From positions 186,001 to 250,000 of the forward strand of contig NZ_JABSNO010000001.1 of assembly GCF_013294015.1 (NCBI RefSeq): a DNA stretch of 64,000 nucleotides, in the 5' to 3' direction. This document shows, in pieces, positions 1-64,000 of this stretch; position 1 is the first letter of the stretch; every line of letters begins with the position of its first letter. The notes below the pieces were generated by a model, which ran no database searches, was not told the DNA's origin, and worked only from the letters and a program-made list of their open reading frames with translations. The position numbers were made by a program, and so were the translations under genes. The DNA comes from Frigoriflavimonas asaccharolytica (lineage in GTDB: Bacteria > Bacteroidota > Bacteroidia > Flavobacteriales > Weeksellaceae).

Positions 1-2
1 GG

Positions 3-506
3 AAAATAATCTGCATAACCGTAGGTATGGCAGAGAAAAATAATACGCTGAAAATAAAAAGCTTCTATGGAGATGATGAGAAAAAACTACTCTTAGAATT
101 TGGAGAAATTTTCAACAGCCCGCGTTTGCAAGATGTAATGCTATGCGCACACAACGGAAAAGAATTTGATTTCCCTTGGATTGCACGCAGATTTTTAATT
201 AATGGTATGTTGCCACCACTACCCTTTCAACTTTTCGGAAAAAAACCATGGGAAATTCCACATATCGATACCATGGAACTCTGGAAATTTGGAGATTACA
301 AAAGTTTCGTGTCTTTAGAATTACTTGCGCACGTTTTCGGAATTCCCACGCCAAAGGACGATATAGACGGATCTATGGTTGCATCTATCTACTATATAGA
401 GAAAGACTTATTTAGAATTGTTCAATATTGTGAAAAAGATGTCTTAACTTTGGCAAATATCTTTCGAAAGATGCGGCAAGAAGATATATTCACAATTAGC
501 GAATAA
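3..506 (+). CDS. 3'-5' exonuclease, PolB-exonuclease-like (5' truncated by window edge)
   Basis: This is the C-terminal part of a DnaQ/RNase H-fold 3'-5' exonuclease of the stand-alone family related to the exonuclease domain of DNA polymerase B. The frame is open to the window edge and reads KIICITVG before the first internal Met at position 27, so that Met is not the true start. The Exo II motif is visible as AHNGKEFDFP and the Exo III motif as YCEKDV; the Exo I motif with its DxE acids must lie upstream of the window. The DUF59 gene follows after six bases, suggesting co-transcription. The physiological substrate is unknown. Confidence 0.85.
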   Translation, partial: KIICITVGMAEKNNTLKIKSFYGDDEKKLLLEFGEIFNSPRLQDVMLCAHNGKEFDFPWIARRFLINGMLPPLPFQLFGKKPWEIPHIDTMELWKFGDYKSFVSLELLAHVFGIPTPKDDIDGSMVASIYYIEKDLFRIVQYCEKDVLTLANIFRKMRQEDIFTISE

Positions 507-512
507 GAAAAA

Positions 513-842
513 ATGAATTATACAGACGATCAAATATCAGAAATTGGAGAGAAAATAATTGTAGCTTTAAAAACAATTTACGATCCAGAAATTCCTGTAG
601 ACATCTATGAATTAGGCTTAATTTATGACGTGCAAATTTCTGAAATAGGCGAGGTGAAAACCATCATGACTTTAACGACTCCAAACTGCCCTGTTGCAGA
701 AAGTCTACCACAAGAAGTGAAAGAAAAAATTGCAGAAGTAGATGGTGTAAAGGAAGTTGATTTGGAATTAACCTTCGAGCCTAGTTGGAATAAAGATATG
801 ATGAGCGAAGAAGCAAAATTTGAATTAGGGATTTTGTTCTAG
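513..842 (+). CDS. DUF59 / MIP18-family Fe-S assembly protein (SufT-like)
   Basis: This 109-residue protein is a single MIP18 (DUF59) domain, the fold found in SufT, PaaD and eukaryotic CIA2, which act in maturation of iron-sulfur proteins. The family core is visible: an N-terminal helix ending in YDPEIPVDIYELGLIYD, then a beta strand leading to MTLTTPNCPVAE, where the Cys is the conserved family cysteine. In flavobacteria this gene commonly lies in or beside the suf operon, so suf genes may lie upstream of the window (inference). It is six bases behind the exonuclease gene and converges on the HMG-CoA lyase gene with a seven-base gap. Confidence 0.88.
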   Translation: MNYTDDQISEIGEKIIVALKTIYDPEIPVDIYELGLIYDVQISEIGEVKTIMTLTTPNCPVAESLPQEVKEKIAEVDGVKEVDLELTFEPSWNKDMMSEEAKFELGILF

Positions 843-849
843 TTTAATT

Positions 850-1698
850 TTAGAAATGAAAAATATCTTTCGCCAAATTATATGCTCTCTCAAAATGCAA
901 TAAATTTTGGCGAATATCGATCTTTTCAAGGCTCATAAAATTAAAAACTTTTTCCGTCGGCATGTTTCCTGTGAGATCATCCGTCGCCAAAGGACAACCA
1001 CCAATTCCCTTTATAGCACTATCAAAACTACGGCAACCCGCATCATAAGCAGCTTTTAGTTTTGGGTAAGATTCTTCATACTTATTGTGGAAATGAGCAC
1101 CAAAATTCAACTCTGGAAATTTAGCTAGTAAATCTGTAAAAACCTGCTTTATTTGTGTTGTCGTTGCTGTGCCGGTTGTGTCTGAAATCAAAACATTTTG
1201 AATACCAGCATCGTAAAAGCGTTCTGTCCAAAAATCCAATTCTTTTATATCCCAATTTTCGCCATACGGATTTCCAAAGGCCATAGATAAATAAACGTTT
1301 AAAGATTTATTTTCATCTTTCGCCAATTGGTTTATTTTCAAAACATCCGCAAAAGCCTCTTCCTGCCCTTTGTTCGTATTTCTCTGCTGGAAAGTTTCTG
1401 ATATAGAAAACGGAAAACCCATTATATCTACTTGCTCATGCATCATCGCTTTTTCCGCACCACGATAGTTTGCAACTATTACAGATAGTTGTGTATTAGA
1501 AAGACTTTTGTCTATATTATCTAGCACTTCGCCAGAATCTGCCATTTGTGGTATTGTTCTGGCAGACACGAAACTACCACAATCTAACACATCAAATTTT
1601 ACTTCCATCAATGCATTGATGTAGTCTATTTTCTTTGCCGTTGGTATGAAATCATTCCAACCCTGCATCGCGTCTCTAGGACATTCTGTGAGAAACAT
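850..1698 (-). CDS. Hydroxymethylglutaryl-CoA lyase
   Basis: A TIM-barrel enzyme of the HMGL-like family, which cleaves 3-hydroxy-3-methylglutaryl-CoA to acetyl-CoA and acetoacetate in leucine degradation. ECPRDAMQ (residues 5-12) matches the family's VGPRDGLQ metal-site motif. AHFHN (201-205) supplies the two metal-binding histidines. GIGGCP (231-236) carries the catalytic Cys235 of the lyase signature, and N245 follows. The length of 282 residues is slightly short of the usual 290-300. It could in principle be another HMGL-type lyase, but the GGCP plus N pattern favours HMG-CoA lyase. No partner of the leucine pathway is adjacent. Confidence 0.87.
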   Translation of the reverse strand: MFLTECPRDAMQGWNDFIPTAKKIDYINALMEVKFDVLDCGSFVSARTIPQMADSGEVLDNIDKSLSNTQLSVIVANYRGAEKAMMHEQVDIMGFPFSISETFQQRNTNKGQEEAFADVLKINQLAKDENKSLNVYLSMAFGNPYGENWDIKELDFWTERFYDAGIQNVLISDTTGTATTTQIKQVFTDLLAKFPELNFGAHFHNKYEESYPKLKAAYDAGCRSFDSAIKGIGGCPLATDDLTGNMPTEKVFNFMSLEKIDIRQNLLHFERAYNLAKDIFHF

Positions 1699-1924
1699 TT
1701 AATTTTGATTTTCGTAAAGATACTATTTTTTTAAATTTAAGAAACTGGAAATAAAAAAGAATTTTAATGCATTAAGCCTCCTTCGCAAACTTCTACAATA
1801 CCACTCTTTTTAATCTCCAATATGCCTATTGATACCAAAAAGAAGAAAAAGGTTTAATGATTTCAATAAAAATAATGAAATTTAGGCATCTATCTTATCA
1901 TTTTTTAATGAATTAGATAAAAGA

Positions 1925-2458
1925 CTACAAACCAACAACAATCCCAACATTTGGCACAAAACCACCATTGAAAATAGAGGTTTGCGCATCATATAGCACA
2001 TTATATTGTGCGCCAATTTGCATATATATTCCATTTCCCAAACTTTGCATATAGCCACCACCAAGATACAAGGCAGATTCTTCGGTAGAATATTTATTGT
2101 TTGAAAATTTATCTTTAGAGCTAATAAAATACTGTTGAAATTGAGTGGAAATGTAAGCCGTTCTCGCAAAATAATAATTCGCAAAAGGACCAACACCGAT
2201 AATGGTAGAAGATACGAATTGAGAATTATTCCAAGAAAGATTTCCTGCCAAACCTGTTTCAAAATTTTCAGAAACCAGATACCCAACTCTTGGCGTTACA
2301 TAAATATTTGTTCCGCCACCATTTCCAAATGAGCCGCCTAAACCAGCAGAACCACCAAAAGTCCATTTAGAATTTTCGCCGCCCAATCTTGTAGAAGTTC
2401 CTATTTGCGCAAAAATAAAACTAGATGCGAAAAGCAATACTGAAATTAATATTTTCAT
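1925..2458 (-). CDS. Predicted outer-membrane beta-barrel protein
   Basis: The 177-residue product starts with a signal peptide cut after about residue 18 (SSFIFAQ). Alternating hydrophobic and polar strands rich in Gly, Tyr and Asn follow, as in small eight-stranded outer-membrane barrels of Bacteroidota. The chain ends in a strand followed by GLVVGL-like hydrophobics, usual for barrel insertion. No enzymatic motif is present. It stands alone between the HMG-CoA lyase gene and the divergent ROK gene. The 226 bases downstream hold no recognisable gene. Function is not assigned beyond porin or surface protein. Confidence 0.75.
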   Translation of the reverse strand: MKILISVLLFASSFIFAQIGTSTRLGGENSKWTFGGSAGLGGSFGNGGGTNIYVTPRVGYLVSENFETGLAGNLSWNNSQFVSSTIIGVGPFANYYFARTAYISTQFQQYFISSKDKFSNNKYSTEESALYLGGGYMQSLGNGIYMQIGAQYNVLYDAQTSIFNGGFVPNVGIVVGL

Positions 2459-2481
2459 CTTTTTGTTTTTTTAATTATCAT

Positions 2482-2489
2482 CAAAAGTA
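2482..2489 (-). promoter_or_regulatory. Bacteroidota -7 box (TACTTTTG) for the barrel protein
   Basis: On the minus strand this octamer matches the TAnnTTTG -7 element of Bacteroidota sigma factors and lies 24 bases before the start codon. No TTG is present at the expected 19-21 base distance, so the assignment rests on one element only. Confidence 0.35.
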
Positions 2490-2568
2490 ATTAATTTTGA
2501 ATAAATAAAATTTTATTAAATATTTAAAGACAAAAAAATTGTACCTTTTTACTCCAAAATAAAAATAA

Positions 2569-3531
2569 ATGTCGTTAATAAATCTTTCAAACGAGCTCGC
2601 TTTAGGTATAGATATCGGTGGAACCAATACTAAATTTGGAATTGTAAATCATCGTGGAGAAATACTATCAAAAGAAACTTTGAAAACTACGGATTATGAA
2701 GACGTAGAAGATTTTGTAGATGCGCTGCATTCTAAAATAAAACCCCTTTTGAAAAATTTCGAAGTTGGCAAAAATTTTAAAGGAATTGGCATAGGTGCAC
2801 CAAATGCCAACTTTTATAATGGCACAATAGAGCATGCGCCCAATTTAAACTGGAAGGGTATAATACCATTCGCAGAAATGATTACTAAGAAATTTGGTTA
2901 CTCTTGCAAAATAACTAATGATGCAAATGCAGCTGCACTTGGAGAAATGATGTACGGAGCTGCCAAAGGAATGCAAGATTTCATCATGATTACCCTTGGA
3001 ACTGGAGTTGGAAGTGGCATAATAGCAAACGGACAATTAATCTACGGACATGATGGCTTTGCTGGAGAACTTGGACATACCATCGTAAAACCAAATGGAA
3101 GAGAACATTGGAGTACGGGATCTCACGGATGTTTAGAAGCATATGCATCTGCAACAGGAATTGCTATTACTGCAAAAAAACTGCGTGCAGAATTCCCAAA
3201 TTCTATGTTGAATGAATTTCATGAAGACGACATCAGTTCAGCAACAGTTCACCATTGTGCTGTGAAAGGTGATGCAACAGCTATTGAAGTTTTCCGTTAT
3301 ACAGGGCAAATTTTAGGCGAAGCATTGGCAAATTTTGTCATGTTTTCTTCACCAGAAGCTATTTTGCTTTTCGGTGGTGTTATAAAAGCTGGCAATTTTC
3401 TAATAGAACCAACAAAAATGCACATGGAACACAATTTGCTACCCATCTTTCGCGGAAAAGTAAAATTAATTTTTAGTGAACTAGATGAAGCAGATGCTGC
3501 AATTTTAGGAGCAAGTGCATTGGTTTGGTAA
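2569..3531 (+). CDS. ROK-family sugar kinase (glucokinase-like)
   Basis: A 320-residue ROK protein of the ASKHA ATPase fold, expected to phosphorylate glucose or a related hexose in the cytoplasm. The phosphate-1 loop GIDIGGTNTK is at residues 13-22, the sugar-binding segment at NDANAAALGE (117-126), the phosphate-2 loop at TLGTGVGSG, and the zinc-ligand His at GELGH (166-170). The family zinc motif CxCGxxGCxE is degenerate: residues 181-190 read WSTGSHGCLE, so only the last cysteine (C188) remains. The protein has no helix-turn-helix domain, so it is a kinase rather than a NagC-type repressor. Substrate cannot be read from sequence. Confidence 0.88.
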   Translation: MSLINLSNELALGIDIGGTNTKFGIVNHRGEILSKETLKTTDYEDVEDFVDALHSKIKPLLKNFEVGKNFKGIGIGAPNANFYNGTIEHAPNLNWKGIIPFAEMITKKFGYSCKITNDANAAALGEMMYGAAKGMQDFIMITLGTGVGSGIIANGQLIYGHDGFAGELGHTIVKPNGREHWSTGSHGCLEAYASATGIAITAKKLRAEFPNSMLNEFHEDDISSATVHHCAVKGDATAIEVFRYTGQILGEALANFVMFSSPEAILLFGGVIKAGNFLIEPTKMHMEHNLLPIFRGKVKLIFSELDEADAAILGASALVW

Positions 3532-3577
3532 AAATTAATTTTAAAATTTAAAAAATCTTAAAATTTTATTAACAAAA

Positions 3578-4132
3578 ATGAAAAATAATAATATACAAAC
3601 CGTTGTTTTTGGCGGTGGATGTTTTTGGTGTGTAGAAAGTTGCTTCAATATGTTGAATGGAGTAGAAAAAGCAGTTTCTGGCTATGCTGGAGGATTGACA
3701 GAAAATCCTACTTACGAAGAAGTTTGTAGCGGGAATACAGGTCATGCAGAAGTTGTAGAAATAACTTATGATTCAAATGTTATTTCTTACGAGCAATTGA
3801 TGGAGGTTTTCTATTTCTTACATGATCCTACACAACTCAATAGACAAGGAAATGATATCGGGACACAGTACAGATCTTCAATTTTCTACCAAGATGCCGA
3901 AGAAATGGAAAAAGCGGAAGCTGCCATGAAAGCATCTGAAGCAACTGGAAAATGGAACGGGAAATATGTGACGCAAATTTCTAAATTAGATGTGTTCTAT
4001 CCGGCAGAAACTTATCATCAAGGATATTACGAAGTAAATCCAAACCAACCGTATTGCAGCGCAGTAGTAGGACCAAAAATTCAAAAGTTTAAAAAACATT
4101 TTGGTGATTTGGGCTGGTTGAAAGCGGAATAA
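3578..4132 (+). CDS. msrA: Peptide-methionine (S)-S-oxide reductase MsrA
   Basis: MsrA reduces the S epimer of methionine sulfoxide in oxidised proteins, using a cysteine sulfenate mechanism recycled by thioredoxin. The signature GGCFWCVE is at residues 13-20, with nucleophile Cys15. The substrate-pocket segment SGYAGG and the later YHQGYY are also present. At 184 residues it is the stand-alone domain, without the MsrB fusion found in some bacteria. It follows the ROK gene by 46 AT-rich bases and is closed by an inverted-repeat terminator. Confidence 0.96.
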   Translation: MKNNNIQTVVFGGGCFWCVESCFNMLNGVEKAVSGYAGGLTENPTYEEVCSGNTGHAEVVEITYDSNVISYEQLMEVFYFLHDPTQLNRQGNDIGTQYRSSIFYQDAEEMEKAEAAMKASEATGKWNGKYVTQISKLDVFYPAETYHQGYYEVNPNQPYCSAVVGPKIQKFKKHFGDLGWLKAE

Positions 4133-4149
4133 TTCTCGTATAGATTACA

Positions 4150-4190
4150 AAAAAAAATTCTTGAACAAAATTGTTCAGGAATTTTTTTTA
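4150..4190. terminator. Bidirectional intrinsic terminator between msrA and elaA
   Basis: The inverted repeat TTCTTGAACA / TGTTCAGGAA has one G-T pair and a four-base loop. An A-run precedes it and a T-run follows it, so it can stop transcripts from both converging genes. Confidence 0.75.
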
Positions 4191-4235
4191 TTTAAATTTT
4201 AGATAGGTATTTTGTAGATCGTCTCGCTTGAAAAT

Positions 4236-4688
4236 TCATTCTCTAAACATCTCTGTATGCGGCAAATTATCTTCCAAATATTTCTTATCTGTTGCTATAA
4301 AGCCAAATTCATTATAAAAAGGAATTAAATAATCCTGAGCAGAAATACGAATTTTTGAAGTATGAAGTCTATTTTCTACAGCTTCAACTGCATATTTCAT
4401 CATTTGTCTGCCAAGGTTTCTACCTCTGCCAATTTCTGTTGTTAAAACTCTGCCGATAGAACTTTCAGCATATTTTATATTTTCGGGAAAAATTCTACAG
4501 TAACAAACTACTTTTCCATTTTCTTCTGCCCAAAGATGCAAAGCAACTTGATCTGCATCATCACAATCTGAGTATGGGCAATTTTGTTCCACTACGAAAA
4601 CATCAATTCTCGCTTTGATAATTTTGTATAAATCTTCGGTTAATAATTGCTCAAAAGATTTTAATTTCCATAGAATATTACTCATCAA
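4236..4688 (-). CDS. elaA: GNAT acetyltransferase, ElaA family
   Basis: A 150-residue GNAT-fold N-acetyltransferase of the ElaA type; the acceptor substrate is not known for the family. The ElaA-specific segment [17 protein letters not shown] is at roughly residues 31-47. The acetyl-CoA-binding motif A appears as [18 protein letters not shown] and the C-terminal GNAT part as FYNEFGF. Its start overlaps the end of engB by 11 bases, so translation is likely coupled and the gene is the last of a three-gene minus-strand operon. A start one codon later (second Met) is equally possible. Confidence 0.88.
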
Positions 4689-5301
4689 AATGAACTTTAT
4701 TTTGAGCCAACATTAAATTTGTGTCCGTTATAAAATTCAAGATATCGTCCATTCCTTCCTTTTTTTCAGCAGAAGTAATGTAGGTATCTGGCAATTCGTC
4801 CCAGGTTTTTAGAAGTTCTTCATGATAAATTTCTGCATTTTTCAACGCGGTATTTGGTTTCAATTTATCTGCTTTCGTGAAGACAATGCTAAAAGGAACT
4901 CCACTTTCACCACACCACTGTATAAATTCCAAATCTATTTTTTGTGGCGCCAATCTAGAATCTACCAACACAAAAAGATTTACCAAATTATTTCTATTTA
5001 ATATATAATTGGTGATTATCTTCTCAAAGTCTTTCCTTGTACTTTTAGAAACTCTTGCATATCCGTATCCTGGTAAATCTGTGAGAAACCAATGCTCGTT
5101 GATTAAAAAGTGATTAATCAACTGTGTTTTTCCGGGTGTTTGTGATGTTTTTGCAAGATATTTAGAATTCATCATCGCATTGATGAGTGAAGATTTTCCT
5201 ACGTTGGATCTTCCGATGAAAGCATATTCTGGCTTATTTCCTTCCGGACAATCTTGCCATCTTTGGCTGCTTTTCACAAATTCCGTTGTTTTTATGACCA
5301 T
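4678..5301 (-). CDS. engB: Ribosome biogenesis GTPase EngB (YsxC/YihA)
   Basis: A P-loop GTPase of the TrmE-Era-EngA-YihA class needed for assembly of the large ribosomal subunit. The G1 loop GRSNVGKSS is at residues 30-38, G3 at TDLPGYGYA, and G4 at TKADK. The length of 207 is normal. It lies between an alpha/beta hydrolase gene upstream (10-base gap) and elaA downstream (overlapping), so the three probably form one transcript. All guanine-nucleotide motifs are intact. Confidence 0.95.
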
Positions 5302-5311
5302 AGAATTTGTT

Positions 5312-6073
5312 TTAATTTTTAGTTTTTAGCCAGTCGTATAATATTTGATTAAATTCGTCTGGTTTTTCCATCATTGCTGCATGTCCACATTTATCAATCC
5401 AGAATAGATCTGAATTTGGAATTAATGCATTCATTTTTGTGGCAACATCTGGAGGTGTTACGTTGTCTTGTTTTCCCCAAATAATGCAGGTAGGAGTTGT
5501 AATTTTGTGAAGTTCCTTTTCCATATTATGCTTTACTGCACTTCTTGCAAGCATTACGGTTTTTATTCCTTTCCCTCTATCATTTGCTACAGCAAAAACC
5601 TCATCTACCAAATCTTGTGTTGCTACAGAAGGATCGTAAAATACTTCTTCTGCTTTCTTTTGAATATAAGCTCTATCACTTTTCCGTGGGAAACTATCTC
5701 CAAAACTTCTTTCATATAAGCCAGAACTTCCTGTAAGTACCATTCGCTTTATCAAATCTGGTCTAGCTAATGTAAGTATCAAACCTACATGACCGCCCAT
5801 AGAATTTCCTACGATTGTGCACGGTTCTTCTACAATTTCTTCGATAAATTTTGCCACAAATTTCGCTAAAGTGGTAAGATTCGTGTTCAATATCGACATA
5901 TCATACACTGGTAAATCTGGGAAATAAACTTTATATCCTCTTTCCGCAAAGTAATCCATCAATTTAGTGAAATTACTTAAACCACCCATTAATCCTTGCA
6001 ACAGGACAATAGGCTCACCTTCCCCTTTGGAGATGAAACCAAAATTTTTATGTTTTTTCTTTTTTAATAGCAT
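5312..6073 (-). CDS. Alpha/beta-fold hydrolase
   Basis: A 253-residue alpha/beta hydrolase without a signal peptide, so probably cytoplasmic. The catalytic triad can be placed: nucleophile Ser91 in GNSMGG, acid Asp203 in GKQDNVTPP and His231 in [11 protein letters not shown]. The oxyanion region is LLQGLMGG near residue 25. This layout is shared by esterases, MhpC-type C-C hydrolases and perhydrolases, so the substrate cannot be named. It heads the operon with engB and elaA. Confidence 0.88.
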
Positions 6074-6262
6074 ATAAGCCTTCTACAAGTTGGTAAAAAT
6101 ACAATTAATACCTAAATCTCTTGGTACTTTTATTAATTTTATAAATATAATTCTTTTTTCTATAACTAATAAATAATATGATATTAATTTATAGTAATAC
6201 AACTATTTACACCTCAATTGGTTACCATTCCAGATACAAAAAATATAAAAGTTATTCACATT

Positions 6263-6287
6263 AAGTGAAAAAGTGGGAGAAAGTGGG
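6263..6287 (+). promoter_or_regulatory. Candidate MraZ operator (AAGTGGG repeats) before mraZ
   Basis: AAGTGGGAGA occurs twice in tandem, with AAGTG at 6271 and 6281, ten bases apart; a weaker AAGTGAAA lies eight bases before them. MraZ binds GTGGG-type or AAAGTG-type repeats upstream of dcw operons in other bacteria (established knowledge). The array ends about 35 bases before the mraZ ATG, so mraZ probably autoregulates the cluster. Confidence 0.7.
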
Positions 6288-6321
6288 AGAATATAGAAAT
6301 ATTTCTATAAATTTGTCCCAA

Positions 6322-6789
6322 ATGAGAAATTTCATTGGCACATTTGAATGTAAGATAGACGATAAAGGTCGCATCAAAATCCCTACTTTGCTCGCAAAGC
6401 AGATGGAAGGTTTTGGCGATGATACCTTTGTCGTAAAACGTGCTGTGTTCCAATCCTGTTTGGAGGTTTATCCTTTGAGCAAGTGGGATTTAATGATGGA
6501 AAAAGTAAATAAACTAAACAGATTTGTAAAGAAAAACGCAGATTTTATTAGAATTTTTACAGCTGGAGTGAAAACTGCAGAATTGGATAGAGCAGGTAGA
6601 ATTCAAATATCCAAAGACCTCACATTATTTGCAAATCTGGAAAAAGAAATCGTGCTAACAAGTGCGGGAGATTTTTTTGAAATTTGGGACAAAGAAGCCT
6701 ACGAAAGAGTAATATCTGCAGATGTAGAAAATTTTTCTAGCCTTGCAGAAGAAGTGATGGGCGGAGGTGAAATTGAAATTGAAATTTAA
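6322..6789 (+). CDS. mraZ: MraZ, transcriptional regulator of the division cluster
   Basis: MraZ is an AbrB-like double-domain DNA-binding protein that forms a ring and represses the dcw operon promoter. The start chosen is the ATG giving MRNFIGTFECKIDDKGRIKIP, because this matches the N-terminus of the family. A GTG at 6265 would add 19 residues and would translate through the operator repeats, so it is rejected. The first SpoVT-AbrB-like domain contains DDKGRIKIP and the second contains ELDRAGRIQISKDL. The resulting length of 155 is normal. It opens the cluster, with rsmH 30 bases downstream. Confidence 0.93.
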   Translation: MRNFIGTFECKIDDKGRIKIPTLLAKQMEGFGDDTFVVKRAVFQSCLEVYPLSKWDLMMEKVNKLNRFVKKNADFIRIFTAGVKTAELDRAGRIQISKDLTLFANLEKEIVLTSAGDFFEIWDKEAYERVISADVENFSSLAEEVMGGGEIEIEI

Positions 6790-6819
6790 AGTAAAGTTTT
6801 AAAAATAAAAAAAATAAAA

Positions 6820-7725
6820 ATGTATCACGATCCTGTTTTATTGCATCAAAGCGTAGAGCATCTGGTTATCAATCCAGATGGTATTTATGTAGATTGTACA
6901 TTCGGTGGAGGTGGACATTCCAAAGAAATACTAAATAAATTATCTGAAAAAGGAAAACTTTTCGCATTTGATCAAGATTTAGATGCTTTAGAAAATAAAA
7001 TTGAAGATTCTAGATTTACCTTGATTAATCAAAATTTTCGATTTTTAGAGAATTCTATGACGATGTATGGATACCCAAAAGTAGATGGTATTTTGGCAGA
7101 TCTAGGAGTTTCTTCTCACCAATTTGATAAGTTGGAGCGTGGTTTTTCTATAAGAGATTCTGCACCTTTAGATATGAGAATGAATGTACTACAACCATTA
7201 GATGCAAAAAAAATACTCAATAGTTTTGAAGAAGAACAGATAGCAGATATTCTATATAATTATGGAGAATTGCGAGAAGCCAGAAAAATGGCAAGAACAA
7301 TTGTAACCAAAAGAGCAGAAAAAAAGATAGAAACAACGGCAGATTTGAAAAATCTATTCAGCTTTATTCCAGCTCACAAACAAAATAAAGTATTTGCACA
7401 AATATTTCAAGCAATAAGAATAGAGGTAAATCAAGAGTTAGAAGCATTAAAAGAAATGCTTTTGCAATCTTATAATATTTTGAAACCAGAAGGGAGATTG
7501 GCTGTAATCTCTTACCATAGTTTGGAAGATAGACTGGTAAAAAGATTTTTGAAAAACGGAATGTTCGAAGGCGAACCTGCAAGAGATATCTTTGGAAATT
7601 TTGAAAAATCTTTCAACCTACTGCAAACAAAAGCAATAATGCCAGACGAGTTGGAAATTGAAAAAAACTCGAGAGCAAGAAGTGCAAGAATGAGAATTGG
7701 TATAAAAGTGAATAAAGCCAAATAA
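6820..7725 (+). CDS. rsmH: 16S rRNA (cytosine(1402)-N4)-methyltransferase RsmH
   Basis: RsmH (MraW) methylates N4 of C1402 in the ribosomal P site using SAM. GGGGHS (residues 29-34) forms the SAM-binding loop, DLGVSSHQFD (94-103) is the family motif IV, and ISYHSLEDRLVK near the C-terminus is the RsmH signature. The 301-residue length is standard. It is second in the dcw cluster and is followed after one base by the ftsL-like gene. RsmI, which modifies the ribose of the same nucleotide, is encoded near 56.5 kb. Confidence 0.97.
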   Translation: MYHDPVLLHQSVEHLVINPDGIYVDCTFGGGGHSKEILNKLSEKGKLFAFDQDLDALENKIEDSRFTLINQNFRFLENSMTMYGYPKVDGILADLGVSSHQFDKLERGFSIRDSAPLDMRMNVLQPLDAKKILNSFEEEQIADILYNYGELREARKMARTIVTKRAEKKIETTADLKNLFSFIPAHKQNKVFAQIFQAIRIEVNQELEALKEMLLQSYNILKPEGRLAVISYHSLEDRLVKRFLKNGMFEGEPARDIFGNFEKSFNLLQTKAIMPDELEIEKNSRARSARMRIGIKVNKAK

Positions 7726-7726
7726 T

Positions 7727-8092
7727 ATGGCGAAAAGAAATATAAAAAAAGCTCCTAAGAAATTAACTTTGATAGACATATTTAAAGGGAATTTTTTAAA
7801 TAGAGATGAAATAAAATCTCACTACAAACTCTATCTTTTGCTTTTTGTTTTGATGTTGATTATTATATACAGCAATCATTTAGTCAATCAAAAAATAGAA
7901 ATTGTAAATAATTTAAAAGAGCAAGCAGAAGAATATAAATCTAGAAATGCATACGCACAAAGTAGATTGATAAAAGTAAAAATGGAATCTGAACTAGGAA
8001 AAGAAATGGTTTTAGATTCTTTGATACCACTAGAAAACCATCCACACAAATTATTGATAAAATTAGACAGCAAAGATGCAAAACCAAAATGA
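7727..8092 (+). CDS. ftsL: FtsL-like division protein
   Basis: A 121-residue bitopic membrane protein with a basic cytoplasmic N-terminus, one transmembrane helix at about residues 34-50 (LYLLLFVLMLIIIY), then a predicted periplasmic coiled coil at about 54-92. This size, topology and position between rsmH and the PBP gene match FtsL, which bridges FtsB/FtsQ to FtsW and FtsI. FtsL sequences diverge so much that identity rests mainly on position and topology. Its last 17 bases overlap the start of the PBP gene, implying coupled translation. Confidence 0.8.
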   Translation: MAKRNIKKAPKKLTLIDIFKGNFLNRDEIKSHYKLYLLLFVLMLIIIYSNHLVNQKIEIVNNLKEQAEEYKSRNAYAQSRLIKVKMESELGKEMVLDSLIPLENHPHKLLIKLDSKDAKPK

Positions 8093-10064
8093 TTTTGAAC
8101 TAAAAAGAAAAAATACCTTAAAATGGGGATACCTTTTTGCAGGAGTAGCGATAGTTACTTTTGTGGTTTTTTTGGTTCAAATAGTTCGTTTGCAAAATAC
8201 GAATGTGGAAGAAATTCAAAACGACTACATCAACAATAATTACCGCGAAGCGACCCTAAAAGCTGCTCGTGGAAATTTATATGCTGCAGATGGTTCCATA
8301 CTTGCAACAACAGTAATGCGATATGATATTTTTTTAGATTTCAAAATCATACGAGATACAACCTACACCAACAATGTTGCAGCACTTGCGGATTCTATGA
8401 GTGCAATGTTTGGCAAACCAAGAAATTATTACCGCCAAATTTTTGACGCACAAAGGAAAAAGGAAAATCAATATTATGGCTTGGTAAAAGGTTTAGACTT
8501 TGATCAATACGATAGAATTCGAAAATTTCCCATATTTAAAAAAGGAAAAAATCGTGGAGGTTTTATAGTTGATAGAAATTTCAAAAGAGAATTGGCAACT
8601 TCAGAAATCGGTACAGGAACTATTGGCATGGATAATGGCGAATACAAATCTGGTCTAGAAGGTGCTTTTTCAGAATATCTTACCGGTATAAATGGAAAAA
8701 GATTGGAACAACGAGTAAATTCTAGCCAATGGAAACCTATAGATTATTGGAAAACCCAAGAGCCAATCGATGGGCAAGATGTTTACACCACAATAGATTT
8801 GAGAATTCAAGATATTGCACACTCTGCTTTAGAAAAACAATTGATCAATTTTGATGCTGTTCACGGTTCCGTTTTGGTAATGGAAGTGAAAACGGGTAAA
8901 ATAAAAGCCATGGTCAATCTGCGCAGAACCGAACCAGGAATTTATATCGATGCTTATAATTATGCGATGAAAGATGCCTCCGAACCAGGTTCTACCTTCA
9001 AAACGGTTTCACTTTTGGCAGCAATGGATGATGGTTTTATAGATGAAAATACAACAGTAAATGTTGGAAATGGCGTTTGGACTTATGCCGGACAGAGAAT
9101 TTCCGATGGACATGGTGGTGGAACCTATGAAATAAGTGATGTACTTGCAAAATCCAGCAATGTTGGCTCCGCAAAATTAATTACTAAATTTTATGCAGAC
9201 AAACCACAAGTTTTTCTAGATCACTTAAAACGCTGGAAAATGTTCGACAAAATGGACATTGAACTTCCAGGAGTTACAAAACCTTATATCGTAACGCCAG
9301 ATAATAAAAAATGGAATGCCGCAACATTAGCTTCTTTGGCTTATGGCTACGCTTCCAGATTTAATATGCTACAACTCACCACTTTCTACAACGGAATTGC
9401 CAACAATGGAACCATGGTAAAACCAATTTTCATTGATAAAATAATGAAAGACGGCCAGATTCTGCACGAGGCAAAACCAGAAGTAATGGTACAAAAAATG
9501 GCTTCTGCAAACGCAATTACGATGATGACGAATGCGCTTACAAAAGCTGTAGAAAAAGGAACTGCAAGAAGTATTTTTACCCCAAATTTGAAAATGGCAG
9601 GAAAAACCGGAACTGCAAGATTTGAATATTGGAAACCAGGACCGATGAAATATCAAGCCTCTTTTGCAGGATTTTATCCATCAGACAATCCCAAATATAC
9701 TTGTATTGTGATGGTTAATCAACCAGATAATTCTAAAGGTTTTTATGGCTCTGTAGTTGCAGCACCAGTTTTTAAGGAAATTGCCGGAAAAACATTTTTG
9801 AAAACACCACAAAATGTGGAAAAAGAAATGCTGGTAGACAAACAAATAGACTTAAAGAAAATTGCCAATCCCAATAAGAAAATTTCTATAAAACAAAATC
9901 AAATGCCTAGTTTGGTTGGCTTGGTTGGAAAAAACATTATTCCACAGTTAGAAAATTTAGGATATCGAGTTGAATATAAAGGTGTTGGAAAGATAAAAGA
10001 GCAATTTCCCGTGGTTGGAACTATTATTAAAAAAAACCAGAGAATATATTTAAGTTTAAATTAA
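8076..10064 (+). CDS. ftsI: Division-specific penicillin-binding protein (FtsI/SpoVD type) with PASTA domain
   Basis: A class B transpeptidase that cross-links septal peptidoglycan with the FtsW polymerase. There is a short cytoplasmic tail, a membrane anchor at about residues 18-38, a dimerisation/pedestal domain from about 60, and a transpeptidase domain from about 260. All three active-site boxes are intact: SxxK as S306-TFK309, SSN at 360-362 and KTG at 510-512. Residues about 609-662 form one PASTA-like domain starting PSLVGLVG, typical of Bacteroidota division PBPs. The gene overlaps the ftsL-like gene and is followed by a REP-like hairpin repeat. Confidence 0.95.
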   Translation: MQNQNDFELKRKNTLKWGYLFAGVAIVTFVVFLVQIVRLQNTNVEEIQNDYINNNYREATLKAARGNLYAADGSILATTVMRYDIFLDFKIIRDTTYTNNVAALADSMSAMFGKPRNYYRQIFDAQRKKENQYYGLVKGLDFDQYDRIRKFPIFKKGKNRGGFIVDRNFKRELATSEIGTGTIGMDNGEYKSGLEGAFSEYLTGINGKRLEQRVNSSQWKPIDYWKTQEPIDGQDVYTTIDLRIQDIAHSALEKQLINFDAVHGSVLVMEVKTGKIKAMVNLRRTEPGIYIDAYNYAMKDASEPGSTFKTVSLLAAMDDGFIDENTTVNVGNGVWTYAGQRISDGHGGGTYEISDVLAKSSNVGSAKLITKFYADKPQVFLDHLKRWKMFDKMDIELPGVTKPYIVTPDNKKWNAATLASLAYGYASRFNMLQLTTFYNGIANNGTMVKPIFIDKIMKDGQILHEAKPEVMVQKMASANAITMMTNALTKAVEKGTARSIFTPNLKMAGKTGTARFEYWKPGPMKYQASFAGFYPSDNPKYTCIVMVNQPDNSKGFYGSVVAAPVFKEIAGKTFLKTPQNVEKEMLVDKQIDLKKIANPNKKISIKQNQMPSLVGLVGKNIIPQLENLGYRVEYKGVGKIKEQFPVVGTIIKKNQRIYLSLN

Positions 10065-10068
10065 AAAA

Positions 10069-10113
10069 ATGCCTGAAAGGGCAAAATGAATAGGATTGGG
10101 CATCGCCTGATGA
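10069..10113 (+). repeat. REP-like palindromic repeat between ftsI and murE
   Basis: The segment contains TGCCTGAAAGGGCA and then ATTGGGC-ATC-GCCTGAT, two imperfect hairpins. It has the same two-hairpin layout as the repeats near 13.4 and 16.2 kb, although the sequence is a variant. It covers the first two in-frame ATGs upstream of murE. Confidence 0.55.
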
Positions 10114-10124
10114 AAATTAATGAT

Positions 10125-11585
10125 ATGCAATTAGAAAAAATCTTACATAGAATCCCAGTTTTAGAAATTCACGGAAACATACAACGGGAAGTTTCTGAAA
10201 TCCAATTCGACAGCCGAAAAGTTGTCGCCGATTCTTTGTATGTAGCTATTTCTGGTTCTGTTTCAGACGGACATTCTTTCATTGATTCAGCGATAGAAAA
10301 GGGCGCAAATTCAATTGTTTGTGAAGAATTACCACAAAATTTAAATGAAAAAATCACCTACATTAAGGTGAAAAATACGGCAAAATCTCTTGGAAGATTG
10401 GCCTCAAATTTTTACGGAAATCCTACAGAAAATTTAAAATTAATAGGAATTACGGGTACAAATGGCAAAACCTCAACGTCTACTCTACTTTTTGATCTAT
10501 TAAAATTATTAAATCATAAATCTGCCTTAATTTCTACGGTAGAATATAGAATTGATGAAGAAATATTTCCATCTACACATACAACACCAGACGCAATTAC
10601 GCTCAATAAAATTTTGAGAAAAGCCGTAGATTCTGGCTGCGAGTACGCTGTAATGGAAGTAAGTTCCCACGGAATAGACCAATATAGAACCGAAGGTTTG
10701 AATTTCGCAGTCGCAGGTTTCACCAATATCACACATGATCATTTAGATTATCACAAAACTTTTATAGAATATCTAAATACGAAAAAGAAATTCTTCGACA
10801 ATCTATCTCCAGAAGCAACTGCCATCACAAATATTGATGATAAGAATGGCAACGTAATGGTACAAAATACCAAAGCCACCGTGAAAACTTTTGCGATGAA
10901 AACTTTGGCAGACTATCATGGAAAATTAATGGAAGCAGATTTCAACGGGATGCTTTTACAATTTAATAGTAAAGAATTTTGGAGCACACTTTCTGGTAAA
11001 TTCAATGTGTATAATTTGCTTCTAGTATTCGGAATTGCGGTGGAGTTAGGTTTTGATGAGGTAGATGTTTTGCAAAGTATTTCCCAATTAAAAAGAGTTT
11101 CCGGTAGGTTTGAATTATTAAAATCCGAAGGCGGAATTTTCTTCGTGGTAGATTATGCGCATACTCCAGATGCTTTGGAAAATGTATTAGATTCCATCAA
11201 CGAAATTCGCAGCAAAAACGAAAGATTAATCACCGTTTTTGGTTGTGGCGGAGATCGTGATACCACAAAACGCGCAGAAATGGGAAAAATCGCCAGTTCA
11301 AAATCTACATTGGCAATCATCACATCAGATAATCCAAGAACGGAAGATCCTACAGAAATTATTAAGCAAATAGAAGCAGGAGTTGATCCTCAAAATTTTA
11401 GCAAATACACTTCAATTCCAGATAGAAAAGAAGCTATAAAAATGGCTATAAAATTTGCCGAACCAAAAGACATCATCCTAGTTGCGGGAAAAGGACATGA
11501 AACTTATCAGGATATCGATGGTGTAAAACATCATTTTGACGATAAGGAAGTTTTGCTGGAACTGGCAGCGAAAATGGGAAAATAA
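10125..11585 (+). CDS. murE: UDP-N-acetylmuramoyl-L-alanyl-D-glutamate:meso-diaminopimelate ligase MurE
   Basis: MurE adds the third residue to the muropeptide precursor. The ATP loop GTNGKTS lies at residues 111-117 from the chosen start. The C-terminal DNPRTEDP contains the DNPR motif that marks meso-diaminopimelate rather than lysine specificity, as expected for a Gram-negative wall. In-frame ATGs at 10086 and 10110 lie in a palindromic repeat, so the ATG giving MQLEKILHRIP is preferred; it matches usual MurE N-termini. The length is then 486. It is followed by an unrecognised small gene rather than by murF. Confidence 0.93.
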   Translation: MQLEKILHRIPVLEIHGNIQREVSEIQFDSRKVVADSLYVAISGSVSDGHSFIDSAIEKGANSIVCEELPQNLNEKITYIKVKNTAKSLGRLASNFYGNPTENLKLIGITGTNGKTSTSTLLFDLLKLLNHKSALISTVEYRIDEEIFPSTHTTPDAITLNKILRKAVDSGCEYAVMEVSSHGIDQYRTEGLNFAVAGFTNITHDHLDYHKTFIEYLNTKKKFFDNLSPEATAITNIDDKNGNVMVQNTKATVKTFAMKTLADYHGKLMEADFNGMLLQFNSKEFWSTLSGKFNVYNLLLVFGIAVELGFDEVDVLQSISQLKRVSGRFELLKSEGGIFFVVDYAHTPDALENVLDSINEIRSKNERLITVFGCGGDRDTTKRAEMGKIASSKSTLAIITSDNPRTEDPTEIIKQIEAGVDPQNFSKYTSIPDRKEAIKMAIKFAEPKDIILVAGKGHETYQDIDGVKHHFDDKEVLLELAAKMGK

Positions 11586-11591
11586 ATATCA

Positions 11592-11957
11592 ATGAATACA
11601 AAGAAAAAAATATTAATAATTCTTTCTTCAATTTTTCTAATTGGAGCAGTAGTATTTGTATTTAATTATTCATTTCTAAAAAAAATAGAAATTTTAGATT
11701 GCGAGGCAACTTATACGGTAGAAAAACCTGAACCTGGATTTTTAGATGTTTCAGAAGGAAACGCAAAAGTAGAAGTTGCTTTATGTCTTTGCGAAAAATA
11801 TGATATTAATAAAGAAACTATTTACAAAAATGAAATTTTAAAGTTATACGATGAACCTTTTGGCGGATTTCGATTATTATTTAAAAATCCTGAAAAGAAT
11901 GTAGATTCAATTTGTAAATACAGAAACGATGTTTTTACAAAAATGTATAATTTATAA
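11592..11957 (+). CDS. Unrecognised single-anchor envelope protein inside the dcw cluster
   Basis: I do not recognise this family. The 121-residue product has an N-terminal hydrophobic helix at about residues 7-25 (ILIILSSIFLIGAVVFVF) without a clear cleavage site, so it is probably anchored in the inner membrane with a periplasmic domain of about 95 residues. Four cysteines (LDCEA, a CLC pair, SICKYR) could form disulfides outside the cytoplasm. It sits six bases after murE and 34 before mraY, exactly where murF stands in many dcw clusters. Codon use looks like its neighbours. It may be a passenger or a lineage-specific division factor. Confidence 0.7.
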   Translation: MNTKKKILIILSSIFLIGAVVFVFNYSFLKKIEILDCEATYTVEKPEPGFLDVSEGNAKVEVALCLCEKYDINKETIYKNEILKLYDEPFGGFRLLFKNPEKNVDSICKYRNDVFTKMYNL

Positions 11958-11991
11958 TCAATCATCATTTATCAACCATCAATAATCAAAT

Positions 11992-13233
11992 ATGATATAC
12001 TACCTCTACGAATACCTCAATCAACACGGAATCAATATTCCGGGGATGAGTTTGTTTCGTTTTATCACCTTTCGTGCAGCGATGGCAGTTTTGCTTTCGT
12101 TGATCATTGCATTGGTTTATGGTAAAAAAATAATCAACTATTTGCGTAGAAAACAAATGGGCGAAACCGTGAGAGATCTTGGTTTAGACGGTCAAAAACA
12201 GAAAGAAGGTACACCAACAATGGGCGGACTTATCATCATTTTGGCAACATTGATACCTGTTTTTCTCTTTGCAAAAATTACCAATATCTATATTATTTTA
12301 CTAACGGTTTCCGTAGTTTGGATGGGAGCAATAGGTTTTGTAGACGATTATCTAAAGAAAATTAAAAACAACAAAGATGGCTTAAGCGGAAAATTCAAAA
12401 TTATTGGACAAGTTGGTCTAGGCTTAATTGTAGGAATTACGATGTATTTCCATTCAGATATTACCATCAAAAGAAAATATGCAGATGCAGGAGTCATCAA
12501 TAGAAACAATGTAGAGCAAAACTTTATGCCGGCAGAAAAAGCCACCGTTTCCACCGTTCCATTTGTGAAAAACAATGAGTTTGATTATAGCGGAATTCTC
12601 TTTTGGATGAGCGAAAAAGATGCAGACAAATGGTCTTGGATTGTATTTATACCCTTCGTAATTTTCATTGTGACGGCAGTTTCAAACGGTGCAAATATTA
12701 CCGACGGAATAGATGGTTTGGCAGCAGGAACAAGCACCGTAATACTGCTCACACTCGCATTTTTCACTTATATTTCGGGAAATCTAATTATCGCAGATTA
12801 CCTCAACATCATGTTTCTGCCCAACATGGGAGAAACCACCATATTCGCCTTAGCTTTGGTGGGAGCAGTTATCGGTTTCTTCTGGTACAATACCTATCCA
12901 GCACAAGTATTCATGGGAGATACCGGAAGTTTAATGTTGGGTGGAGTAATCGCAGTTTTAGCAATAATTTTAAGAAAAGAACTGCTCATTCCCGTATTAT
13001 GCGGTATATTTTTAATAGAAAATCTATCGGTAATGCTTCAAGTAGTGGTTTTTAAATACCGTAAGAAAAAATTTGGGTTAGAATATGCTCAAAACAATAG
13101 GCTTTTCAAGATGTCGCCACTTCATCATCATTATCAAAAAGAAGGATATCATGAAAGCAAAATTGTAAATAGAATGATAATAATGGGTGTTTTATTCGCC
13201 ATTATTTGCCTGATAACATTAAAAGTAAGATAA
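11992..13233 (+). CDS. mraY: Phospho-N-acetylmuramoyl-pentapeptide-transferase MraY
   Basis: A polytopic inner-membrane enzyme that transfers phospho-MurNAc-pentapeptide to undecaprenyl phosphate, giving lipid I. Family motifs are present: GTPTMGG, the acidic pair in GFVDDYLKK, the catalytic [12 protein letters not shown] loop, [12 protein letters not shown], and the HHHYQKEG loop. At 413 residues it is about 50 longer than the E. coli enzyme. The extra length lies at about residues 160-205, between the DDYLKK loop and the TDGIDG loop, as in other Bacteroidota. Confidence 0.96.
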
Positions 13234-13260
13234 ACTATAAAGTCAAGTATTAGAATTATT

Positions 13261-13345
13261 TGGGCAGCTTAATCCGCCTTCCGTTCCCATTCTTTTTTTT
13301 CAAAAAAGGAATTCCACTCAAGTCGGGCTGCAAGATGTTTAATGA
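13261..13345. repeat. GC-richer intergenic element of unknown type between mraY and murD
   Basis: This stretch (starting TGGGCAGCTTAATCCGCC and ending near AAGTCGGGCTGCAAG) is clearly richer in GC than the flanking DNA, has no ORF, and has a weak T-run/A-run hairpin in the middle. It resembles degraded dispersed repeats of flavobacterial genomes, but only one copy lies in this window. Confidence 0.4.
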
Positions 13346-13371
13346 TATAGAATGAATAGATCAAAATAAAG

Positions 13372-13419
13372 AATCCCAAAGGGATGAAACAATATTAGCC
13401 ATATGATTTATCATCTGGA
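13372..13419 (+). repeat. REP-like repeat, copy 1 (AATCCCAAAGGGATGAAAC family)
   Basis: It begins AATCCCAAAGGGATGAAAC, a short palindrome, and continues into CCATATGATTTATCATCTGG, an imperfect hairpin. Copies 2 and 4 (13473 and 16234) share this order and spacing. It lies in the 350-base gap between mraY and murD. Confidence 0.7.
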
Positions 13420-13429
13420 TTTAAATAAA

Positions 13430-13470
13430 GGAACGATCGATATTAAAACGGTGGAATTTATTCCATCGAA
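13430..13470 (-). repeat. Degenerate reverse-oriented copy of the transposase-linked repeat
   Basis: Read on the minus strand this gives GATGGAATAAATTCC followed by CACCGTTTTAATATCGATCG. It resembles the start of the direct repeats beside the IS200-type gene (TATGGAATAAATTCC, then a TTTATC and CG-rich hairpin). The dodecamer GGAATAAATTCC is identical; the rest is diverged. Confidence 0.45.
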
Positions 13471-13472
13471 AA

Positions 13473-13522
13473 AATCCCAAAGGGATGAAACAAAATAAGC
13501 CATAGGGTTTATCCTATGGGAA
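13473..13522 (+). repeat. REP-like repeat, copy 2
   Basis: The unit reads AATCCCAAAGGGATGAAAC, then CCATAGG-GTTTAT-CCTATGG, a perfect seven-base stem. This is the best preserved copy in the window. Confidence 0.75.
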
Positions 13523-13535
13523 TATGAAAAATAGC

Positions 13536-13552
13536 AAATCCCAATGGGATGA
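13536..13552 (+). repeat. REP-like repeat, partial copy 3
   Basis: Only the first palindrome, AAATCCCAATGGGATGA, is kept. The bases to the murD start have no second hairpin, so the copy appears truncated. Confidence 0.55.
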
Positions 13553-13583
13553 CATTATTATAACGAAGGGATAGCATTATTAT

Positions 13584-14921
13584 ATGAAAATAGTAGTTTT
13601 AGGAGGAGGAGAAAGCGGCTTTGGTGCAGCTTATCTAGCGAAAGAGAAAGGCTTTGAAGTTTTTCTTTCAGATCGTGGTATCATCAAACCTGAGTACAAA
13701 AAACTACTGCAGGAAAATAATATAGATTTTGAAGAAGAAAACCACAACGAAGAAAAAATACTTGCCGCAGATTGGATTGTGAAAAGTCCTGGAATTCCGA
13801 AAAAAGCAGATATTGTATTTAAAATTAAGCAAAAAGGAATTAGATTATCTTCTGAAATAGAATTTGCCTCAGAGTTTACGAATGCAAAGATCATCGCGAT
13901 TACAGGAAGTAATGGAAAAACTACAACAGCATCTTTAATCTATCATATTTTAAAGAATGACGGTTTCAATGTTGGATTAGGCGGTAATATCGGCAAAAGT
14001 TTTGCGAAAATGGTTGCAGAAGGCAATCATGAATTTTATGTTTTGGAGGTTAGTTCTTTCCAACTAGACGATATTCAAAATTTTAGACCGATGATTTCTA
14101 TGTTGTTGAATTTAAGCAAAGATCATCTAGACCAATACAACTACAACTATGAAGAGTATGCTTTGGCGAAATTCAGGATTGCAGAAAACCAGGAAAATGA
14201 TAATTTTTTCATCTATAATAAAGATGATGAAATGAGCGAAAACTTACTTCAAAAATTAGCTATAAAAGCCAAAATGCTTCCATTTTCCCTAAAAGAAAAG
14301 GTGAAAGAAGGAGCTTATGCTACAGAAAATAAAATTTTTGTAAAACTGCAACAAGAATTCTCTATGAATGTAGAAGAACTTTCTTTGGTCGGAAATCATA
14401 ATATTGCCAATAGCTTAGCAGCTTCCATCGCTGGTAAAATATTGAATATCAGCGACCAAAGTATAAGAAATTCTTTGATGACTTTTCAAGCGGTAGAACA
14501 TCGTTTAGAAGAAGTTGCAGAAATTTCTGGAGTGAAATATATTAATGATAGCAAAGCTACCAACGTAAATGCAGCTTACTACGCATTAGAAAGCATGAAA
14601 AACCCAACAGTTTGGATTGTAGGTGGCGTAGACAAAGGCAATGAATATGCAGAAATAGAGCAATTGGTACACAAGAAAGTAAAAGCCATTGTTTGTATGG
14701 GAATTGATAATCAGAAAATTATAGATTTCTTTAAAGATAAAAAAGACCTTATTTACAGCACTTCTAGCATGGAGGAAGCAGTACAAGTGGCGGAAACTGT
14801 TGCAGAAAAAGGAGATACTGTTTTGCTTTCGCCGTGTTGCGCAAGTTTTGATTTATTTCAAAACTATGAAGACCGCGGAAATCAGTTTAAAAATGAAGTG
14901 AAAAAATTAATTAATATCTAA
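13584..14921 (+). CDS. murD: UDP-N-acetylmuramoyl-L-alanine:D-glutamate ligase MurD
   Basis: MurD adds D-glutamate to UDP-MurNAc-L-Ala. Three Mur ligase domains are visible: an N-terminal nucleotide-sugar domain starting VVLGGGESG, the central ATP domain with GSNGKTT (108-114), and the C-terminal domain starting near HRLEEVAEISGVKYINDSKATN. The length of 445 is typical. It follows a 350-base repeat-filled gap, the widest break in the cluster, and may therefore depend on read-through or on a promoter in that gap. ftsW follows after 33 bases. Confidence 0.96.
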   Translation: MKIVVLGGGESGFGAAYLAKEKGFEVFLSDRGIIKPEYKKLLQENNIDFEEENHNEEKILAADWIVKSPGIPKKADIVFKIKQKGIRLSSEIEFASEFTNAKIIAITGSNGKTTTASLIYHILKNDGFNVGLGGNIGKSFAKMVAEGNHEFYVLEVSSFQLDDIQNFRPMISMLLNLSKDHLDQYNYNYEEYALAKFRIAENQENDNFFIYNKDDEMSENLLQKLAIKAKMLPFSLKEKVKEGAYATENKIFVKLQQEFSMNVEELSLVGNHNIANSLAASIAGKILNISDQSIRNSLMTFQAVEHRLEEVAEISGVKYINDSKATNVNAAYYALESMKNPTVWIVGGVDKGNEYAEIEQLVHKKVKAIVCMGIDNQKIIDFFKDKKDLIYSTSSMEEAVQVAETVAEKGDTVLLSPCCASFDLFQNYEDRGNQFKNEVKKLINI

Positions 14922-14954
14922 AAAAAGCGACGGCATAATTGCGATACTTTAAAA

Positions 14955-16196
14955 ATGGAAAACCTACTTACAGAAAACAAATTTGAATATCTAAAGGGCG
15001 ATAAAATCCTTTGGATCATCATTATTGTGATTTCTATTTTCTCAATTTTCCCCGTTTATTCTGCGAGTTCAAATTTGGAATATATCGTTAATACTGGCAG
15101 CACAACAAGCAGCGTACTTTTGAAACACAGCTTTTTTGTTTTGCTCGGTTTAGTCGTTACAAGAATTGTAGGCACTGTAAAATACGAGCACATCGGGAAA
15201 TTGAGCTTAATGATGCTCATTTTTATGGCAGGATTACTGGTCATCACATTTTTCAGCGGACAAACGATTGATGGTGCAAGTGCTTCTAGATGGTTGAAAA
15301 TTCCTGGAACACCTTTCTCATTCCAACCCTCATCTTTCGCATATTTGATGTTGATCATTTATCTCTGCAGATATTTAACCAAAAAAATAAAAACGGAAAG
15401 AGCACCTTGGGAAAATCTTTTACTAGTTTTCGGCCCAATTCTCGCCATATTTTTCTTGGTTGCAAAAGACAATGGATCTACAGCTTTGATGATTATGATG
15501 GTTTCCATCGCGGTATTATTCATCGGTCAATTTAGCAAAAAATATATTGCAGGCTTTATTTCCGTAGCATTTATATCTACAACATTATTCATTCTTGTAG
15601 CTTTGAATACAAATATGATTGGTGGAAATAGAATCCACACTTGGGTGAGCAGAATAGAAACTTTTACATCTACAAAAACAAAAGCAAACGATGTAGAAAC
15701 AGAAGCCATGAAAGCCAAAAACTATCAATCTATGCAAGCAAAAGCAGCGATTGTTCATGGTGGAATCACGGGAATTGGACCGGGAAAAAGCGCTTTAAAA
15801 CAAATGCTTCCGCAATCTGCATCAGATTTTATCTTCGCAATAATTGTAGAAGAATACGGACTTTTTGGTGCCATGTTTTTAATTGGAGCTTATCTAATAA
15901 TGATCATTAGAATTGTGATGATTGCCAGCAAAATGCCCGCATTTTTTGGGAGTTTACTGGTGCTATCAATGGGAGTAATGATTTTTGTGCAAATTGCAGT
16001 AAATATAGCCGTTGCAGTAAATTTAATTCCCGTTACAGGTCAACCTTTACCATTGATCAGTTATGGAGGAACCTCAATGCTAGTTACTTACATTCAATTA
16101 GGTTTAATATTAAATGTAAGTTCTAGAATACAAATTTATGATGAAGAAGGAATAGGAAAAAAACAAAATTTAGAGGAAATCAATGATATTGCTTGA
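14955..16196 (+). CDS. ftsW: Septal peptidoglycan polymerase FtsW (SEDS family)
   Basis: A polytopic SEDS glycosyltransferase that polymerises lipid II at the septum as partner of FtsI. About ten hydrophobic segments can be traced. The SEDS hallmarks are present: GASASRWLKIPGTPFSFQPS, FLVAKDNGSTALM (family D-x-GT-like region), the periplasmic ITGIGPGKSALKQMLPQSASDFIFAIIVEEYG, and PLPLISYGGTSML near the C-terminus. The length of 413 is normal. A REP-like repeat separates it from murG. Confidence 0.95.
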   Translation: MENLLTENKFEYLKGDKILWIIIIVISIFSIFPVYSASSNLEYIVNTGSTTSSVLLKHSFFVLLGLVVTRIVGTVKYEHIGKLSLMMLIFMAGLLVITFFSGQTIDGASASRWLKIPGTPFSFQPSSFAYLMLIIYLCRYLTKKIKTERAPWENLLLVFGPILAIFFLVAKDNGSTALMIMMVSIAVLFIGQFSKKYIAGFISVAFISTTLFILVALNTNMIGGNRIHTWVSRIETFTSTKTKANDVETEAMKAKNYQSMQAKAAIVHGGITGIGPGKSALKQMLPQSASDFIFAIIVEEYGLFGAMFLIGAYLIMIIRIVMIASKMPAFFGSLLVLSMGVMIFVQIAVNIAVAVNLIPVTGQPLPLISYGGTSMLVTYIQLGLILNVSSRIQIYDEEGIGKKQNLEEINDIA

Positions 16197-16233
16197 CGAT
16201 AATTGATGATTGATATTAAAAATAAATATGCAT

Positions 16234-16282
16234 AAATCCCGAAGGGATGAAACAACAATAACCATAAGATTTATCCTATGGA
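16234..16282 (+). repeat. REP-like repeat, copy 4, between ftsW and murG
   Basis: It reads AATCCCGAAGGGATGAAAC and then CCATAAGATTTATCCTATGG. Its right end supplies an in-frame ATG (16278) four codons upstream of the likely murG start. Confidence 0.75.
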
Positions 16283-16289
16283 ATGTAAT

Positions 16290-17396
16290 ATGAAAAAACT
16301 AAAAATTCTAATGAGTGGCGGCGGAACCGGAGGACATATCTTCCCGGCGATCGCGATTGCACAAGAAATCCAGAAAAGATTTCCGGATGCAGAATTTTTA
16401 TTTATTGGCGCCAATGGAAAAATGGAAATGGAAAAAGTTCCACAGGCAGGTTTCAAAATTGTGGGATTAAATATCGCAGGCTTTAATCGAGGAAATATGA
16501 TGAAAAATCTTTCCTTACCGTTTAAGATATTTTCAAGCCTGAAAAATGCAAAATCAACGATCAAAAACTTCAATCCAGATTTTGCTGTTGGCACAGGAGG
16601 TTTTGCTTCTGCTCCTTCCCTATTTATGGCCTCAAGATTGGGAATTCCATATTTTCTACAAGAACAAAATTCTTTGCCGGGAAAGACCAATCAGTTTTTG
16701 GCTAAAAAAGCAAAAGCCGTTTTCACCGCATATCCAAAGATGGGACATTTTTTCCCTGAAACCACAACGCACTATCTTGGAAATCCAATAAGAGAAAATA
16801 TTATTACAGGCTTAAAAGATACAAAGGAAGCTAAAACAAAAATGGGTCTAGATCCAGAAAAACTATGCATACTTTCTGTCGGTGGATCTTTAGGAAGCAA
16901 AACTTTAAATGATGCTTGGCTGCAAAATTTAGAAAATTTAAAACAGCTTGACGTTCAATTGATCTGGCAGACCGGAAAAACGGAGTATAATGATTTGAGT
17001 AAAAATGAATCAATCATCAAGCATCAATTATCAATTATTCTAAAGGAGTTTATTTCAGACATGGCATTGGCATATTCCGCGGCAGATATTATTGTTTCAC
17101 GAGCTGGGGCAATTGCGATTTCAGAATTGGCAGTTGCAAGCAAACCTTTAATTTTAGTACCTTTTCCTTATGCAGCAGAAGATCATCAAACCAAAAATGC
17201 AATGTCTTTGGTAGAAAATGATGCCGCAAAAATGATCACTGATAAAGAAATGCCAGAGAAATTCTGGAATGTTCTTACAGAAATAATAGATAATGAAACC
17301 TTGAGATCTGACCTAGCCAATCATTTGAAAAAATTGGGTAAACCAGAGGCTACAAAAGAAATAGTGGACGAAATTTTAAAAACCGTACTGAAATAA
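16290..17396 (+). CDS. murG: Lipid II synthase MurG
   Basis: MurG is a GT-B fold transferase on the inner membrane face that adds GlcNAc to lipid I. The N-terminal loop SGGGTGGH is at residues 9-16 of the chosen start, and the donor-site region appears as SVGGSLGSKTLN and SRAGAIAISELAV. The start MKKLKILMSGGG is chosen because the ATG 12 bases upstream belongs to a REP-like repeat. The stop codon overlaps the murC start codon by one base (TAATG), implying coupled translation. Confidence 0.96.
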   Translation: MKKLKILMSGGGTGGHIFPAIAIAQEIQKRFPDAEFLFIGANGKMEMEKVPQAGFKIVGLNIAGFNRGNMMKNLSLPFKIFSSLKNAKSTIKNFNPDFAVGTGGFASAPSLFMASRLGIPYFLQEQNSLPGKTNQFLAKKAKAVFTAYPKMGHFFPETTTHYLGNPIRENIITGLKDTKEAKTKMGLDPEKLCILSVGGSLGSKTLNDAWLQNLENLKQLDVQLIWQTGKTEYNDLSKNESIIKHQLSIILKEFISDMALAYSAADIIVSRAGAIAISELAVASKPLILVPFPYAAEDHQTKNAMSLVENDAAKMITDKEMPEKFWNVLTEIIDNETLRSDLANHLKKLGKPEATKEIVDEILKTVLK

Positions 17397-18751
17397 TGAC
17401 CTACTTAAACTCTTTTCAAAATTTTTACTTCGTGGGAATCGGAGGAATTGGCATGTCTGCATTGGCGAGGTATTTCTATGCATCCAACAAAAATGTATTG
17501 GGCTACGATAAAACGGAGACAAAACTAACCCTGAAATTAAAAGAGGAAGGAATTTCTGTGCATTTTCAAGGTGAAATTACCGAAGAAATTAAAAATTTAA
17601 GCCCAGAAAACACTTTAGTAATCTATACACCTGCAATCAAAAATTTAGAAATTCTAGATTATTTTAAGGAAAATAAATTCACCGTTTTAAAAAGAGCAAA
17701 AGTTCTCGGTTTAATTACCGAACATACAAAATGCATCGCAGTTGCAGGAACTCATGGCAAAACAACAACATCCAGCTTGGTGGCACATCTTTGCAAGGAA
17801 GCAGGTTTGAATTTTTCGTGTTTTTTAGGCGGAATTTCAGAAAATTTCCAAAGCAATTTCTATCACAGCGGCAACGAATATTCTGTAGTAGAAGCAGATG
17901 AATACGATAGAAGTTTTCTCACGCTTTCGCCAGATTGGGCAATCGTAACTTCCACAGATGCAGACCATTTGGATATTTACGGTGATGTGGAAACTATAGA
18001 AGAAGGCTTTCAAGAATTTGCAAATTTATTGCCAAAAAAACAGCAATTATTTGTGAGAAAAGGAACTTCCATAAAGGGAGAATTCCAGACTTATGCAGTC
18101 AATGAGAAGGCAGATTTTTATTCGGATAATTTAAGAATGGAAGGCGATACAATTCTATTTGATTTTCATACAGAAGCAGAAACAACCAAAGATTTCTCTT
18201 GGGAGATTCCAGGAATTCACAATGTAGAGAATGCAACTGCGGCTATCGCTCTGCTTAATACAGCTGGTGTAGAATTATCGGTTTTAAAGAAAGGAATTGC
18301 GAGTTTTAAAGGGATAAAGAGAAGATATACAAAACATAGATTTGACAGCGGAAAAATTTATATAGATGATTATGCGCATCATCCCACAGAATTGAATGCG
18401 GTTATCGGTTCTATAAAAACCTTTTATCCAGACAAGAAATTGTTGGTTGTTTTTCAACCTCATCTGTTCAGTAGAACGAGAGATTTTGCAGATGGCTTTG
18501 CAGAAAGTTTGAGCAAGAGTGATGAGTTGATTCTTTTAGATATTTACCCTGCGAGAGAATTGCAAGAAAATTTTGAGGGAATAACATCCGAATGGTTGTT
18601 AGAAAAAATTGATTTAGACAAAAAAGTAAATTTAAAATTAGAAGATGCATTAAAGAAAATTAAAGAGAAAGAGTTTGATATTGTACTTACAGTTGGCGCA
18701 GGAAATATAGACACTTTGTATGACCCGATTTTGAGTTGGATGAAGGTTTGA
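17396..18751 (+). CDS. murC: UDP-N-acetylmuramate:L-alanine ligase MurC
   Basis: MurC starts the peptide stem by adding L-alanine to UDP-MurNAc. The N-terminal FVGIGGIGMSALA, the ATP loop GTHGKTT (118-124), the VVEADEYDRSFL segment and the C-terminal DDYAHHPTE are all canonical. At 451 residues it is of normal size. It is the classical enzyme, in contrast to the MurC-like paralogue near 58 kb. A small unrecognised gene follows after seven bases. Confidence 0.96.
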   Translation: MTYLNSFQNFYFVGIGGIGMSALARYFYASNKNVLGYDKTETKLTLKLKEEGISVHFQGEITEEIKNLSPENTLVIYTPAIKNLEILDYFKENKFTVLKRAKVLGLITEHTKCIAVAGTHGKTTTSSLVAHLCKEAGLNFSCFLGGISENFQSNFYHSGNEYSVVEADEYDRSFLTLSPDWAIVTSTDADHLDIYGDVETIEEGFQEFANLLPKKQQLFVRKGTSIKGEFQTYAVNEKADFYSDNLRMEGDTILFDFHTEAETTKDFSWEIPGIHNVENATAAIALLNTAGVELSVLKKGIASFKGIKRRYTKHRFDSGKIYIDDYAHHPTELNAVIGSIKTFYPDKKLLVVFQPHLFSRTRDFADGFAESLSKSDELILLDIYPARELQENFEGITSEWLLEKIDLDKKVNLKLEDALKKIKEKEFDIVLTVGAGNIDTLYDPILSWMKV

Positions 18752-18758
18752 GTTTAAA

Positions 18759-19289
18759 ATGAAAAAATTTTTTTTACTGCTTTTTTTATTTTTCCTTTTT
18801 GGTTTTGCATACTCGCAAACTACCGCAGAACTTAAGCAAAAAAAAAGCATTGACTATTATTCTGATGCAATCGAAAAAGATAAAAGTGTAAAAAAATATA
18901 AGTTCACTGTTATAGGAAGTGATAAAAATATTCTCTATAAATATGAAAAGAAAAGTAACGAAATCGTAAAAATTTCTCGAAATTGGGATGAAAAAGACGG
19001 AGATTATAAGGCGACATATTCCTATGATTTTGTAATGAAAAATGAAAGTAAAATATATGCACAAGAGGGAATTACTTATCAAAACTATAATGATTCTGAA
19101 GATATATCCATTTGGAATGTTAAATTTTGGTTGAAAAACGATAAAGTAATTTTCACAACATCATTAGGTCATGGAAAAACGGAAATGGATGATTGGGATT
19201 ATGAAAAAGAATTAAAAGAAAATTTTAATTACATGCTAAAAACAGTAAAAAATTACGATAACAAAAGGATGTTGATAGAAAAAAAATGA
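18759..19289 (+). CDS. Unrecognised secreted protein between murC and ftsQ
   Basis: I cannot assign a family. The 176-residue product has a strong signal peptide (LLLFLFFLFGFAYSQ, cleavage near residue 20) and a Lys- and Tyr-rich remainder of about 155 residues predicted as mostly beta strands. It lacks cysteines in the mature part and has no lipobox, so it is probably periplasmic. The stop codon overlaps the ftsQ start (ATGA), and the gene is seven bases from murC, so it is translated as part of the division operon. It is AT-rich (many AAA and TTT codons) even for this genome. It could be a lineage-specific insertion. Confidence 0.72.
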   Translation: MKKFFLLLFLFFLFGFAYSQTTAELKQKKSIDYYSDAIEKDKSVKKYKFTVIGSDKNILYKYEKKSNEIVKISRNWDEKDGDYKATYSYDFVMKNESKIYAQEGITYQNYNDSEDISIWNVKFWLKNDKVIFTTSLGHGKTEMDDWDYEKELKENFNYMLKTVKNYDNKRMLIEKK

Positions 19290-20122
19290 AAAATAAATGG
19301 CGCATATTAAAAATAGCAATTACAGTAATCCTTTTTGGGTTTCTGCTCAGTTTCTCTTTGAAGAGATTTAATGAAGCGAAATTAGAAACCATTAAAGTAA
19401 AACTGAATCCTACAAAACCAGAAGTATATTTCATTGATGAGAAAGAGATAAGAAGTATTGTTCAAAAAAATAATCCTACGCAAAAAATCGGTGATGTAGA
19501 TATACCAAAAATTGAAAAATTAATAAATAATTTACCCTCAATAGATAGCGCAAATGTATTTTTAAACTTGAATGGAACATTAAATGTAGATATAAGACAG
19601 AAAGTTCCCGTTTTCAGATTAACAAAAAATGGAAACACATTCTACGTAGATGCAAAAGGAAATGAATTTCCACTTTCCAAAACTTATTCACATCCGAGTA
19701 TGTTGGTAAATGGAAATGTAGAGAAAAGCGAATATCCTGCCTTGGTAGAATTGGTGAAGAAAATAGAGGAAGATCCTTTTAGTAAAAAGTATTTCATAGG
19801 GATTTCAAAAATAAAAGGCAGCTACAACCTACTTCCCGTAGAAGGAAATTATAAGGTAGAAATTGGAGATTTAGAGAGAATAGATTTAAAAGTGAAAGGT
19901 TTCAAAACATTTATGGAAAAGGTTTTATCTTACAAAAGCCCAGATGTTTACAACAAAATTTCATTAAAATATGAAAATCAAATTGTAACCACACTAAATC
20001 CAAATTTCGCAGAAAATGATAGTTTGCTTGCGTTAGGTAAAAAAGAAATGGAAAAACTGCCAGATTTGGTAAAACGAAAACAGCTGGCAGAGCTAAAGGA
20101 AAGACAATTAAAGAAAAAATAA
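19286..20122 (+). CDS. ftsQ: Cell division protein FtsQ/DivIB
   Basis: A bitopic inner-membrane protein that joins the FtsLB complex to the divisome. There is a cytoplasmic tail, one transmembrane helix at about residues 9-25, a POTRA-like domain from about 40 to 110 (VYFIDEKEIRSIVQ through NLNGTLNVDIRQKVPVFRL), and the FtsQ beta domain after it. The length is 278. It starts inside the stop codon of the preceding gene. Identity is supported by topology and by its place before ftsA. Confidence 0.9.
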   Translation: MKNKWRILKIAITVILFGFLLSFSLKRFNEAKLETIKVKLNPTKPEVYFIDEKEIRSIVQKNNPTQKIGDVDIPKIEKLINNLPSIDSANVFLNLNGTLNVDIRQKVPVFRLTKNGNTFYVDAKGNEFPLSKTYSHPSMLVNGNVEKSEYPALVELVKKIEEDPFSKKYFIGISKIKGSYNLLPVEGNYKVEIGDLERIDLKVKGFKTFMEKVLSYKSPDVYNKISLKYENQIVTTLNPNFAENDSLLALGKKEMEKLPDLVKRKQLAELKERQLKKK

Positions 20123-20143
20123 ATAAAACATATATACAATAAG

Positions 20144-21505
20144 ATGGAAAATCAAGAGTATTCAGTTGGATTAGACATTGGTACTACCAAGATTGTAGCG
20201 ATTGTTGGTCGCAGAAATGAGCACGGCAAAATAGAAATAATGGGTGCCGGAAAGGCTAAAAGTTTAGGTGTACACAAAGGAATTGTGAACAATATATCAC
20301 AAACAATAAATTCTATAAAATCTGCCGTTGCAGAAGCGCAAAATAGCTCTGGCGTAACGATAGAAAAAGTTACCGTTGGTATTGCAGGCAAACATATTCG
20401 CTCGCTTCAGCACTCAGATTACATCATGAGAGAACATCCAGATCAATATATTTCGGAAGAAGATATAGAAACTTTGAAAAATCAGGTGAAAAAATTGGTG
20501 ATGCTTCCTGGTGAAGAAATCATCCACGTTTTGCCACAAGAATATAAAGTAGATTCTGAAGGAGAAATACAAGAACCAATTGGTATGCATGGCAAAAGAT
20601 TGGAGGCAAATTTCCATGTAGTTGTGGGACAAATGGGAAGCATTAGAAACATCGCAAGATGCGTGAGAGAAGCAGGTTTGGAGATGGAAGCATTAACATT
20701 GGAACCTCTAGCTTCTTCCGAAGCAGTACTAACGAAAGAAGAAAAAGAAGCAGGAGTTGCCATTGTAGATATTGGTGGTGGTACTACGGATATTGCTATT
20801 TTTAAAGATAATATTATTCGTCATACTTGTGTAATTCCTTATGGTGGAGGTATTATTACGGATGACATCAAAGAAGGTTGCTCTATCATAGAAAAACATG
20901 CAGAGCAATTGAAAGTAAAATTCGGCTCTGCAGTTCCCGATTTAGAAAAAGATAGCACATTTGTTACTATTCCGGGTTTGCATGGAAGAGAAGATAAAGA
21001 AATTTCTTTGAAAACTTTAGCACAAGTTATCAATGCAAGAGTGGAAGAAATTTTGGAAATGGTGAATACAGAATTGAAAGCTTATGGAGCACACGAGCAG
21101 AAGAAAAAATTAATTGCGGGCATAGTTTTAGCTGGTGGAGGTTCAAATTTGAATAATCTAAGACAACTGGCCAATTATACTACTGGGTTTGATAGCAGAA
21201 TTGGGTTTGCAAACGAATATGTAGCAAATGATAAAAACCACCATCTGCGCGGACCAGAATATGCAACTTCCATAGGATTATTAATGGAAAGTTTGAAGAT
21301 TAGAGATAAAAAACCCTTATCTTTAAATGAAGAAACCGAAGAAAAAATTACTGAGAACATTTCTGATAATCCAAACCAAGAAATATCTTCAGAAATTTTG
21401 GAAGCAATGAAAATAGAAGAAGCCATAGAAAAAAGACGAAGTAAATTAACCTTCGGACAAAATTTAATGGAAAAAGTAAAAAAATTCTTCGACGAAACTG
21501 AATAA
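20144..21505 (+). CDS. ftsA: Cell division protein FtsA
   Basis: FtsA is the actin-like protein that tethers FtsZ to the inner membrane. The phosphate loop GLDIGTTKIVAI begins at residue 9, the 1C subdomain lies at about residues 85-165, and the second phosphate motif is VDIGGGTTDIAIF. Near the end, NLMEKVKKFFDE forms the expected C-terminal amphipathic membrane-targeting helix. The length of 453 includes a charged linker (LNEETEEKITENIS) before that helix. ftsZ follows after 25 bases. Confidence 0.95.
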   Translation: MENQEYSVGLDIGTTKIVAIVGRRNEHGKIEIMGAGKAKSLGVHKGIVNNISQTINSIKSAVAEAQNSSGVTIEKVTVGIAGKHIRSLQHSDYIMREHPDQYISEEDIETLKNQVKKLVMLPGEEIIHVLPQEYKVDSEGEIQEPIGMHGKRLEANFHVVVGQMGSIRNIARCVREAGLEMEALTLEPLASSEAVLTKEEKEAGVAIVDIGGGTTDIAIFKDNIIRHTCVIPYGGGIITDDIKEGCSIIEKHAEQLKVKFGSAVPDLEKDSTFVTIPGLHGREDKEISLKTLAQVINARVEEILEMVNTELKAYGAHEQKKKLIAGIVLAGGGSNLNNLRQLANYTTGFDSRIGFANEYVANDKNHHLRGPEYATSIGLLMESLKIRDKKPLSLNEETEEKITENISDNPNQEISSEILEAMKIEEAIEKRRSKLTFGQNLMEKVKKFFDETE

Positions 21506-21530
21506 CGAAACATAGAAAAAAAATAAGATT

Positions 21531-23372
21531 ATGGATAATAATATAGCAACACAAGGATTTTCTTTCGATTTGCCAAAAGGAAATTCATCAATAATAAAAG
21601 TAATTGGTGTAGGTGGCGGTGGAAACAACGCGTTGAAACACATGTACGAACGCGGAATCAACGGTGTAGATTTTGTGGTTTGCAATACAGATGCTCAAAC
21701 TTTAGACAATAATCCTGTTGCGCACAAAGTGCAATTAGGAATTACGATGACGGAAGGTCTTGGAGCAGGAGCAGACCCAGAAGTTGGTGAAAAAGCAGCT
21801 ATAGAAAGTATAGACGAGATAAAAGCTGCGCTTGGGCAAAACACCAAAATGGTTTTCATCACCGCAGGAATGGGAGGTGGAACCGGAACTGGAGCAGCAC
21901 CTGTAATTGCAAAAATTGCCAGAGAAATGGGAATTTTAACCATTGGTATTGTTACAATTCCATTTAGTTTTGAAGGAAAAAGAAGATTAGACCAAGCAGA
22001 ATTAGGTTTAGAAAAATTACGAGAAAATGTAGATTCGTTGATCGTGATCAATAATGATAAACTGCGCCAACAATTTGGTAATTTAGGATTCAAACAAGGT
22101 TTTGCAAAAGCTGACGAAGTTCTTACAAATGCTGCCAAAGGAATGGCAGAAGTAATTACAGGATATTTTGATGTAAATATAGATTTCCGAGATGCAAAAT
22201 CCGTTTTGGCAAATTCTGGTACCGCACTTATTTCTACAGGACTGGCTTCTGGCGAAAATAAAGCCGAAGAAGCCGTAAGAAAAGCTTTGGATTCCCCATT
22301 GTTGAACGACAACAAAATTACCGGTGCGAAAAACGTATTGCTTCTAATTAGAAGTGGTTCCGAAGAAGTAACCATGGACGAAATAGGTGTGATTATGGAT
22401 CATATTCAAAAAGAAGCTGGCCATACTGCAGAAATTATTTTTGGGGTAGGATCAGACGAAGAATTGGGAGATGCTGTGAGTGTTTTAGTTATCGCGACAG
22501 GTTTTGCAAAAGAAAACAGAATAAATGATGGTTATACAGAGAAAATCAAATATACTTTAGCAGATAAAAGACCAGATCCTTTCACCAGTAATGCCAATAC
22601 AGAAGAAAATTCTGCACCTGTGGAAAAGAAAAGTCTCTTTCATTTAGAGGATGATGAAGATTTTGATGCAGAAAATTTTGGCAACAAATTTTCTGAAAAA
22701 AAAAGTGGTTTTGAGATAAAAAATGAATCTAGAGAGACAAAAATTGAGGCTCAACAAATCAGTAGAGAAGATTTTTCTGCAGAAAACGAACACAAAGAGG
22801 TAGATCTTTTCTCTTATGATGATATAGAAGATGATGAGCCAACATCAGAATCTTTCTCTTTCGACATCGAGAATAAAAAGGAAGATGCATCTAAGCCAAA
22901 AGGCGGTGAAGTAGAAAAAATCTTTTTTTCTGATGAAAAACCAGTAGAATTCACATTCTCTAGCGAAAAATCTTTTGAAACTTTTGAAGAGTCCAAAGAA
23001 AAATATGCACAATCTCAAGCACCAATCATAGAAGATAAAATGGTAATTGAGCAAAAAATGGAAGAAGTAGCGGTAGAAATTGAGGAAGAAACAATAATTG
23101 AAACCAGTGGAGATTTCATTTTTAAATCTAAAAATAGCGGCGATTCTGAAAAAGTATTGGACAGAAGAAATAAATTGAAGGAATTTAATTCCAGATATCA
23201 AGTTACAGATTTGGAAAGCGATTTTGAAACTATTCCTGCTTTCAGAAGAAAAAATATTTTAATCGAAGGACAAAATCAATCTGAACAAAGAATAAATTCT
23301 TACCTCACAGAAAATGATAAAGGACAAATGCAGGTAAGAGAAAATAAATTTTTAAATAAAGACGTGGATTAA
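21531..23372 (+). CDS. ftsZ: Cell division GTPase FtsZ with long acidic linker
   Basis: FtsZ polymerises into the cytokinetic ring. The tubulin signature GGGTGTGA is at residues 115-122, and the synergy-loop region (NDGYTEKIKYTL) ends the globular core near residue 350. About 215 residues of acidic, low-complexity linker follow (repeats of E, D, S, F and K). The conserved C-terminal peptide is IPAFRRK at 568-574, and 39 further residues follow it, so it is not terminal. A total of 613 is far above the usual 380-400 but is in line with Bacteroidota FtsZ. It ends the core division cluster. Confidence 0.96.
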   Translation: MDNNIATQGFSFDLPKGNSSIIKVIGVGGGGNNALKHMYERGINGVDFVVCNTDAQTLDNNPVAHKVQLGITMTEGLGAGADPEVGEKAAIESIDEIKAALGQNTKMVFITAGMGGGTGTGAAPVIAKIAREMGILTIGIVTIPFSFEGKRRLDQAELGLEKLRENVDSLIVINNDKLRQQFGNLGFKQGFAKADEVLTNAAKGMAEVITGYFDVNIDFRDAKSVLANSGTALISTGLASGENKAEEAVRKALDSPLLNDNKITGAKNVLLLIRSGSEEVTMDEIGVIMDHIQKEAGHTAEIIFGVGSDEELGDAVSVLVIATGFAKENRINDGYTEKIKYTLADKRPDPFTSNANTEENSAPVEKKSLFHLEDDEDFDAENFGNKFSEKKSGFEIKNESRETKIEAQQISREDFSAENEHKEVDLFSYDDIEDDEPTSESFSFDIENKKEDASKPKGGEVEKIFFSDEKPVEFTFSSEKSFETFEESKEKYAQSQAPIIEDKMVIEQKMEEVAVEIEEETIIETSGDFIFKSKNSGDSEKVLDRRNKLKEFNSRYQVTDLESDFETIPAFRRKNILIEGQNQSEQRINSYLTENDKGQMQVRENKFLNKDVD

Positions 23373-23376
23373 TTTC

Positions 23377-23489
23377 AATTTGAAAATTTGAGAATGTACA
23401 AATGTGCTAATTGAATTATTGAAAATAATTTCCCTTAAATACTAAAATGTGTGTTTGCATTAAATTTCAAATTAACACATTTTCAAATT
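23377..23489. repeat. AT-rich inverted repeat after ftsZ
   Basis: The left arm AATTTGAAAATTTGAG with a following TGTGCTAATTGAA is mirrored by TTCAAATTAACACATTTTCAAATT at the right end (shown here in part only by its ends). The arms enclose about 50 bases. It fills the gap between ftsZ and yqeY and could fold in the transcript or be a relic of a small mobile repeat. Confidence 0.45.
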
Positions 23490-23504
23490 ATATAATTAAA
23501 AAAA

Positions 23505-23951
23505 ATGAGTTTAGAAACCACAATAAGTACGGCAATTGTAACTGCCATGAAAGCGAAAGATAAAGTTGCGCTAGATTCTTTGAGAGCAGTAAAATCTCAA
23601 ATTTTACTTCTAAAAACGGAAATAAAAGGTGCAGAAGTTACAGACGATCAGGTAATCGTCATCTTGCAAAGAATGGTGAAACAGCGCAAAGATTCTTACG
23701 AGCAATTTTCTGCACAAGGCAGAACAGATCTTGCAGAAGTAGAAACAGCGCAAATAAATGTGATTGAAGAATATCTGCCAAAACAATTGACAGACGAAGA
23801 ACTGCAAACAGAAATTGAAAATTTAATTTCGGAAACTGGTGCAACGTCCATCAAAGAAATGGGAAAAGTAATCGGTCTTGCTTCCAAAAATTTAGCCGGA
23901 AGAGTGGAAGGAAAACGAATTTCTGAAATGGTGAAAAGCTTGTTAAGTTAA
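23505..23951 (+). CDS. GatB/YqeY-domain protein
   Basis: A 148-residue helical protein of the YqeY family, related to the C-terminal domain of the GatB subunit of Asp/Glu-tRNA amidotransferase. Its role as a free protein is not established; tRNA interaction has been suggested from the domain. The family pattern is visible as MKAKDKVALDSLRAVKSQI and EEYLPKQLTDEEL. It follows ftsZ across an inverted repeat and is closed by a terminator, so it is the natural end of the dcw region. Confidence 0.92.
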   Translation: MSLETTISTAIVTAMKAKDKVALDSLRAVKSQILLLKTEIKGAEVTDDQVIVILQRMVKQRKDSYEQFSAQGRTDLAEVETAQINVIEEYLPKQLTDEELQTEIENLISETGATSIKEMGKVIGLASKNLAGRVEGKRISEMVKSLLS

Positions 23952-23974
23952 ATTTTTAATAATATCTTTTTTTT

Positions 23975-24010
23975 AAATAACTCTTTGAAAATCATTGAGT
24001 TATTTTTTTT
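23975..24010 (+). terminator. Intrinsic terminator after yqeY
   Basis: The eight-base stem AATAACTC / GAGTTATT has a 13-base loop and is followed by a run of eight T. It probably ends the whole mraZ-ftsZ-yqeY transcript. Confidence 0.7.
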
Positions 24011-24203
24011 GTCAAAATTTACTAAATTATCACCTACAACTATTCTAAAAATTCTTTTTTAAATAAAAAGATCACACCTGAAAAAATATCTCTATCAATT
24101 GAAATACCTAAGAAAGGGTAAGTCTATTGCCATTTTGTCCGCAATAGATTTTTGGAATGATATTCATCTAACTTTTATATCAAATAGAAAGATAGAAAAC
24201 ATT

Positions 24204-24211
24204 TATCTTTG
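24204..24211 (+). promoter_or_regulatory. Bacteroidota -7 box (TATCTTTG) for the bacilliredoxin gene
   Basis: An exact TAnnTTTG match lies 32 bases before the start codon. No TTG stands at the expected upstream distance, so promoter strength is uncertain. Confidence 0.5.
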
Positions 24212-24243
24212 CAAAAGAATTTTAACTTTAAATATTTAAAAAT

Positions 24244-24654
24244 ATGTATCCAGAAGAATTAGTAATGCCAATGAAGGCAGAACTTACCAATAAAGGTTTT
24301 CAAGATTTAACTTCCGCAGATGCTGTAAATACAGCCTTAACACAAGAAGGAACTACCCTATTAATGATCAATTCTGTATGCGGTTGTGCAGCAGGAGCAG
24401 CAAGACCAGGGGTTTTGCATTCATTATCTGATGGTAAAAGTCCAAAAAATTTGGCTACAGTTTTCGCAGGTTTTGATGTAGAAGCAGTAGGAGAAGCTAG
24501 AAAACATTTGGCGCCATTTCCACCAAGTTCCCCATGCATCGCACTTTTCAAAGATGGCGAATTGGTGCACATGCTAGAAAGACACCACATTGAAGGTAAT
24601 GGTGCAGAAGCAATTGCAGAAAATTTGAAAGCTGCATATTCTGAATTTTGCTAA
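24244..24654 (+). CDS. BrxA/BrxB-family bacilliredoxin
   Basis: A 136-residue thioredoxin-fold protein of the YphP/YqiW family. In Bacillus these remove bacillithiol from oxidised proteins; in Bacteroidota the thiol partner is less clear, but many members make bacillithiol. The active site is C46-G-C48 within NSVCGCAAGAARPG, the family's CGC motif. The rest matches the family length and pattern (PPSSPCIALFKDGELVHMLERHHIEG). It is a single-gene unit with its own promoter box and a strong terminator. Confidence 0.93.
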   Translation: MYPEELVMPMKAELTNKGFQDLTSADAVNTALTQEGTTLLMINSVCGCAAGAARPGVLHSLSDGKSPKNLATVFAGFDVEAVGEARKHLAPFPPSSPCIALFKDGELVHMLERHHIEGNGAEAIAENLKAAYSEFC

Positions 24655-24679
24655 TTATTTTTCAGATAAAAAAATCTTA

Positions 24680-24710
24680 AACTTTGCTAGAAATAGCAAA
24701 GTTTTTTTTG
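24680..24710 (+). terminator. Intrinsic terminator after the bacilliredoxin gene
   Basis: A perfect ten-base stem (AACTTTGCTA / TAGCAAAGTT) closes on a GAAA tetraloop and is followed by eight T. This is the clearest terminator in the window. Confidence 0.9.
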
Positions 24711-24855
24711 TTCTACAAATTTTTGATCTATTAATAAATCCTATTTTTTTATAAAATTTATTATAAAAAACTCAAAAAATCACATAAATCAGCGAGAAAA
24801 TAAATAAAGTCGTACATTCCAAAGTAATCCACTTTTCAGGAAGTTAAAAAATAAT

Positions 24856-24863
24856 TATCTTTG
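24856..24863 (+). promoter_or_regulatory. -7 box (TATCTTTG) four bases before the GH3-like start codon
   Basis: This exact TAnnTTTG match ends four bases before the ATG of the next gene. If used, transcription would begin at or within a few bases of the start codon, giving a leaderless or nearly leaderless mRNA. Confidence 0.5.
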
Positions 24864-24867
24864 AGCA

Positions 24868-26391
24868 ATGGCAACCAAAATTTTGTTTAATTCTGTGGTC
24901 AATTGGTTTATCAAACAAAGGATAGATCAAATTGAAAATTTTAAAAAACATCCTTTAGATACACAAAACAATGTGCTCTTCTCTCAGCTGATGTACGCAG
25001 AAAATACAGAATACGGCAAAATACATGGCTTCAGTTCTATTTCTAACTACGAAGATTTTAAAACCAGAGTTCCCATCGTTACCTACGAAGATTTTGAACC
25101 ATACATAGAAAGAGCTCGTGAAGGTGAAAAAGATGTCTTTTGGCCAGGAGCAATTAAGCAGTTTGCAAAATCTTCTGGAACCACCAATGCAAAAAGTAAA
25201 TTTATTCCTATTTCTGATGAATGCTTAGACGAATGCCACCTGAAAGCGGGAAAAGACATGGTATCTATCTATGTAAATAATCACCCAGAAAATCAATTAT
25301 TTGTACATAAAAATTTAAGATTAGGTGGAAGCGCGGAAAATTACGCACAATTCAATACCAAATTTGGAGATCTTTCTGCAATTATTATAGAAAATTTACC
25401 TTTTTGGGTAGAAATTACCACAACGCCGAGTAAAAAAGTTTCTCTTATGTCGGAATGGGAAACCAAACTTTTGGCCATTGTAGACGAAGTGAAAAACGAG
25501 GAAGTAAGCAGTTTGACGGGTGTTCCTAGTTGGATGATGGTTTTGCTACAAAACGTGCTGCGAGAAACGGGAAAGAAAAATGTTTCCGAATTATGGCCCA
25601 ATTTGGAAGTCTTCTTTCATGGCGGAATTAGTTTTAAACCTTACCGAGATCAATATAAAAAATTGATGGGCAAACACGTCAATTATTACGAAATCTACAA
25701 CGCTTCCGAAGGATTTTTTGGCATCCAAGATAGAGCTGGTGCAGAAGATATGCTATTGATGTTGGATTATGGCATCTTCTACGAATTTATGCCGATGGAA
25801 GATTTCGGGAAAGAAAATCCACGAGTATTCACCTTAAAAGATGTGGAGATTAACACCAATTATGCGTTGATAATTACAACAAATGGTGGATTGTGGAGGT
25901 ATTTAATCGGAGATACCGTAATATTTACTTCGGTAGAACCTTTTAGGATAAAAGTTTCTGGGCGAACAAAACATTATATCAATGCATTTGGAGAAGAATT
26001 GATGATTGATAATGTAGAAAATGCACTAGCAGAAGCTTGCAAACAAACAAACGCTGCTGTATTAGAATATACCGGTGCGCCAATATTTATGAATGATAAG
26101 GAAAAAGGAGCGCACGAATGGATTTTTGAATTTAGCCAAGCTCCAGAAAATTTAGAAGAATTTTCTACTATTTTTGATAATCATCTGCAATGCATCAACT
26201 CTGATTATGAAGCAAAACGCTACAAAAACATAACCCTGAACAAGCCAGTAATTCATGTTGCAAAGCACAATCTTTTCTATCAATGGTTACAGTCACAAGG
26301 CAAATTGGGCGGACAAAATAAAGTCCCAAGATTAAGCAACGATCGAGAATATCTAAATCCGATTTTGAAATTAAATCAATCTTTACATTAA
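24868..26391 (+). CDS. GH3-family acyl-adenylate-forming enzyme
   Basis: A 507-residue member of the family named after plant GH3 auxin-amido synthetases, part of the acyl-adenylating (ANL) superfamily. The ATP-binding motif is KSSGTTNAKSKFIPIS (near residue 108), the second motif is YNASEGFFGIQ, and the third is WRYLIGDTV, followed by VSGRTKHYINAFGEELM. Plant members conjugate amino acids to acyl acids; the substrate of the bacterial group is unknown. No biosynthetic partners are adjacent: it converges with a lipoprotein gene after eight bases. The start is fixed by the Met directly after the promoter box. Confidence 0.9.
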   Translation: MATKILFNSVVNWFIKQRIDQIENFKKHPLDTQNNVLFSQLMYAENTEYGKIHGFSSISNYEDFKTRVPIVTYEDFEPYIERAREGEKDVFWPGAIKQFAKSSGTTNAKSKFIPISDECLDECHLKAGKDMVSIYVNNHPENQLFVHKNLRLGGSAENYAQFNTKFGDLSAIIIENLPFWVEITTTPSKKVSLMSEWETKLLAIVDEVKNEEVSSLTGVPSWMMVLLQNVLRETGKKNVSELWPNLEVFFHGGISFKPYRDQYKKLMGKHVNYYEIYNASEGFFGIQDRAGAEDMLLMLDYGIFYEFMPMEDFGKENPRVFTLKDVEINTNYALIITTNGGLWRYLIGDTVIFTSVEPFRIKVSGRTKHYINAFGEELMIDNVENALAEACKQTNAAVLEYTGAPIFMNDKEKGAHEWIFEFSQAPENLEEFSTIFDNHLQCINSDYEAKRYKNITLNKPVIHVAKHNLFYQWLQSQGKLGGQNKVPRLSNDREYLNPILKLNQSLH

Positions 26392-26399
26392 ATTTCTTA

Positions 26400-26753
26400 C
26401 TATTCCGTTTTAGGAGTACTAGCCTTTTGTTTCTCTTTTTTCTTCTCGGCTTCCAACTTTTCCTTTTCTAAATTTTCAGCTTTTTGCTTTATCTCTAATT
26501 CTTTTTTAGCAAGCGCTGCTTCTACTTTCACTTTGGTGATGGAATCTTGATAGGCAACAGAAGATTTCCGGATTTGCGCCGCTACATCTACAGAAATTGC
26601 ACCAGTAGAAAAAGAATCTATCGCCAAAGTATCATATTTTGGAGCCACATAATTTTCTGCATCAAGATTGTTCTCTGTATCGTTTTTCGAACAGGAAAAA
26701 GCACCAATCATCAATAAAGAAAAGAAACTATTTTTAATCATTTTAGGTAGCAT
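26400..26753 (-). CDS. Small lipoprotein with charged helical tail
   Basis: The 117-residue product has a lipoprotein signal (LLMIGAFSC, lipidated Cys at 21) and then an Asn/Asp-rich stretch. The second half is a long charged helix (KVKVEAALAKKELEIKQKAENLEKEKLEAEKKKEK shown here only by its ends AALAKK and EAEKKK), likely a coiled coil. It is probably anchored to an outer or inner membrane leaflet. It begins within the stop codon of the rhomboid gene (TAATG), so the two are co-translated. I do not recognise a family or function. Confidence 0.78.
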   Translation of the reverse strand: MLPKMIKNSFFSLLMIGAFSCSKNDTENNLDAENYVAPKYDTLAIDSFSTGAISVDVAAQIRKSSVAYQDSITKVKVEAALAKKELEIKQKAENLEKEKLEAEKKKEKQKASTPKTE

Positions 26754-27409
26754 TAAGCGATTCTGTATTTGTCTTTTTTCCAGAAATACATATAAATAAA
26801 GCCAACAATTGCGCCACCAATATGCGCAAAATGTGCAATTCCACCAGCCTCACCATTAATTCCAAAATACAAAGAAGCCACCAATGCTGCCGTCATCAAA
26901 TATTTAGCTTTAATGCCAATTGGGATGAACATAATGGCGATTTTTGAATCTGGAGCAATCATTGTAAACGCTGCAACAATACCAGCGATTGCGCCAGAAG
27001 CACCAACTAAAGGGGTTCCATAGATAATATTGATATTTGCACCATGTTCTGCAATTTCAAAATAATTCCATAGACAATGCAAGGCAAAAGCGCCAAATCC
27101 GCTTAAAAAATACAGAATCACGAATTTCTTTTCACCTAAAATTTTCTCAATTATTGGCCCGAAACTTAATAGCGTAAACATATTAAAAACGATATGCATA
27201 ATACCAGCTCCACCATCAAAAGGCGCATGCATAAACATGTGCGTTACAACTTGCCAAACTTTGAAATAAGGAGATTCTACATAAAAAGCAGAAAACAATT
27301 CATACATTTTATCTTGCATGAAAAAATTTGAGGCCAAATACATTATTACATTTAGTATAATAATATTTTTCGTGATCGGTGTAAGTTGACCAAACATATT
27401 TCTAAACAT
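26753..27409 (-). CDS. Rhomboid-family intramembrane serine protease
   Basis: A 218-residue six-helix rhomboid protease that cuts substrates within the membrane. The catalytic serine is S138 in GASGAIAG and the histidine is H196 in AHIGGAIVG. The oxyanion-region Asn is N76 in MHIVFNMFTL. It lies seven bases downstream of mutL and is coupled to the lipoprotein gene that follows. The co-translation makes the lipoprotein a candidate partner or substrate, but that is only inference. A second rhomboid lies at 39.2 kb. Confidence 0.94.
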   Translation of the reverse strand: MFRNMFGQLTPITKNIIILNVIMYLASNFFMQDKMYELFSAFYVESPYFKVWQVVTHMFMHAPFDGGAGIMHIVFNMFTLLSFGPIIEKILGEKKFVILYFLSGFGAFALHCLWNYFEIAEHGANINIIYGTPLVGASGAIAGIVAAFTMIAPDSKIAIMFIPIGIKAKYLMTAALVASLYFGINGEAGGIAHFAHIGGAIVGFIYMYFWKKDKYRIA

Positions 27410-27415
27410 ATTTTC

Positions 27416-29179
27416 TTAAAATTTATTTTTTAATTCTTCCAAATTCAATTCCAAAAAACAGCGCTTTCCGCTGGGCAAATATTCCGGAAAATTGAGGGCG
27501 GTATATTCTTTTATAATGCGCTCTGCATCTACCTTATAAATAAAATCAAAACGAGATTTGCTCTGCATTTTGTTCCATTGATGATTGTAAAAATCCATAA
27601 AATCTTCTTCCGTTCTGTATTCCAAAACATCAAAAAGAGTTTCCATGAAATTCATTACTTGCGTTTCTTTCAAACCTTCTGGCACCGCATCTATTCTCAA
27701 TACATTTCCGTGCGCAACTACCATTTCAAAACCTAAACTGGGTAGGAATTTTTTGATAGAACTGTATTTGCTTTTCTCAATCTCATTCATGTGATATTCT
27801 AGAGAAAATAAGAGCTGCGAAGAACTATTTACCGGCTTTTTGTCTTTATTTCTATCGCTTATTATCAATCTGTGCATCCTGCCCAAATCCAACATCAACG
27901 TTTTTCCATTTTTATTTAAAAGCCAATATCCGTTTGGCAATCGCATCAAATCTTCATCAAAATCTTCATCTTCAAAAAGGTTTATTTTAGAAGGTTCTGC
28001 CTCTATATTTTGATGATACATTTCTGTAAGATTCTGCCGAGAAGCCTGCGTATTTTTGCCTTCATCAAAAGGATTGTAGTTTCTATCTACCTGGATGTCT
28101 GGAATTCTAAAACCCGTGCTTTTTTTGCTGCTATTGGCCAAAGCTTCTTCAAAACTGGTGCTTTTTTCAAAATCTAAACTGGGTGCAATATTATAAATTC
28201 CCAGAGATTTTTTGATGGTAGACCTCAACAAAGCATAGATAATATGCTCATCTTCAAATTTTACTTCCGTTTTTTGAGGATGAATGTTAACGTCTATTTT
28301 GTCTGGTTCTATTTCTAAATACAAAAAATAAGAGGGATTATATCCGGGTAAAAGTAAGCCTTCAAAAGCATCTTGCACCGCTTTGTTGTAATACGGACTG
28401 CGAAAATACCTACCATTTACAAACAAAAATTGTTCGTTTCTGTTCTTTTTTGCACCTTCTGGTTTGGCGATGTAGCCAGAAAGTTGCATCCAACCGATGT
28501 CTTCTTTGATAGGAATCATCAAAGGCTGTAGCTTTCTGCCAAAAATTTCTACAATACGTTGCAGTAAATTTCCTTTTCTTAATTTAAAAATAATATCATC
28601 GTCATGATAAAGCGAGAATTCCACTTGCTCATGTGCTAAAACCACGCGTTGAAATTCATCAATAATATGGCGAAATTCAACATTGTCTTTTTTCAAAAAT
28701 TTCCGTCTTGCGGGAACGTTATAAAACAAGGTTTTTACTTGAAAATTAGAACCTTCCGCGGTTTGCACCGGCTCTTGAAATTGTAAAGTGCCACCTTCTA
28801 TATAAATATTGGTACCAACTACGGAATCTTTTTTCTTGGTTTTGAGTTCTACTTGTGCAACTGCAGCAATGGAAGCCAAAGCTTCACCCCGAAAACCTTT
28901 GGTAGAAATTTTGAAAATATCTTCTGTAGTTTTTATTTTTGAGGTTGCATGTCTTTCAAACGCCATTCTAGCATCCGTTTCCGACATTCCATCGCCATTA
29001 TCTACCACTTGAATTAGGTTTTTCCCTGCATCACGAATGATCAATTCTATATTTGTGGCGTTTGCATCTATCGCGTTTTCTAGCAATTCTTTTACGATTG
29101 AAGCGGGTCTTTGCACCACTTCTCCTGCTGCTATTTGATTAGCAACATGATCTGGCAATAATTGGATAACGTCTGACAT
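27416..29179 (-). CDS. mutL: DNA mismatch repair protein MutL (endonuclease motifs degenerate)
   Basis: MutL couples MutS mismatch recognition to strand processing. The N-terminal GHKL ATPase is intact: QIAAGEVVQRPASIVKELLENAIDA, DNGDGM, STKGFRGEAL, and the transducer region to residue 330. In the C-terminal domain the metal-binding DQHA(x)2E motif of nicking MutL proteins is replaced by D431-LGRMHRLI, and the usual CPHGRP motif is replaced by YLPSGKRCF near residue 570. Both changes predict loss of the latent endonuclease. At 587 residues it is otherwise full length with no frameshift. The rhomboid gene follows after seven bases. Confidence 0.94.
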   Translation of the reverse strand: MSDVIQLLPDHVANQIAAGEVVQRPASIVKELLENAIDANATNIELIIRDAGKNLIQVVDNGDGMSETDARMAFERHATSKIKTTEDIFKISTKGFRGEALASIAAVAQVELKTKKKDSVVGTNIYIEGGTLQFQEPVQTAEGSNFQVKTLFYNVPARRKFLKKDNVEFRHIIDEFQRVVLAHEQVEFSLYHDDDIIFKLRKGNLLQRIVEIFGRKLQPLMIPIKEDIGWMQLSGYIAKPEGAKKNRNEQFLFVNGRYFRSPYYNKAVQDAFEGLLLPGYNPSYFLYLEIEPDKIDVNIHPQKTEVKFEDEHIIYALLRSTIKKSLGIYNIAPSLDFEKSTSFEEALANSSKKSTGFRIPDIQVDRNYNPFDEGKNTQASRQNLTEMYHQNIEAEPSKINLFEDEDFDEDLMRLPNGYWLLNKNGKTLMLDLGRMHRLIISDRNKDKKPVNSSSQLLFSLEYHMNEIEKSKYSSIKKFLPSLGFEMVVAHGNVLRIDAVPEGLKETQVMNFMETLFDVLEYRTEEDFMDFYNHQWNKMQSKSRFDFIYKVDAERIIKEYTALNFPEYLPSGKRCFLELNLEELKNKF

Positions 29180-29301
29180 TTATTAAAAAGAAATTCTTAC
29201 AAAATTACTGAAATGAAGTGGGAATAAAAATTATTTATAGAAGAAGGAATATTTCAACTCTACTATTGGGAAAAAATTTTCTGAAAATCGAAATAAAAAC
29301 A

Positions 29302-29428
29302 AACCATTAAGTATGGGTTAAGAAATTAAGGGCATTAAGAATCTGCAAGCAGATTTTATTGCGCTTTCTAAAAAATTTTTGATTTTTTACTTCATTAATC
29401 TTAACTACTTCACCAAATCTTAATGGTT
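29302..29428. repeat. 127-base imperfect inverted repeat between mutL and uvrB
   Basis: The 337-base gap 29180-29516 has no gene. Its centre is an element with perfect ten-base ends (AACCATTAAG / CTTAATGGTT) and about 30 further bases of imperfect pairing per arm. It encloses a small perfect hairpin, ATCTGC-AA-GCAGAT. The bases after it contain a near-duplicate AATTGTTACA. It resembles a miniature repeat or a structured RNA; neither is proven. Confidence 0.5.
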
Positions 29429-29516
29429 AAATACTTTACATCAACAAAATAATTTAAGAATTAAACTTATTGAAAAATTGTTACACTGCTACATTGATAA
29501 ATTGTTACATTAAACC

Positions 29517-31508
29517 TCAACCTTTCAAAACAGCCAATTCATCCCGTAATCTCGCTGCCAAAATGAAATCTAAATTCTTGGCGGCTTTTTCCATGGCGGC
29601 TTGTTTGCTTGCAATCGCGGAATCTAAATCGTCTGAACCGTAAGTTGCTTTTTCCTCTGCAACTTTTAGCAAAATATTTTTTTGAATGTATTTTTCATCC
29701 GGGAAATCTTTTGGTTTACCTACTAAAATTTCCGATATTTTCTTATTTAGTTGAGTTGGTGTAATTCCATGTTCCAAATTGTAGGCGCGCTGTTTTTCTC
29801 TCCTATAATCTGCATCATCTATGGTACTTTGCATAGATTTTGTGATTTTATCTGCATACATTATTGCCATTCCGTTCACATTTCTTGCAGCTCTTCCCAC
29901 AGTTTGCGTCATGGATCTTTTAGACCTCAACATTCCTTCTTTGTCGGCATCTAAAATAGCAACGAGAGAAACTTCTGGCAAATCCAGACCTTCTCGCAAA
30001 AGATTTACCCCAATCAAAACATCAAAAACACCCAAACGCAAATCTTGCATTATTTGTATTCTATCCAAAGTTTCTACATCTGAGTGAATATAATTACAGC
30101 GAATTCCAAATTTTGTGAAATATTTTGTGAGTTCTTCCGCCATTTTTTTGGTTAAAGTAGTCACCAAAACGCGTTCATCTATTTCTGCACGTTTGCGAAT
30201 TTCTTCCATCAAATCATCAATCTGATTCACGGTTGGTCGAATTTCAATCGGTGGATCCAACAAACCAGTTGGACGGATAATCTGCTCCACATATTCTCCA
30301 CCAGATTTTTCTAATTCGTAATCTGCGGGAGTTGCCGAAACATAAACTACTTGGTTTTGCATGGTTTCAAATTCTGCAAATTTTAAAGGACGATTGTCCA
30401 TGGCTGCTGGAAGCCGGAATCCATATTCAACCAAAGCCTCTTTTCTGCTTCTATCTCCGCCATACATGGCATGAACTTGCGGAATTGTAACGTGAGATTC
30501 ATCAATCACCATCAAATAATCTTTTGGGAAATAATCTAAAAGACAAAATGGGCGACTTCCTGGTTCGCGACCATCCATATATCTAGAATAATTTTCTATC
30601 CCAGAACAATATCCCAATTCTTTAATCATTTCTAGGTCTAATTCCGTGCGTTCTTGCAAACGTTTTGCTTCAAAAGGTTTTTCTATAGATTCAAAAAATC
30701 CAACTTGATCCAAAAGATCATCTTGAATTTGGCCAATTGCAGAGTTCATGGTTTCTTTTGAGGTAACAAAAAGATTGGCAGGGTAAATTTGTATGGTCTC
30801 AAAATTGGACATCACGTTTCCAGAAATAGGATCAAAACTTTTAATACTTTCTATTTTATCTCCAAAAAATTGAATCCGTACCGCATTATCTGCATAAGCA
30901 GGATACACATCTATCACATCTCCCTTCACGCGAAACGTACCTCGTTGGAACTCGTTCAAAGTTCTGGCATACAACGCACTAACTAAATCATGAAGTAAAC
31001 CAGTTCTGGTAATTTTTTCTCCAATTGCAATGCTTACCAAAGTTTTTTCGAACTCTTTGGGATTTCCTACACCATAAATACAAGAAACAGAAGCTACAAT
31101 TAAAACATCTCTACGTCCAGAAAGTAAACTCGCCGAAGCCGACAGCCTAAGTTTTTCCACTTCTTCGTTGATGGAAAGATCTTTTTCTATATAAGTATTG
31201 GAAGAAGCGATGAAAGCTTCTGGTTGGTAATAATCGTAATAACTCACAAAATATTCTACCGCATTGTCTGGGAAAAACTCTTTGAACTCTACAAAAAGTT
31301 GCGCTGCCAAAGTTTTGTTGTGTGCCAAAACAAGCGTTGGCTTTTGCACATTATTCACCAAATTAGCCACGGTGAAAGTTTTACCAGAACCCGTAACTCC
31401 CAGTAAAGTTTGATATTTTTCGCCAATATTGATGCCCTCCGTCAATTTTTTAATTGCAGTTGGTTGATCTCCGGTAGGTCTAAATTCTGAATGCAGGTTG
31501 AATTTCAT
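29517..31508 (-). CDS. uvrB: Excinuclease ABC subunit B (UvrB)
   Basis: UvrB is the helicase-like damage-verification subunit of nucleotide excision repair. The Walker A loop GVTGSGKT is near residues 38-45, the beta-hairpin region YYDYYQPEAYI-like (YYDYYQPEAFI) follows, and Walker B is VIDESH. Later motifs include YVSATP and QTVGRAARN. The C-terminal UVR domain that binds UvrC is present as DSAIASKQAAMEKAAKNLDF. The 663-residue length is normal. It stands alone, flanked by two repeat-rich gaps. Confidence 0.97.
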   Translation of the reverse strand: MKFNLHSEFRPTGDQPTAIKKLTEGINIGEKYQTLLGVTGSGKTFTVANLVNNVQKPTLVLAHNKTLAAQLFVEFKEFFPDNAVEYFVSYYDYYQPEAFIASSNTYIEKDLSINEEVEKLRLSASASLLSGRRDVLIVASVSCIYGVGNPKEFEKTLVSIAIGEKITRTGLLHDLVSALYARTLNEFQRGTFRVKGDVIDVYPAYADNAVRIQFFGDKIESIKSFDPISGNVMSNFETIQIYPANLFVTSKETMNSAIGQIQDDLLDQVGFFESIEKPFEAKRLQERTELDLEMIKELGYCSGIENYSRYMDGREPGSRPFCLLDYFPKDYLMVIDESHVTIPQVHAMYGGDRSRKEALVEYGFRLPAAMDNRPLKFAEFETMQNQVVYVSATPADYELEKSGGEYVEQIIRPTGLLDPPIEIRPTVNQIDDLMEEIRKRAEIDERVLVTTLTKKMAEELTKYFTKFGIRCNYIHSDVETLDRIQIMQDLRLGVFDVLIGVNLLREGLDLPEVSLVAILDADKEGMLRSKRSMTQTVGRAARNVNGMAIMYADKITKSMQSTIDDADYRREKQRAYNLEHGITPTQLNKKISEILVGKPKDFPDEKYIQKNILLKVAEEKATYGSDDLDSAIASKQAAMEKAAKNLDFILAARLRDELAVLKG

Positions 31509-31646
31509 AGAAAGTTGAGCGTAAAGATAACATTGTGATTTTTACAAAATTACAAAAAAGGATGTTATAAAATAATTACATTCTGCTGAATAAAATTTTC
31601 ATAATCAGCGATATTCAAGTCTGAGAAAATTTGTGTGGATTTATTC

Positions 31647-31762
31647 ATTGCGAGGAACGAAGCAAGCTTTTGTATCGAAAATTTCAGTAAGCAGATGAAC
31701 AAGATTTTGCCGATTTAGAAACAAAAAGTTTTAATACAATTTTGTCATTCAGTAGGAATCTC
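31647..31762. repeat. Mosaic of degenerate dispersed repeats upstream of uvrB
   Basis: The 480-base gap 31509-31988 has no convincing gene. It holds ATTGCGAGGAACGAAGCAA (from 31648), a string common as a dispersed repeat in several bacterial phyla, and GTCATTCAGTAGGAATCTC (from 31744), which resembles another widespread flavobacterial repeat. Both look like decayed fragments. Confidence 0.45.
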
Positions 31763-31894
31763 GCCCTATTAATTTGTAGTGTAGAGATTGAAATCTTCAA
31801 ACCACTTAACGAAGTTTTCAATCCGATGAGAAATAACGCATTAAATCGCTACGGAATAATCACGCCGATTTGCATACTATTTATTGCGTTGAAA

Positions 31895-31925
31895 GCCTTG
31901 TTAGAGCTCGAAGCTCTAACAAGGC
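31895..31925. repeat. Perfect 14-base palindrome with three-base loop
   Basis: GCCTTGTTAGAGCT and AGCTCTAACAAGGC are exact reverse complements around CGA. No T-run follows closely, so it is less like a terminator than a REP-type hairpin. Confidence 0.7.
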
Positions 31926-31988
31926 TCTGCGAAACCAAATTATTTAAAACAAAATAAAACCGTCTTCCTTTATTTATAAGAATATGGT

Positions 31989-32246
31989 TTAATCTTCATC
32001 TCTCAATTTCTCCAACATTTTTCTAACAACTGTAAATGATTCACCAGTCCCATTTTTAGTCATTTCCTCCACCTCTTCCATTGCGGCTATCGTTTCTTCA
32101 TTTGGTTCGTAGAAATCTAAACTTTGCATGAGCGCAGTTTCAATATAATTGTTTACGCTTCTATTTTCCTGTTTCGCTTTCTTTTTTAATTCTGCGTATA
32201 AGTTCTTTCCTAATCTGATGGATGTTAATTTCTTTTCTTGTACCAT
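31989..32246 (-). CDS. Ribbon-helix-helix (CopG/Arc-like) protein, orphan antitoxin type
   Basis: An 85-residue protein whose N-terminal half is a ribbon-helix-helix DNA-binding fold: strand KKLTSIRLG, then helices LYAELKKKAKQ and SVNNYIETALM. The acidic C-terminal half (ETIAAMEEVEEM, EKLRDED) resembles the toxin-binding tail of antitoxins. No toxin ORF follows: downstream is the repeat-rich gap. It could be a lone antitoxin relic or a small transcription factor. A paired operator-like repeat lies just upstream of its start, suggesting autoregulation. Confidence 0.82.
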   Translation of the reverse strand: MVQEKKLTSIRLGKNLYAELKKKAKQENRSVNNYIETALMQSLDFYEPNEETIAAMEEVEEMTKNGTGESFTVVRKMLEKLRDED

Positions 32247-32268
32247 TTTGTAAATGTTTGTATGCGAT

Positions 32269-32288
32269 TGTAATACAAATGTAATACA
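32269..32288 (-). promoter_or_regulatory. Paired TGTAATACA operator over the RHH promoter box
   Basis: The nine-base near-palindrome TGTAATACA occurs twice, 11 bases apart, about one helical turn. On the minus strand the -7-like TACATTTG (32276-32283) spans the space between the two sites. Such paired half-sites suit a ribbon-helix-helix dimer of dimers. Operator function is inferred. Confidence 0.55.
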
Positions 32289-32297
32289 TTTAAAATG

Positions 32298-32328
32298 AAA
32301 AAAGAGCGAAAAATTATCGCTCTTTTCA
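32298..32328. terminator. Terminator between the M56-TonB gene and the RHH gene
   Basis: A perfect ten-base stem AAAAGAGCGA / TCGCTCTTTT encloses a seven-base loop. On the minus strand the T-rich arm continues into further T, suiting termination of the blaI-M56 transcript. Confidence 0.75.
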
Positions 32329-32359
32329 TATTTAAATAATTAGTTTAAATAAAAAAGTT

Positions 32360-33757
32360 TTAAAAACTCATGGTTAACGGTAATCGGAAACGATATCTTA
32401 CGGGTTTTCCATCTTTCACCGCAGGCTTCCAAGTTTGATCTTCATTTGAAGATTTCGTTGCACGTATTGCTTCATTATTAAACATTTCATTTGAGCCTGC
32501 TGCACTTACATCAGATATTGTTCCATCTTTCTCAACCACAAAATAAATCTCGCTTTTAATCATACCTTCTTTACCCGTCAGTATTGCAACATTAAAGGTT
32601 TTAGAAAGTTGACTTCGAAAAGCATTTATCCCACCCGGAAATTCTGGCAATTCATCAACTTCTGTAAGTGCGGAAGTTGGAGGAGGAGGTGGCATCACAT
32701 ATTCTGTGTTGTTTTTCTTTACACTTACTTCTTTTGGCGGAGGTGGTGGTGGGTTTTGTGATTCAACTTTTTTTGTAGGTTTTTTTATTGTATCGGATTT
32801 TGGAGCTTCAAATTCCTTCTGAAAAACTTCTTGAGTATCGTAACTTTTTATTGAAGGCAATTTCTTCGGTAAGTTTTCAATCATTTTTTCTGTTGAATTT
32901 GTTTTTGCATACGTCTTTTGCACAAACAAAAAAGCGAGCAAGGCTAAAACTGGCAGCGTGAGAAGTTTTTTCACCTGCGTAAATTTGGATTTGGTTTTTG
33001 TCATCATGATAAATCTTTTTTTGGTGTTGCTAAAATTAAATTGATTGGTGAATTGTAAATTTTGACTACTAGAAATTTCATTTAAAATTAATTCTTGATA
33101 GGATTTTATTTCAAAATTTTGCGAAATTACATCTTCGTCGGCTAGAAATTCGTGGTTGGTGATTATTGCTTTTTTATAAACATAAAGTGCCGGATTGAAC
33201 CAAGAAAATATTCTCAAAAATTCAATTAAAATTAAATCTAGGCTGTGTTTTTGTTCGATATGATTTTTTTCGTGCAAGAAAATGCGTTCATCTATTTTTT
33301 CATTTTTAAAATAATTTTTGCCCAAATACAATCTTCCAAAAAAACTGAAAGGCGGCATTTGATTATCTAAAACTTTAATTTTCAAATCGTTGTAAACCCT
33401 TTTTTCACCTTTTAATTTGAAAATTTTTAGCACAGAAAAAATACTTTTTGCTAAAAGAAATAAAACGACTATTCCATAAATTGATAAGATAATCATCGCC
33501 CAATTTATTTCTGCTTCCGGAGGTTTTCCGGATAGAATGATTGATTCTGTTGGCGCATTTTGAAAAACAATCGCTGATTTCAATTCTTCCTTTGCTGGTA
33601 ATTTTAAACTAATAATTGGAATGAGGTAAGAAAATAAAAGTGCAAACAACAAATAAAATCTATTGAATTGGAAGCTTTTTTCCTTTGAAAGAAAGAGATA
33701 ATAAATTGCTATCAAAATGGAAGAACACGCAACTGCCTTTAAAATATACGTTTCCAT
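32360..33757 (-). CDS. M56-family (BlaR1-like) membrane metalloprotease with C-terminal TonB domain
   Basis: The N-terminal part (residues 1-285) is a BlaR1/MecR1-type membrane zinc protease with HEKNH (162-166) as the HExxH motif, hydrophobic helices near 1-22, 33-52, 86-108 and a fourth at about 265-282. A proline-rich, periplasm-spanning stretch follows (PPPPPP, PPPPP at 335-365). Residues 375-465 are a TonB C-terminal domain, where BlaR1 would carry a penicillin-binding sensor. It is paired with a BlaI-type repressor four bases upstream. The likely model is signal-triggered repressor inactivation; the signal is unknown. Confidence 0.9.
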   Translation of the reverse strand: METYILKAVACSSILIAIYYLFLSKEKSFQFNRFYLLFALLFSYLIPIISLKLPAKEELKSAIVFQNAPTESIILSGKPPEAEINWAMIILSIYGIVVLFLLAKSIFSVLKIFKLKGEKRVYNDLKIKVLDNQMPPFSFFGRLYLGKNYFKNEKIDERIFLHEKNHIEQKHSLDLILIEFLRIFSWFNPALYVYKKAIITNHEFLADEDVISQNFEIKSYQELILNEISSSQNLQFTNQFNFSNTKKRFIMMTKTKSKFTQVKKLLTLPVLALLAFLFVQKTYAKTNSTEKMIENLPKKLPSIKSYDTQEVFQKEFEAPKSDTIKKPTKKVESQNPPPPPPKEVSVKKNNTEYVMPPPPPTSALTEVDELPEFPGGINAFRSQLSKTFNVAILTGKEGMIKSEIYFVVEKDGTISDVSAAGSNEMFNNEAIRATKSSNEDQTWKPAVKDGKPVRYRFRLPLTMSF

Positions 33758-33761
33758 AATT

Positions 33762-34133
33762 TTAATTTTTAATTTGTTGATCTATAATATCTCGCAATTC
33801 TTCCAATTCTTTCTGCGAAAGTTTTGCATTTGCCGTGAAATAGGAAGCAAACTGTCCCGCAGAATTATTGAAAAAACGATTGATAACTCCCGACATTTCA
33901 TGGTTGAAATATTGCTTTTTCTCTACTTTTGGGAAATATTCTCTAGAATTTCCGAAAGTTTTGTAGCCGACCAAATCTTTATTTTGCAATCTTTTTAATA
34001 ATGTTGCAACGGTTGTCGCCGCAGGTTTTGGTTCGGGCAAAATTTCTAGAATATCTTTCATGAAGGCGGTTTTCTGCTTCCACAATATTTCCATTATTTC
34101 TGTTTCGGCTTCTGTAATGTTGATGGGTTTCAT
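33762..34133 (-). CDS. BlaI/MecI-type transcriptional repressor
   Basis: A 123-residue Penicillinase_R winged-helix repressor. The N-terminal DNA-binding domain reads TEAETEIMEILWKQKTAF and the recognition helix region includes AATTVATLLKRLQNKDL; the C-terminal helix gives the dimer. It is the first gene of a two-gene operon with the M56-TonB protease, whose BlaR1 relatives cleave such repressors. An inverted-repeat operator overlaps the promoter directly upstream, so it almost certainly represses itself. No beta-lactamase gene is adjacent, so the target is not obviously antibiotic resistance. Confidence 0.94.
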   Translation of the reverse strand: MKPINITEAETEIMEILWKQKTAFMKDILEILPEPKPAATTVATLLKRLQNKDLVGYKTFGNSREYFPKVEKKQYFNHEMSGVINRFFNNSAGQFASYFTANAKLSQKELEELRDIIDQQIKN

Positions 34134-34172
34134 TATAAATTGAATTAATCTGTTCTACAATAATTACTTTTG

Positions 34173-34208
34173 TTCTACAAATGTAGAATTGATTATTTAA
34201 TTATGCAA
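34173..34208 (-). promoter_or_regulatory. BlaI-type operator overlapping the blaI/M56 promoter
   Basis: TTCTACA-AA-TGTAGAA (34173-34188) is a perfect inverted repeat containing the TACA/TGTA half-sites typical of BlaI operators. Within it, TACATTTG on the minus strand is an exact -7 box, and TTG (34206-34208) lies 20 bases upstream, a correct Bacteroidota promoter spacing. A second TGTTCTACAA at 34151 may be an extra half-site. Confidence 0.78.
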
Positions 34209-34288
34209 ATTATTTTTAATAAAATTTACATATTAATGATTTTTAGATCATTATTTTACTTAATTTACATGAATAAATACTCCCTGAT

Positions 34289-35521
34289 ATGAATTTAAAA
34301 TTATATAAAACTTGCGCAATTTCTCTATTATTAGTTTTCACTTCTTGCAGTGGAAATTCAAAATCCAACACAGCAGAAAATGATACCATCAAACAAAATG
34401 GTCTATTGCCAAATCCAGAAACAGAATCGCCAAATACCAGCATCAAACCTGCATTTTCCGGGCAAACTAGAGTGCAAGGAATTCAAACAAAAACTCCAAT
34501 TCAAATACAAACCATCACAGAAAATTTGGGTAGACCTTGGGGAATTATTAATTTTGAGAACGGACAGTTTTTAGTCACAGAAAAATCTGGTTTTGCCTAC
34601 CTCATCAATAAAGACGGAAACATTATCCAAAAAATTGAAGGATTTCCGAAAGTGGATGATCGTGCACAAGGTGGACTTTTAGATATTGCTTTGGATCCAA
34701 ATTTTACCGAAAATAGAATGATTTACTTTACTTTTTCAGAAGCTTTTGGAGAAGGAAACCTTACTTCTGTAGGAAAAGGAAAACTTTCAATTGATAACAA
34801 AAAACTAGATAATGTCTCCGTAATTTTTCGCGCAACACCTTCCTATGATGGAAGATTACACTACGGAAGCAGATTGGTTTTTGATAAAGACGAAAATCTT
34901 TTTGTAAGCACAGGTGAAAGATCTGATAAGGAAACGAGACCGCTCGCTCAAGATCAACAATCTTATCTCGGCAAAATTATTAAAATAGATAAAAACGGAA
35001 AAGCAACCAATCGAAATCCAAGCTTAAAAAGTTGGAAACCAGAAATATATTCTACTGGCCATAGAAATCCACAAGGTTTGGCAATGGACGAAAACAATCA
35101 ACTTTGGGAAGCAGAAATGGGACCAAAAGGTGGAGATGAAATCAACCTCATAAAAGCGGGGAGAAATTACGGATGGCCAACTATAACTTATGGAGAAGAA
35201 TATTCTGGCTCCACAATTGGCAACGGAATTGGTGAAAAAACTGGTTTAGAACAGCCCGTTTATTATTGGGATCCTTCGGTTTCTATGAGCGGAATTACTT
35301 TCTACACCGGAAACATTTCAGAATGGAAAAATAATTTATTTTTAGGATGTTTGAGCGGGCAAAAAATCATTCGTTTAGAAATAAAAAACAATAAAGTAAT
35401 GGGCGAAGAATGGCTTTTCGGTGATAAAGACGAACGTTTTCGGGATGTTTTGGATGGTGCAGATGGAAATTTGTACGCCATTACAGACAGTGGAAAATTG
35501 TATAAAATTTCTAAAAAATAA
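34289..35521 (+). CDS. PQQ-type aldose/sorbosone dehydrogenase lipoprotein
   Basis: A six-bladed beta-propeller of the soluble glucose dehydrogenase (GSDH/Asd) family that oxidises sugars, normally with PQQ. The signal ends in a lipobox with Cys20 (LLVFTSC), so it is a membrane-tethered lipoprotein. Family motifs are LGRPWGI, RAQGGLLDIALDP, TGHRNPQG, and GPKGGDEINLI followed by GRNYGWP. The length is 410. No PQQ synthesis genes are in the window, so the cofactor may be imported or its use lost. It is alone on its strand and converges with DUF1622 after three bases. Confidence 0.88.
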   Translation: MNLKLYKTCAISLLLVFTSCSGNSKSNTAENDTIKQNGLLPNPETESPNTSIKPAFSGQTRVQGIQTKTPIQIQTITENLGRPWGIINFENGQFLVTEKSGFAYLINKDGNIIQKIEGFPKVDDRAQGGLLDIALDPNFTENRMIYFTFSEAFGEGNLTSVGKGKLSIDNKKLDNVSVIFRATPSYDGRLHYGSRLVFDKDENLFVSTGERSDKETRPLAQDQQSYLGKIIKIDKNGKATNRNPSLKSWKPEIYSTGHRNPQGLAMDENNQLWEAEMGPKGGDEINLIKAGRNYGWPTITYGEEYSGSTIGNGIGEKTGLEQPVYYWDPSVSMSGITFYTGNISEWKNNLFLGCLSGQKIIRLEIKNNKVMGEEWLFGDKDERFRDVLDGADGNLYAITDSGKLYKISKK

Positions 35522-35524
35522 AAA

Positions 35525-35878
35525 TTATTGATCTTTTTTTTTAGAATTTTGCCAAGGGAATTTACCTTCTAGTTCCACTTGTAAAGACAAGCTCAAAAAT
35601 GTTCTGATGATCACTATCAAACCTAAAATAGAAACAGAAAGTAGCGTTGGATCTGTAACAACGGTTGCCATAATATCCGCCGCAATGAGAATTTCTAAAC
35701 CTAATAGAATAGATTTTCCTACCGATTGACGAAGATTTACATAATTGTAATCTTTGCTTTTCTGGAAAAAAATTAAATATTTTATCAATGCAACAGAAGA
35801 GCCTATAAAAATGGTGAGCACCCCAATTGCCTCCATTATTTTGGAGACATAATCTATATACGTTTTTATAAGTTCCAT
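35525..35878 (-). CDS. DUF1622-family membrane protein
   Basis: A 117-residue protein with three hydrophobic segments: about 16-35 (IGVLTIFIGSSVALIKYLIF), 57-75 (LLGLEILIAADIMATVV) and 78-97 (LSVSILGLIVIIRTFLSL). The pattern RQSVGKSILLGLEILIAADI is typical of DUF1622, a family of unknown function. The C-terminus is cytosolic and charged. It converges with the sugar dehydrogenase gene; the gap to the divergent barrel gene is 131 bases. Confidence 0.82.
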   Translation of the reverse strand: MELIKTYIDYVSKIMEAIGVLTIFIGSSVALIKYLIFFQKSKDYNYVNLRQSVGKSILLGLEILIAADIMATVVTDPTLLSVSILGLIVIIRTFLSLSLQVELEGKFPWQNSKKKDQ

Positions 35879-35983
35879 TATCTAAAATTTAGAAATTAAA
35901 TTTATCACAAATTAAATAGAAATGCAAGGTTTAAATAATTCCATCTTAAATAAAACAATATCGCGCTCAAAATAAATATTTTG

Positions 35984-35991
35984 TAAATTTG
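35984..35991 (+). promoter_or_regulatory. -7 box (TAAATTTG) for the barrel protein
   Basis: An exact TAnnTTTG match ends 18 bases before the start codon. No TTG is found at 19-21 bases upstream. Confidence 0.5.
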
Positions 35992-36009
35992 CAAACAGAA
36001 ATATAAATT

Positions 36010-36525
36010 ATGAAAAAACTATTTTTAACAATAGGTATTGTAGCTTTCGGTTTTGCTAATGCACAATCAACTGACGCTTACAGTGGAAAGGGAGATACAA
36101 GATTAAATATTGGGGTCAATCTTCAAGACGGTGGAACGGGAATACACACAACGTTAGATTATGGTTTGGGCCAAAGTTTTTCTTTAGGTGTACAAGCTGG
36201 GTATCTTTTGGGTGTAAAAGAGTATGATATTTTAGGAAAACCAGATTTCACAGATAGATTTGATATAAAAGCAAGAGCAAACGCACATTTGGGAGATGTA
36301 ATTGGTTTACCAGAAAATTTTGATATCTATCCAGGTTTAAATTTAGGTCTAAAGAATTTCGGTGCACATGTTGGATCCCGTTATTTCTTTGGGAAAGGTT
36401 TTGGCGTTTTCGGTGAGTTGCAATTTCCACTAGCAAGATACAATACCAACGCTAGTAATTATGAATATTTAAATAACCAATTTGCAGTAGCAATTGGAGC
36501 TTCATTTGATTTAAATGCGAACTAA
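36010..36525 (+). CDS. Small outer-membrane beta-barrel protein
   Basis: The 171-residue product has a signal peptide (GIVAFGFANAQ, cleavage near residue 18). Repeating amphipathic strands follow, ending QFAVAIGASFDLNAN. The AYSGKGDTRLNIGVNLQDGG opening resembles a flavobacterial family of uncharacterised 8-strand barrels. Function is unknown. The gene has its own promoter box and terminator, so it is a single-gene unit, and it converges on the aminotransferase gene. Confidence 0.82.
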   Translation: MKKLFLTIGIVAFGFANAQSTDAYSGKGDTRLNIGVNLQDGGTGIHTTLDYGLGQSFSLGVQAGYLLGVKEYDILGKPDFTDRFDIKARANAHLGDVIGLPENFDIYPGLNLGLKNFGAHVGSRYFFGKGFGVFGELQFPLARYNTNASNYEYLNNQFAVAIGASFDLNAN

Positions 36526-36548
36526 ACATTTCGTTTAGATAAAAATAA

Positions 36549-36585
36549 AAAATCGGAAAGCAAGTTTGCTCTCCGATTTTTTTTG
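36549..36585. terminator. Bidirectional intrinsic terminator
   Basis: The stem AAATCGGAAAGCAA / TTGCTCTCCGATTT pairs with one mismatch around GT and is followed by a T-run, with an A-run before it. It separates the converging barrel and aminotransferase genes. Confidence 0.85.
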
Positions 36586-36606
36586 CTGAAATTTGGGATT
36601 TATTTA

Positions 36607-37764
36607 CTAAAAACTTTTTATAATTCTCTCCAAACCTTCTGTCAAAATTTCTGCAGATGTAGAAAAGCAAATGCGAATATGGCCTTCTGCTCCTTTTCCG
36701 AACCATCTTTCAGATCCTGGAACTACGGAAACCTTCCCGACTTCTAAACATCTTTTTGCAAAATCTTCGCTAGAAAATCCATTTTCTATTTTTGGGAATA
36801 TTACAAAAGTAGATTGCGGTAGATTTGGTGTTAAAATTCCAGATTTATTTAAAGTTTTATAAGCCAAATCTCTATTGCTTTGTAAATGTGCTAAAAAATC
36901 TGCAAACCAAGGTTTTGCTTTTTCAATCGCCACACTTGCAGCAATTTGTGATAGTGTAGAAACACCTTCTATTGTTGAATTAAATTGAGATTTCTCTGTA
37001 AAATCTTCTAAAATTTCTTGGTCATTACATAAAACCGCGCCAATTCTTAAACCTGCGATTCCAAAAGATTTTGAGAAACCAAAAACGGTGAAACTTTTAT
37101 TTTTTGCAGCTTCCGATACGGAAGAATAGGTATGAAATTCAATATTATCATATATAATATCACTCCATATTTCGTCGCTCATTACCCATAAATCGTGTGC
37201 TGCAGCAATTTCTGAAATTTTAATTAAAATTTCTTTAGAATAAACGCGACCAACTGGATTATGTGGATTGCAAATGCTGATTAATTTTGTTTTGGAGGTA
37301 ATTAAAGACTCCAAGATTTCAAAATTAATATCTCCGGTTTTAGCATCTACTGGGCAAAGTTTCAAAGAGCCGCCAACTGCATCTACTGTTTTTTTAAACA
37401 AAAAATCTACAGGATCAAAAATGATAGCTTCATCTCCTGGATTCAACACATATTTTGCAATCAAAAACATTCCTTGTGCAGCGCTATTTACGGCAAGAAC
37501 ATTTTCTGGCGTGTAATTTCCATTTTTTTCCGTGTTGAAATGTTTTGCAACACTATTTTTGAATTCGGGAAGCCCAGAAAAAGGACCATAGCTTAAATAT
37601 CCATCCTTTATATAGTCGATAATTCCTTGTTCAATTTCTGTAGACATTCGGAAATCCGGATCTGCAGCTGTTAATGGTATTATACCATCTTCCAAAGTTG
37701 CCCATCTTCCGTTGTATGCCTTCTTTTTTAAAGCTTCAAAATTTATATCTGCGTTTGTAAACAT
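36607..37764 (-). CDS. PLP-dependent aminotransferase / MalY-PatB-like lyase
   Basis: A fold-type I PLP enzyme of 385 residues. The segment WATLEDGIIPLTAADPDF at the N-terminus is like MalY/PatB C-S lyases, while NPHNPVGRVYSKE and the PLP lysine in GFSKSFGIAGLRIG match class I/II aminotransferases. The activity (beta-lyase or aminotransferase) cannot be decided from sequence. It starts one base after the stop of the FAD monooxygenase gene, so the pair is co-transcribed and probably acts on one pathway. A terminator follows. Confidence 0.88.
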   Translation of the reverse strand: MFTNADINFEALKKKAYNGRWATLEDGIIPLTAADPDFRMSTEIEQGIIDYIKDGYLSYGPFSGLPEFKNSVAKHFNTEKNGNYTPENVLAVNSAAQGMFLIAKYVLNPGDEAIIFDPVDFLFKKTVDAVGGSLKLCPVDAKTGDINFEILESLITSKTKLISICNPHNPVGRVYSKEILIKISEIAAAHDLWVMSDEIWSDIIYDNIEFHTYSSVSEAAKNKSFTVFGFSKSFGIAGLRIGAVLCNDQEILEDFTEKSQFNSTIEGVSTLSQIAASVAIEKAKPWFADFLAHLQSNRDLAYKTLNKSGILTPNLPQSTFVIFPKIENGFSSEDFAKRCLEVGKVSVVPGSERWFGKGAEGHIRICFSTSAEILTEGLERIIKSF

Positions 37765-37765
37765 A

Positions 37766-38851
37766 TTATTTGTATGATATTGGTAATGCGTGAGTTGTTT
37801 GTTGATCTACGGGCAATAAAAACTGCTCTAGTAATATTCTCCCGTTTTTTATGTGAATTTCTATTTCTGCTTTTCTTTCTTCTTCATATTTCTGAAAAGC
37901 ATTTTGCAGATTTTTTTCTTCTAGGAGTAGTTTTGTTAGAATAAAAGAATCTTTCAGCGCAGAAGTTACACCCTGGCTTGTGAAAGGTATCAAAGGATGC
38001 GCTGCATCTCCTAAAAACACTATATTTTGATGATAAAAAGGATTTAGTTTTTCCAACTCGTATACCTTCCAAATATGCGCATTTTCATAACTAGACTGCT
38101 CAATTATTGATGAAATAAGCGGATTCCAGTCACCAAAATAATCGATCATGAATTGCTTTATAGATGCTGCATCATAATTTTCTTTCATGTAATATTTTTC
38201 GATATCAAACTGGCAATACCACAATATTTTATTTGGGGAAAGTTTTAATATTCCAAATGTTAAACCCCCTTTTTCATGATGAAATTTTAGAAAATTATGC
38301 TCAATTTGATTGGCTATTTCTTCATTTTCAATAATATTTACCACTTCATTTTCACGCACAGCAAGCATCACTTCATCTTCAAATATTGTCCTTCTTATTC
38401 TACTTCTAGATCCGTCCGAAGCTACTATTACATCTGCATCATCAAACATTTTGTTTTCAGATTCTATGATTGCTTTACCATCAGAAAATCCTGCAAGATT
38501 GAGGGTTTTATTGTAAGAAATTTTTTGAGCAGGTATATTTTTGCTCAAAACATTTATCAAAGTGCTTCTAGAAATTACAAAAACATCGTCTAAATCTTTT
38601 TCACTAAGCACATTTCCTTTATGATCGTAATGAATATATTTTTTTAAAAAACTACCTTTTTTGTAGAGTTCTTCAATATCAATGATTTGCGAAAGACATT
38701 CGATACCTTCTTTTGGTAAAATAAAACCATGACCTTTCAGATCGTCTTTGGTTCGTCTTTCATAAAGATGATACTCAATATTATTTTTTTCGAGGTAATT
38801 TGCCATGCTCAATCCAGAAACACCGGCGCCTATAATTGCGACTTTACTCAT
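37766..38851 (-). CDS. FAD-dependent monooxygenase (PHBH/UbiH-like)
   Basis: A 361-residue group A flavoprotein monooxygenase. The Rossmann loop IGAGVSGLSMANYLEKN is at residues 7-23, the DG motif is SDGSRSRIR, and the FAD-ribityl motif is FLGDAAHPLIPF. Aromatic ring hydroxylases such as PHBH, PqsL and kynurenine 3-monooxygenase share this layout. There is no signal peptide or membrane tail. It is the first gene of the pair with the aminotransferase, suggesting modification of an aromatic amino acid or keto acid, which is inference. Confidence 0.88.
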   Translation of the reverse strand: MSKVAIIGAGVSGLSMANYLEKNNIEYHLYERRTKDDLKGHGFILPKEGIECLSQIIDIEELYKKGSFLKKYIHYDHKGNVLSEKDLDDVFVISRSTLINVLSKNIPAQKISYNKTLNLAGFSDGKAIIESENKMFDDADVIVASDGSRSRIRRTIFEDEVMLAVRENEVVNIIENEEIANQIEHNFLKFHHEKGGLTFGILKLSPNKILWYCQFDIEKYYMKENYDAASIKQFMIDYFGDWNPLISSIIEQSSYENAHIWKVYELEKLNPFYHQNIVFLGDAAHPLIPFTSQGVTSALKDSFILTKLLLEEKNLQNAFQKYEEERKAEIEIHIKNGRILLEQFLLPVDQQTTHALPISYK

Positions 38852-39220
38852 TAAAGTTTTTTTGTTTTTTTTGTTTTCTAAAGCCTGTGCAAATATTAGT
38901 AATAAAACAACCGTCTTATTATTATATATAGTTGGGATAGAAAATAGTGAATTTGAAAGAAATTTTGTGACGGAATAAGGAAATAAACAGCCTTAAACTA
39001 TATCCAATACAATTATATTGGTGCTTTGATGATGTTGGTAAACAAAGGTAAAAGTACTTTGAAAATCATTTTTTTGCAATTTTTTCAATTCCAAAATTAC
39101 ATTTATTTTTTTTAAAATGAAAAAAATGAACAATTTGGCGCACAAATAATTTTATGTTAAATTTTAATAGCCATAATTTCAGTACTTTGCATTTGGCTTT
39201 TGGTTTGACAAGTTTGCACA
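38852..39220. other. 369-base gap between divergent monooxygenase and rhomboid genes
   Basis: No gene is supported here. Features seen are a minus-strand -7 candidate, TACCTTTG (39043-39050), a nearby CAAAG...CTTTG inverted pair, and CCAATA...TATTGG at 39004-39021. All are weak. The gap probably holds both promoters. Confidence 0.45.
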
Positions 39221-39991
39221 ATGAATTGGAAAAACATTTTTTCTATAAAATCTCTACAGATTCCCTTCCTCATGTTAATTTTGATGTGGCTCGGCTTTCT
39301 GCTGCAACATTTTGGGCTATTTCAAAATTGTTGGGGAGCGCTTATTCCACTTAGTTCTGAAGGTTTGAAAGGAATTTTCTTTTCCCCTTTCCTGCATGGA
39401 AGTTTGGATCATATAACTTCCAATTCTCTTCCCATTTTTATTTTGCTATTCCTACTTTATCAATTTTATAAACCAATTGCAACCAAAATTTTTCTACTTG
39501 GTTGGTTTTTAACGGGTCTATTAGTTTGGCTTTTGCCACCATTAAATTTTTTTACTGGAAACTATAATTATACTTGCATCATTGGAGCAAGTGGAATAGT
39601 ATATGTCTTAGCATTTTTTATTTTTTTCAGCGGTGTATTTCGTTGGAACATGAGATTATTGACGGTTTCTTTAGTCGTAGCTTTCTATTATGGCGGTTTG
39701 GTTTGGGGAGTTTTGCCAGAGGAATTATTTTCAAAATTATCTGAACCCAGTAAAATCTCTTGGCAATCTCATCTAGCTGGTGCTTTAATTGGAGGTTTTT
39801 TAGCCTATTTTTATAGAAGTGAAGGAGAAAAAAAAGTAAAATTTATCTGGCAATTTCCAAATTATTATAGCGAAAAAGATGACTTGCTTTGGCAAGAATA
39901 TAAAGAAAACCATCCAAATGATTTTTTAGAATTGCCCTACAGAAAGCCAAAAGATGAATGGGATGGTTTGGACGAATTAAGAAATAAATAA
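39221..39991 (+). CDS. Rhomboid-family intramembrane serine protease (second copy)
   Basis: A 256-residue rhomboid with six hydrophobic segments. The catalytic serine is S124 in GASGIVYV and the histidine is H184 in SHLAGALIGG; the early SPFLHGSLDHITSNSLP matches the family's loop region. A cytosolic C-terminal tail of about 55 residues is charged and aromatic (QEYKENHPNDFLE), unlike the shorter 26.8-kb paralogue. The start is the ATG giving MNWKNIF; a longer start in another frame at 39154 is a shadow. dprA follows after 73 bases. Confidence 0.93.
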   Translation: MNWKNIFSIKSLQIPFLMLILMWLGFLLQHFGLFQNCWGALIPLSSEGLKGIFFSPFLHGSLDHITSNSLPIFILLFLLYQFYKPIATKIFLLGWFLTGLLVWLLPPLNFFTGNYNYTCIIGASGIVYVLAFFIFFSGVFRWNMRLLTVSLVVAFYYGGLVWGVLPEELFSKLSEPSKISWQSHLAGALIGGFLAYFYRSEGEKKVKFIWQFPNYYSEKDDLLWQEYKENHPNDFLELPYRKPKDEWDGLDELRNK

Positions 39992-40041
39992 ATCTTCCTT
40001 TTTTTTGAAGAAAAATTCTACTCAAAAATTTAGATTTTATC

Positions 40042-40049
40042 TATCTTTG
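40042..40049 (+). promoter_or_regulatory. -7 box (TATCTTTG) for dprA
   Basis: An exact TAnnTTTG match ends 15 bases before the dprA start codon. No TTG is seen at the usual distance. Confidence 0.5.
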
Positions 40050-40064
40050 GATAAAACAATTTAA

Positions 40065-41174
40065 ATGTTTACGGAAGAACATCTCTATTCTATCGCTTTG
40101 CGCCGGTGCCAATCTATTGGCGATGGTAATTTTCATAAATTGGTAAATACGATAGGTTCTGCAAAAGAAGTTTGGGATTTTTGCAAAAAAAGTATGCAAA
40201 AAATTGATGGTGTCGGAAAAAAAATTTCCGCAGACATTGGCAATCCAGAACATCTAAAATTTGCAGAAAATGAAATTCAATTCTGCGAAAAGAATAATAT
40301 TTTTATAAAATTAAGACATCTAAAAGAATTGCCCAACCTTCTTCAAGAATGTGGAGATGCTCCTGCAATACTCTACCAAAAAGGAACATATAATACAAGT
40401 TTTGAAAAAATTTCTATCGTTGGCACTAGAAATTTTACAGCTTATGGAAAAACTTTTCTAGAAAATTTTCTGTCTGAAATAAATTCTAAAAAAATAGTAA
40501 CCGTAAGTGGTTTGGCTTTGGGAGCAGATACAGAAGTTCATGAAAAATCTATAGAAAATAATTTGCCTACAATTGCAGTTTTAGCTCATGGATTTCACAC
40601 TTTATATCCTTCACAGAATAGAAAATTATCTAACAGAATTCTAGAAAATGGTGGTGCACTCTTCACAGAATTTAATTCTTCTCAAAAGCCAGATCGAGAG
40701 AATTTTATACAAAGAAATAGAATTGTAGCAGCACTTTCTGCAAGTACTATCGTATTAGAAACTGCTTTTGGCGGCGGCTCAATTTCCACCGCAACTTTCG
40801 CCAACAACTACAATAGAGAAGTCTACGCTTTGCCAGGAAGAATAACGGATAAATACAGCCAAGGTTGCAATCTTCTCATTTCTCAAAATAAAGCAGCAAC
40901 TATTTCAACCATAAAGGATTTGCTCACACAATTAAATTTTGATGATAATTCAAATAAAATGGAGGAACTTTTTCCTAGATCTGAAATAAAATTAGAACTA
41001 AAAGAAAATCAACTTTCTGTTTATAATTTAATAAAAGAAAATCCCTCTTTAAATTTAGACGATATTTCTATGCTATCTGAATTTCCTTCGCACAAAATCT
41101 TAGGCATTTTACTAGAATTAGAACTTTTGGGAGTATTGAAATCACTTTCGGGGAAAAAATTTGTAGCAATCTAA
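40065..41174 (+). CDS. dprA: DNA-processing protein DprA (Smf)
   Basis: DprA binds incoming single-stranded DNA and loads RecA during natural transformation. An N-terminal helix-hairpin-helix-like region is at residues 1-70. The Rossmann domain contains SIVGTRNFTAYG, TVSGLALGADTEVHE, and the family hallmark FIQRNRIVAALSASTIVLE with YALPGRITDKYSQGCNLLI. Residues about 305-369 form a winged-helix tail (LDDISMLSEFPSHKILGILLELELLGV). The length of 369 is normal for the three-domain form. No other competence genes are adjacent. Confidence 0.96.
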   Translation: MFTEEHLYSIALRRCQSIGDGNFHKLVNTIGSAKEVWDFCKKSMQKIDGVGKKISADIGNPEHLKFAENEIQFCEKNNIFIKLRHLKELPNLLQECGDAPAILYQKGTYNTSFEKISIVGTRNFTAYGKTFLENFLSEINSKKIVTVSGLALGADTEVHEKSIENNLPTIAVLAHGFHTLYPSQNRKLSNRILENGGALFTEFNSSQKPDRENFIQRNRIVAALSASTIVLETAFGGGSISTATFANNYNREVYALPGRITDKYSQGCNLLISQNKAATISTIKDLLTQLNFDDNSNKMEELFPRSEIKLELKENQLSVYNLIKENPSLNLDDISMLSEFPSHKILGILLELELLGVLKSLSGKKFVAI

Positions 41175-41306
41175 AGTTTACGATTTCGTAATATTCTATT
41201 AATAATTAGCTAATGCACACTTTTCTACAAATAATCAAATGATATTGTTTATTTAATAAATATTTGCCTGCTTTTTATTATATTTTCATTAAATTCAAAA
41301 TCTCCA

Positions 41307-41336
41307 TTGTGAGTTTAGAAAAAAAATTTAAATTTG
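41307..41336 (+). promoter_or_regulatory. Full consensus Bacteroidota promoter for gdhA
   Basis: TTG (41307-41309), 19 bases, then TAAATTTG (41329-41336) fits the -33/-7 consensus exactly, 25 bases before the start codon. It is the best two-element match in the window. Confidence 0.75.
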
Positions 41337-41361
41337 TTGATAACATTAATTATCTATATTT

Positions 41362-42720
41362 ATGGAACATTATAACGTAGAGCAAAAAATTGAAGAATTT
41401 ATTGCCAAAGTAGAAGCCAAAAATCCTAACGAGCCAGAATTTATTCAAGCGGTGAAGGAAGTAGCGGTAACTGTAATTCCTTTTATTTCAACCAGAGAAA
41501 AATATAATGGTATGAAACTTTTGGAAAGAATGGCAGAACCAGAAAGAGTAATCATCTTCCGTGTTCCATGGGTAGATGATAAGGGTGAAATTCAAGTAAA
41601 CAGAGGTTTTAGAATACAAATGAACTCTGCAATTGGACCATACAAAGGCGGTATACGCTTTCATCCAACAGTAAATCTTTCTGTACTTAAATTTTTAGCC
41701 TTCGAACAAGTTTTCAAAAATTCTTTGACAACGCTTCCAATGGGAGGTGGAAAAGGAGGTGCAGATTTTGATCCACAAGGAAAATCTGATATGGAAGTTA
41801 TGCGTTTTTGCCAATCTTTCATGACGGAACTTTGCCGTCATATTGGTCCAGAAACAGACGTTCCTGCAGGAGATATCGGTGTTGGAGCTAGAGAAATAGG
41901 ATACCTTTTCGGCCAATACAAAAGAATTAGAAATGAATTTACAGGTGTTTTAACTGGGAAAGGAATAGCGTACGGAGGTTCTTTAATTAGACCAGAAGCT
42001 ACAGGATATGGTGTGGTTTATTTTGTAGAGCAAATGCTAAAAACAATTGGTACAGACATCAAAGGAAAAACAGCAACTGTTTCTGGTTTCGGAAACGTAG
42101 CTTGGGGAGTTATAAAAAAATGGGACGAATTGGGCGGCAAAGTGCTTACAATCTCTGGACCAGACGGTTACATCTACGATAAAGATGGTATAACTGGAGA
42201 AAAAATAAATTATCTTTTAGAATTAAGAGCCTCAGGAAATAACCGTGCAGAAGATTACGTAAAAGCATATCCTTCCGCAGAATTCCACGCAGGAAAAAGA
42301 CCTTGGGATGTGAAATGCGATGTAGCAATACCATCTGCAACACAAAACGAACTAGATCTTGAAGATGCAAAAATTCTTGTTGCAAACGGAGTTTCTTGTG
42401 TAGTAGAAGCTGCAAATATGCCAAGTACACTAGATGCAATTAACTATTTCTTAGACAATAAAGTTCTATTTTCCCCAGGGAAAGCTTCTAATGCAGGTGG
42501 TGTTGCAACTTCTGGATTAGAAATGACGCAAAACTCTATCCGTCTCAACTGGTCTTCTGAAGAAGTAGACGCTCGTTTGAAAGAAATAATGATCGGTATA
42601 CATAAGGCTTGTAGAGATTATGGAAAAGAAGAAGATGGCTACGTAAACTACGTGAAAGGTGCAAATATCGCAGGTTTCGTGAAGGTAGCAGAAGCAATGC
42701 TTGCACAAGGAGTTGTGTAA
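41362..42720 (+). CDS. gdhA: NADP-type glutamate dehydrogenase
   Basis: Catalyses reductive amination of 2-oxoglutarate to glutamate, the main ammonia-assimilating reaction under nitrogen excess. The catalytic Lys lies in PMGGGKGGADFDPQGKS (from about residue 124), preceded by GPYKGGIRFHP. The NAD(P) loop is SGFGNVAWG. At 452 residues it is the hexameric small GDH of the bacterial anabolic type. NADP preference is inferred from family size and is not proven. It is a single-gene unit with its own promoter and terminator. Confidence 0.96.
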   Translation: MEHYNVEQKIEEFIAKVEAKNPNEPEFIQAVKEVAVTVIPFISTREKYNGMKLLERMAEPERVIIFRVPWVDDKGEIQVNRGFRIQMNSAIGPYKGGIRFHPTVNLSVLKFLAFEQVFKNSLTTLPMGGGKGGADFDPQGKSDMEVMRFCQSFMTELCRHIGPETDVPAGDIGVGAREIGYLFGQYKRIRNEFTGVLTGKGIAYGGSLIRPEATGYGVVYFVEQMLKTIGTDIKGKTATVSGFGNVAWGVIKKWDELGGKVLTISGPDGYIYDKDGITGEKINYLLELRASGNNRAEDYVKAYPSAEFHAGKRPWDVKCDVAIPSATQNELDLEDAKILVANGVSCVVEAANMPSTLDAINYFLDNKVLFSPGKASNAGGVATSGLEMTQNSIRLNWSSEEVDARLKEIMIGIHKACRDYGKEEDGYVNYVKGANIAGFVKVAEAMLAQGVV

Positions 42721-42742
42721 ACAAATATTAAATAATTGATTT

Positions 42743-42770
42743 AAAACCCGAATTTTTCGGGTTTTTTTGT
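42743..42770 (+). terminator. Intrinsic terminator after gdhA
   Basis: A perfect ten-base stem AAAACCCGAA / TTCGGGTTTT with a TTT loop is followed by four more T, a G, and a second T-run. Confidence 0.88.
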
Positions 42771-43032
42771 TTTTAGAAGCATCAATGTTTTTCCTTTTTT
42801 CAATACCATAACCAGCTATCCATTCCTATCTTTTTTTAGAAAAGAGGTTTAGCAATAGAAAATGTTTAGCTAAAAAAAGGATATCCATTTCTATCTGGGC
42901 TAGAAGTTCAGGTATTTCTTTTTTATAAGAAAGTTTCATGCACTAAATTTTAATAAAATAATTATTTCTTATCTTTCTAAAACTTTATTCATCATCAAAA
43001 TATTAAATCCCATTTCCACTAAAATCTAACAA
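42771..43032. other. Gap between gdhA and DUF4139 gene, with short direct repeat
   Basis: No gene is visible. TATCCATTCCTATCT (42817) is repeated as TATCCATTTCTATCT (42882). A possible -7 box, TATCTTTC, lies near 42971. Confidence 0.4.
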
Positions 43033-44682
43033 ATGACTTATAAAAAATTTTTGTTTCTTCTAATATTTTCGGTTGGTTTTCAAATGTTATCTGCTCAGAA
43101 ACCAATTTTCACAAAAGCTAAAGTGAATACTGCAAATGTGTATAGACAATCTGCAGAATTGCAAAATAGTGCTTCAGTGACAATTCCTGCCGGAAATTCT
43201 GAAATCGTGATCGGGAATATTTCTCAAGAAATTGATGAAAAATCTTTACAGATAGGCATCAATAATAAAAATGTAACAATCCTATCATCTCAATTCACAG
43301 ACGATTATGCCACAGATTTCAAATTAGATACTACAAATCCTATCATCAAGAAAGTAAACGATTCTATAAAATTGGTAGAAAATGCCATCGTGAAAAGTAA
43401 TATAGAATTGGAAGCGAACAACAAAGTGCTAGAACTTTTGGATAAAAACCAAACGGTTTTGGTGGGAAGCAACACTTCTACGGTTGCACAACTAACGCAA
43501 TTGGCAGATTATTATACCAAGAAACGCATAGAAATAAGCACAAAACTGGTTGCCATTAGAAAAGACATCGTAGATCTTCAAACAAAATTAACACGATTAA
43601 AAAGCAGCCTTAAAACGAATGAACAGAAAGAAGCAGAAGAATTTGCAAGCGGCGTTCTGGTATTAAAAATAATGAGCAGAACTGCAGGTAGCGTAAGGTT
43701 TGATATTAATTATTTGGCAAACCGAGTAAGTTGGAATCCGCTGTATGAAGTGAAAGGCGAAAAGATTTCTGATCCACTAGATGTTACCTTAAAAGCTGTA
43801 ATCAACCAAAAAACTGGTTTAGATTGGAAAGATGTTAAATTAAGTCTAATCAATGGTGTTTCTTCTAGAAATAATACTGCACCAGTTGTGCAACCTTGGT
43901 TTTTATATGGCCAAAGTAAAGATGAGCGAGATAAATTAAATGGAATACCTGGAAGTGCGCCTGGAATAAATGTTAGATTAAAATCTGTGGCAGAATATAG
44001 TTCAAATGTTGCAATAGATGAAGTTGTTGTACAAGGATATAGCGCAAATGCTGGTTTTTCTGCAAATTCTAATCAACTTAACGTCAGCTATGATGTAGAT
44101 ATTCCCTATAATATTCTTTCAAACGGGCAAGATCACATCATCAATCTCTTTCAACAAAACATTCCCGCAACTTATGAATATTTTGCGGCACCAAGATTTT
44201 CCAACGACGCTTTTCTTCTTGCAAAGATTAAAGATTTTAGCAAATATGGTTTGCTTACCGCTCCGGCAAATATTATTTTCGAAAATATGTACATCGGCGA
44301 AACAACCATCAATCCAAATCAAACCGATGCAGAATTGAATATTACGCTTGGAAATGATAGAAGAATCAGCATTAAAAAAGAAGATATTAAAGATAAATCC
44401 AGCGATAAATTTCTCTCTTCAAGCCGAGAAAAAGTGGTTACTTATGATTTAATCATCAGAAATAATAAAAAAGAAAGCATCAATATTGAAATAAAAGATG
44501 GAATACCTCTAAGCAACAACGAGGCAATAAAAGTAGAAGTTTTGGAAACAAGTGGCGCAAAAAAAGACGACGAAACTGGAATTCTTCTATGGAATTTAAA
44601 AATTGGCGCTTCTGAAACTAAAAAATTGAGAGTAAGCTACAAAGTAAAATATCCGAAAGATTTTATTCTTAATAATTTGTAA
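43033..44682 (+). CDS. DUF4139 (mucoidy-inhibitor MuiA-like) secreted protein
   Basis: A 549-residue protein with a signal peptide (SVGFQMLSAQ). The N-terminal DUF4140-like domain (about 25-120) starts VNTANVYRQSAELQNSASV, a coiled-coil of about 70 residues follows (SNIELEANNKVLELL to KLTRLKSSLK), and the C-terminal DUF4139 domain holds VSWNPLYEVKG and LSLINGV. In the middle (about residues 300-345) a glycine- and serine-rich stretch contains DEVVVQGY, a string typical of SusC-like TonB-dependent receptor plugs, not of DUF4139. Function is unknown; the name comes from MuiA relatives. Confidence 0.85.
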   Translation: MTYKKFLFLLIFSVGFQMLSAQKPIFTKAKVNTANVYRQSAELQNSASVTIPAGNSEIVIGNISQEIDEKSLQIGINNKNVTILSSQFTDDYATDFKLDTTNPIIKKVNDSIKLVENAIVKSNIELEANNKVLELLDKNQTVLVGSNTSTVAQLTQLADYYTKKRIEISTKLVAIRKDIVDLQTKLTRLKSSLKTNEQKEAEEFASGVLVLKIMSRTAGSVRFDINYLANRVSWNPLYEVKGEKISDPLDVTLKAVINQKTGLDWKDVKLSLINGVSSRNNTAPVVQPWFLYGQSKDERDKLNGIPGSAPGINVRLKSVAEYSSNVAIDEVVVQGYSANAGFSANSNQLNVSYDVDIPYNILSNGQDHIINLFQQNIPATYEYFAAPRFSNDAFLLAKIKDFSKYGLLTAPANIIFENMYIGETTINPNQTDAELNITLGNDRRISIKKEDIKDKSSDKFLSSSREKVVTYDLIIRNNKKESINIEIKDGIPLSNNEAIKVEVLETSGAKKDDETGILLWNLKIGASETKKLRVSYKVKYPKDFILNNL

Positions 44683-44721
44683 AATATTTTGCATCAGCGT
44701 TATTAGGTCTCAAAGGTACAA

Positions 44722-45213
44722 TCATCGCTTTCCCAACTTCTCTTCCATTTTCTCTACCCAAACAAAAGCTGCAGGGCAGATTTCTGTATTTTTCAGCATC
44801 AAATTATTAATCTGAAAAACCTTTTTCCTATCCGTGTGCGGATATTCTCTACAAGCTTTTGGGCGAATATCATATATCGTGCATTTGTTGTCTTCATCTA
44901 AAAACCAACATGGTAGATTTTGCAATACCTGATCTTCATCTTCATCTGTTCGCAAAAATTTTTGCTCAAAATCTTTGGGTTTCATCCGCAGATGTTTAGA
45001 AATTCGCTCGATATCGATTTTCGTAAAAAGTGGACCAGTGGTTTTGCAACAGTTGGCGCAACTAAGGCAATTTACCTCCTCAAAAACCTCATCATGAACT
45101 TCCTGCACTATATAGTCTAGATTTTTTGGCGGTTTCTTTTTCAGAGATTCGAGGAATTTTTTGTGCTCTTTTCCTTTTTTCTGAGCCTCTGCTTTGTAGA
45201 ATTCTAAATCCAT
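44722..45213 (-). CDS. YkgJ-family cysteine-cluster protein
   Basis: A 163-residue cytosolic protein with the CxxCxxCC cluster (CLSCANCCKT, near residue 50) and a second set WFLDEDNKCTIYDIRPKACREYPH, the YkgJ/Fe-S or zinc cluster signature. The family's biochemical role is not established. The N-terminal third is lysine-rich and helical. The start codon directly abuts the stop codon of the Kir gene with no intervening base, so the two are co-transcribed. Confidence 0.88.
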   Translation of the reverse strand: MDLEFYKAEAQKKGKEHKKFLESLKKKPPKNLDYIVQEVHDEVFEEVNCLSCANCCKTTGPLFTKIDIERISKHLRMKPKDFEQKFLRTDEDEDQVLQNLPCWFLDEDNKCTIYDIRPKACREYPHTDRKKVFQINNLMLKNTEICPAAFVWVEKMEEKLGKR

Positions 45214-46161
45214 TTAGTTTAAATTTACTTTTTTGAAATCATTAATTTTATCCAAATTCAAAATCGTGGTTTCATGGTTATAAGATGGTTTGAACATGGG
45301 CAAGAATGCAGCATCAAAAATTATTTCTTCTGATGTGTAAGAAGTTCTCTGCACAACGGTGCTTGCAAAACCTTCGTCGAAAGCGCGAATTTGCACAAAA
45401 ATTTCTACCTCAGCAGTTTGAAAAATTTCTTGTGTATTACCAAAAAATGGTGAATTTTCATCTATTTTATGCACAATGGTCCAATTTAAAACCAATGAAT
45501 TTATTTTGTTAATCTCTGCTTCAATGGTGAAAAACTCAGTTTGAGAATCGGCTTCTTTGTTGCTTATCGCTACATTTAAAATGACAACAGCATCCGTTAA
45601 AAGATTATTTTTGAAAGGAGCCAAACGAAACATCAAAGCTTTGCCATCTTGATAAGGCGAGATCAAAGCATTTTGGCTAAACTTTAAAAAAGCGCGCGGC
45701 CGAGAAAATCTACCATAAAATAAACCTGTGGCAATCGCGAAAGAAAGCAAACCCAAAAAAGCTTCAAAAGTCGCAACCAAACTTGCTAAAAACCCTACTG
45801 GCGCAATTCTACCATATCCTACAGTTGTGAAAGTTTGAGAGCTAAAAAAGAAAACATCCGTAAACTCATTTATTACATTGCTTTTGTCGATTCCCGTAAG
45901 ATGATCAATACCAATGAGATAATAAATAAATGCGAAAAAAATATTGATGACTATGTAGCTTACGATCAATAGAAGAATGAATAAAAAGCTATTCAAGTTG
46001 ATCATCACATGATACCAACTGTACTTTTCCAGAGGATTTAAGCCGGCCATTTTTACATTTGGATAGCCATTGCTATTCAGAAATCTACCAGAAGCAGTAT
46101 TGCTAAAGCCGGTGTCGTTTTCACTTTTCAATCGAGAAAACCTATCAAAAAATCCTGCCAT
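45214..46161 (-). CDS. Inward-rectifier-type potassium channel (KirBac)
   Basis: A 315-residue KirBac-like channel. Two transmembrane helices flank a pore loop whose selectivity filter is TVGYG (113-117), preceded by FFSSQTFT. The C-terminal half is the cytoplasmic immunoglobulin-like Kir domain, with GKALMFRLAPFKNNLL and VHKIDENSPFFG. A short N-terminal cytosolic tail of about 45 residues precedes the slide helix. No selectivity or gating residue is obviously lost. It abuts the YkgJ-like gene. Confidence 0.93.
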   Translation of the reverse strand: MAGFFDRFSRLKSENDTGFSNTASGRFLNSNGYPNVKMAGLNPLEKYSWYHVMINLNSFLFILLLIVSYIVINIFFAFIYYLIGIDHLTGIDKSNVINEFTDVFFFSSQTFTTVGYGRIAPVGFLASLVATFEAFLGLLSFAIATGLFYGRFSRPRAFLKFSQNALISPYQDGKALMFRLAPFKNNLLTDAVVILNVAISNKEADSQTEFFTIEAEINKINSLVLNWTIVHKIDENSPFFGNTQEIFQTAEVEIFVQIRAFDEGFASTVVQRTSYTSEEIIFDAAFLPMFKPSYNHETTILNLDKINDFKKVNLN

Positions 46162-46367
46162 TTGGCAAAATTAATTTAAATAAAATAAGCCAGAAGTATT
46201 TTTTGAAGGAATTTATTCCACTTAGTATAAGTTAAGAAGTGCTTAGCTATTTTAAATATAAATTTTGGTGAGAAAAACCTGCTGATTAATGATTAAATTC
46301 GAACTAAAAATAAAAAAGCTGCCAAAACTCCTAAAATCCAACATTATAAATTGTGTAAATTTACCAT

Positions 46368-46745
46368 ATGAAAAATCTGGAAACCCGTGAAGATGTAGAA
46401 TTTTTGGTAAATACCTTTTACGAAAAAGTAGGTAAAGATGAGACAATTGGTTTTTTCTTTAATGATGTAGCGAAAGTAAATTGGGATTCTCATCTTCCAA
46501 AAATGTATCAATTTTGGGAAACTTTACTTTTTGGCAAAGCATCCTATAAAGGAAATCCAATGGCAAAACATTTTCCTATCAACGAATTGCAAGCTATGGA
46601 AAAACATCATTTTGATCATTGGTTACAACTTTGGACGGCAACAGTAGATGAAAATTTTGAAGGAGAAAATGCAGAAGCTGCGAAGACAAAAGCAAGCAAT
46701 ATTGCAAATCTAATGGCTTACAAAATGGAAATGGCGAGGAAGTAG
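46368..46745 (+). CDS. Group III truncated haemoglobin
   Basis: A 125-residue 2-over-2 globin of group III (trHbP). The family pattern is visible: LVNTFYEKVGKDETIGFFF, HLPKMYQFWETLLFG, and AMEKHHFDHWLQLWTATVDENFEG. The proximal haem histidine is in the HHFDHW stretch. Such proteins bind oxygen or nitric oxide, and their role is not generally known. It is a lone gene, with the possible promoter TAAATTTA just upstream and no terminator visible. Confidence 0.93.
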   Translation: MKNLETREDVEFLVNTFYEKVGKDETIGFFFNDVAKVNWDSHLPKMYQFWETLLFGKASYKGNPMAKHFPINELQAMEKHHFDHWLQLWTATVDENFEGENAEAAKTKASNIANLMAYKMEMARK

Positions 46746-46789
46746 AAACATGATAGATGGCTGATTATGAATAACGAAACACAAAATTG

Positions 46790-47128
46790 CTACAATCTAT
46801 AATTCCAGAAATAAAAATCTTGAAAGTCTGTAAACATGTGAAAAAGCAAACCAACGGCTATAATTCTGTAGTTGCCTTTTAAAAAAATTGCTCCTAGTAC
46901 ATAAATAGCAATTGCAGGATAAGAATGAAATAGATGAAAGCCGATGCTATTTCTAGTAGCATCAAAAATGGGAGTAGAAAACAGATGATCTACATCTACA
47001 AGCATGGTGCAAAGCATAATGAAATAAGCTTTCTTCCAATTATTTTTAAAGAAAATATACGCAATAACTACAGGAAAAATGAAATGCAGAAAATAATGCG
47101 CGCCAATTTTTACGAAATAATAATCCAT
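46790..47128 (-). CDS. DUF6122-like small membrane protein
   Basis: A 112-residue protein with about four hydrophobic segments and several conserved histidines: AHYFLHFIFP, DVDHLFSTP, FHLFHSYP, and LLFHMFTDFQDFY. The VDVDHL and FHMFTD motifs resemble metal-site patterns of small membrane hydrolases (the YdjM/metal-dependent hydrolase type). Catalytic function is not shown. It follows the DNA alkylation repair gene without a gap on the minus strand, so the two form an operon. Confidence 0.72.
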   Translation of the reverse strand: MDYYFVKIGAHYFLHFIFPVVIAYIFFKNNWKKAYFIMLCTMLVDVDHLFSTPIFDATRNSIGFHLFHSYPAIAIYVLGAIFLKGNYRIIAVGLLFHMFTDFQDFYFWNYRL

Positions 47129-47836
47129 TTAAAATTGACCTCTTAAAATTTCTTTTCTCATCTCGTTATCCAGTTTTTCTATGGCATACCTTAAAGTAGT
47201 TCTTGGCATTTTTTCATAATTTTTTTCTAAAAATTCTAATAATTCTCGCTCATTTTTCTTCCCCATTTCTCGCAACATCCACCCGTTTGCTTTGTGCATA
47301 AGATCATGCGGATGCTCTAAATTTAATTGTACAACGTCTTTTGTTAAATCAAACTTGTCTTTTCTAATATAATACATCGTAGAAACTATTGCCATTCTTT
47401 TTTGCCATAAGTTGTCGTTTTTTGCTAAATTTTCTAGAATGGAGTCATCGTTTAAATGAAAAAAGTAACGACCTAAAATTTTGTAGCAAGAGCTATCTAC
47501 CAAATCCCAACTATTGATATGTATTAGATTATTTAGATAAAAAGAAACAAAGTCTGCCTTTTCATTATCGTTTGATTTTTCAAATTTTGCGACCAGCATT
47601 AATATTGCACAATGGCGATGCTCATGAATTTTTGAAGAGAGCAATTTTTTTAGATCCGATAAGGTAATAATTTCAAAATATTCCTTTACTATTTTCCTCT
47701 GGTCTGGAACGGTAACGCCGATGAATTCATCTCCCTCACCATATTCTCCTTTTCCAGTTTTGAAAAACCTAGGGTAGAATGATGCCTTTTCTGGGATAGA
47801 AAGCATTTGTAATGCTTCTTTTATTTCTTCTATCAT
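47129..47836 (-). CDS. DNA alkylation repair protein (AlkD-like HEAT-repeat glycosylase)
   Basis: A 235-residue helical HEAT-like protein of the AlkD/AlkC family that removes alkylated bases, N3- and N7-alkylpurines in characterised members. Family motifs are GVTVPDQRKIVKEYF near residue 40, HINSWDLVDSSC, and NLWQKRMAIVSTMYYIRK. All-helical repeats run through the chain. The gene immediately precedes the small DUF6122-like gene (junction without spacer). The activity is likely but not provable from sequence. Confidence 0.9.
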   Translation of the reverse strand: MIEEIKEALQMLSIPEKASFYPRFFKTGKGEYGEGDEFIGVTVPDQRKIVKEYFEIITLSDLKKLLSSKIHEHRHCAILMLVAKFEKSNDNEKADFVSFYLNNLIHINSWDLVDSSCYKILGRYFFHLNDDSILENLAKNDNLWQKRMAIVSTMYYIRKDKFDLTKDVVQLNLEHPHDLMHKANGWMLREMGKKNERELLEFLEKNYEKMPRTTLRYAIEKLDNEMRKEILRGQF

Positions 47837-47886
47837 TTAATAATTAAAATAGGAATGCTTCTTCGCAAATTATAAAAATTTTTATC

Positions 47887-47915
47887 AAAAAAAAACTCCG
47901 CTATATGCAGAGTTT
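47887..47915 (-). terminator. Intrinsic terminator of the secreted-protein gene
   Basis: On the minus strand AAACTCTGC pairs with GCGGAGTTT (one G-T pair) and is followed by a run of nine T. It lies 20 bases after the stop of the gene that starts at 48576. Confidence 0.75.
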
Positions 47916-47934
47916 ATATTTAGAAATTTTAAAT

Positions 47935-48576
47935 TTAATTTGTGCCAGATATCATTTGCATTGCCTCTTCTTTTCCCCAATTTGGAGATAGTGCAGTTTT
48001 CGCTTTGTAATTTTTGAACTGATCTACAGCTGTTTTGTACAGTTGAATTGCTTGCTCTTTGTTTCCACCATATTCTGTTGGCAAATAATACAAATCGTCT
48101 GCTAAAGCTATCGTAATTCTAGGATTTTTTGCATCTAAGCTTGTCGCATTTTTAATTTCTGCCATGCCTAGAGCATTTTCTTCTTTGTAACTTTTTTCTG
48201 GTGCAACACGCATTTTTAAGCTGTGAATCATTTTCATTAAAATAGAAATTTCTGCTGAATTGCCTTCTTTTTGTTTTGCAACCATTGCATATTTGAATGC
48301 AGAAGCAATTGCGCCATTCACTTCTTCTGTTTTGTTGGCTTGTAGAAGTGCTTTTCCTTTTTTCACGAATGTATAAGAAGCATAATAGTACGGCAACCAA
48401 GAATCTTTTTGTACCGTAAGTCTATCAAATTCAGAAGCGATTTGATCTAAATCATTAATTTTATTTGTAGCTTCTAATTTAGATATATTACCTGCCATTG
48501 CGTTCTCAAAATTATTTTGCGCAAAAGCAAAACTTGTAGAAGCAAAAAGGACGAAACTTAACAATATTTTTTTCAT
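47935..48576 (-). CDS. Secreted TPR-like helical protein, family not recognised
   Basis: The 213-residue product has a signal peptide (FVLFASTSFAFAQ, cleavage near residue 20). The mature part is almost entirely helical with Ala-rich TPR-like units (DQIASEFDRLTVQ, YYYASYTFVKKGKALLQ, and EQAIQLYKTAVDQFKNYK). The C-terminus WGKEEAMQM follows a proline. It is likely periplasmic and protein-binding. No named family is obvious. It has its own terminator and a -7 box upstream, so it stands alone. Confidence 0.75.
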   Translation of the reverse strand: MKKILLSFVLFASTSFAFAQNNFENAMAGNISKLEATNKINDLDQIASEFDRLTVQKDSWLPYYYASYTFVKKGKALLQANKTEEVNGAIASAFKYAMVAKQKEGNSAEISILMKMIHSLKMRVAPEKSYKEENALGMAEIKNATSLDAKNPRITIALADDLYYLPTEYGGNKEQAIQLYKTAVDQFKNYKAKTALSPNWGKEEAMQMISGTN

Positions 48577-48601
48577 TTTTATAATTTAAAATTAGTAGAA
48601 T

Positions 48602-48609
48602 CAAAGATA
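48602..48609 (-). promoter_or_regulatory. -7 box (TATCTTTG on the minus strand) for the TPR-like gene
   Basis: CAAAGATA here is TATCTTTG on the coding strand and lies 25 bases before the start codon. No matching TTG is seen. Confidence 0.5.
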
Positions 48610-48739
48610 CTTATTTTTTATAATATAGTTTTTTTGTAAATAATATTTTCATAATTATCTAGAATTATTTGAAGATTTTGCCAATTCTTGTGAGCGTGTA
48701 AAAGTATTATTGTAAATTTAAAAAAATAAAATTTTTTCT

Positions 48740-49261
48740 ATGAAAACTACAATTTATCTTTCGTTAATCGGAGCTTCTTTACTTTTTGCCTCCTGCTCTA
48801 CAATATCAAAGGCAAGTGCTTCTAAAACATTAACCATCTATCCAAAAAGCGGAGCCAACACAGAAGGCACCGTTAAATTTTCTGAAAAAAATAAGATGGT
48901 AGAGATGGATATGAGCGTTTACAAATTATCTCCAGGAATTCACGCAGTGCATATTCATGAGTTCGGAGATTGCTCTGCAGCTGATGCCAAATCTGCTGGT
49001 GGACATTGGAATCCGTCTGGTGAAATGCATGGCAAATGGGAAAAAGATGAATTTCACATGGGAGATATTGGAAATTTAGTTGCTGACAAAAATGGTACTG
49101 CAAAATTAGTTTTCAAAACAGACAAATGGTGCATGACTTGTGAAGATGATAAAAAAAACATCATGGGGAAATCTATTGTAATTCATGCAGATAAAGACGA
49201 TTTTAAATCTCAGCCAAGCGGAAATGCAGGTGGTAGAATTGGATGTGTGGAAATAAAATAA
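48740..49261 (+). CDS. sodC: Cu/Zn superoxide dismutase lipoprotein
   Basis: A periplasmic or outer-surface SodC. The lipobox is LLFASC with Cys19, so it is membrane-tethered. All metal ligands are present: H71 and H73 (HIH), bridging H89 (GGHW), H97, H106 (FHMGD), D109 and H149 (IVIHAD). The structural disulfide C78-C169 is kept, and an extra CMTC pair (C131, C134) lies in a loop. It detoxifies superoxide outside the cytoplasm. The gene is followed by a terminator shared with mscS. Confidence 0.94.
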   Translation: MKTTIYLSLIGASLLFASCSTISKASASKTLTIYPKSGANTEGTVKFSEKNKMVEMDMSVYKLSPGIHAVHIHEFGDCSAADAKSAGGHWNPSGEMHGKWEKDEFHMGDIGNLVADKNGTAKLVFKTDKWCMTCEDDKKNIMGKSIVIHADKDDFKSQPSGNAGGRIGCVEIK

Positions 49262-49284
49262 TTTTGAATTCAATTTCTGTTTAG

Positions 49285-49318
49285 TAAAAAAAAATGCCTA
49301 ATAATAGGCATTTTTTAT
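49285..49318. terminator. Bidirectional terminator between sodC and the MscS gene
   Basis: AAAATGCCTA / TAGGCATTTT is a perfect ten-base stem with an ATAA loop, flanked by an A-run and a T-run. It overlaps the stop codon of the MscS gene by four bases. Confidence 0.85.
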
Positions 49319-50205
49319 GTTTTATTATTTTGAGGAAATTGTACCGTTCTCATTGGATAAGGAATATTAACTCCATTTTCTCTAAAATTTTTGAGAATTG
49401 CTTTGCGTACATCATTTCTTATTCTGGGTGCAGAAAAAAGATTTCTAGAGTAATAATATATGGTGAAATCTAAAGAACTTTCTCCAAAATCTTCTAGCCA
49501 TACGAACGGTTCTCTACTTTGGAATATATCTGGATGATTTTTGGTAGCGTTAATCATTAATTTTTCTACTAATTCTACATCGGAATCATAATGTACACCT
49601 ACGCTTACTTGAAAACGAACGATATTATCATGATGAGAAAAGTTGATCAGTTTTTCCTTGGTCAAGAGTGAATTTGGGAATATCATACTTTTATTATCCC
49701 TTGTAAGTATTGTAGATGTGCGCATTCTAATCTCTTGTACTTCTCCAATATTATCGTCTATATCTACAATATCTCCTACTTTCACCGTTTGATCAAACAG
49801 AATTATAACGCCAGAAATAAAATCTAAAAACAAACTTTGCAAACCTAAACCAACACCCACCAACAAGGCACCAGAACCAAGCAAAAGTGGCGATATGTTG
49901 ACACCTAAAGATTTCATCATTAAAAAAAATGAAATAATAATAATGGCGTAGTGGAAAATTTGTGAAAATGCGAACTTCTTGCCTACATCTATTTTATTAG
50001 ATTTATAGATTAGTTTTTTTACAATTTTAGAAATATATACTCCCAAAACTAAAACCAAGATTGCGGCCAAAATTTCATATACAGAAAGCGTATACTTCCC
50101 GAGGGAAAATATATCATATTCTAGGAAATCCCTTAAACTAGGACTTACCTTATCACTTATCTTCTGTACATTTTCATCCATATTTAAGTTGCTAAAAGAT
50201 AGCAT
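49315..50205 (-). CDS. MscS-family mechanosensitive channel
   Basis: A 296-residue small-conductance channel protein. Three transmembrane helices (about 43-62, 82-102 and 108-140) precede the pore helix GLGLQSLFLDFISGVIILFDQ. The cytosolic MscS beta domain follows, with VGDIVDIDDNIGEVQEIRMRTS and NSLLTKEKLINFS. It opens on membrane tension and releases solutes on osmotic downshift. It is seven bases behind the Prc protease gene, so both are transcribed together. Confidence 0.93.
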   Translation of the reverse strand: MLSFSNLNMDENVQKISDKVSPSLRDFLEYDIFSLGKYTLSVYEILAAILVLVLGVYISKIVKKLIYKSNKIDVGKKFAFSQIFHYAIIIISFFLMMKSLGVNISPLLLGSGALLVGVGLGLQSLFLDFISGVIILFDQTVKVGDIVDIDDNIGEVQEIRMRTSTILTRDNKSMIFPNSLLTKEKLINFSHHDNIVRFQVSVGVHYDSDVELVEKLMINATKNHPDIFQSREPFVWLEDFGESSLDFTIYYYSRNLFSAPRIRNDVRKAILKNFRENGVNIPYPMRTVQFPQNNKT

Positions 50206-50212
50206 TCTGCAT

Positions 50213-52348
50213 TTATGTGTTCATATCTGCAATAATGTTCACAGCTTCTTTTAGATAAAAATCTTTCTTTAAATTTTTAATCCAATTATCTGTTTTTTTC
50301 TTAAAAGCTTCGTCTGTGGTTTCTCTTTTTATTTCATCTTGAAAGATGGAGAAATTTAAAGTTTTTCCGTCTTTATCTGTCCCGGTTTTATCTTCCCCAT
50401 CAAATTTTTTAATTTGTGCTTTCCTTACGCTCATCACTTCAGAGAATTTTTTCTGATTTAAAGAGATGGTTTCCTCTTCATCCAATTTTTTCTTCCAAGC
50501 TGCAGATTCTAAAAGCAACTGGTATTGTTTGTTGGTTTTCATTCTTGCTGCACTTTTCATTTCTAATTTTTTAATATCAAAAGCATTAGATTTCTGAAAT
50601 TGTGTGGAAGGTATTTTGTCCCACGCAAGAGCGTTTTCATCATATCTTTCTCCTATTTCCGAGTAGGTGTAGAAATCATCTAGCATTACATCAGAATTGA
50701 TACCTTTTCTTTGGGTAGATTCTCCTGTGATTCTATAAAATTTTTGAATTGTAAGTTTCAGAGACCCAAAATCGTCGCTTGTATTTAAAAATCTATTTAA
50801 GTCTACAAAAGTTTGTACCGTTCCTTTCCCGAAAGATTGTGGAGAACCGATGACCAAAGCTCTACCATAATCTTGCATTACGCCAGCAAAAATCTCTGAA
50901 GCAGAAGCAGAAAGTTCATTTTGCATAATGATTAAAGGTCCTGTCCAGATTGGTGAATTGTTTTTATTTTTGAGCGTCGTTATTTTTCCTTGTCCATCTT
51001 TCACTTGCACATATGGACCAGCATTCATAAATAATCCCATAATATCTCCAACTTCCGTAAGAGAACCTCCTCCATTATTTCTTAAATCTAGAATAATTCC
51101 CTTTACGTTTTGCGCTTTTAGTTTTATCAATTCTGCTTTTATATCATCTGATGCATTGTGATCATTTTCATCATTAAAATTTACGTTGAAACTTGGCAAA
51201 TTAATGAAACCATATTTTTCTCCATTGTTTTCCACAACTATACTTCTTGCAAAAGTATCTTCAATAGAAACTTCTTCGCGCGTCATGGTAACTTCTTTGA
51301 TGGATTTATCCTTTTTCTCAACGGTTAATGTAACTTGGGTTCCCTTTTCACCACGGATATATGTTACAGCTTCATCTGCAAGCATTCCAACCATATTCAC
51401 AGGTTCGTCTTTTGGTGTAGAACGTACTTTTAAGATTTTATCTCCTTCTGTAAGTTGTTTAGATTTCCACGCTGGAGCTCCTACCGTTAAAGCACCCAGA
51501 AATAAATTTCCTCTTTTTTCTTGAATGATAGCACCAATTCCTATAATTTTACCTGTGAAACTAACATCAAAATCTTCTTTATCTTTTGGAGAATAATAAT
51601 TTGTGTGCGGATCAAAAACTTCTGTATAAGCATTCATGTAACGTGAAAACCAATCCATTTCTTTCACTTTTTTAAATCTTCTGAAAGAATCTGATATCAA
51701 ATCTCCTACTTCTTCTTTTGCTTTTGTAAATTTTTGCTCTGGTGAAAGAATATTTAATTTAATAGTATCCTGCAATTTATATTTCTGTACAGAATCCTTT
51801 TTCAATTTTTGCGCTTCTTCTTTTGAAGTCATCGTTTCCATTTCTTGCAAAATGTTGTATTTGATGTACTTTTTCCATTCGTTATACAATTCTTGTTGAT
51901 TATTAGGCGCATTCTTATTTTTTGCGTCCAAAATAAGAACTTCATCTTCCTCTAAATTGATTGGCTTGGTCAAAATTTCTTTCGTCATTTTATCAATTTC
52001 GTCTACTCTTTGTAGCAATCTTGCATTCGTCAATTTAAAAAACGTAAGATCACCTTGGTTTAGATAATCGTCTAGTTTTGTCTCGTGCTTGCTAAATTCT
52101 ACCATGTCAGACTGCATATAGTATCTTTTCGCCGGATCTACAGATTCAAAATATTTTTTGTAAACGTCTTTAGAATAAGCATCGTTGATGGCTTTTGGAC
52201 TATAGTGTAAATACGAAAGTGTATTTTTTACGCTTACCATAATGGTTTGCATTTTTTCGTCCTCATTCTTTGGGGAATTAAAGCAGAACATTAATGTTAG
52301 CAATGGCAAAACGAAAAGCACTTTGTTGAGTTTATATTTTTTAAACAT
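50213..52348 (-). CDS. Carboxy-terminal processing protease (Prc/Tsp, S41)
   Basis: A 711-residue periplasmic S41 protease. A signal peptide is followed by an N-terminal helical domain, a PDZ domain (KIIGIGAIIQEKRGNLF and EGDKILKV), the catalytic domain with Ser in LSASASEIFAG and Lys in SPQSFGKGTVQTF, and a C-terminal DUF3340 tail. The dyad residues are intact. It is of the large Prc type that degrades SsrA-like or lipoprotein substrates. The MscS gene follows closely. Confidence 0.94.
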   Translation of the reverse strand: MFKKYKLNKVLFVLPLLTLMFCFNSPKNEDEKMQTIMVSVKNTLSYLHYSPKAINDAYSKDVYKKYFESVDPAKRYYMQSDMVEFSKHETKLDDYLNQGDLTFFKLTNARLLQRVDEIDKMTKEILTKPINLEEDEVLILDAKNKNAPNNQQELYNEWKKYIKYNILQEMETMTSKEEAQKLKKDSVQKYKLQDTIKLNILSPEQKFTKAKEEVGDLISDSFRRFKKVKEMDWFSRYMNAYTEVFDPHTNYYSPKDKEDFDVSFTGKIIGIGAIIQEKRGNLFLGALTVGAPAWKSKQLTEGDKILKVRSTPKDEPVNMVGMLADEAVTYIRGEKGTQVTLTVEKKDKSIKEVTMTREEVSIEDTFARSIVVENNGEKYGFINLPSFNVNFNDENDHNASDDIKAELIKLKAQNVKGIILDLRNNGGGSLTEVGDIMGLFMNAGPYVQVKDGQGKITTLKNKNNSPIWTGPLIIMQNELSASASEIFAGVMQDYGRALVIGSPQSFGKGTVQTFVDLNRFLNTSDDFGSLKLTIQKFYRITGESTQRKGINSDVMLDDFYTYSEIGERYDENALAWDKIPSTQFQKSNAFDIKKLEMKSAARMKTNKQYQLLLESAAWKKKLDEEETISLNQKKFSEVMSVRKAQIKKFDGEDKTGTDKDGKTLNFSIFQDEIKRETTDEAFKKKTDNWIKNLKKDFYLKEAVNIIADMNT

Positions 52349-52461
52349 AAGATTTTTGAATATATATCTAGATTAGTGTAGAGTAACGTAAATAATGTTA
52401 CAGACGGATTTTCTGTCATCAAATTTAATACCTTAAATACAAATATCCCTTTTATTTTAAT

Positions 52462-52469
52462 TAAATTTG
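52462..52469 (+). promoter_or_regulatory. -7 box (TAAATTTG) for surE
   Basis: An exact TAnnTTTG match ends 19 bases before the start codon; no TTG lies at the expected distance. Confidence 0.5.
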
Positions 52470-52488
52470 TGAAAACAGACAAAATTTT

Positions 52489-53256
52489 ATGCAAAAGCCC
52501 ACAATACTGGTAACCAACGATGATGGAATTACCGCACCAGGAATAAGAAATCTGGTAAAATTCATGAATGAAATAGGAGATGTAACCGTGGTTGCACCCA
52601 ATTCCCCACAATCTGGGAAAGGACATGCAATTACCATCAACCAAACGCTTACTTTTGAAGAAATAAATCTTGAAGGACCACAAAAAGATTATGCACTAAG
52701 CGGAACTCCCGTAGATTGCGTGAAATTTGCGCTGGATAAAATTTTAACAAGCAAACCAGATTTGGTGGTTTCTGGCATTAATCATGGTGCAAATTCTTCC
52801 ATCAACGTCATCTATTCTGGTACCATGAGTGCCGCAGTAGAAGCTGGTGTAGAAGGTTTGCAAGCTATTGGATTTTCGCTTTTAGATTTTGCTTGGGATG
52901 CAGATTTTTCTCATGCAAAAGAATTTATACAGAAAATTGTGAGAAATGTGCTGGAAAATCCTTTGCCAAAAGGTGTCGTTTTAAATGTAAATATTCCAAA
53001 ACTAGCAGCTTCAGAAATAAAAGGCATCAAAGTTTGCCGACAAGCCAATGCAAAATGGGAAGAAAATTTTGACGAAAGAATAAATCCTCACGGCAAAAAA
53101 TATTTTTGGCTTTCTGGCTATTTCAATAATATGGACGAAGGCGAAGATGCCGATGAAACGGCTTTAGCAGAAGGTTATATTTCCGTAGTTCCAGTAAAAT
53201 TTGATTTGACTGCGCATGAATATATTGCAGAATTGGGGCAGATTTTGAACTCCTAG
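52489..53256 (+). CDS. surE: 5'/3'-nucleotidase SurE
   Basis: A 255-residue stationary-phase survival protein that dephosphorylates nucleoside 5' and 3' monophosphates. The metal-binding NDDG is at 10-13, the loop SGTPVDCVKFAL follows, SGINHGANS carries the further metal ligand, and YSGTMSAAVEAG is canonical. The length is normal. It is a lone gene whose stop codon lies one base from that of the converging DUF6056 gene. Confidence 0.96.
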   Translation: MQKPTILVTNDDGITAPGIRNLVKFMNEIGDVTVVAPNSPQSGKGHAITINQTLTFEEINLEGPQKDYALSGTPVDCVKFALDKILTSKPDLVVSGINHGANSSINVIYSGTMSAAVEAGVEGLQAIGFSLLDFAWDADFSHAKEFIQKIVRNVLENPLPKGVVLNVNIPKLAASEIKGIKVCRQANAKWEENFDERINPHGKKYFWLSGYFNNMDEGEDADETALAEGYISVVPVKFDLTAHEYIAELGQILNS

Positions 53257-53257
53257 T

Positions 53258-54571
53258 CTAATTTTCAATAAATACACTTTTTTTCTTGTAGAAAGCTTTT
53301 AATTGAGAATTTACATAATTCCTGTTATTAACAGTTCCCAATTCATCAAAATAGAGAATTTTGGGAACTGTTTTTATGGGTTTTAATCCAACTTCTTTGC
53401 TTTTAGAAGTTCGTAAGGTTTCGTGTCTATCAGCGATTTCATTTTCAAATTTTTGTAAATCTGTAGAAATCAATTCTTCCCCAATTTCATTTAAATTATA
53501 ATTGAGATTGAAATAGATTGATTTATAAGGAAATAGCATAATTGATGGAATAAAAATTAATGCTAAAGAAACCATCCAGAGCTTTTTAATTTTATTAAAA
53601 TATTGAGAAACTAAAACACTCGTTGAAAGTAATGCAAATATTAAAATCGGCTCCAAACTCCTTTCTGAGGCTACCATTATGAAACCTGTGAAGGCTAAAA
53701 CAACCATCAACATCATTTGAAATTTCCATAAATCTTTTACAGAAAATTGCTGCTTTATTTTTAAAATCTCTGCTTGAAAAACTGCGATAAATAATGGAAT
53801 AATTAGACCAACTTTCAGCAAAACATAAACTGCGTTTGCAATGGCAACAGCAATTTTTTTCAGATTGCTCATCCAAAAATCTGTTTCTTCGTCTCCCATT
53901 CTCACAAAATTTCCTGGTGCAAAAAAGGTGAAGCAAAAGAAAATTAATCCAAAAACAAATTGCGAAAAAGTATCTTTATTTAGATTTTTATAAAATTGGA
54001 ATATCAAAAATAATAACAAGAAAAGTGCAACGATTTCATTAGAGCCCATCATCGCAAAAATTAAAAAATATTTTAAAATTTCCAGCAGAAGATTGGTTTT
54101 TTTTATGCCTAAAATATATAAGAAATACAGGCCAAATATATGAGGTAGTTGATAAACTATCGCACCTGTCAACCAAAAATAATGTTCAGACAAACTCGCT
54201 AAAACTACCGTGTAAAAAAGAAAAGCGATGAAAGATTTTTTCACCGCTTGACTATTATTTAAGTTAAAATATCTTTGAAAATTTAGAAAAAAACCAAATA
54301 TCAAATTTCCCCAGAGAAACATTGGAAATGCTTTTGGCAGCCAATTTAATGATAAATTTCCCGCAGGATTAAAAGCATTCAACGAAAAGGCGAAATATCT
54401 GCCTCCCCAATTAAAATATTTCTGAATGCAATGTTGCCAAATACCCAATTCATTTGTAGAAGCCGCAAAGCCGTAATCATCTGTTTGATAGGTATTAAAC
54501 ATCGAAATGTAACACAGGCTACAAATTAAAATTATCGATAGGTATAATAAAAAATTTTCTAAAAATTTCAT
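53258..54571 (-). CDS. DUF6056-like polytopic membrane protein (glycosyltransferase-C type)
   Basis: A protein of about 437 residues with 10-12 hydrophobic helices. The first periplasmic loop reads YQTDDYGFAAST and NWGGRYFAF, resembling the DD/DE motif region of GT-C glycosyltransferases such as GtrV-like or DUF6056 proteins. It may glycosylate lipid-linked or surface sugars, but this is inferred. The start is the ATG at 54571, which overlaps the fabG stop by one base (TAATG); a longer start at 54592 would run inside fabG. It is co-translated with fabG. Confidence 0.82.
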   Translation of the reverse strand: MKFLENFLLYLSIILICSLCYISMFNTYQTDDYGFAASTNELGIWQHCIQKYFNWGGRYFAFSLNAFNPAGNLSLNWLPKAFPMFLWGNLIFGFFLNFQRYFNLNNSQAVKKSFIAFLFYTVVLASLSEHYFWLTGAIVYQLPHIFGLYFLYILGIKKTNLLLEILKYFLIFAMMGSNEIVALFLLLFLIFQFYKNLNKDTFSQFVFGLIFFCFTFFAPGNFVRMGDEETDFWMSNLKKIAVAIANAVYVLLKVGLIIPLFIAVFQAEILKIKQQFSVKDLWKFQMMLMVVLAFTGFIMVASERSLEPILIFALLSTSVLVSQYFNKIKKLWMVSLALIFIPSIMLFPYKSIYFNLNYNLNEIGEELISTDLQKFENEIADRHETLRTSKSKEVGLKPIKTVPKILYFDELGTVNNRNYVNSQLKAFYKKKSVFIEN

Positions 54572-55314
54572 TAAGTTAGCATTCCGCCGCAAACATTTAA
54601 TACTTGCCCAGAAATGTAAGAAGACATATCACTTCCCAAGAAAACACAAGCATTTGCCACATCTTCTGGCTGTCCGCCACGTTTTAATGGAATACCATCT
54701 CTCCAACTTTGTACGGTTTTTTCGTCTAATGCTGCCGTCATTTCAGTTTCTATAAATCCTGGCGCAATTGCATTGCAACGGATATTTCTAGAACCTAACT
54801 CCAAAGCTATAGATTTCGTAAAACCAATAACACCCGCTTTTGAAGCTGCGTAATTGGCTTGTCCTGCATTTCCTTTCACACCAACGATGGATGTCATATT
54901 GATAATAGAACCAGCTTTTGCTTTCATCATTGGTTTCACCACGGCTTTTGTAAGGTTGAACACAGAATCCAGATTCACGTTGATCACTTTGTCCCAATCT
55001 TCTTTAGACATTCTAAGCATCAAATTGTCTTTGGTAATTCCAGCATTATTAATCAGGATATCTATTTTTCCAAATTCTGCCATCACGTCTTCTACCAATT
55101 TTTGAGCAGCATCATAATCAGACGCATCAGATTGATATGCTTTCACTTTGGTGATTGCACTTAAAGCAGTTTCTAACTCTTTAGCTTTCTCTACAGAACC
55201 AGCATACGTGAAGGCAACTTCTGCACCTTGCGCTGCAAAAACCTCTGCAATTCCTTTTCCAATTCCTCTTGTAGCTCCTGTAATCAAGGCTACTTTTCCT
55301 TCTAATAATTTCAT
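54571..55314 (-). CDS. fabG: 3-oxoacyl-ACP reductase FabG
   Basis: An SDR enzyme reducing 3-oxoacyl-ACP with NADPH in fatty-acid elongation. The nucleotide loop is GATRGIGKG (13-21), the NNAG motif is at 89-92, and the catalytic tetrad is S142, Y155 and K159 with N114. The C-terminal YISGQVLNVCGGM is typical of FabG. At 247 residues it is normal. The gene is not beside other fab genes, so this may be the only or a secondary copy. It is coupled by TAATG to the DUF6056 gene. Confidence 0.94.
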   Translation of the reverse strand: MKLLEGKVALITGATRGIGKGIAEVFAAQGAEVAFTYAGSVEKAKELETALSAITKVKAYQSDASDYDAAQKLVEDVMAEFGKIDILINNAGITKDNLMLRMSKEDWDKVINVNLDSVFNLTKAVVKPMMKAKAGSIINMTSIVGVKGNAGQANYAASKAGVIGFTKSIALELGSRNIRCNAIAPGFIETEMTAALDEKTVQSWRDGIPLKRGGQPEDVANACVFLGSDMSSYISGQVLNVCGGMLT

Positions 55315-55428
55315 ATCTTATCCTGTTAAAGTTTTTTATTTTTAAATAATATTTAATTTTTCAAGTTATTTACTTGTGGAAAAATTATATCAGTCCTTTT
55401 TTGATTAATTTAAATTTACAAAATCTTT

Positions 55429-56418
55429 TTAATCTAGCCAAGGTAAAAATTTTGGCTCCTCAATTTTCAAAGTCGGATTTTCAGAATTAATGGTTTCTCC
55501 GTCGATTACTTTTTGATACATTTTGATGTAATTTTCTGCCATTACTTTCGCACTAAAATTTTCTACTGCATATTGATGGGCTTCATTTCTGTCAAAATTT
55601 TCGAAATTTTGTATCGCTTCTGTCAATTTTTTACGAGAATTTGATAAATATCCTAGGTTTTTTGGCACCAATTCAGATATTGCTCCGTAAGGACTTGCAA
55701 AAACCGGACAGCCGAAATACAGACTTTCTATGATGGCCAAACCAAAAGGCTCATTCCACAAAACGGGAAATATAAGACCTTTTGAAGTATTCATAATTCG
55801 CGATTTTTGATCGTTGTCTACCATCCCAAAAAATTTTGCTTTTGGTGTAAAGGTAAAACGAAGTCCCATATTGATGTTGAATCTTTTGCCACCCATCACA
55901 AAGAGCTTTTCTCGTGGCGCATTTTTCACCACATCTATTGCTCCCTGCAAATTTTTCAATCTCCAAGCTCCTTTTCCTAAAAAATGAAAGTGGGTTCTTT
56001 TGCTATCTAAATCTGGTTTTTGATAATTGTCCCAATTTAATCCATTGTAAACAAAACCATCTCCTCCATATCTTTCTGCTTGGTTTTTCGAAACAAAGAT
56101 GGTGTTTTTTAAAAGCAAATGCCCAAATGGAATGTTGCCATGCAAGGTAAAAACGAAAGGTGTTTCCAGCTCATCCATACCTTCAAAACCGGAATGAAAA
56201 TGCAAAACATCTACATCTTTTGGAAGGTCTTTTCTAATATCAACAATACTTTCTATGGCAATTTTTTTCCCAAACGGAATTTTAGAATCTCCATTTACCA
56301 CGAAGGTAATTTCGTGGTTTTGCTTGTGAAGTTCTTCCGCCAAATCCCAAACAACACGTTCCGTACCACCATATTTGGTGACGGGTAAAGTTGCTTTGTG
56401 AATGATGGCTATTTTCAT
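55429..56418 (-). CDS. Glycosyltransferase family 4 protein
   Basis: A GT-B fold glycosyltransferase of 329 residues. The N-terminal acceptor domain contains YGGTERVVWDLAEEL and the C-terminal donor motif is PFGLAIIESLYFGCPVFASPYGAISELV, with the EX7E pattern. It lacks membrane segments, so it works at the cytosolic face. Sugar donor and acceptor cannot be named. It precedes no other polysaccharide genes and is divided from rsmI by 52 bases. Confidence 0.9.
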   Translation of the reverse strand: MKIAIIHKATLPVTKYGGTERVVWDLAEELHKQNHEITFVVNGDSKIPFGKKIAIESIVDIRKDLPKDVDVLHFHSGFEGMDELETPFVFTLHGNIPFGHLLLKNTIFVSKNQAERYGGDGFVYNGLNWDNYQKPDLDSKRTHFHFLGKGAWRLKNLQGAIDVVKNAPREKLFVMGGKRFNINMGLRFTFTPKAKFFGMVDNDQKSRIMNTSKGLIFPVLWNEPFGLAIIESLYFGCPVFASPYGAISELVPKNLGYLSNSRKKLTEAIQNFENFDRNEAHQYAVENFSAKVMAENYIKMYQKVIDGETINSENPTLKIEEPKFLPWLD

Positions 56419-56470
56419 CGGTAGATTTTTATTTTTTAAAGGACAAGGTTTTATTTTGTTAATGGCGCCT

Positions 56471-57145
56471 TTATATTAAATTATTAATCACCAATACAAT
56501 CTCCCCTTTCAAGGTTTTACTTTTAGAAAAATCTATCAATTCTTGAATGGTTCCGCGCTTTGTTTCTTCAAATTTTTTAGAAATTTCTCGGCTTAAACTT
56601 ACTTTTGTTTCCTCACCAAAAAATTCTTTTATCTGCTCCAATGTCGTATTTATTTTGTGTGGGCTTTCGTATAAAACGATGGTTTTTTTCTCTGCAGCTA
56701 GTTGTATTAATTTTGTTTGCCTGCCTTTTTTGGGGGGCAAAAATCCTGCAAAAATAAATTCGTTATTTGGCAATCCAGAAACTACCAATGCTGGTACAAA
56801 AGCAACTGCACCTGGCAAACATTGCATTTCTAAATTTTCTTCTGCTATTGCTCTCGCCATCAAAAAACCAGGATCCGAAATTCCAGGTGTCCCTGCATCG
56901 GTAATTAAGGCGATGTTTTGCCCGTTTTTAAGATCCTCAATTACACGTTGCGTCATCTGATGCTCGTTGTGTAAGTGATAGGATTTCAAAGGTTTAGCTA
57001 TTTCATAATATTTTAAAAGAACGCCAGAAGTTCTGGTGTCTTCGCACAAAATATAGTCTGCTTCTTTCAAAATTCTAATGGCTCGGAAAGTCATGTCTTC
57101 CAGATTTCCGATGGGTGTTGGTACGAAGTAAAGTATTCCGCTCAT
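56471..57145 (-). CDS. rsmI: 16S rRNA (cytidine(1402)-2'-O)-methyltransferase RsmI
   Basis: RsmI adds the 2'-O-methyl group to C1402 in the 16S rRNA, with RsmH methylating the base; both tune decoding at the P site. The tetrapyrrole-methylase fold is shown by VPTPIGNLEDMTFRA (8-22), EDTRTSGVLL, DAGTPGISDPG and FAGFLPPKKGRQ. At 224 residues it lacks the extra C-terminal HTH-like domain found in longer relatives. The repeat field of the IS200-type gene lies directly upstream. Confidence 0.95.
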   Translation of the reverse strand: MSGILYFVPTPIGNLEDMTFRAIRILKEADYILCEDTRTSGVLLKYYEIAKPLKSYHLHNEHQMTQRVIEDLKNGQNIALITDAGTPGISDPGFLMARAIAEENLEMQCLPGAVAFVPALVVSGLPNNEFIFAGFLPPKKGRQTKLIQLAAEKKTIVLYESPHKINTTLEQIKEFFGEETKVSLSREISKKFEETKRGTIQELIDFSKSKTLKGEIVLVINNLI

Positions 57146-57156
57146 TTGTTTTTATC

Positions 57157-57233
57157 TATGGAATAAATTCCAAAGTTAGTTTATCTATCGTCGCTTTGCG
57201 ACCTACTGTTGAATTGCAAAGCTACGACCTAAA
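57157..57233 (+). repeat. Transposase-linked repeat, copy A
   Basis: It starts TATGGAATAAATTCCAAAG and includes GTCGCTTTGCGAC and GCAAAGCTACGAC, which can pair. Copy B repeats this order 92 bases downstream. The core dodecamer GGAATAAATTCC is itself a palindrome. Confidence 0.75.
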
Positions 57234-57248
57234 TTTTTGACTAAAAAT

Positions 57249-57351
57249 TATGGAATAAATTCCAAAGTTGGTTTATCGCTCATCGCTTTGCGAACAACTG
57301 CCAAGTTGCAGAGCAACGACCGATATAATTGCCTAAAATTTTAATTTTAGG
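57249..57351 (+). repeat. Transposase-linked repeat, copy B with second hairpin
   Basis: Copy B is about 80 percent like copy A over 75 bases and continues through GACCGATAT into CCTAAAATT-TT-AATTTTAGG (57332-57351), a perfect hairpin. The end of the transposase gene lies 13 bases further. Confidence 0.75.
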
Positions 57352-57363
57352 ACTTAAAAAAAA

Positions 57364-57825
57364 TCACATTAAATCTTCAAACCAATAGTCTTCATCATAT
57401 TCGACTTCAAATTTCTGTAAAAGATTTTTATATTCAGCTTTAAAATTTTGTTTTCTATGATGCTCTTCTTGATTCTCAATATATTTATACACATTGTTAA
57501 TAGCAGATTGGCTATAACTAAAACCTCCAAATCCTCTTTGCCATTCAAATCTATCTTCTAAAAACCCGTTTTCATTGATCCATTTTGAGGATTTTGCCTT
57601 TACACTTTTCATTACATCTGAAAGTGAACAGGTAGTTTTTAAAGAAAAAAAACAATGAACATGATCCTCCACTCCACCAACAATAATTGTTTTACAACCT
57701 GTTTCATTGATTAAATTTCCCAAAACAGCATGCAAATCTTTTTTAAAGTGATCCTTAATTAATGCTCTGCGATATTTCACAGCGAAAACAGCTTGAACAT
57801 AAATTTTAACATAAGTGTTCGGCAT
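57364..57825 (-). mobile_element. IS200/IS605-type (REP-associated) Y1 transposase, TnpA-like
   Basis: A 153-residue Y1 HUH transposase. The metal motif is HVH in GGVEDHVHCFFSL (about residues 46-58), and the nucleophile tyrosine is in the following alpha-helical part, either in FSYSQSAINNVYKYIENQ or just nearby. The family ending YIENQEEHHRK is typical of the IS200 and RAYT group. The frame is complete, so the gene may be active. It is flanked on both sides by hairpin repeats (57157-57351 and 57871-57975). No tnpB is adjacent. REP-associated transposases move such repeats in other bacteria. Confidence 0.9.
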
Positions 57826-57870
57826 TTTTGTTTATTTAAAATTTCTGTTTTTATCGCAACACTATCATTT

Positions 57871-57975
57871 CATCGGAATAAATTCCGTTTCTGGATATCG
57901 GTCGTCGCTATGCGACTCTTTCGATAAGTCGCATAGCGACGACCGATATTCCAACCAAAGATTTCAATCTTTGGT
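57871..57975. repeat. Transposase-linked repeat, copy C with 23-base perfect hairpin
   Basis: After the dodecamer GGAATAAATTCC (57875-57886), arms 57895-57917 and 57927-57949 are exact reverse complements around a nine-base loop. A second perfect hairpin, ACCAAAGATT-TC-AATCTTTGGT, spans 57954-57975. The order of elements equals copy B. Confidence 0.85.
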
Positions 57976-57984
57976 ATTCATGCA

Positions 57985-59361
57985 TCACAATTGCTCAAAT
58001 AAATCCGCCCCAAACTCTTCCAAACTCGGATCTCTTGCTCCCATTAATAATAAAACCGTTCCTTCTTTCAAATTTGGTCTTATGGTTTCTAAAAAATCTT
58101 CTCGATTTTCTACAAAATGAGCGTTTTTTCTATTTTTTTGTAAATCTTGAATCAAATCATTGGCAGAAATGTCCTTTTTTGCTGTTCCACCAGCATAGAA
58201 AATTTCGCTCATCCAAATTTCGTCATTTTCGCGAAGCGCATTGCCAATTTCTTCCACAAAATCTGCTCGCAAAAATCTGGTTGGTTTGTAACCATGCGGT
58301 TGAAACCAAGCAATTACTTTCTCTGCCAAAGGTTGACAAGCTTTAATGGAAGCAGCACATTTTGCAGGATTGTGCGCATAATCATCTATTACCCAAACTC
58401 CATTTTTCTCTCCTAAAATTTGATGTCTTCTATATATTCCTTCATAATGTTTCAGGCTTTCTGCGCAGGTTTTTGCACTTACGCCAATTTGCAAAGCAAC
58501 AGCAATAGCTGCGGCAGCGTTTTCTACAGAATGTTGTCCGAGAGCATTCATTTCAAACAATTGATCTTGCAATTCAAATTTTAATTGAAAACCATTTTGC
58601 GAGAAATTTTTGGCAGAAAATCCAGCATTTCCATCTTCAAAACCGAAGTCGTTTTTACTATTTTCGGATAAAGATTTCGCCAATGTATTCGATTGGTTTA
58701 CAACAAACAAGCTATTGGTATTGTTTTTAAATATGGTGAATAAATCTATCAATTCATCAATTTCCTGATGATCTTTGTCTATATTGAGTAGCACGCCAAT
58801 TTCCGGATGATATTGCACCACAGAACCATCGCTTTCGTCTGCTTCTATGATGAGCCAATCTCCATTTCCAACGGCGGCATTTCCTATTTTTCCTTGTTTA
58901 ATGATGCTCGTTAAACCTGCGCCAGAAATAATACTGGGCTCTAATTTTGCATCCAACAAAATTTGGTACAACATGGCAGAAGTTGTAGATTTTCCAGAAG
59001 TTCCCGCAATGGCAATGGTTTTTTTACTTTTAGCAATCATTGCTAGCAATTCACTTCTTCTCAAGATTGGAATCCGTAGTTCTTTAGCTTTTACAATTTC
59101 TAAAACCGTGTCTTCAATTGCGGTAGAAGCTACTATTACATCGGTTTTTTCAGAAATTCCTTCTCCATTTTGCAAAAAACATTGGATACCTTCTGCTTCT
59201 AATTGTGTTCTAATTTTATTCTCTTCATTTGGGTTGAAATATCTGTCGCTACCAGAAACCTCTTTACCAATTCCTTGCAGATATTGCGCAATAGCGCTCA
59301 TTCCAACACCTGCAACACCTATGAAAAATACGTTCTTAAAATCTGAAATATCTTTTATCAT
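57985..59361 (-). CDS. MurC-like Mur ligase paralogue
   Basis: A 458-residue Mur ligase with the same three domains as MurC: N-terminal FFIGVAGVGMSAIAQYL, central ATP domain, and C-terminal domain with DDYAHNPAK. The ATP loop is GTSGKST (120-126), where MurC has GTHGKTT, and the acceptor segment reads IEADESDGSVVQYHP. A true MurC is encoded at 17.4 kb, so this paralogue probably ligates another substrate. It could be a recycling ligase (Mpl-like) or an enzyme of another pathway. Sequence alone does not decide. Confidence 0.85.
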   Translation of the reverse strand: MIKDISDFKNVFFIGVAGVGMSAIAQYLQGIGKEVSGSDRYFNPNEENKIRTQLEAEGIQCFLQNGEGISEKTDVIVASTAIEDTVLEIVKAKELRIPILRRSELLAMIAKSKKTIAIAGTSGKSTTSAMLYQILLDAKLEPSIISGAGLTSIIKQGKIGNAAVGNGDWLIIEADESDGSVVQYHPEIGVLLNIDKDHQEIDELIDLFTIFKNNTNSLFVVNQSNTLAKSLSENSKNDFGFEDGNAGFSAKNFSQNGFQLKFELQDQLFEMNALGQHSVENAAAAIAVALQIGVSAKTCAESLKHYEGIYRRHQILGEKNGVWVIDDYAHNPAKCAASIKACQPLAEKVIAWFQPHGYKPTRFLRADFVEEIGNALRENDEIWMSEIFYAGGTAKKDISANDLIQDLQKNRKNAHFVENREDFLETIRPNLKEGTVLLLMGARDPSLEEFGADLFEQL

Positions 59362-59370
59362 TCTACTATT

Positions 59371-60324
59371 TTACTGAAATTTACTTTCTACAAGACTCCA
59401 TAATCTTTGTGCAAATTCATCTTCTTTTTCCCAATTTTTGTCGTAATATAATTCGCTTAAATATTCTTTTGCGTCTTCTAAATTTGTAAACACATTTAAT
59501 TTTGTAACCGCCTCGTTTAGATCGTTTTGGCTACCAGAAAATAATTTTTTAGTGAAAGCGATTCTGTCATTTAAATCTAATTTAAAAATTGGTTTCTCTT
59601 TTTGAACTTCCATTTGCTCTAATGAAACATTACTTTCTATAGGAATTTCTGTATTACTAACATTTTCTATGGTGGAAAATTTCTCAAAAAAATCGTCTTC
59701 AAAAAGTGTTTCCATTTTTTTTACGCCTTTTATGTTTGATAGTCTTAGTTTTTTTTCTTCCTGATGTTTTATTTCTAAAATTTCCACTTCTTCTGAAGAA
59801 ATTATAGGTTGTATTTCCGGAGAAGAAATTATGTCTTCCATCGAAATTTCTACAGTTTCTTGAGAATTCATTTCCTCTTCTGTTATATTTTCATCAACTA
59901 TCAAGATTTTATCTTCCGCTTCAAAATCTGAGTTTGAATTATCATCATTTTGAGAAGTTAAAATATTTTCTACTGGTAATTCTTTATCGAAATCATCAGA
60001 ATTTTCAATTTGTTCTATTTCATCGAAGCTTTCTTCTTCTTCTACCTTTTCAAAAAAATCATTGTTATTAAATTCATCCCATTCATCAATTTGAGATTGA
60101 TTGTCCGAGATTTCTTCATTAATCGTATCGGAAAAACTCTGAGAATTGTCTATCTCCTCTTCAAATTCTTTGTAAATTTTTAGAAAGTTTGTATAATCCT
60201 GAAGCTTTAATCTTTCCTTGTCTAAGGCTAAAAAATCATCAATTGATTGGCAATCAGATAATTTCTGTAAAATTTCTTTTGTTTCTGAAAACACTTTTTG
60301 TAGAATATCCGTAGAATTTTGCAT
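59371..60324 (-). CDS. Acidic low-complexity protein with conserved C-terminal segment
   Basis: The start MQNSTDILQKVFSETKEILQ is preferred, giving 317 residues; a start at 60402 would overlap the tdk gene. Residues about 35-245 are strongly acidic and low in complexity, with many E, D, S, N and I. The last 70 residues (LDLNDRIAFTKKLFSGS and DAKEYLSELYYDKNW) form an ordered helical domain found in Bacteroidota proteins of unknown role. No signal or membrane segment is present. It lies between the Mur ligase paralogue and divergent tdk. Confidence 0.78.
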   Translation of the reverse strand: MQNSTDILQKVFSETKEILQKLSDCQSIDDFLALDKERLKLQDYTNFLKIYKEFEEEIDNSQSFSDTINEEISDNQSQIDEWDEFNNNDFFEKVEEEESFDEIEQIENSDDFDKELPVENILTSQNDDNSNSDFEAEDKILIVDENITEEEMNSQETVEISMEDIISSPEIQPIISSEEVEILEIKHQEEKKLRLSNIKGVKKMETLFEDDFFEKFSTIENVSNTEIPIESNVSLEQMEVQKEKPIFKLDLNDRIAFTKKLFSGSQNDLNEAVTKLNVFTNLEDAKEYLSELYYDKNWEKEDEFAQRLWSLVESKFQ

Positions 60325-60337
60325 AGCAGTTTGTAGA

Positions 60338-60345
60338 TAAATTTG
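60338..60345 (+). promoter_or_regulatory. -7 box (TAAATTTG) for tdk
   Basis: An exact TAnnTTTG match ends 38 bases before the tdk start codon. No correctly spaced TTG is seen. Confidence 0.45.
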
Positions 60346-60383
60346 CTTAATTTTGAGGCTGTAAAATACTGCTAATTTAACAA

Positions 60384-60986
60384 ATGTTTTTAGAAAATAC
60401 AATAAATCACGCGAAACAAAGTGGATGGATGGAAGTCATCTGTGGATCCATGTTTTCTGGTAAAACAGAAGAACTGATTCGAAGACTACGCCGAGCAGAA
60501 ATGGCCGGGCAGAATGTAGAAATTTTTAAACCAAAAATAGATACAAGGTATGACGAAACCGACGTAGTTTCTCATAATTATAATAAAATAAGAAGTACGC
60601 CTGTAGAAAGTTCTACCGAGGTGCTTTTGCTTGGCTCCAATTGCGATGTTGTGGGAATTGACGAAGCTCAGTTTTTTGATGAGCACATTGTAGAAGTAGC
60701 TAATACTTTAGCAAACAACGGAGTAAGAGTGGTAATTGCAGGTTTGGATATGGATTTTTTGGGCAGACCTTTTGGACCGATGCCCAACTTGATGGCAACT
60801 GCAGAATATGTGACGAAAGTGCACGCAATTTGCAGAAAAACAGGAAATCTTGCCAACTACTCTATGCGTATTTCTGATAATAAAGACTTGGTACAACTAG
60901 GTGAAACAGAAAGTTACAATGCGGTGAGTAGAAAAGTATTTGTAGAAGAAAATATCTCAAAAAATAATGTAGGCGATGAAATATAG
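60384..60986 (+). CDS. tdk: Thymidine kinase (type II)
   Basis: Salvages thymidine to dTMP using ATP. The P-loop GSMFSGKTEELIRRL begins near residue 21, the Walker B region is VVGIDEAQFF, the lid loop contains LDMDFLGRPFGPM, and the thymine pocket region is AEYVTKVHAICRKTGNLANYSMR. Of the four zinc cysteines common in type II kinases, only C at the CRKT site is left, as in other Bacteroidota enzymes. The murF-alr gene starts within its last 11 bases, so the two are coupled. The length of 200 is normal. Confidence 0.94.
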   Translation: MFLENTINHAKQSGWMEVICGSMFSGKTEELIRRLRRAEMAGQNVEIFKPKIDTRYDETDVVSHNYNKIRSTPVESSTEVLLLGSNCDVVGIDEAQFFDEHIVEVANTLANNGVRVVIAGLDMDFLGRPFGPMPNLMATAEYVTKVHAICRKTGNLANYSMRISDNKDLVQLGETESYNAVSRKVFVEENISKNNVGDEI

Positions 60987-63423
60987 TTGTGAAGAAATAG
61001 CGAAAATTACCAACTCACAAATTTTTGGAGATTCAACTTTAATGATTTCCAATATAGCTTATGATACGCGAAAAATATTTACCCACAAAGAAACCGCATT
61101 CATAGCTTTAGAAACGGAGATAAATTCTGGCAGGAAATATATACAAAATGCTATAAATAAGGGGATAGAAATTATAATTTCTACAGAAAAGATAGAAACG
61201 CCTCACCCAATTACTTGGATTATTGTTGAAAATCCTCTAGAATTTTTACAAAAATTAGCAAGGATTCATCTACAAAATTTTGATATCAACACAATAGGAA
61301 TTACAGGAAGTAATGGAAAAACAATCATCAAGGAATGGTTATTTTTATGCTTAAATGATGATTTGTCTGTAGTAAAAAGCCCGAAAAGTTTTAATTCTCA
61401 GCTAGGTTTGCCGCTTTCCCTTTTAGAAATTTCTAAAAAACACCAAGTGGGAATTTTCGAAGTAGGAATTTCCAAACCGAATGAAATGGATATACAAGAA
61501 TCTGTTTTTTCGCCTAAAATTGGGGTTTTCACCTATTTAGGTAGTGCACATTCTGCAAACTTTGAAAATCAAAATGAAATTCTCCTAGAAAAATTAAAAT
61601 TATTTAAAAATTCTGAAATTATTATTTATAATGGAGATTTTAATTTAGTAGAAACCGAGATCAAAAAATCCTACGCAGATAAGAAATTATTTTCGTTCGG
61701 CTTAAAAAAGCACAATTTTGTACATCTAGAAAATGATTTTAACAATAAAAACGAAGATGTTCTAATTTCAATTGGAGAGGAAAAAATAAAAATACAAGTA
61801 GAAAACAGAGATGAAGCAACTATAAGCAACATGCTTTGTATCGTTGCCGTATTAAAACAATTAGATTATAAAAACGAAGAAATTATTCAAAAATTGTCTT
61901 TGCTGAAACCCATAGAAATGCGATTAGAAAGCGTAGTCGGTGAAAATGATAATTTAATAATCAATGATTCTTTTAATCTGGATTTGGATTCTTTGTATAT
62001 TTCTTATCAATTTATAAAAGAATATCGCAAGCAGAAAAGATGTTTAGTGCTCACAGATTTCATGGAAGGTAAAGATTCTTCTGAGAATTTTTATAAATAT
62101 GTTGCAAACCTTACAAACCAACAAAATTTTGATAAAATATTTTTGGTTGGGGAGGAAATTTCACAATATCAAAAATTTTTTAATAATGAAAGTTATACTT
62201 TCCTTAACACTAAACAATTAATTGATAGCCAGCAGATTAAAGATATTAACAATTCATTGATATTATTAAAAGGAGCTCGTAAATTTACCTTAGAAAAACT
62301 TAAAAATATTCTCGCTTTGCAAAAGCACGACACAGTTTTAGAAGTGAATTTAAATGCTATTTTACACAATATCAATATTCATAAATCTTTGCTAAAACCA
62401 ACTACAAAAATGATGGCGATGGTAAAGGCATACACATATGGACTGGGAAATTATGAAATTGCAGAAATTTTGCAACATCACCATATAGATTATTTGGGTG
62501 TAGCCTATGCAGATGAAGGAGTAGAATTGCGTAAAAAAGGTATCACAACTCCTATAATTGTAATGAATCCAGAACAAAGTAGTTATTCTTCCATTATAGA
62601 ATACGATTTGGAGCCAGAAATTTACAGTCTGCGTGTGTTAAATCTTTTTCATGATAAATTGATTGAAAAGGGTATTCAAAAAACTTATCCTATACATTTT
62701 AAGATAGAAACTGGAATGCATCGTCTTGGTATTAAGGATTTTGAAGTTGCTGACATCATCGATAACTTAAAGGACATGAATGTTTCTGTTGAAACTATTT
62801 TTAGTCATCTTTCCTCAGCTGATTCTGAAACTGAAAAAGAGTACACGAAATTCCAAGCAAATAATTTTATAGAAATATCTTCAAAGTTGATAGAAGGTTT
62901 GGGATATAAACCGATTTTGCATTTGCTGAATAGTTCTGGTATCGCAAACTATCCGGAATATCAATTTGATATGGTGCGAATTGGGATTGGAATGATAGGT
63001 ATTTCTTCCAACGAATCTATCGAAAAAAAATTGATAAATGCTGTAGAATTTAAAACAGTGATAAGTCAAATATCTGAAGTAAAAAAAGGTGATTCCGTAG
63101 GATATAATAGAAATTATATTGCCAATGAAAATACGCTTGTTGCTACAATTCCAGTAGGTTATGCAGATGGAATACCGAGAAGTATAGGAAATCAGGTTGG
63201 TTATGTAGGAATCAATAAAAAACTTTTTCCGATAGTTGGGAATATTTGTATGGATATGATGATGATCAATATTGGAGATAATAATTTTATCGAAGGTGAT
63301 GAAGTAATTTTATTTAACGGAAATCCAACACTCAAAGACTTTTCAAAATATTGTAATACAATACCTTACGAGGTTTTGACATCAATCTCTCAACGCGTGA
63401 AACGAATTTATATAAAGAAATAA
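60976..63423 (+). CDS. murF: Bifunctional MurF / alanine racemase fusion
   Basis: An 815-residue fusion. Residues 1-450 are MurF, which adds D-Ala-D-Ala to the muropeptide, with ATP loop GSNGKTI (111-117) and the acceptor region FEVGISKPNEMD. Residues about 456-815 are a PLP alanine racemase, with the PLP lysine K484 in MVKAYTYG and the second catalytic Tyr in SVGYNRNY. Both catalytic sets are present. The fusion supplies D-alanine beside the ligase that uses it and is established in Bacteroidota. It explains why no murF lies in the dcw cluster. Confidence 0.95.
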   Translation: MKYSCEEIAKITNSQIFGDSTLMISNIAYDTRKIFTHKETAFIALETEINSGRKYIQNAINKGIEIIISTEKIETPHPITWIIVENPLEFLQKLARIHLQNFDINTIGITGSNGKTIIKEWLFLCLNDDLSVVKSPKSFNSQLGLPLSLLEISKKHQVGIFEVGISKPNEMDIQESVFSPKIGVFTYLGSAHSANFENQNEILLEKLKLFKNSEIIIYNGDFNLVETEIKKSYADKKLFSFGLKKHNFVHLENDFNNKNEDVLISIGEEKIKIQVENRDEATISNMLCIVAVLKQLDYKNEEIIQKLSLLKPIEMRLESVVGENDNLIINDSFNLDLDSLYISYQFIKEYRKQKRCLVLTDFMEGKDSSENFYKYVANLTNQQNFDKIFLVGEEISQYQKFFNNESYTFLNTKQLIDSQQIKDINNSLILLKGARKFTLEKLKNILALQKHDTVLEVNLNAILHNINIHKSLLKPTTKMMAMVKAYTYGLGNYEIAEILQHHHIDYLGVAYADEGVELRKKGITTPIIVMNPEQSSYSSIIEYDLEPEIYSLRVLNLFHDKLIEKGIQKTYPIHFKIETGMHRLGIKDFEVADIIDNLKDMNVSVETIFSHLSSADSETEKEYTKFQANNFIEISSKLIEGLGYKPILHLLNSSGIANYPEYQFDMVRIGIGMIGISSNESIEKKLINAVEFKTVISQISEVKKGDSVGYNRNYIANENTLVATIPVGYADGIPRSIGNQVGYVGINKKLFPIVGNICMDMMMINIGDNNFIEGDEVILFNGNPTLKDFSKYCNTIPYEVLTSISQRVKRIYIKK

Positions 63424-64000
63424 ATGATAAAAAAATTACTGCTTTACTTTTCATTCTTTATTGGAATTTATTCCTATTCTCAAGTAAAAGAAAACTTGGT
63501 AATACCCAAAAATCCAAAAATTGGACTTTCACTTTCAGGTGGTGGTGCAAAAGGATTTTCGCATATTGGAGTGCTAAAAGTACTAGATTCTATGGGTGTA
63601 AAAATCGATTATATCTCTGGTACAAGTATGGGAGCGATAGTTGGTGGTCTTTATGCTTCTGGATATTCTGCTACTGAAATTGAAAAATTAGTACTAAATA
63701 CAGATTTTTTCGACGTAATATCTAATGAGAAAACGCGGCAAGAAACTTCGTTTTTTAGCAAGAGCAATGATAAATATTTGTACACAATCCCAATTATAGA
63801 CAATAAAATAAATGTTTTGCCGCAAGCAATATCATCCGGACAAAAGAATATTTATTTGCTGAAAGAATTATTTAAAAATGTATCAAATATAGATGATTTT
63901 TCAAAATTGCCTATTCCTTTTATGTGCATGGTAACCAATTTAGAAACAGGAAAACTCAAAATTTTAGAACGTGGAGATTTGGTTACTTCCATTATGGCAA
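63424..64000 (+). CDS. Patatin-like phospholipase (3' truncated by window edge)
   Basis: The first 192 residues of a patatin-domain lipid hydrolase. A signal peptide (LLYFSFFIGIYSYSQ) suggests export. The oxyanion motif GGGAKG is at residues 39-44 and the catalytic serine lies in GTSMGA (near residue 70). The catalytic Asp would be near DGA/G further on, beyond the window edge. Bacteroidota members often carry a C-terminal BamA-like barrel, which cannot be tested here. The gene starts immediately after the murF-alr stop codon, so it belongs to the tdk operon. Confidence 0.88.
   Translation, partial: MIKKLLLYFSFFIGIYSYSQVKENLVIPKNPKIGLSLSGGGAKGFSHIGVLKVLDSMGVKIDYISGTSMGAIVGGLYASGYSATEIEKLVLNTDFFDVISNEKTRQETSFFSKSNDKYLYTIPIIDNKINVLPQAISSGQKNIYLLKELFKNVSNIDDFSKLPIPFMCMVTNLETGKLKILERGDLVTSIMA

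Follow-up and report, generated by a model that had tools for sequence, protein, structure and literature searches.

The mutL locus

The window, a stretch of 64,000 nucleotides from a Weeksellaceae assembly that is 99.7% complete, carries on its minus strand a gene for a MutL that lacks the nuclease site (Table 1). The reading frame is a MutL by all the profiles we tried. It scores 447 bits on the whole-length TIGR00585 profile, against a cut-off of 180, and matches the Pfam families DNA_mis_repair, HATPase and MutL_C (PF08676, 28.8 bits against 25). The MutL N-terminal domains in the PDB match its ATPase region at an E-value of 9e-72. Among named organisms, the nearest relatives are Chryseobacterium species, with identities reaching 79%.

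Table 1. Features of the mutL gene and its downstream neighbour, in window coordinates.
Feature	Coordinates	Strand	Residues	Basis or remark
mutL, nuclease-site-less MutL	27416..29179	minus	587 aa	TIGR00585 and Pfam profiles
N-terminal GHKL ATPase and transducer domain	28190..29179	minus	1-330	NQIAAGEV, DNGDGM and GFRGEAL conserved
C-terminal dimerisation domain	27419..27982	minus	400-587	identified by its fold as a MutL C-terminal domain
DLGRMHRLI, replacing DQHA(x)2E	27863..27889	minus	431-439	alignment; only D431 of the metal ligands kept
SQLLFS, replacing sliding-clamp motif QxLLFP	27803..27820	minus	454-459	alignment
NKM, replacing ACR motif (SCK in canonical Bacteroidota)	27566..27574	minus	536-538	alignment
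LPSGKR, replacing CPHGRP	27461..27478	minus	568-573	alignment
rhomboid protease gene, the next gene downstream of mutL	26753..27409	minus		class-typical linkage; EEP nuclease gene missing here

The neighbourhood has its own class-typical pattern. The usual order in Bacteroidia, the class of the window genome, is mutL, two rhomboid protease genes and then the gene for a membrane-anchored EEP nuclease (loci L225-L264), shortened in the Chryseobacterium clade to mutL, one rhomboid gene and the EEP gene. The EEP gene has been lost from the window genome (region 26400-27409) and from genome G025. None of the outgroups shows this linkage, and neither does family f96 as far as we examined it. Elsewhere, the window holds a single IS200-type (Y1) transposase gene with no obvious partner (57364-57825).

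Loss of the endonuclease and sliding-clamp motifs

We aligned the window MutL with canonical Bacteroidota MutLs, whose own motifs align to the C-terminal domains of the B. subtilis (3gab) and Neisseria (3ncv) proteins in the PDB, and counted five expected metal ligands: D, H, E, C and H. The canonical DQHVAHE falls on DLGRMHR, leaving no DQHA(x)2E(x)4E motif. The ACR and CPHGRP motifs are also replaced, and the terminal FxR, FGR in the canonical proteins, is missing because the window MutL ends at F587. The alignment confirms that every MutL endonuclease motif has gone from the C-terminal domain. A preliminary description of this DNA had reported the first and third of these replacements, and both hold; beyond what it described, the loss of the site is class-wide and the clamp-binding motif has been lost as well.

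The motif set is absent from all 22 MutLs sampled from the Chryseobacterium clade, so its absence from the window protein is not the product of chance, a misread frame, a local mutation or a sequencing error. D431 is invariant in the same 22 sequences, and close relatives share near-invariant new stretches: DLGRMHR, LLFSLEYHMNE, SKSRFDFxYK and GKRC.

The sliding-clamp motif QxLLFP reads xxLLFS throughout the clade, with P changed to S in 22 of 22 and Q variable. Elsewhere the Q is kept by all 37 out-of-class sequences, all 33 of the class and all 19 from other Weeksellaceae, and the P by 31/37, 33/33 and 18/19, respectively. By these alignments the loss of the clamp motif is a second step, peculiar to the Chryseobacterium clade. 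In the MutS of the clade genomes, the window genome included, the clamp motif QLSFF at the C-terminus is intact. From the two motifs it thus appears that MutL has given up its contact with the clamp and MutS has not.

It could be argued that MutL still cuts, its metal site having been reduced or rebuilt around D431, H436, C574 or the acidic residues of SRFDF. The invariance of D431 and the near-invariance of DLGRMHR, SKSRFDF and GKRC are what such a site would predict, and many other Bacteroidia keep two of the five ligands, D and E, with a few keeping D, H and E. We nevertheless consider this improbable. In the class sample D has become H or N in 12 of 33 sequences, the His has changed in 30, and the Cys and second His have changed in all 33. 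The clade has, moreover, lost the motif through which the clamp activates cutting MutLs. Our structure model (pLDDT 62.8, from an alignment limited to close relatives) is too weak to reveal a metal pocket. The best Foldseek matches to it in the PDB are MutL C-terminal domains (3ncv, E 1e-7; 1x9z, E 4e-7; 3gab, E 6e-7), at a TM-score, on this weak model, of only about 0.4.

Extent and age of the loss

MutL sequences were gathered across Bacteroidota in three samples, the class being named as Bacteroidia through the kinship of the window genome, a member of the Weeksellaceae. All five ligands are intact in 24 of the 37 non-class sequences. Within the class the picture is very different: outside Weeksellaceae only 3 of 98 sequences have the full set, all three in family f96, and the survey of Weeksellaceae C-termini that the preliminary description had proposed found it in 0 of 41. 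By family, the intact site occurs in f96 against none of the other 53 in the 54-family class sample.

To leave out the columns of the trait itself, the tree was built on the ATPase domain alone. Bacteroidia form one clade (support 100/96; IQ-TREE, 71 rows), in which f96 branches first and the remaining members make up a single clade (96/87), a topology with which a FastTree analysis of 145 rows agrees. The simplest reading of this tree is one ancestral loss in the class, just after f96 had split off. Over the whole phylum the site state must have changed at least five times, which implies several further losses outside the class. These fall in f20/f22, f12/f24/f28/f34, f21 and f23.

Two sets of loci from this survey stand out. 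Family f96 (L317, L320 and L330), as the first-branching family and the only one sampled in the class with an intact site, is a natural control. Outside the class, the apparently independent losses are found at L178, L179, L208, L215, L224, L155, L164, L168, L169, L206 and L220.

The search for another nuclease

A profile search of the window genome with PF02976, which matches the E. coli control, found no MutH. Domain matches occur in only 6 of 392 Bacteroidota genomes. The four that we inspected (L181-L184) are long proteins, with open frames of 463-481 amino acids, and in at least three of the four loci the gene adjoins a cytosine (C5) methyltransferase. We rejected these as MutH substitutes, the four inspected being Sau3AI-like restriction-modification enzymes. 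Nor is there a second MutL subunit with an intact site: the window genome has only one MutL C-terminal domain, and a single match per genome was found in 21 of 21 relatives. Profile searches also found no stand-alone EndoMS/NucS in the window genome, and a NucS/EndoMS system was rejected, the sole NucS_C match being a 445-amino-acid TPR fusion with a partial domain. This TPR protein with its C-terminal NucS-like nuclease domain (L295:1453-2790) is found in the window genome and a few relatives, and perhaps serves in defence. MutS (an intact MutS1), UvrD and RNase HII are all present.

The nuclease gene linked to mutL in other members of the class looked attractive as a candidate. Its product carries the EEP motifs and, by inspection of the sequences, crosses the membrane three times near its N-terminus; the charge pattern of these spans is inside-positive, which places the nuclease domain outside the cytoplasm. 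We rejected it as the nickase on two grounds: its gene is absent from a genome that is 99.7% complete, and its nuclease domain is predicted to be extracytoplasmic.

These results bear on a broader alternative, the main rival to the mechanism proposed below, in which a separate endonuclease, homologous to neither MutH nor NucS and activated by MutS-MutL, nicks the new strand in Bacteroidia. In its favour, strong selection maintains MutS, MutL and, outside the Chryseobacterium clade, the MutL clamp motif in a class for which no nickase is known, and the class-specific cluster of mutL, two rhomboid genes and an EEP nuclease gene exists. The EEP candidate, however, is missing from the window genome and G025 and is predicted to act on the wrong side of the membrane, and no further candidate was found among the genes searched one by one. 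We regard a separate nickase as less likely than not.

The preliminary description had inferred, from the missing nuclease motifs and an expected absence of MutH, that this lineage may nick by another enzyme or use a novel strand signal. Both premises stand, and either outcome is possible. The search for a nickase that it called for gave no MutH, no second MutL, no stand-alone NucS and an unsuitable EEP nuclease. The idea that the loss marks this one lineage was not borne out; it is shared by nearly the whole class and has occurred separately elsewhere in the phylum.

Selection on MutL and evidence of working repair

In pairwise comparisons of clade members, dN/dS comes to about 0.01 in the ATPase domain and about 0.03 in the C-terminal domain. 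The latter value indicates strong purifying selection and shows that the C-terminal domain is not decaying. Mean identity of the C-terminal domain is 59% within the clade against 43% among other Weeksellaceae, and that of the ATPase domain 79% against 71%. MutL is present in 147 of 149 Weeksellaceae genomes and MutS in 60 of 60; the site is absent from every Weeksellaceae MutL whose C-terminal domain was examined.

Elizabethkingia anophelis belongs to the Weeksellaceae, the family of the window genome. An isolate with a disrupted mutS became a hypermutator, and its mutations are rich in transitions, as is expected once mismatch repair is lost (PMC5458099). Repair that depends on MutS is thus functional in this family. 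With all known cutting activities absent, it might be supposed that mismatch repair does not function here or that MutL has another job. The low dN/dS in both domains, the near-universal retention of MutL and MutS and the Elizabethkingia hypermutator all argue against this, and we think it very unlikely. Separately, the mutS of one Weeksellaceae species is split into two open frames (G052:C1:1583904-1586454), possibly making it a natural mismatch repair mutant.

Discussion

The mechanism we favour, which we put at about an even chance, is that this is a functional MutL that lost its site long ago and acts as a non-cutting ATPase matchmaker, with repair initiated at discontinuities that the nascent strand already has. 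The role of MutL would be that of the E. coli protein, an ATP-driven clamp and matchmaker and nothing more, connecting UvrD and exonucleases with the MutS bound at the mismatch. Neither MutL nor MutH would make the first nick; excision would begin at pre-existing breaks in the new strand, such as the ends of Okazaki fragments and RNase HII nicks. Contact with the clamp would be left to MutS in the Chryseobacterium clade, where MutL has no clamp-binding motif. Natural nicks, including those made by RNase HII, have been proposed as the start of mismatch repair in bacteria that lack MutH (PMC8744996).

Three points count against a break-directed start. The leading strand would offer few existing breaks. 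RNase HII is not known to drive mismatch repair in E. coli or B. subtilis. It is also assumed in the literature that bacteria without MutH need a nicking MutL (PMC12733681).

The window MutL is a variant of a known family, with its mode of action inferred. Like E. coli MutL (1x9z, among its best fold matches), it combines a GHKL ATPase with a C-terminal dimer domain that has lost the nuclease site. E. coli MutL depends on MutH, however, which the window genome lacks, and it retains the clamp motif that is missing from the MutL of the Chryseobacterium clade. The loss in Bacteroidia also differs in being class-wide and in another phylum. With the endonuclease MutLs (B. subtilis, Neisseria, Aquifex and canonical Bacteroidota) and PMS2 it shares family and domain order, and its C-terminal fold matches 3gab and 3ncv, but it has none of their nuclease motifs and its clamp motif is altered. 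MLH1 and yeast Mlh2 are likewise nuclease-dead MutL proteins kept under selection; these pair with or assist a cutting partner, whereas here there is a single MutL C-terminal domain per genome. The non-canonical EndoMS/NucS pathway also achieves mismatch repair without MutH, but the window genome has no stand-alone EndoMS.

Reviews describe a two-way rule, in which bacteria have either MutH or a cutting MutL (PMC12733681, PMC8744996). The MutL proteins of almost the whole class Bacteroidia appear to fit neither arm. In public annotation they still go under the name "DNA mismatch repair endonuclease MutL" (the TIGR00585 family), although their site is missing. We found no published description of the class-wide loss in the open-access literature, although specialist surveys may contain one.

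We lean slightly towards the view that Bacteroidia start mismatch repair in an undescribed way, either through a mismatch-activated nickase or by a purely break-directed process, and that the MutL of the Chryseobacterium clade has been freed from the clamp, leaving MutS alone as the link to replication. As MutL lacks its cutting site and MutH is absent, how these bacteria start mismatch repair becomes a testable question. If the loss is confirmed, the class would provide natural, genetically tractable systems for studying the strand signal of mismatch repair when nothing known cuts, with built-in contrasts between the intact, basal f96 and the clamp-less Chryseobacterium clade.
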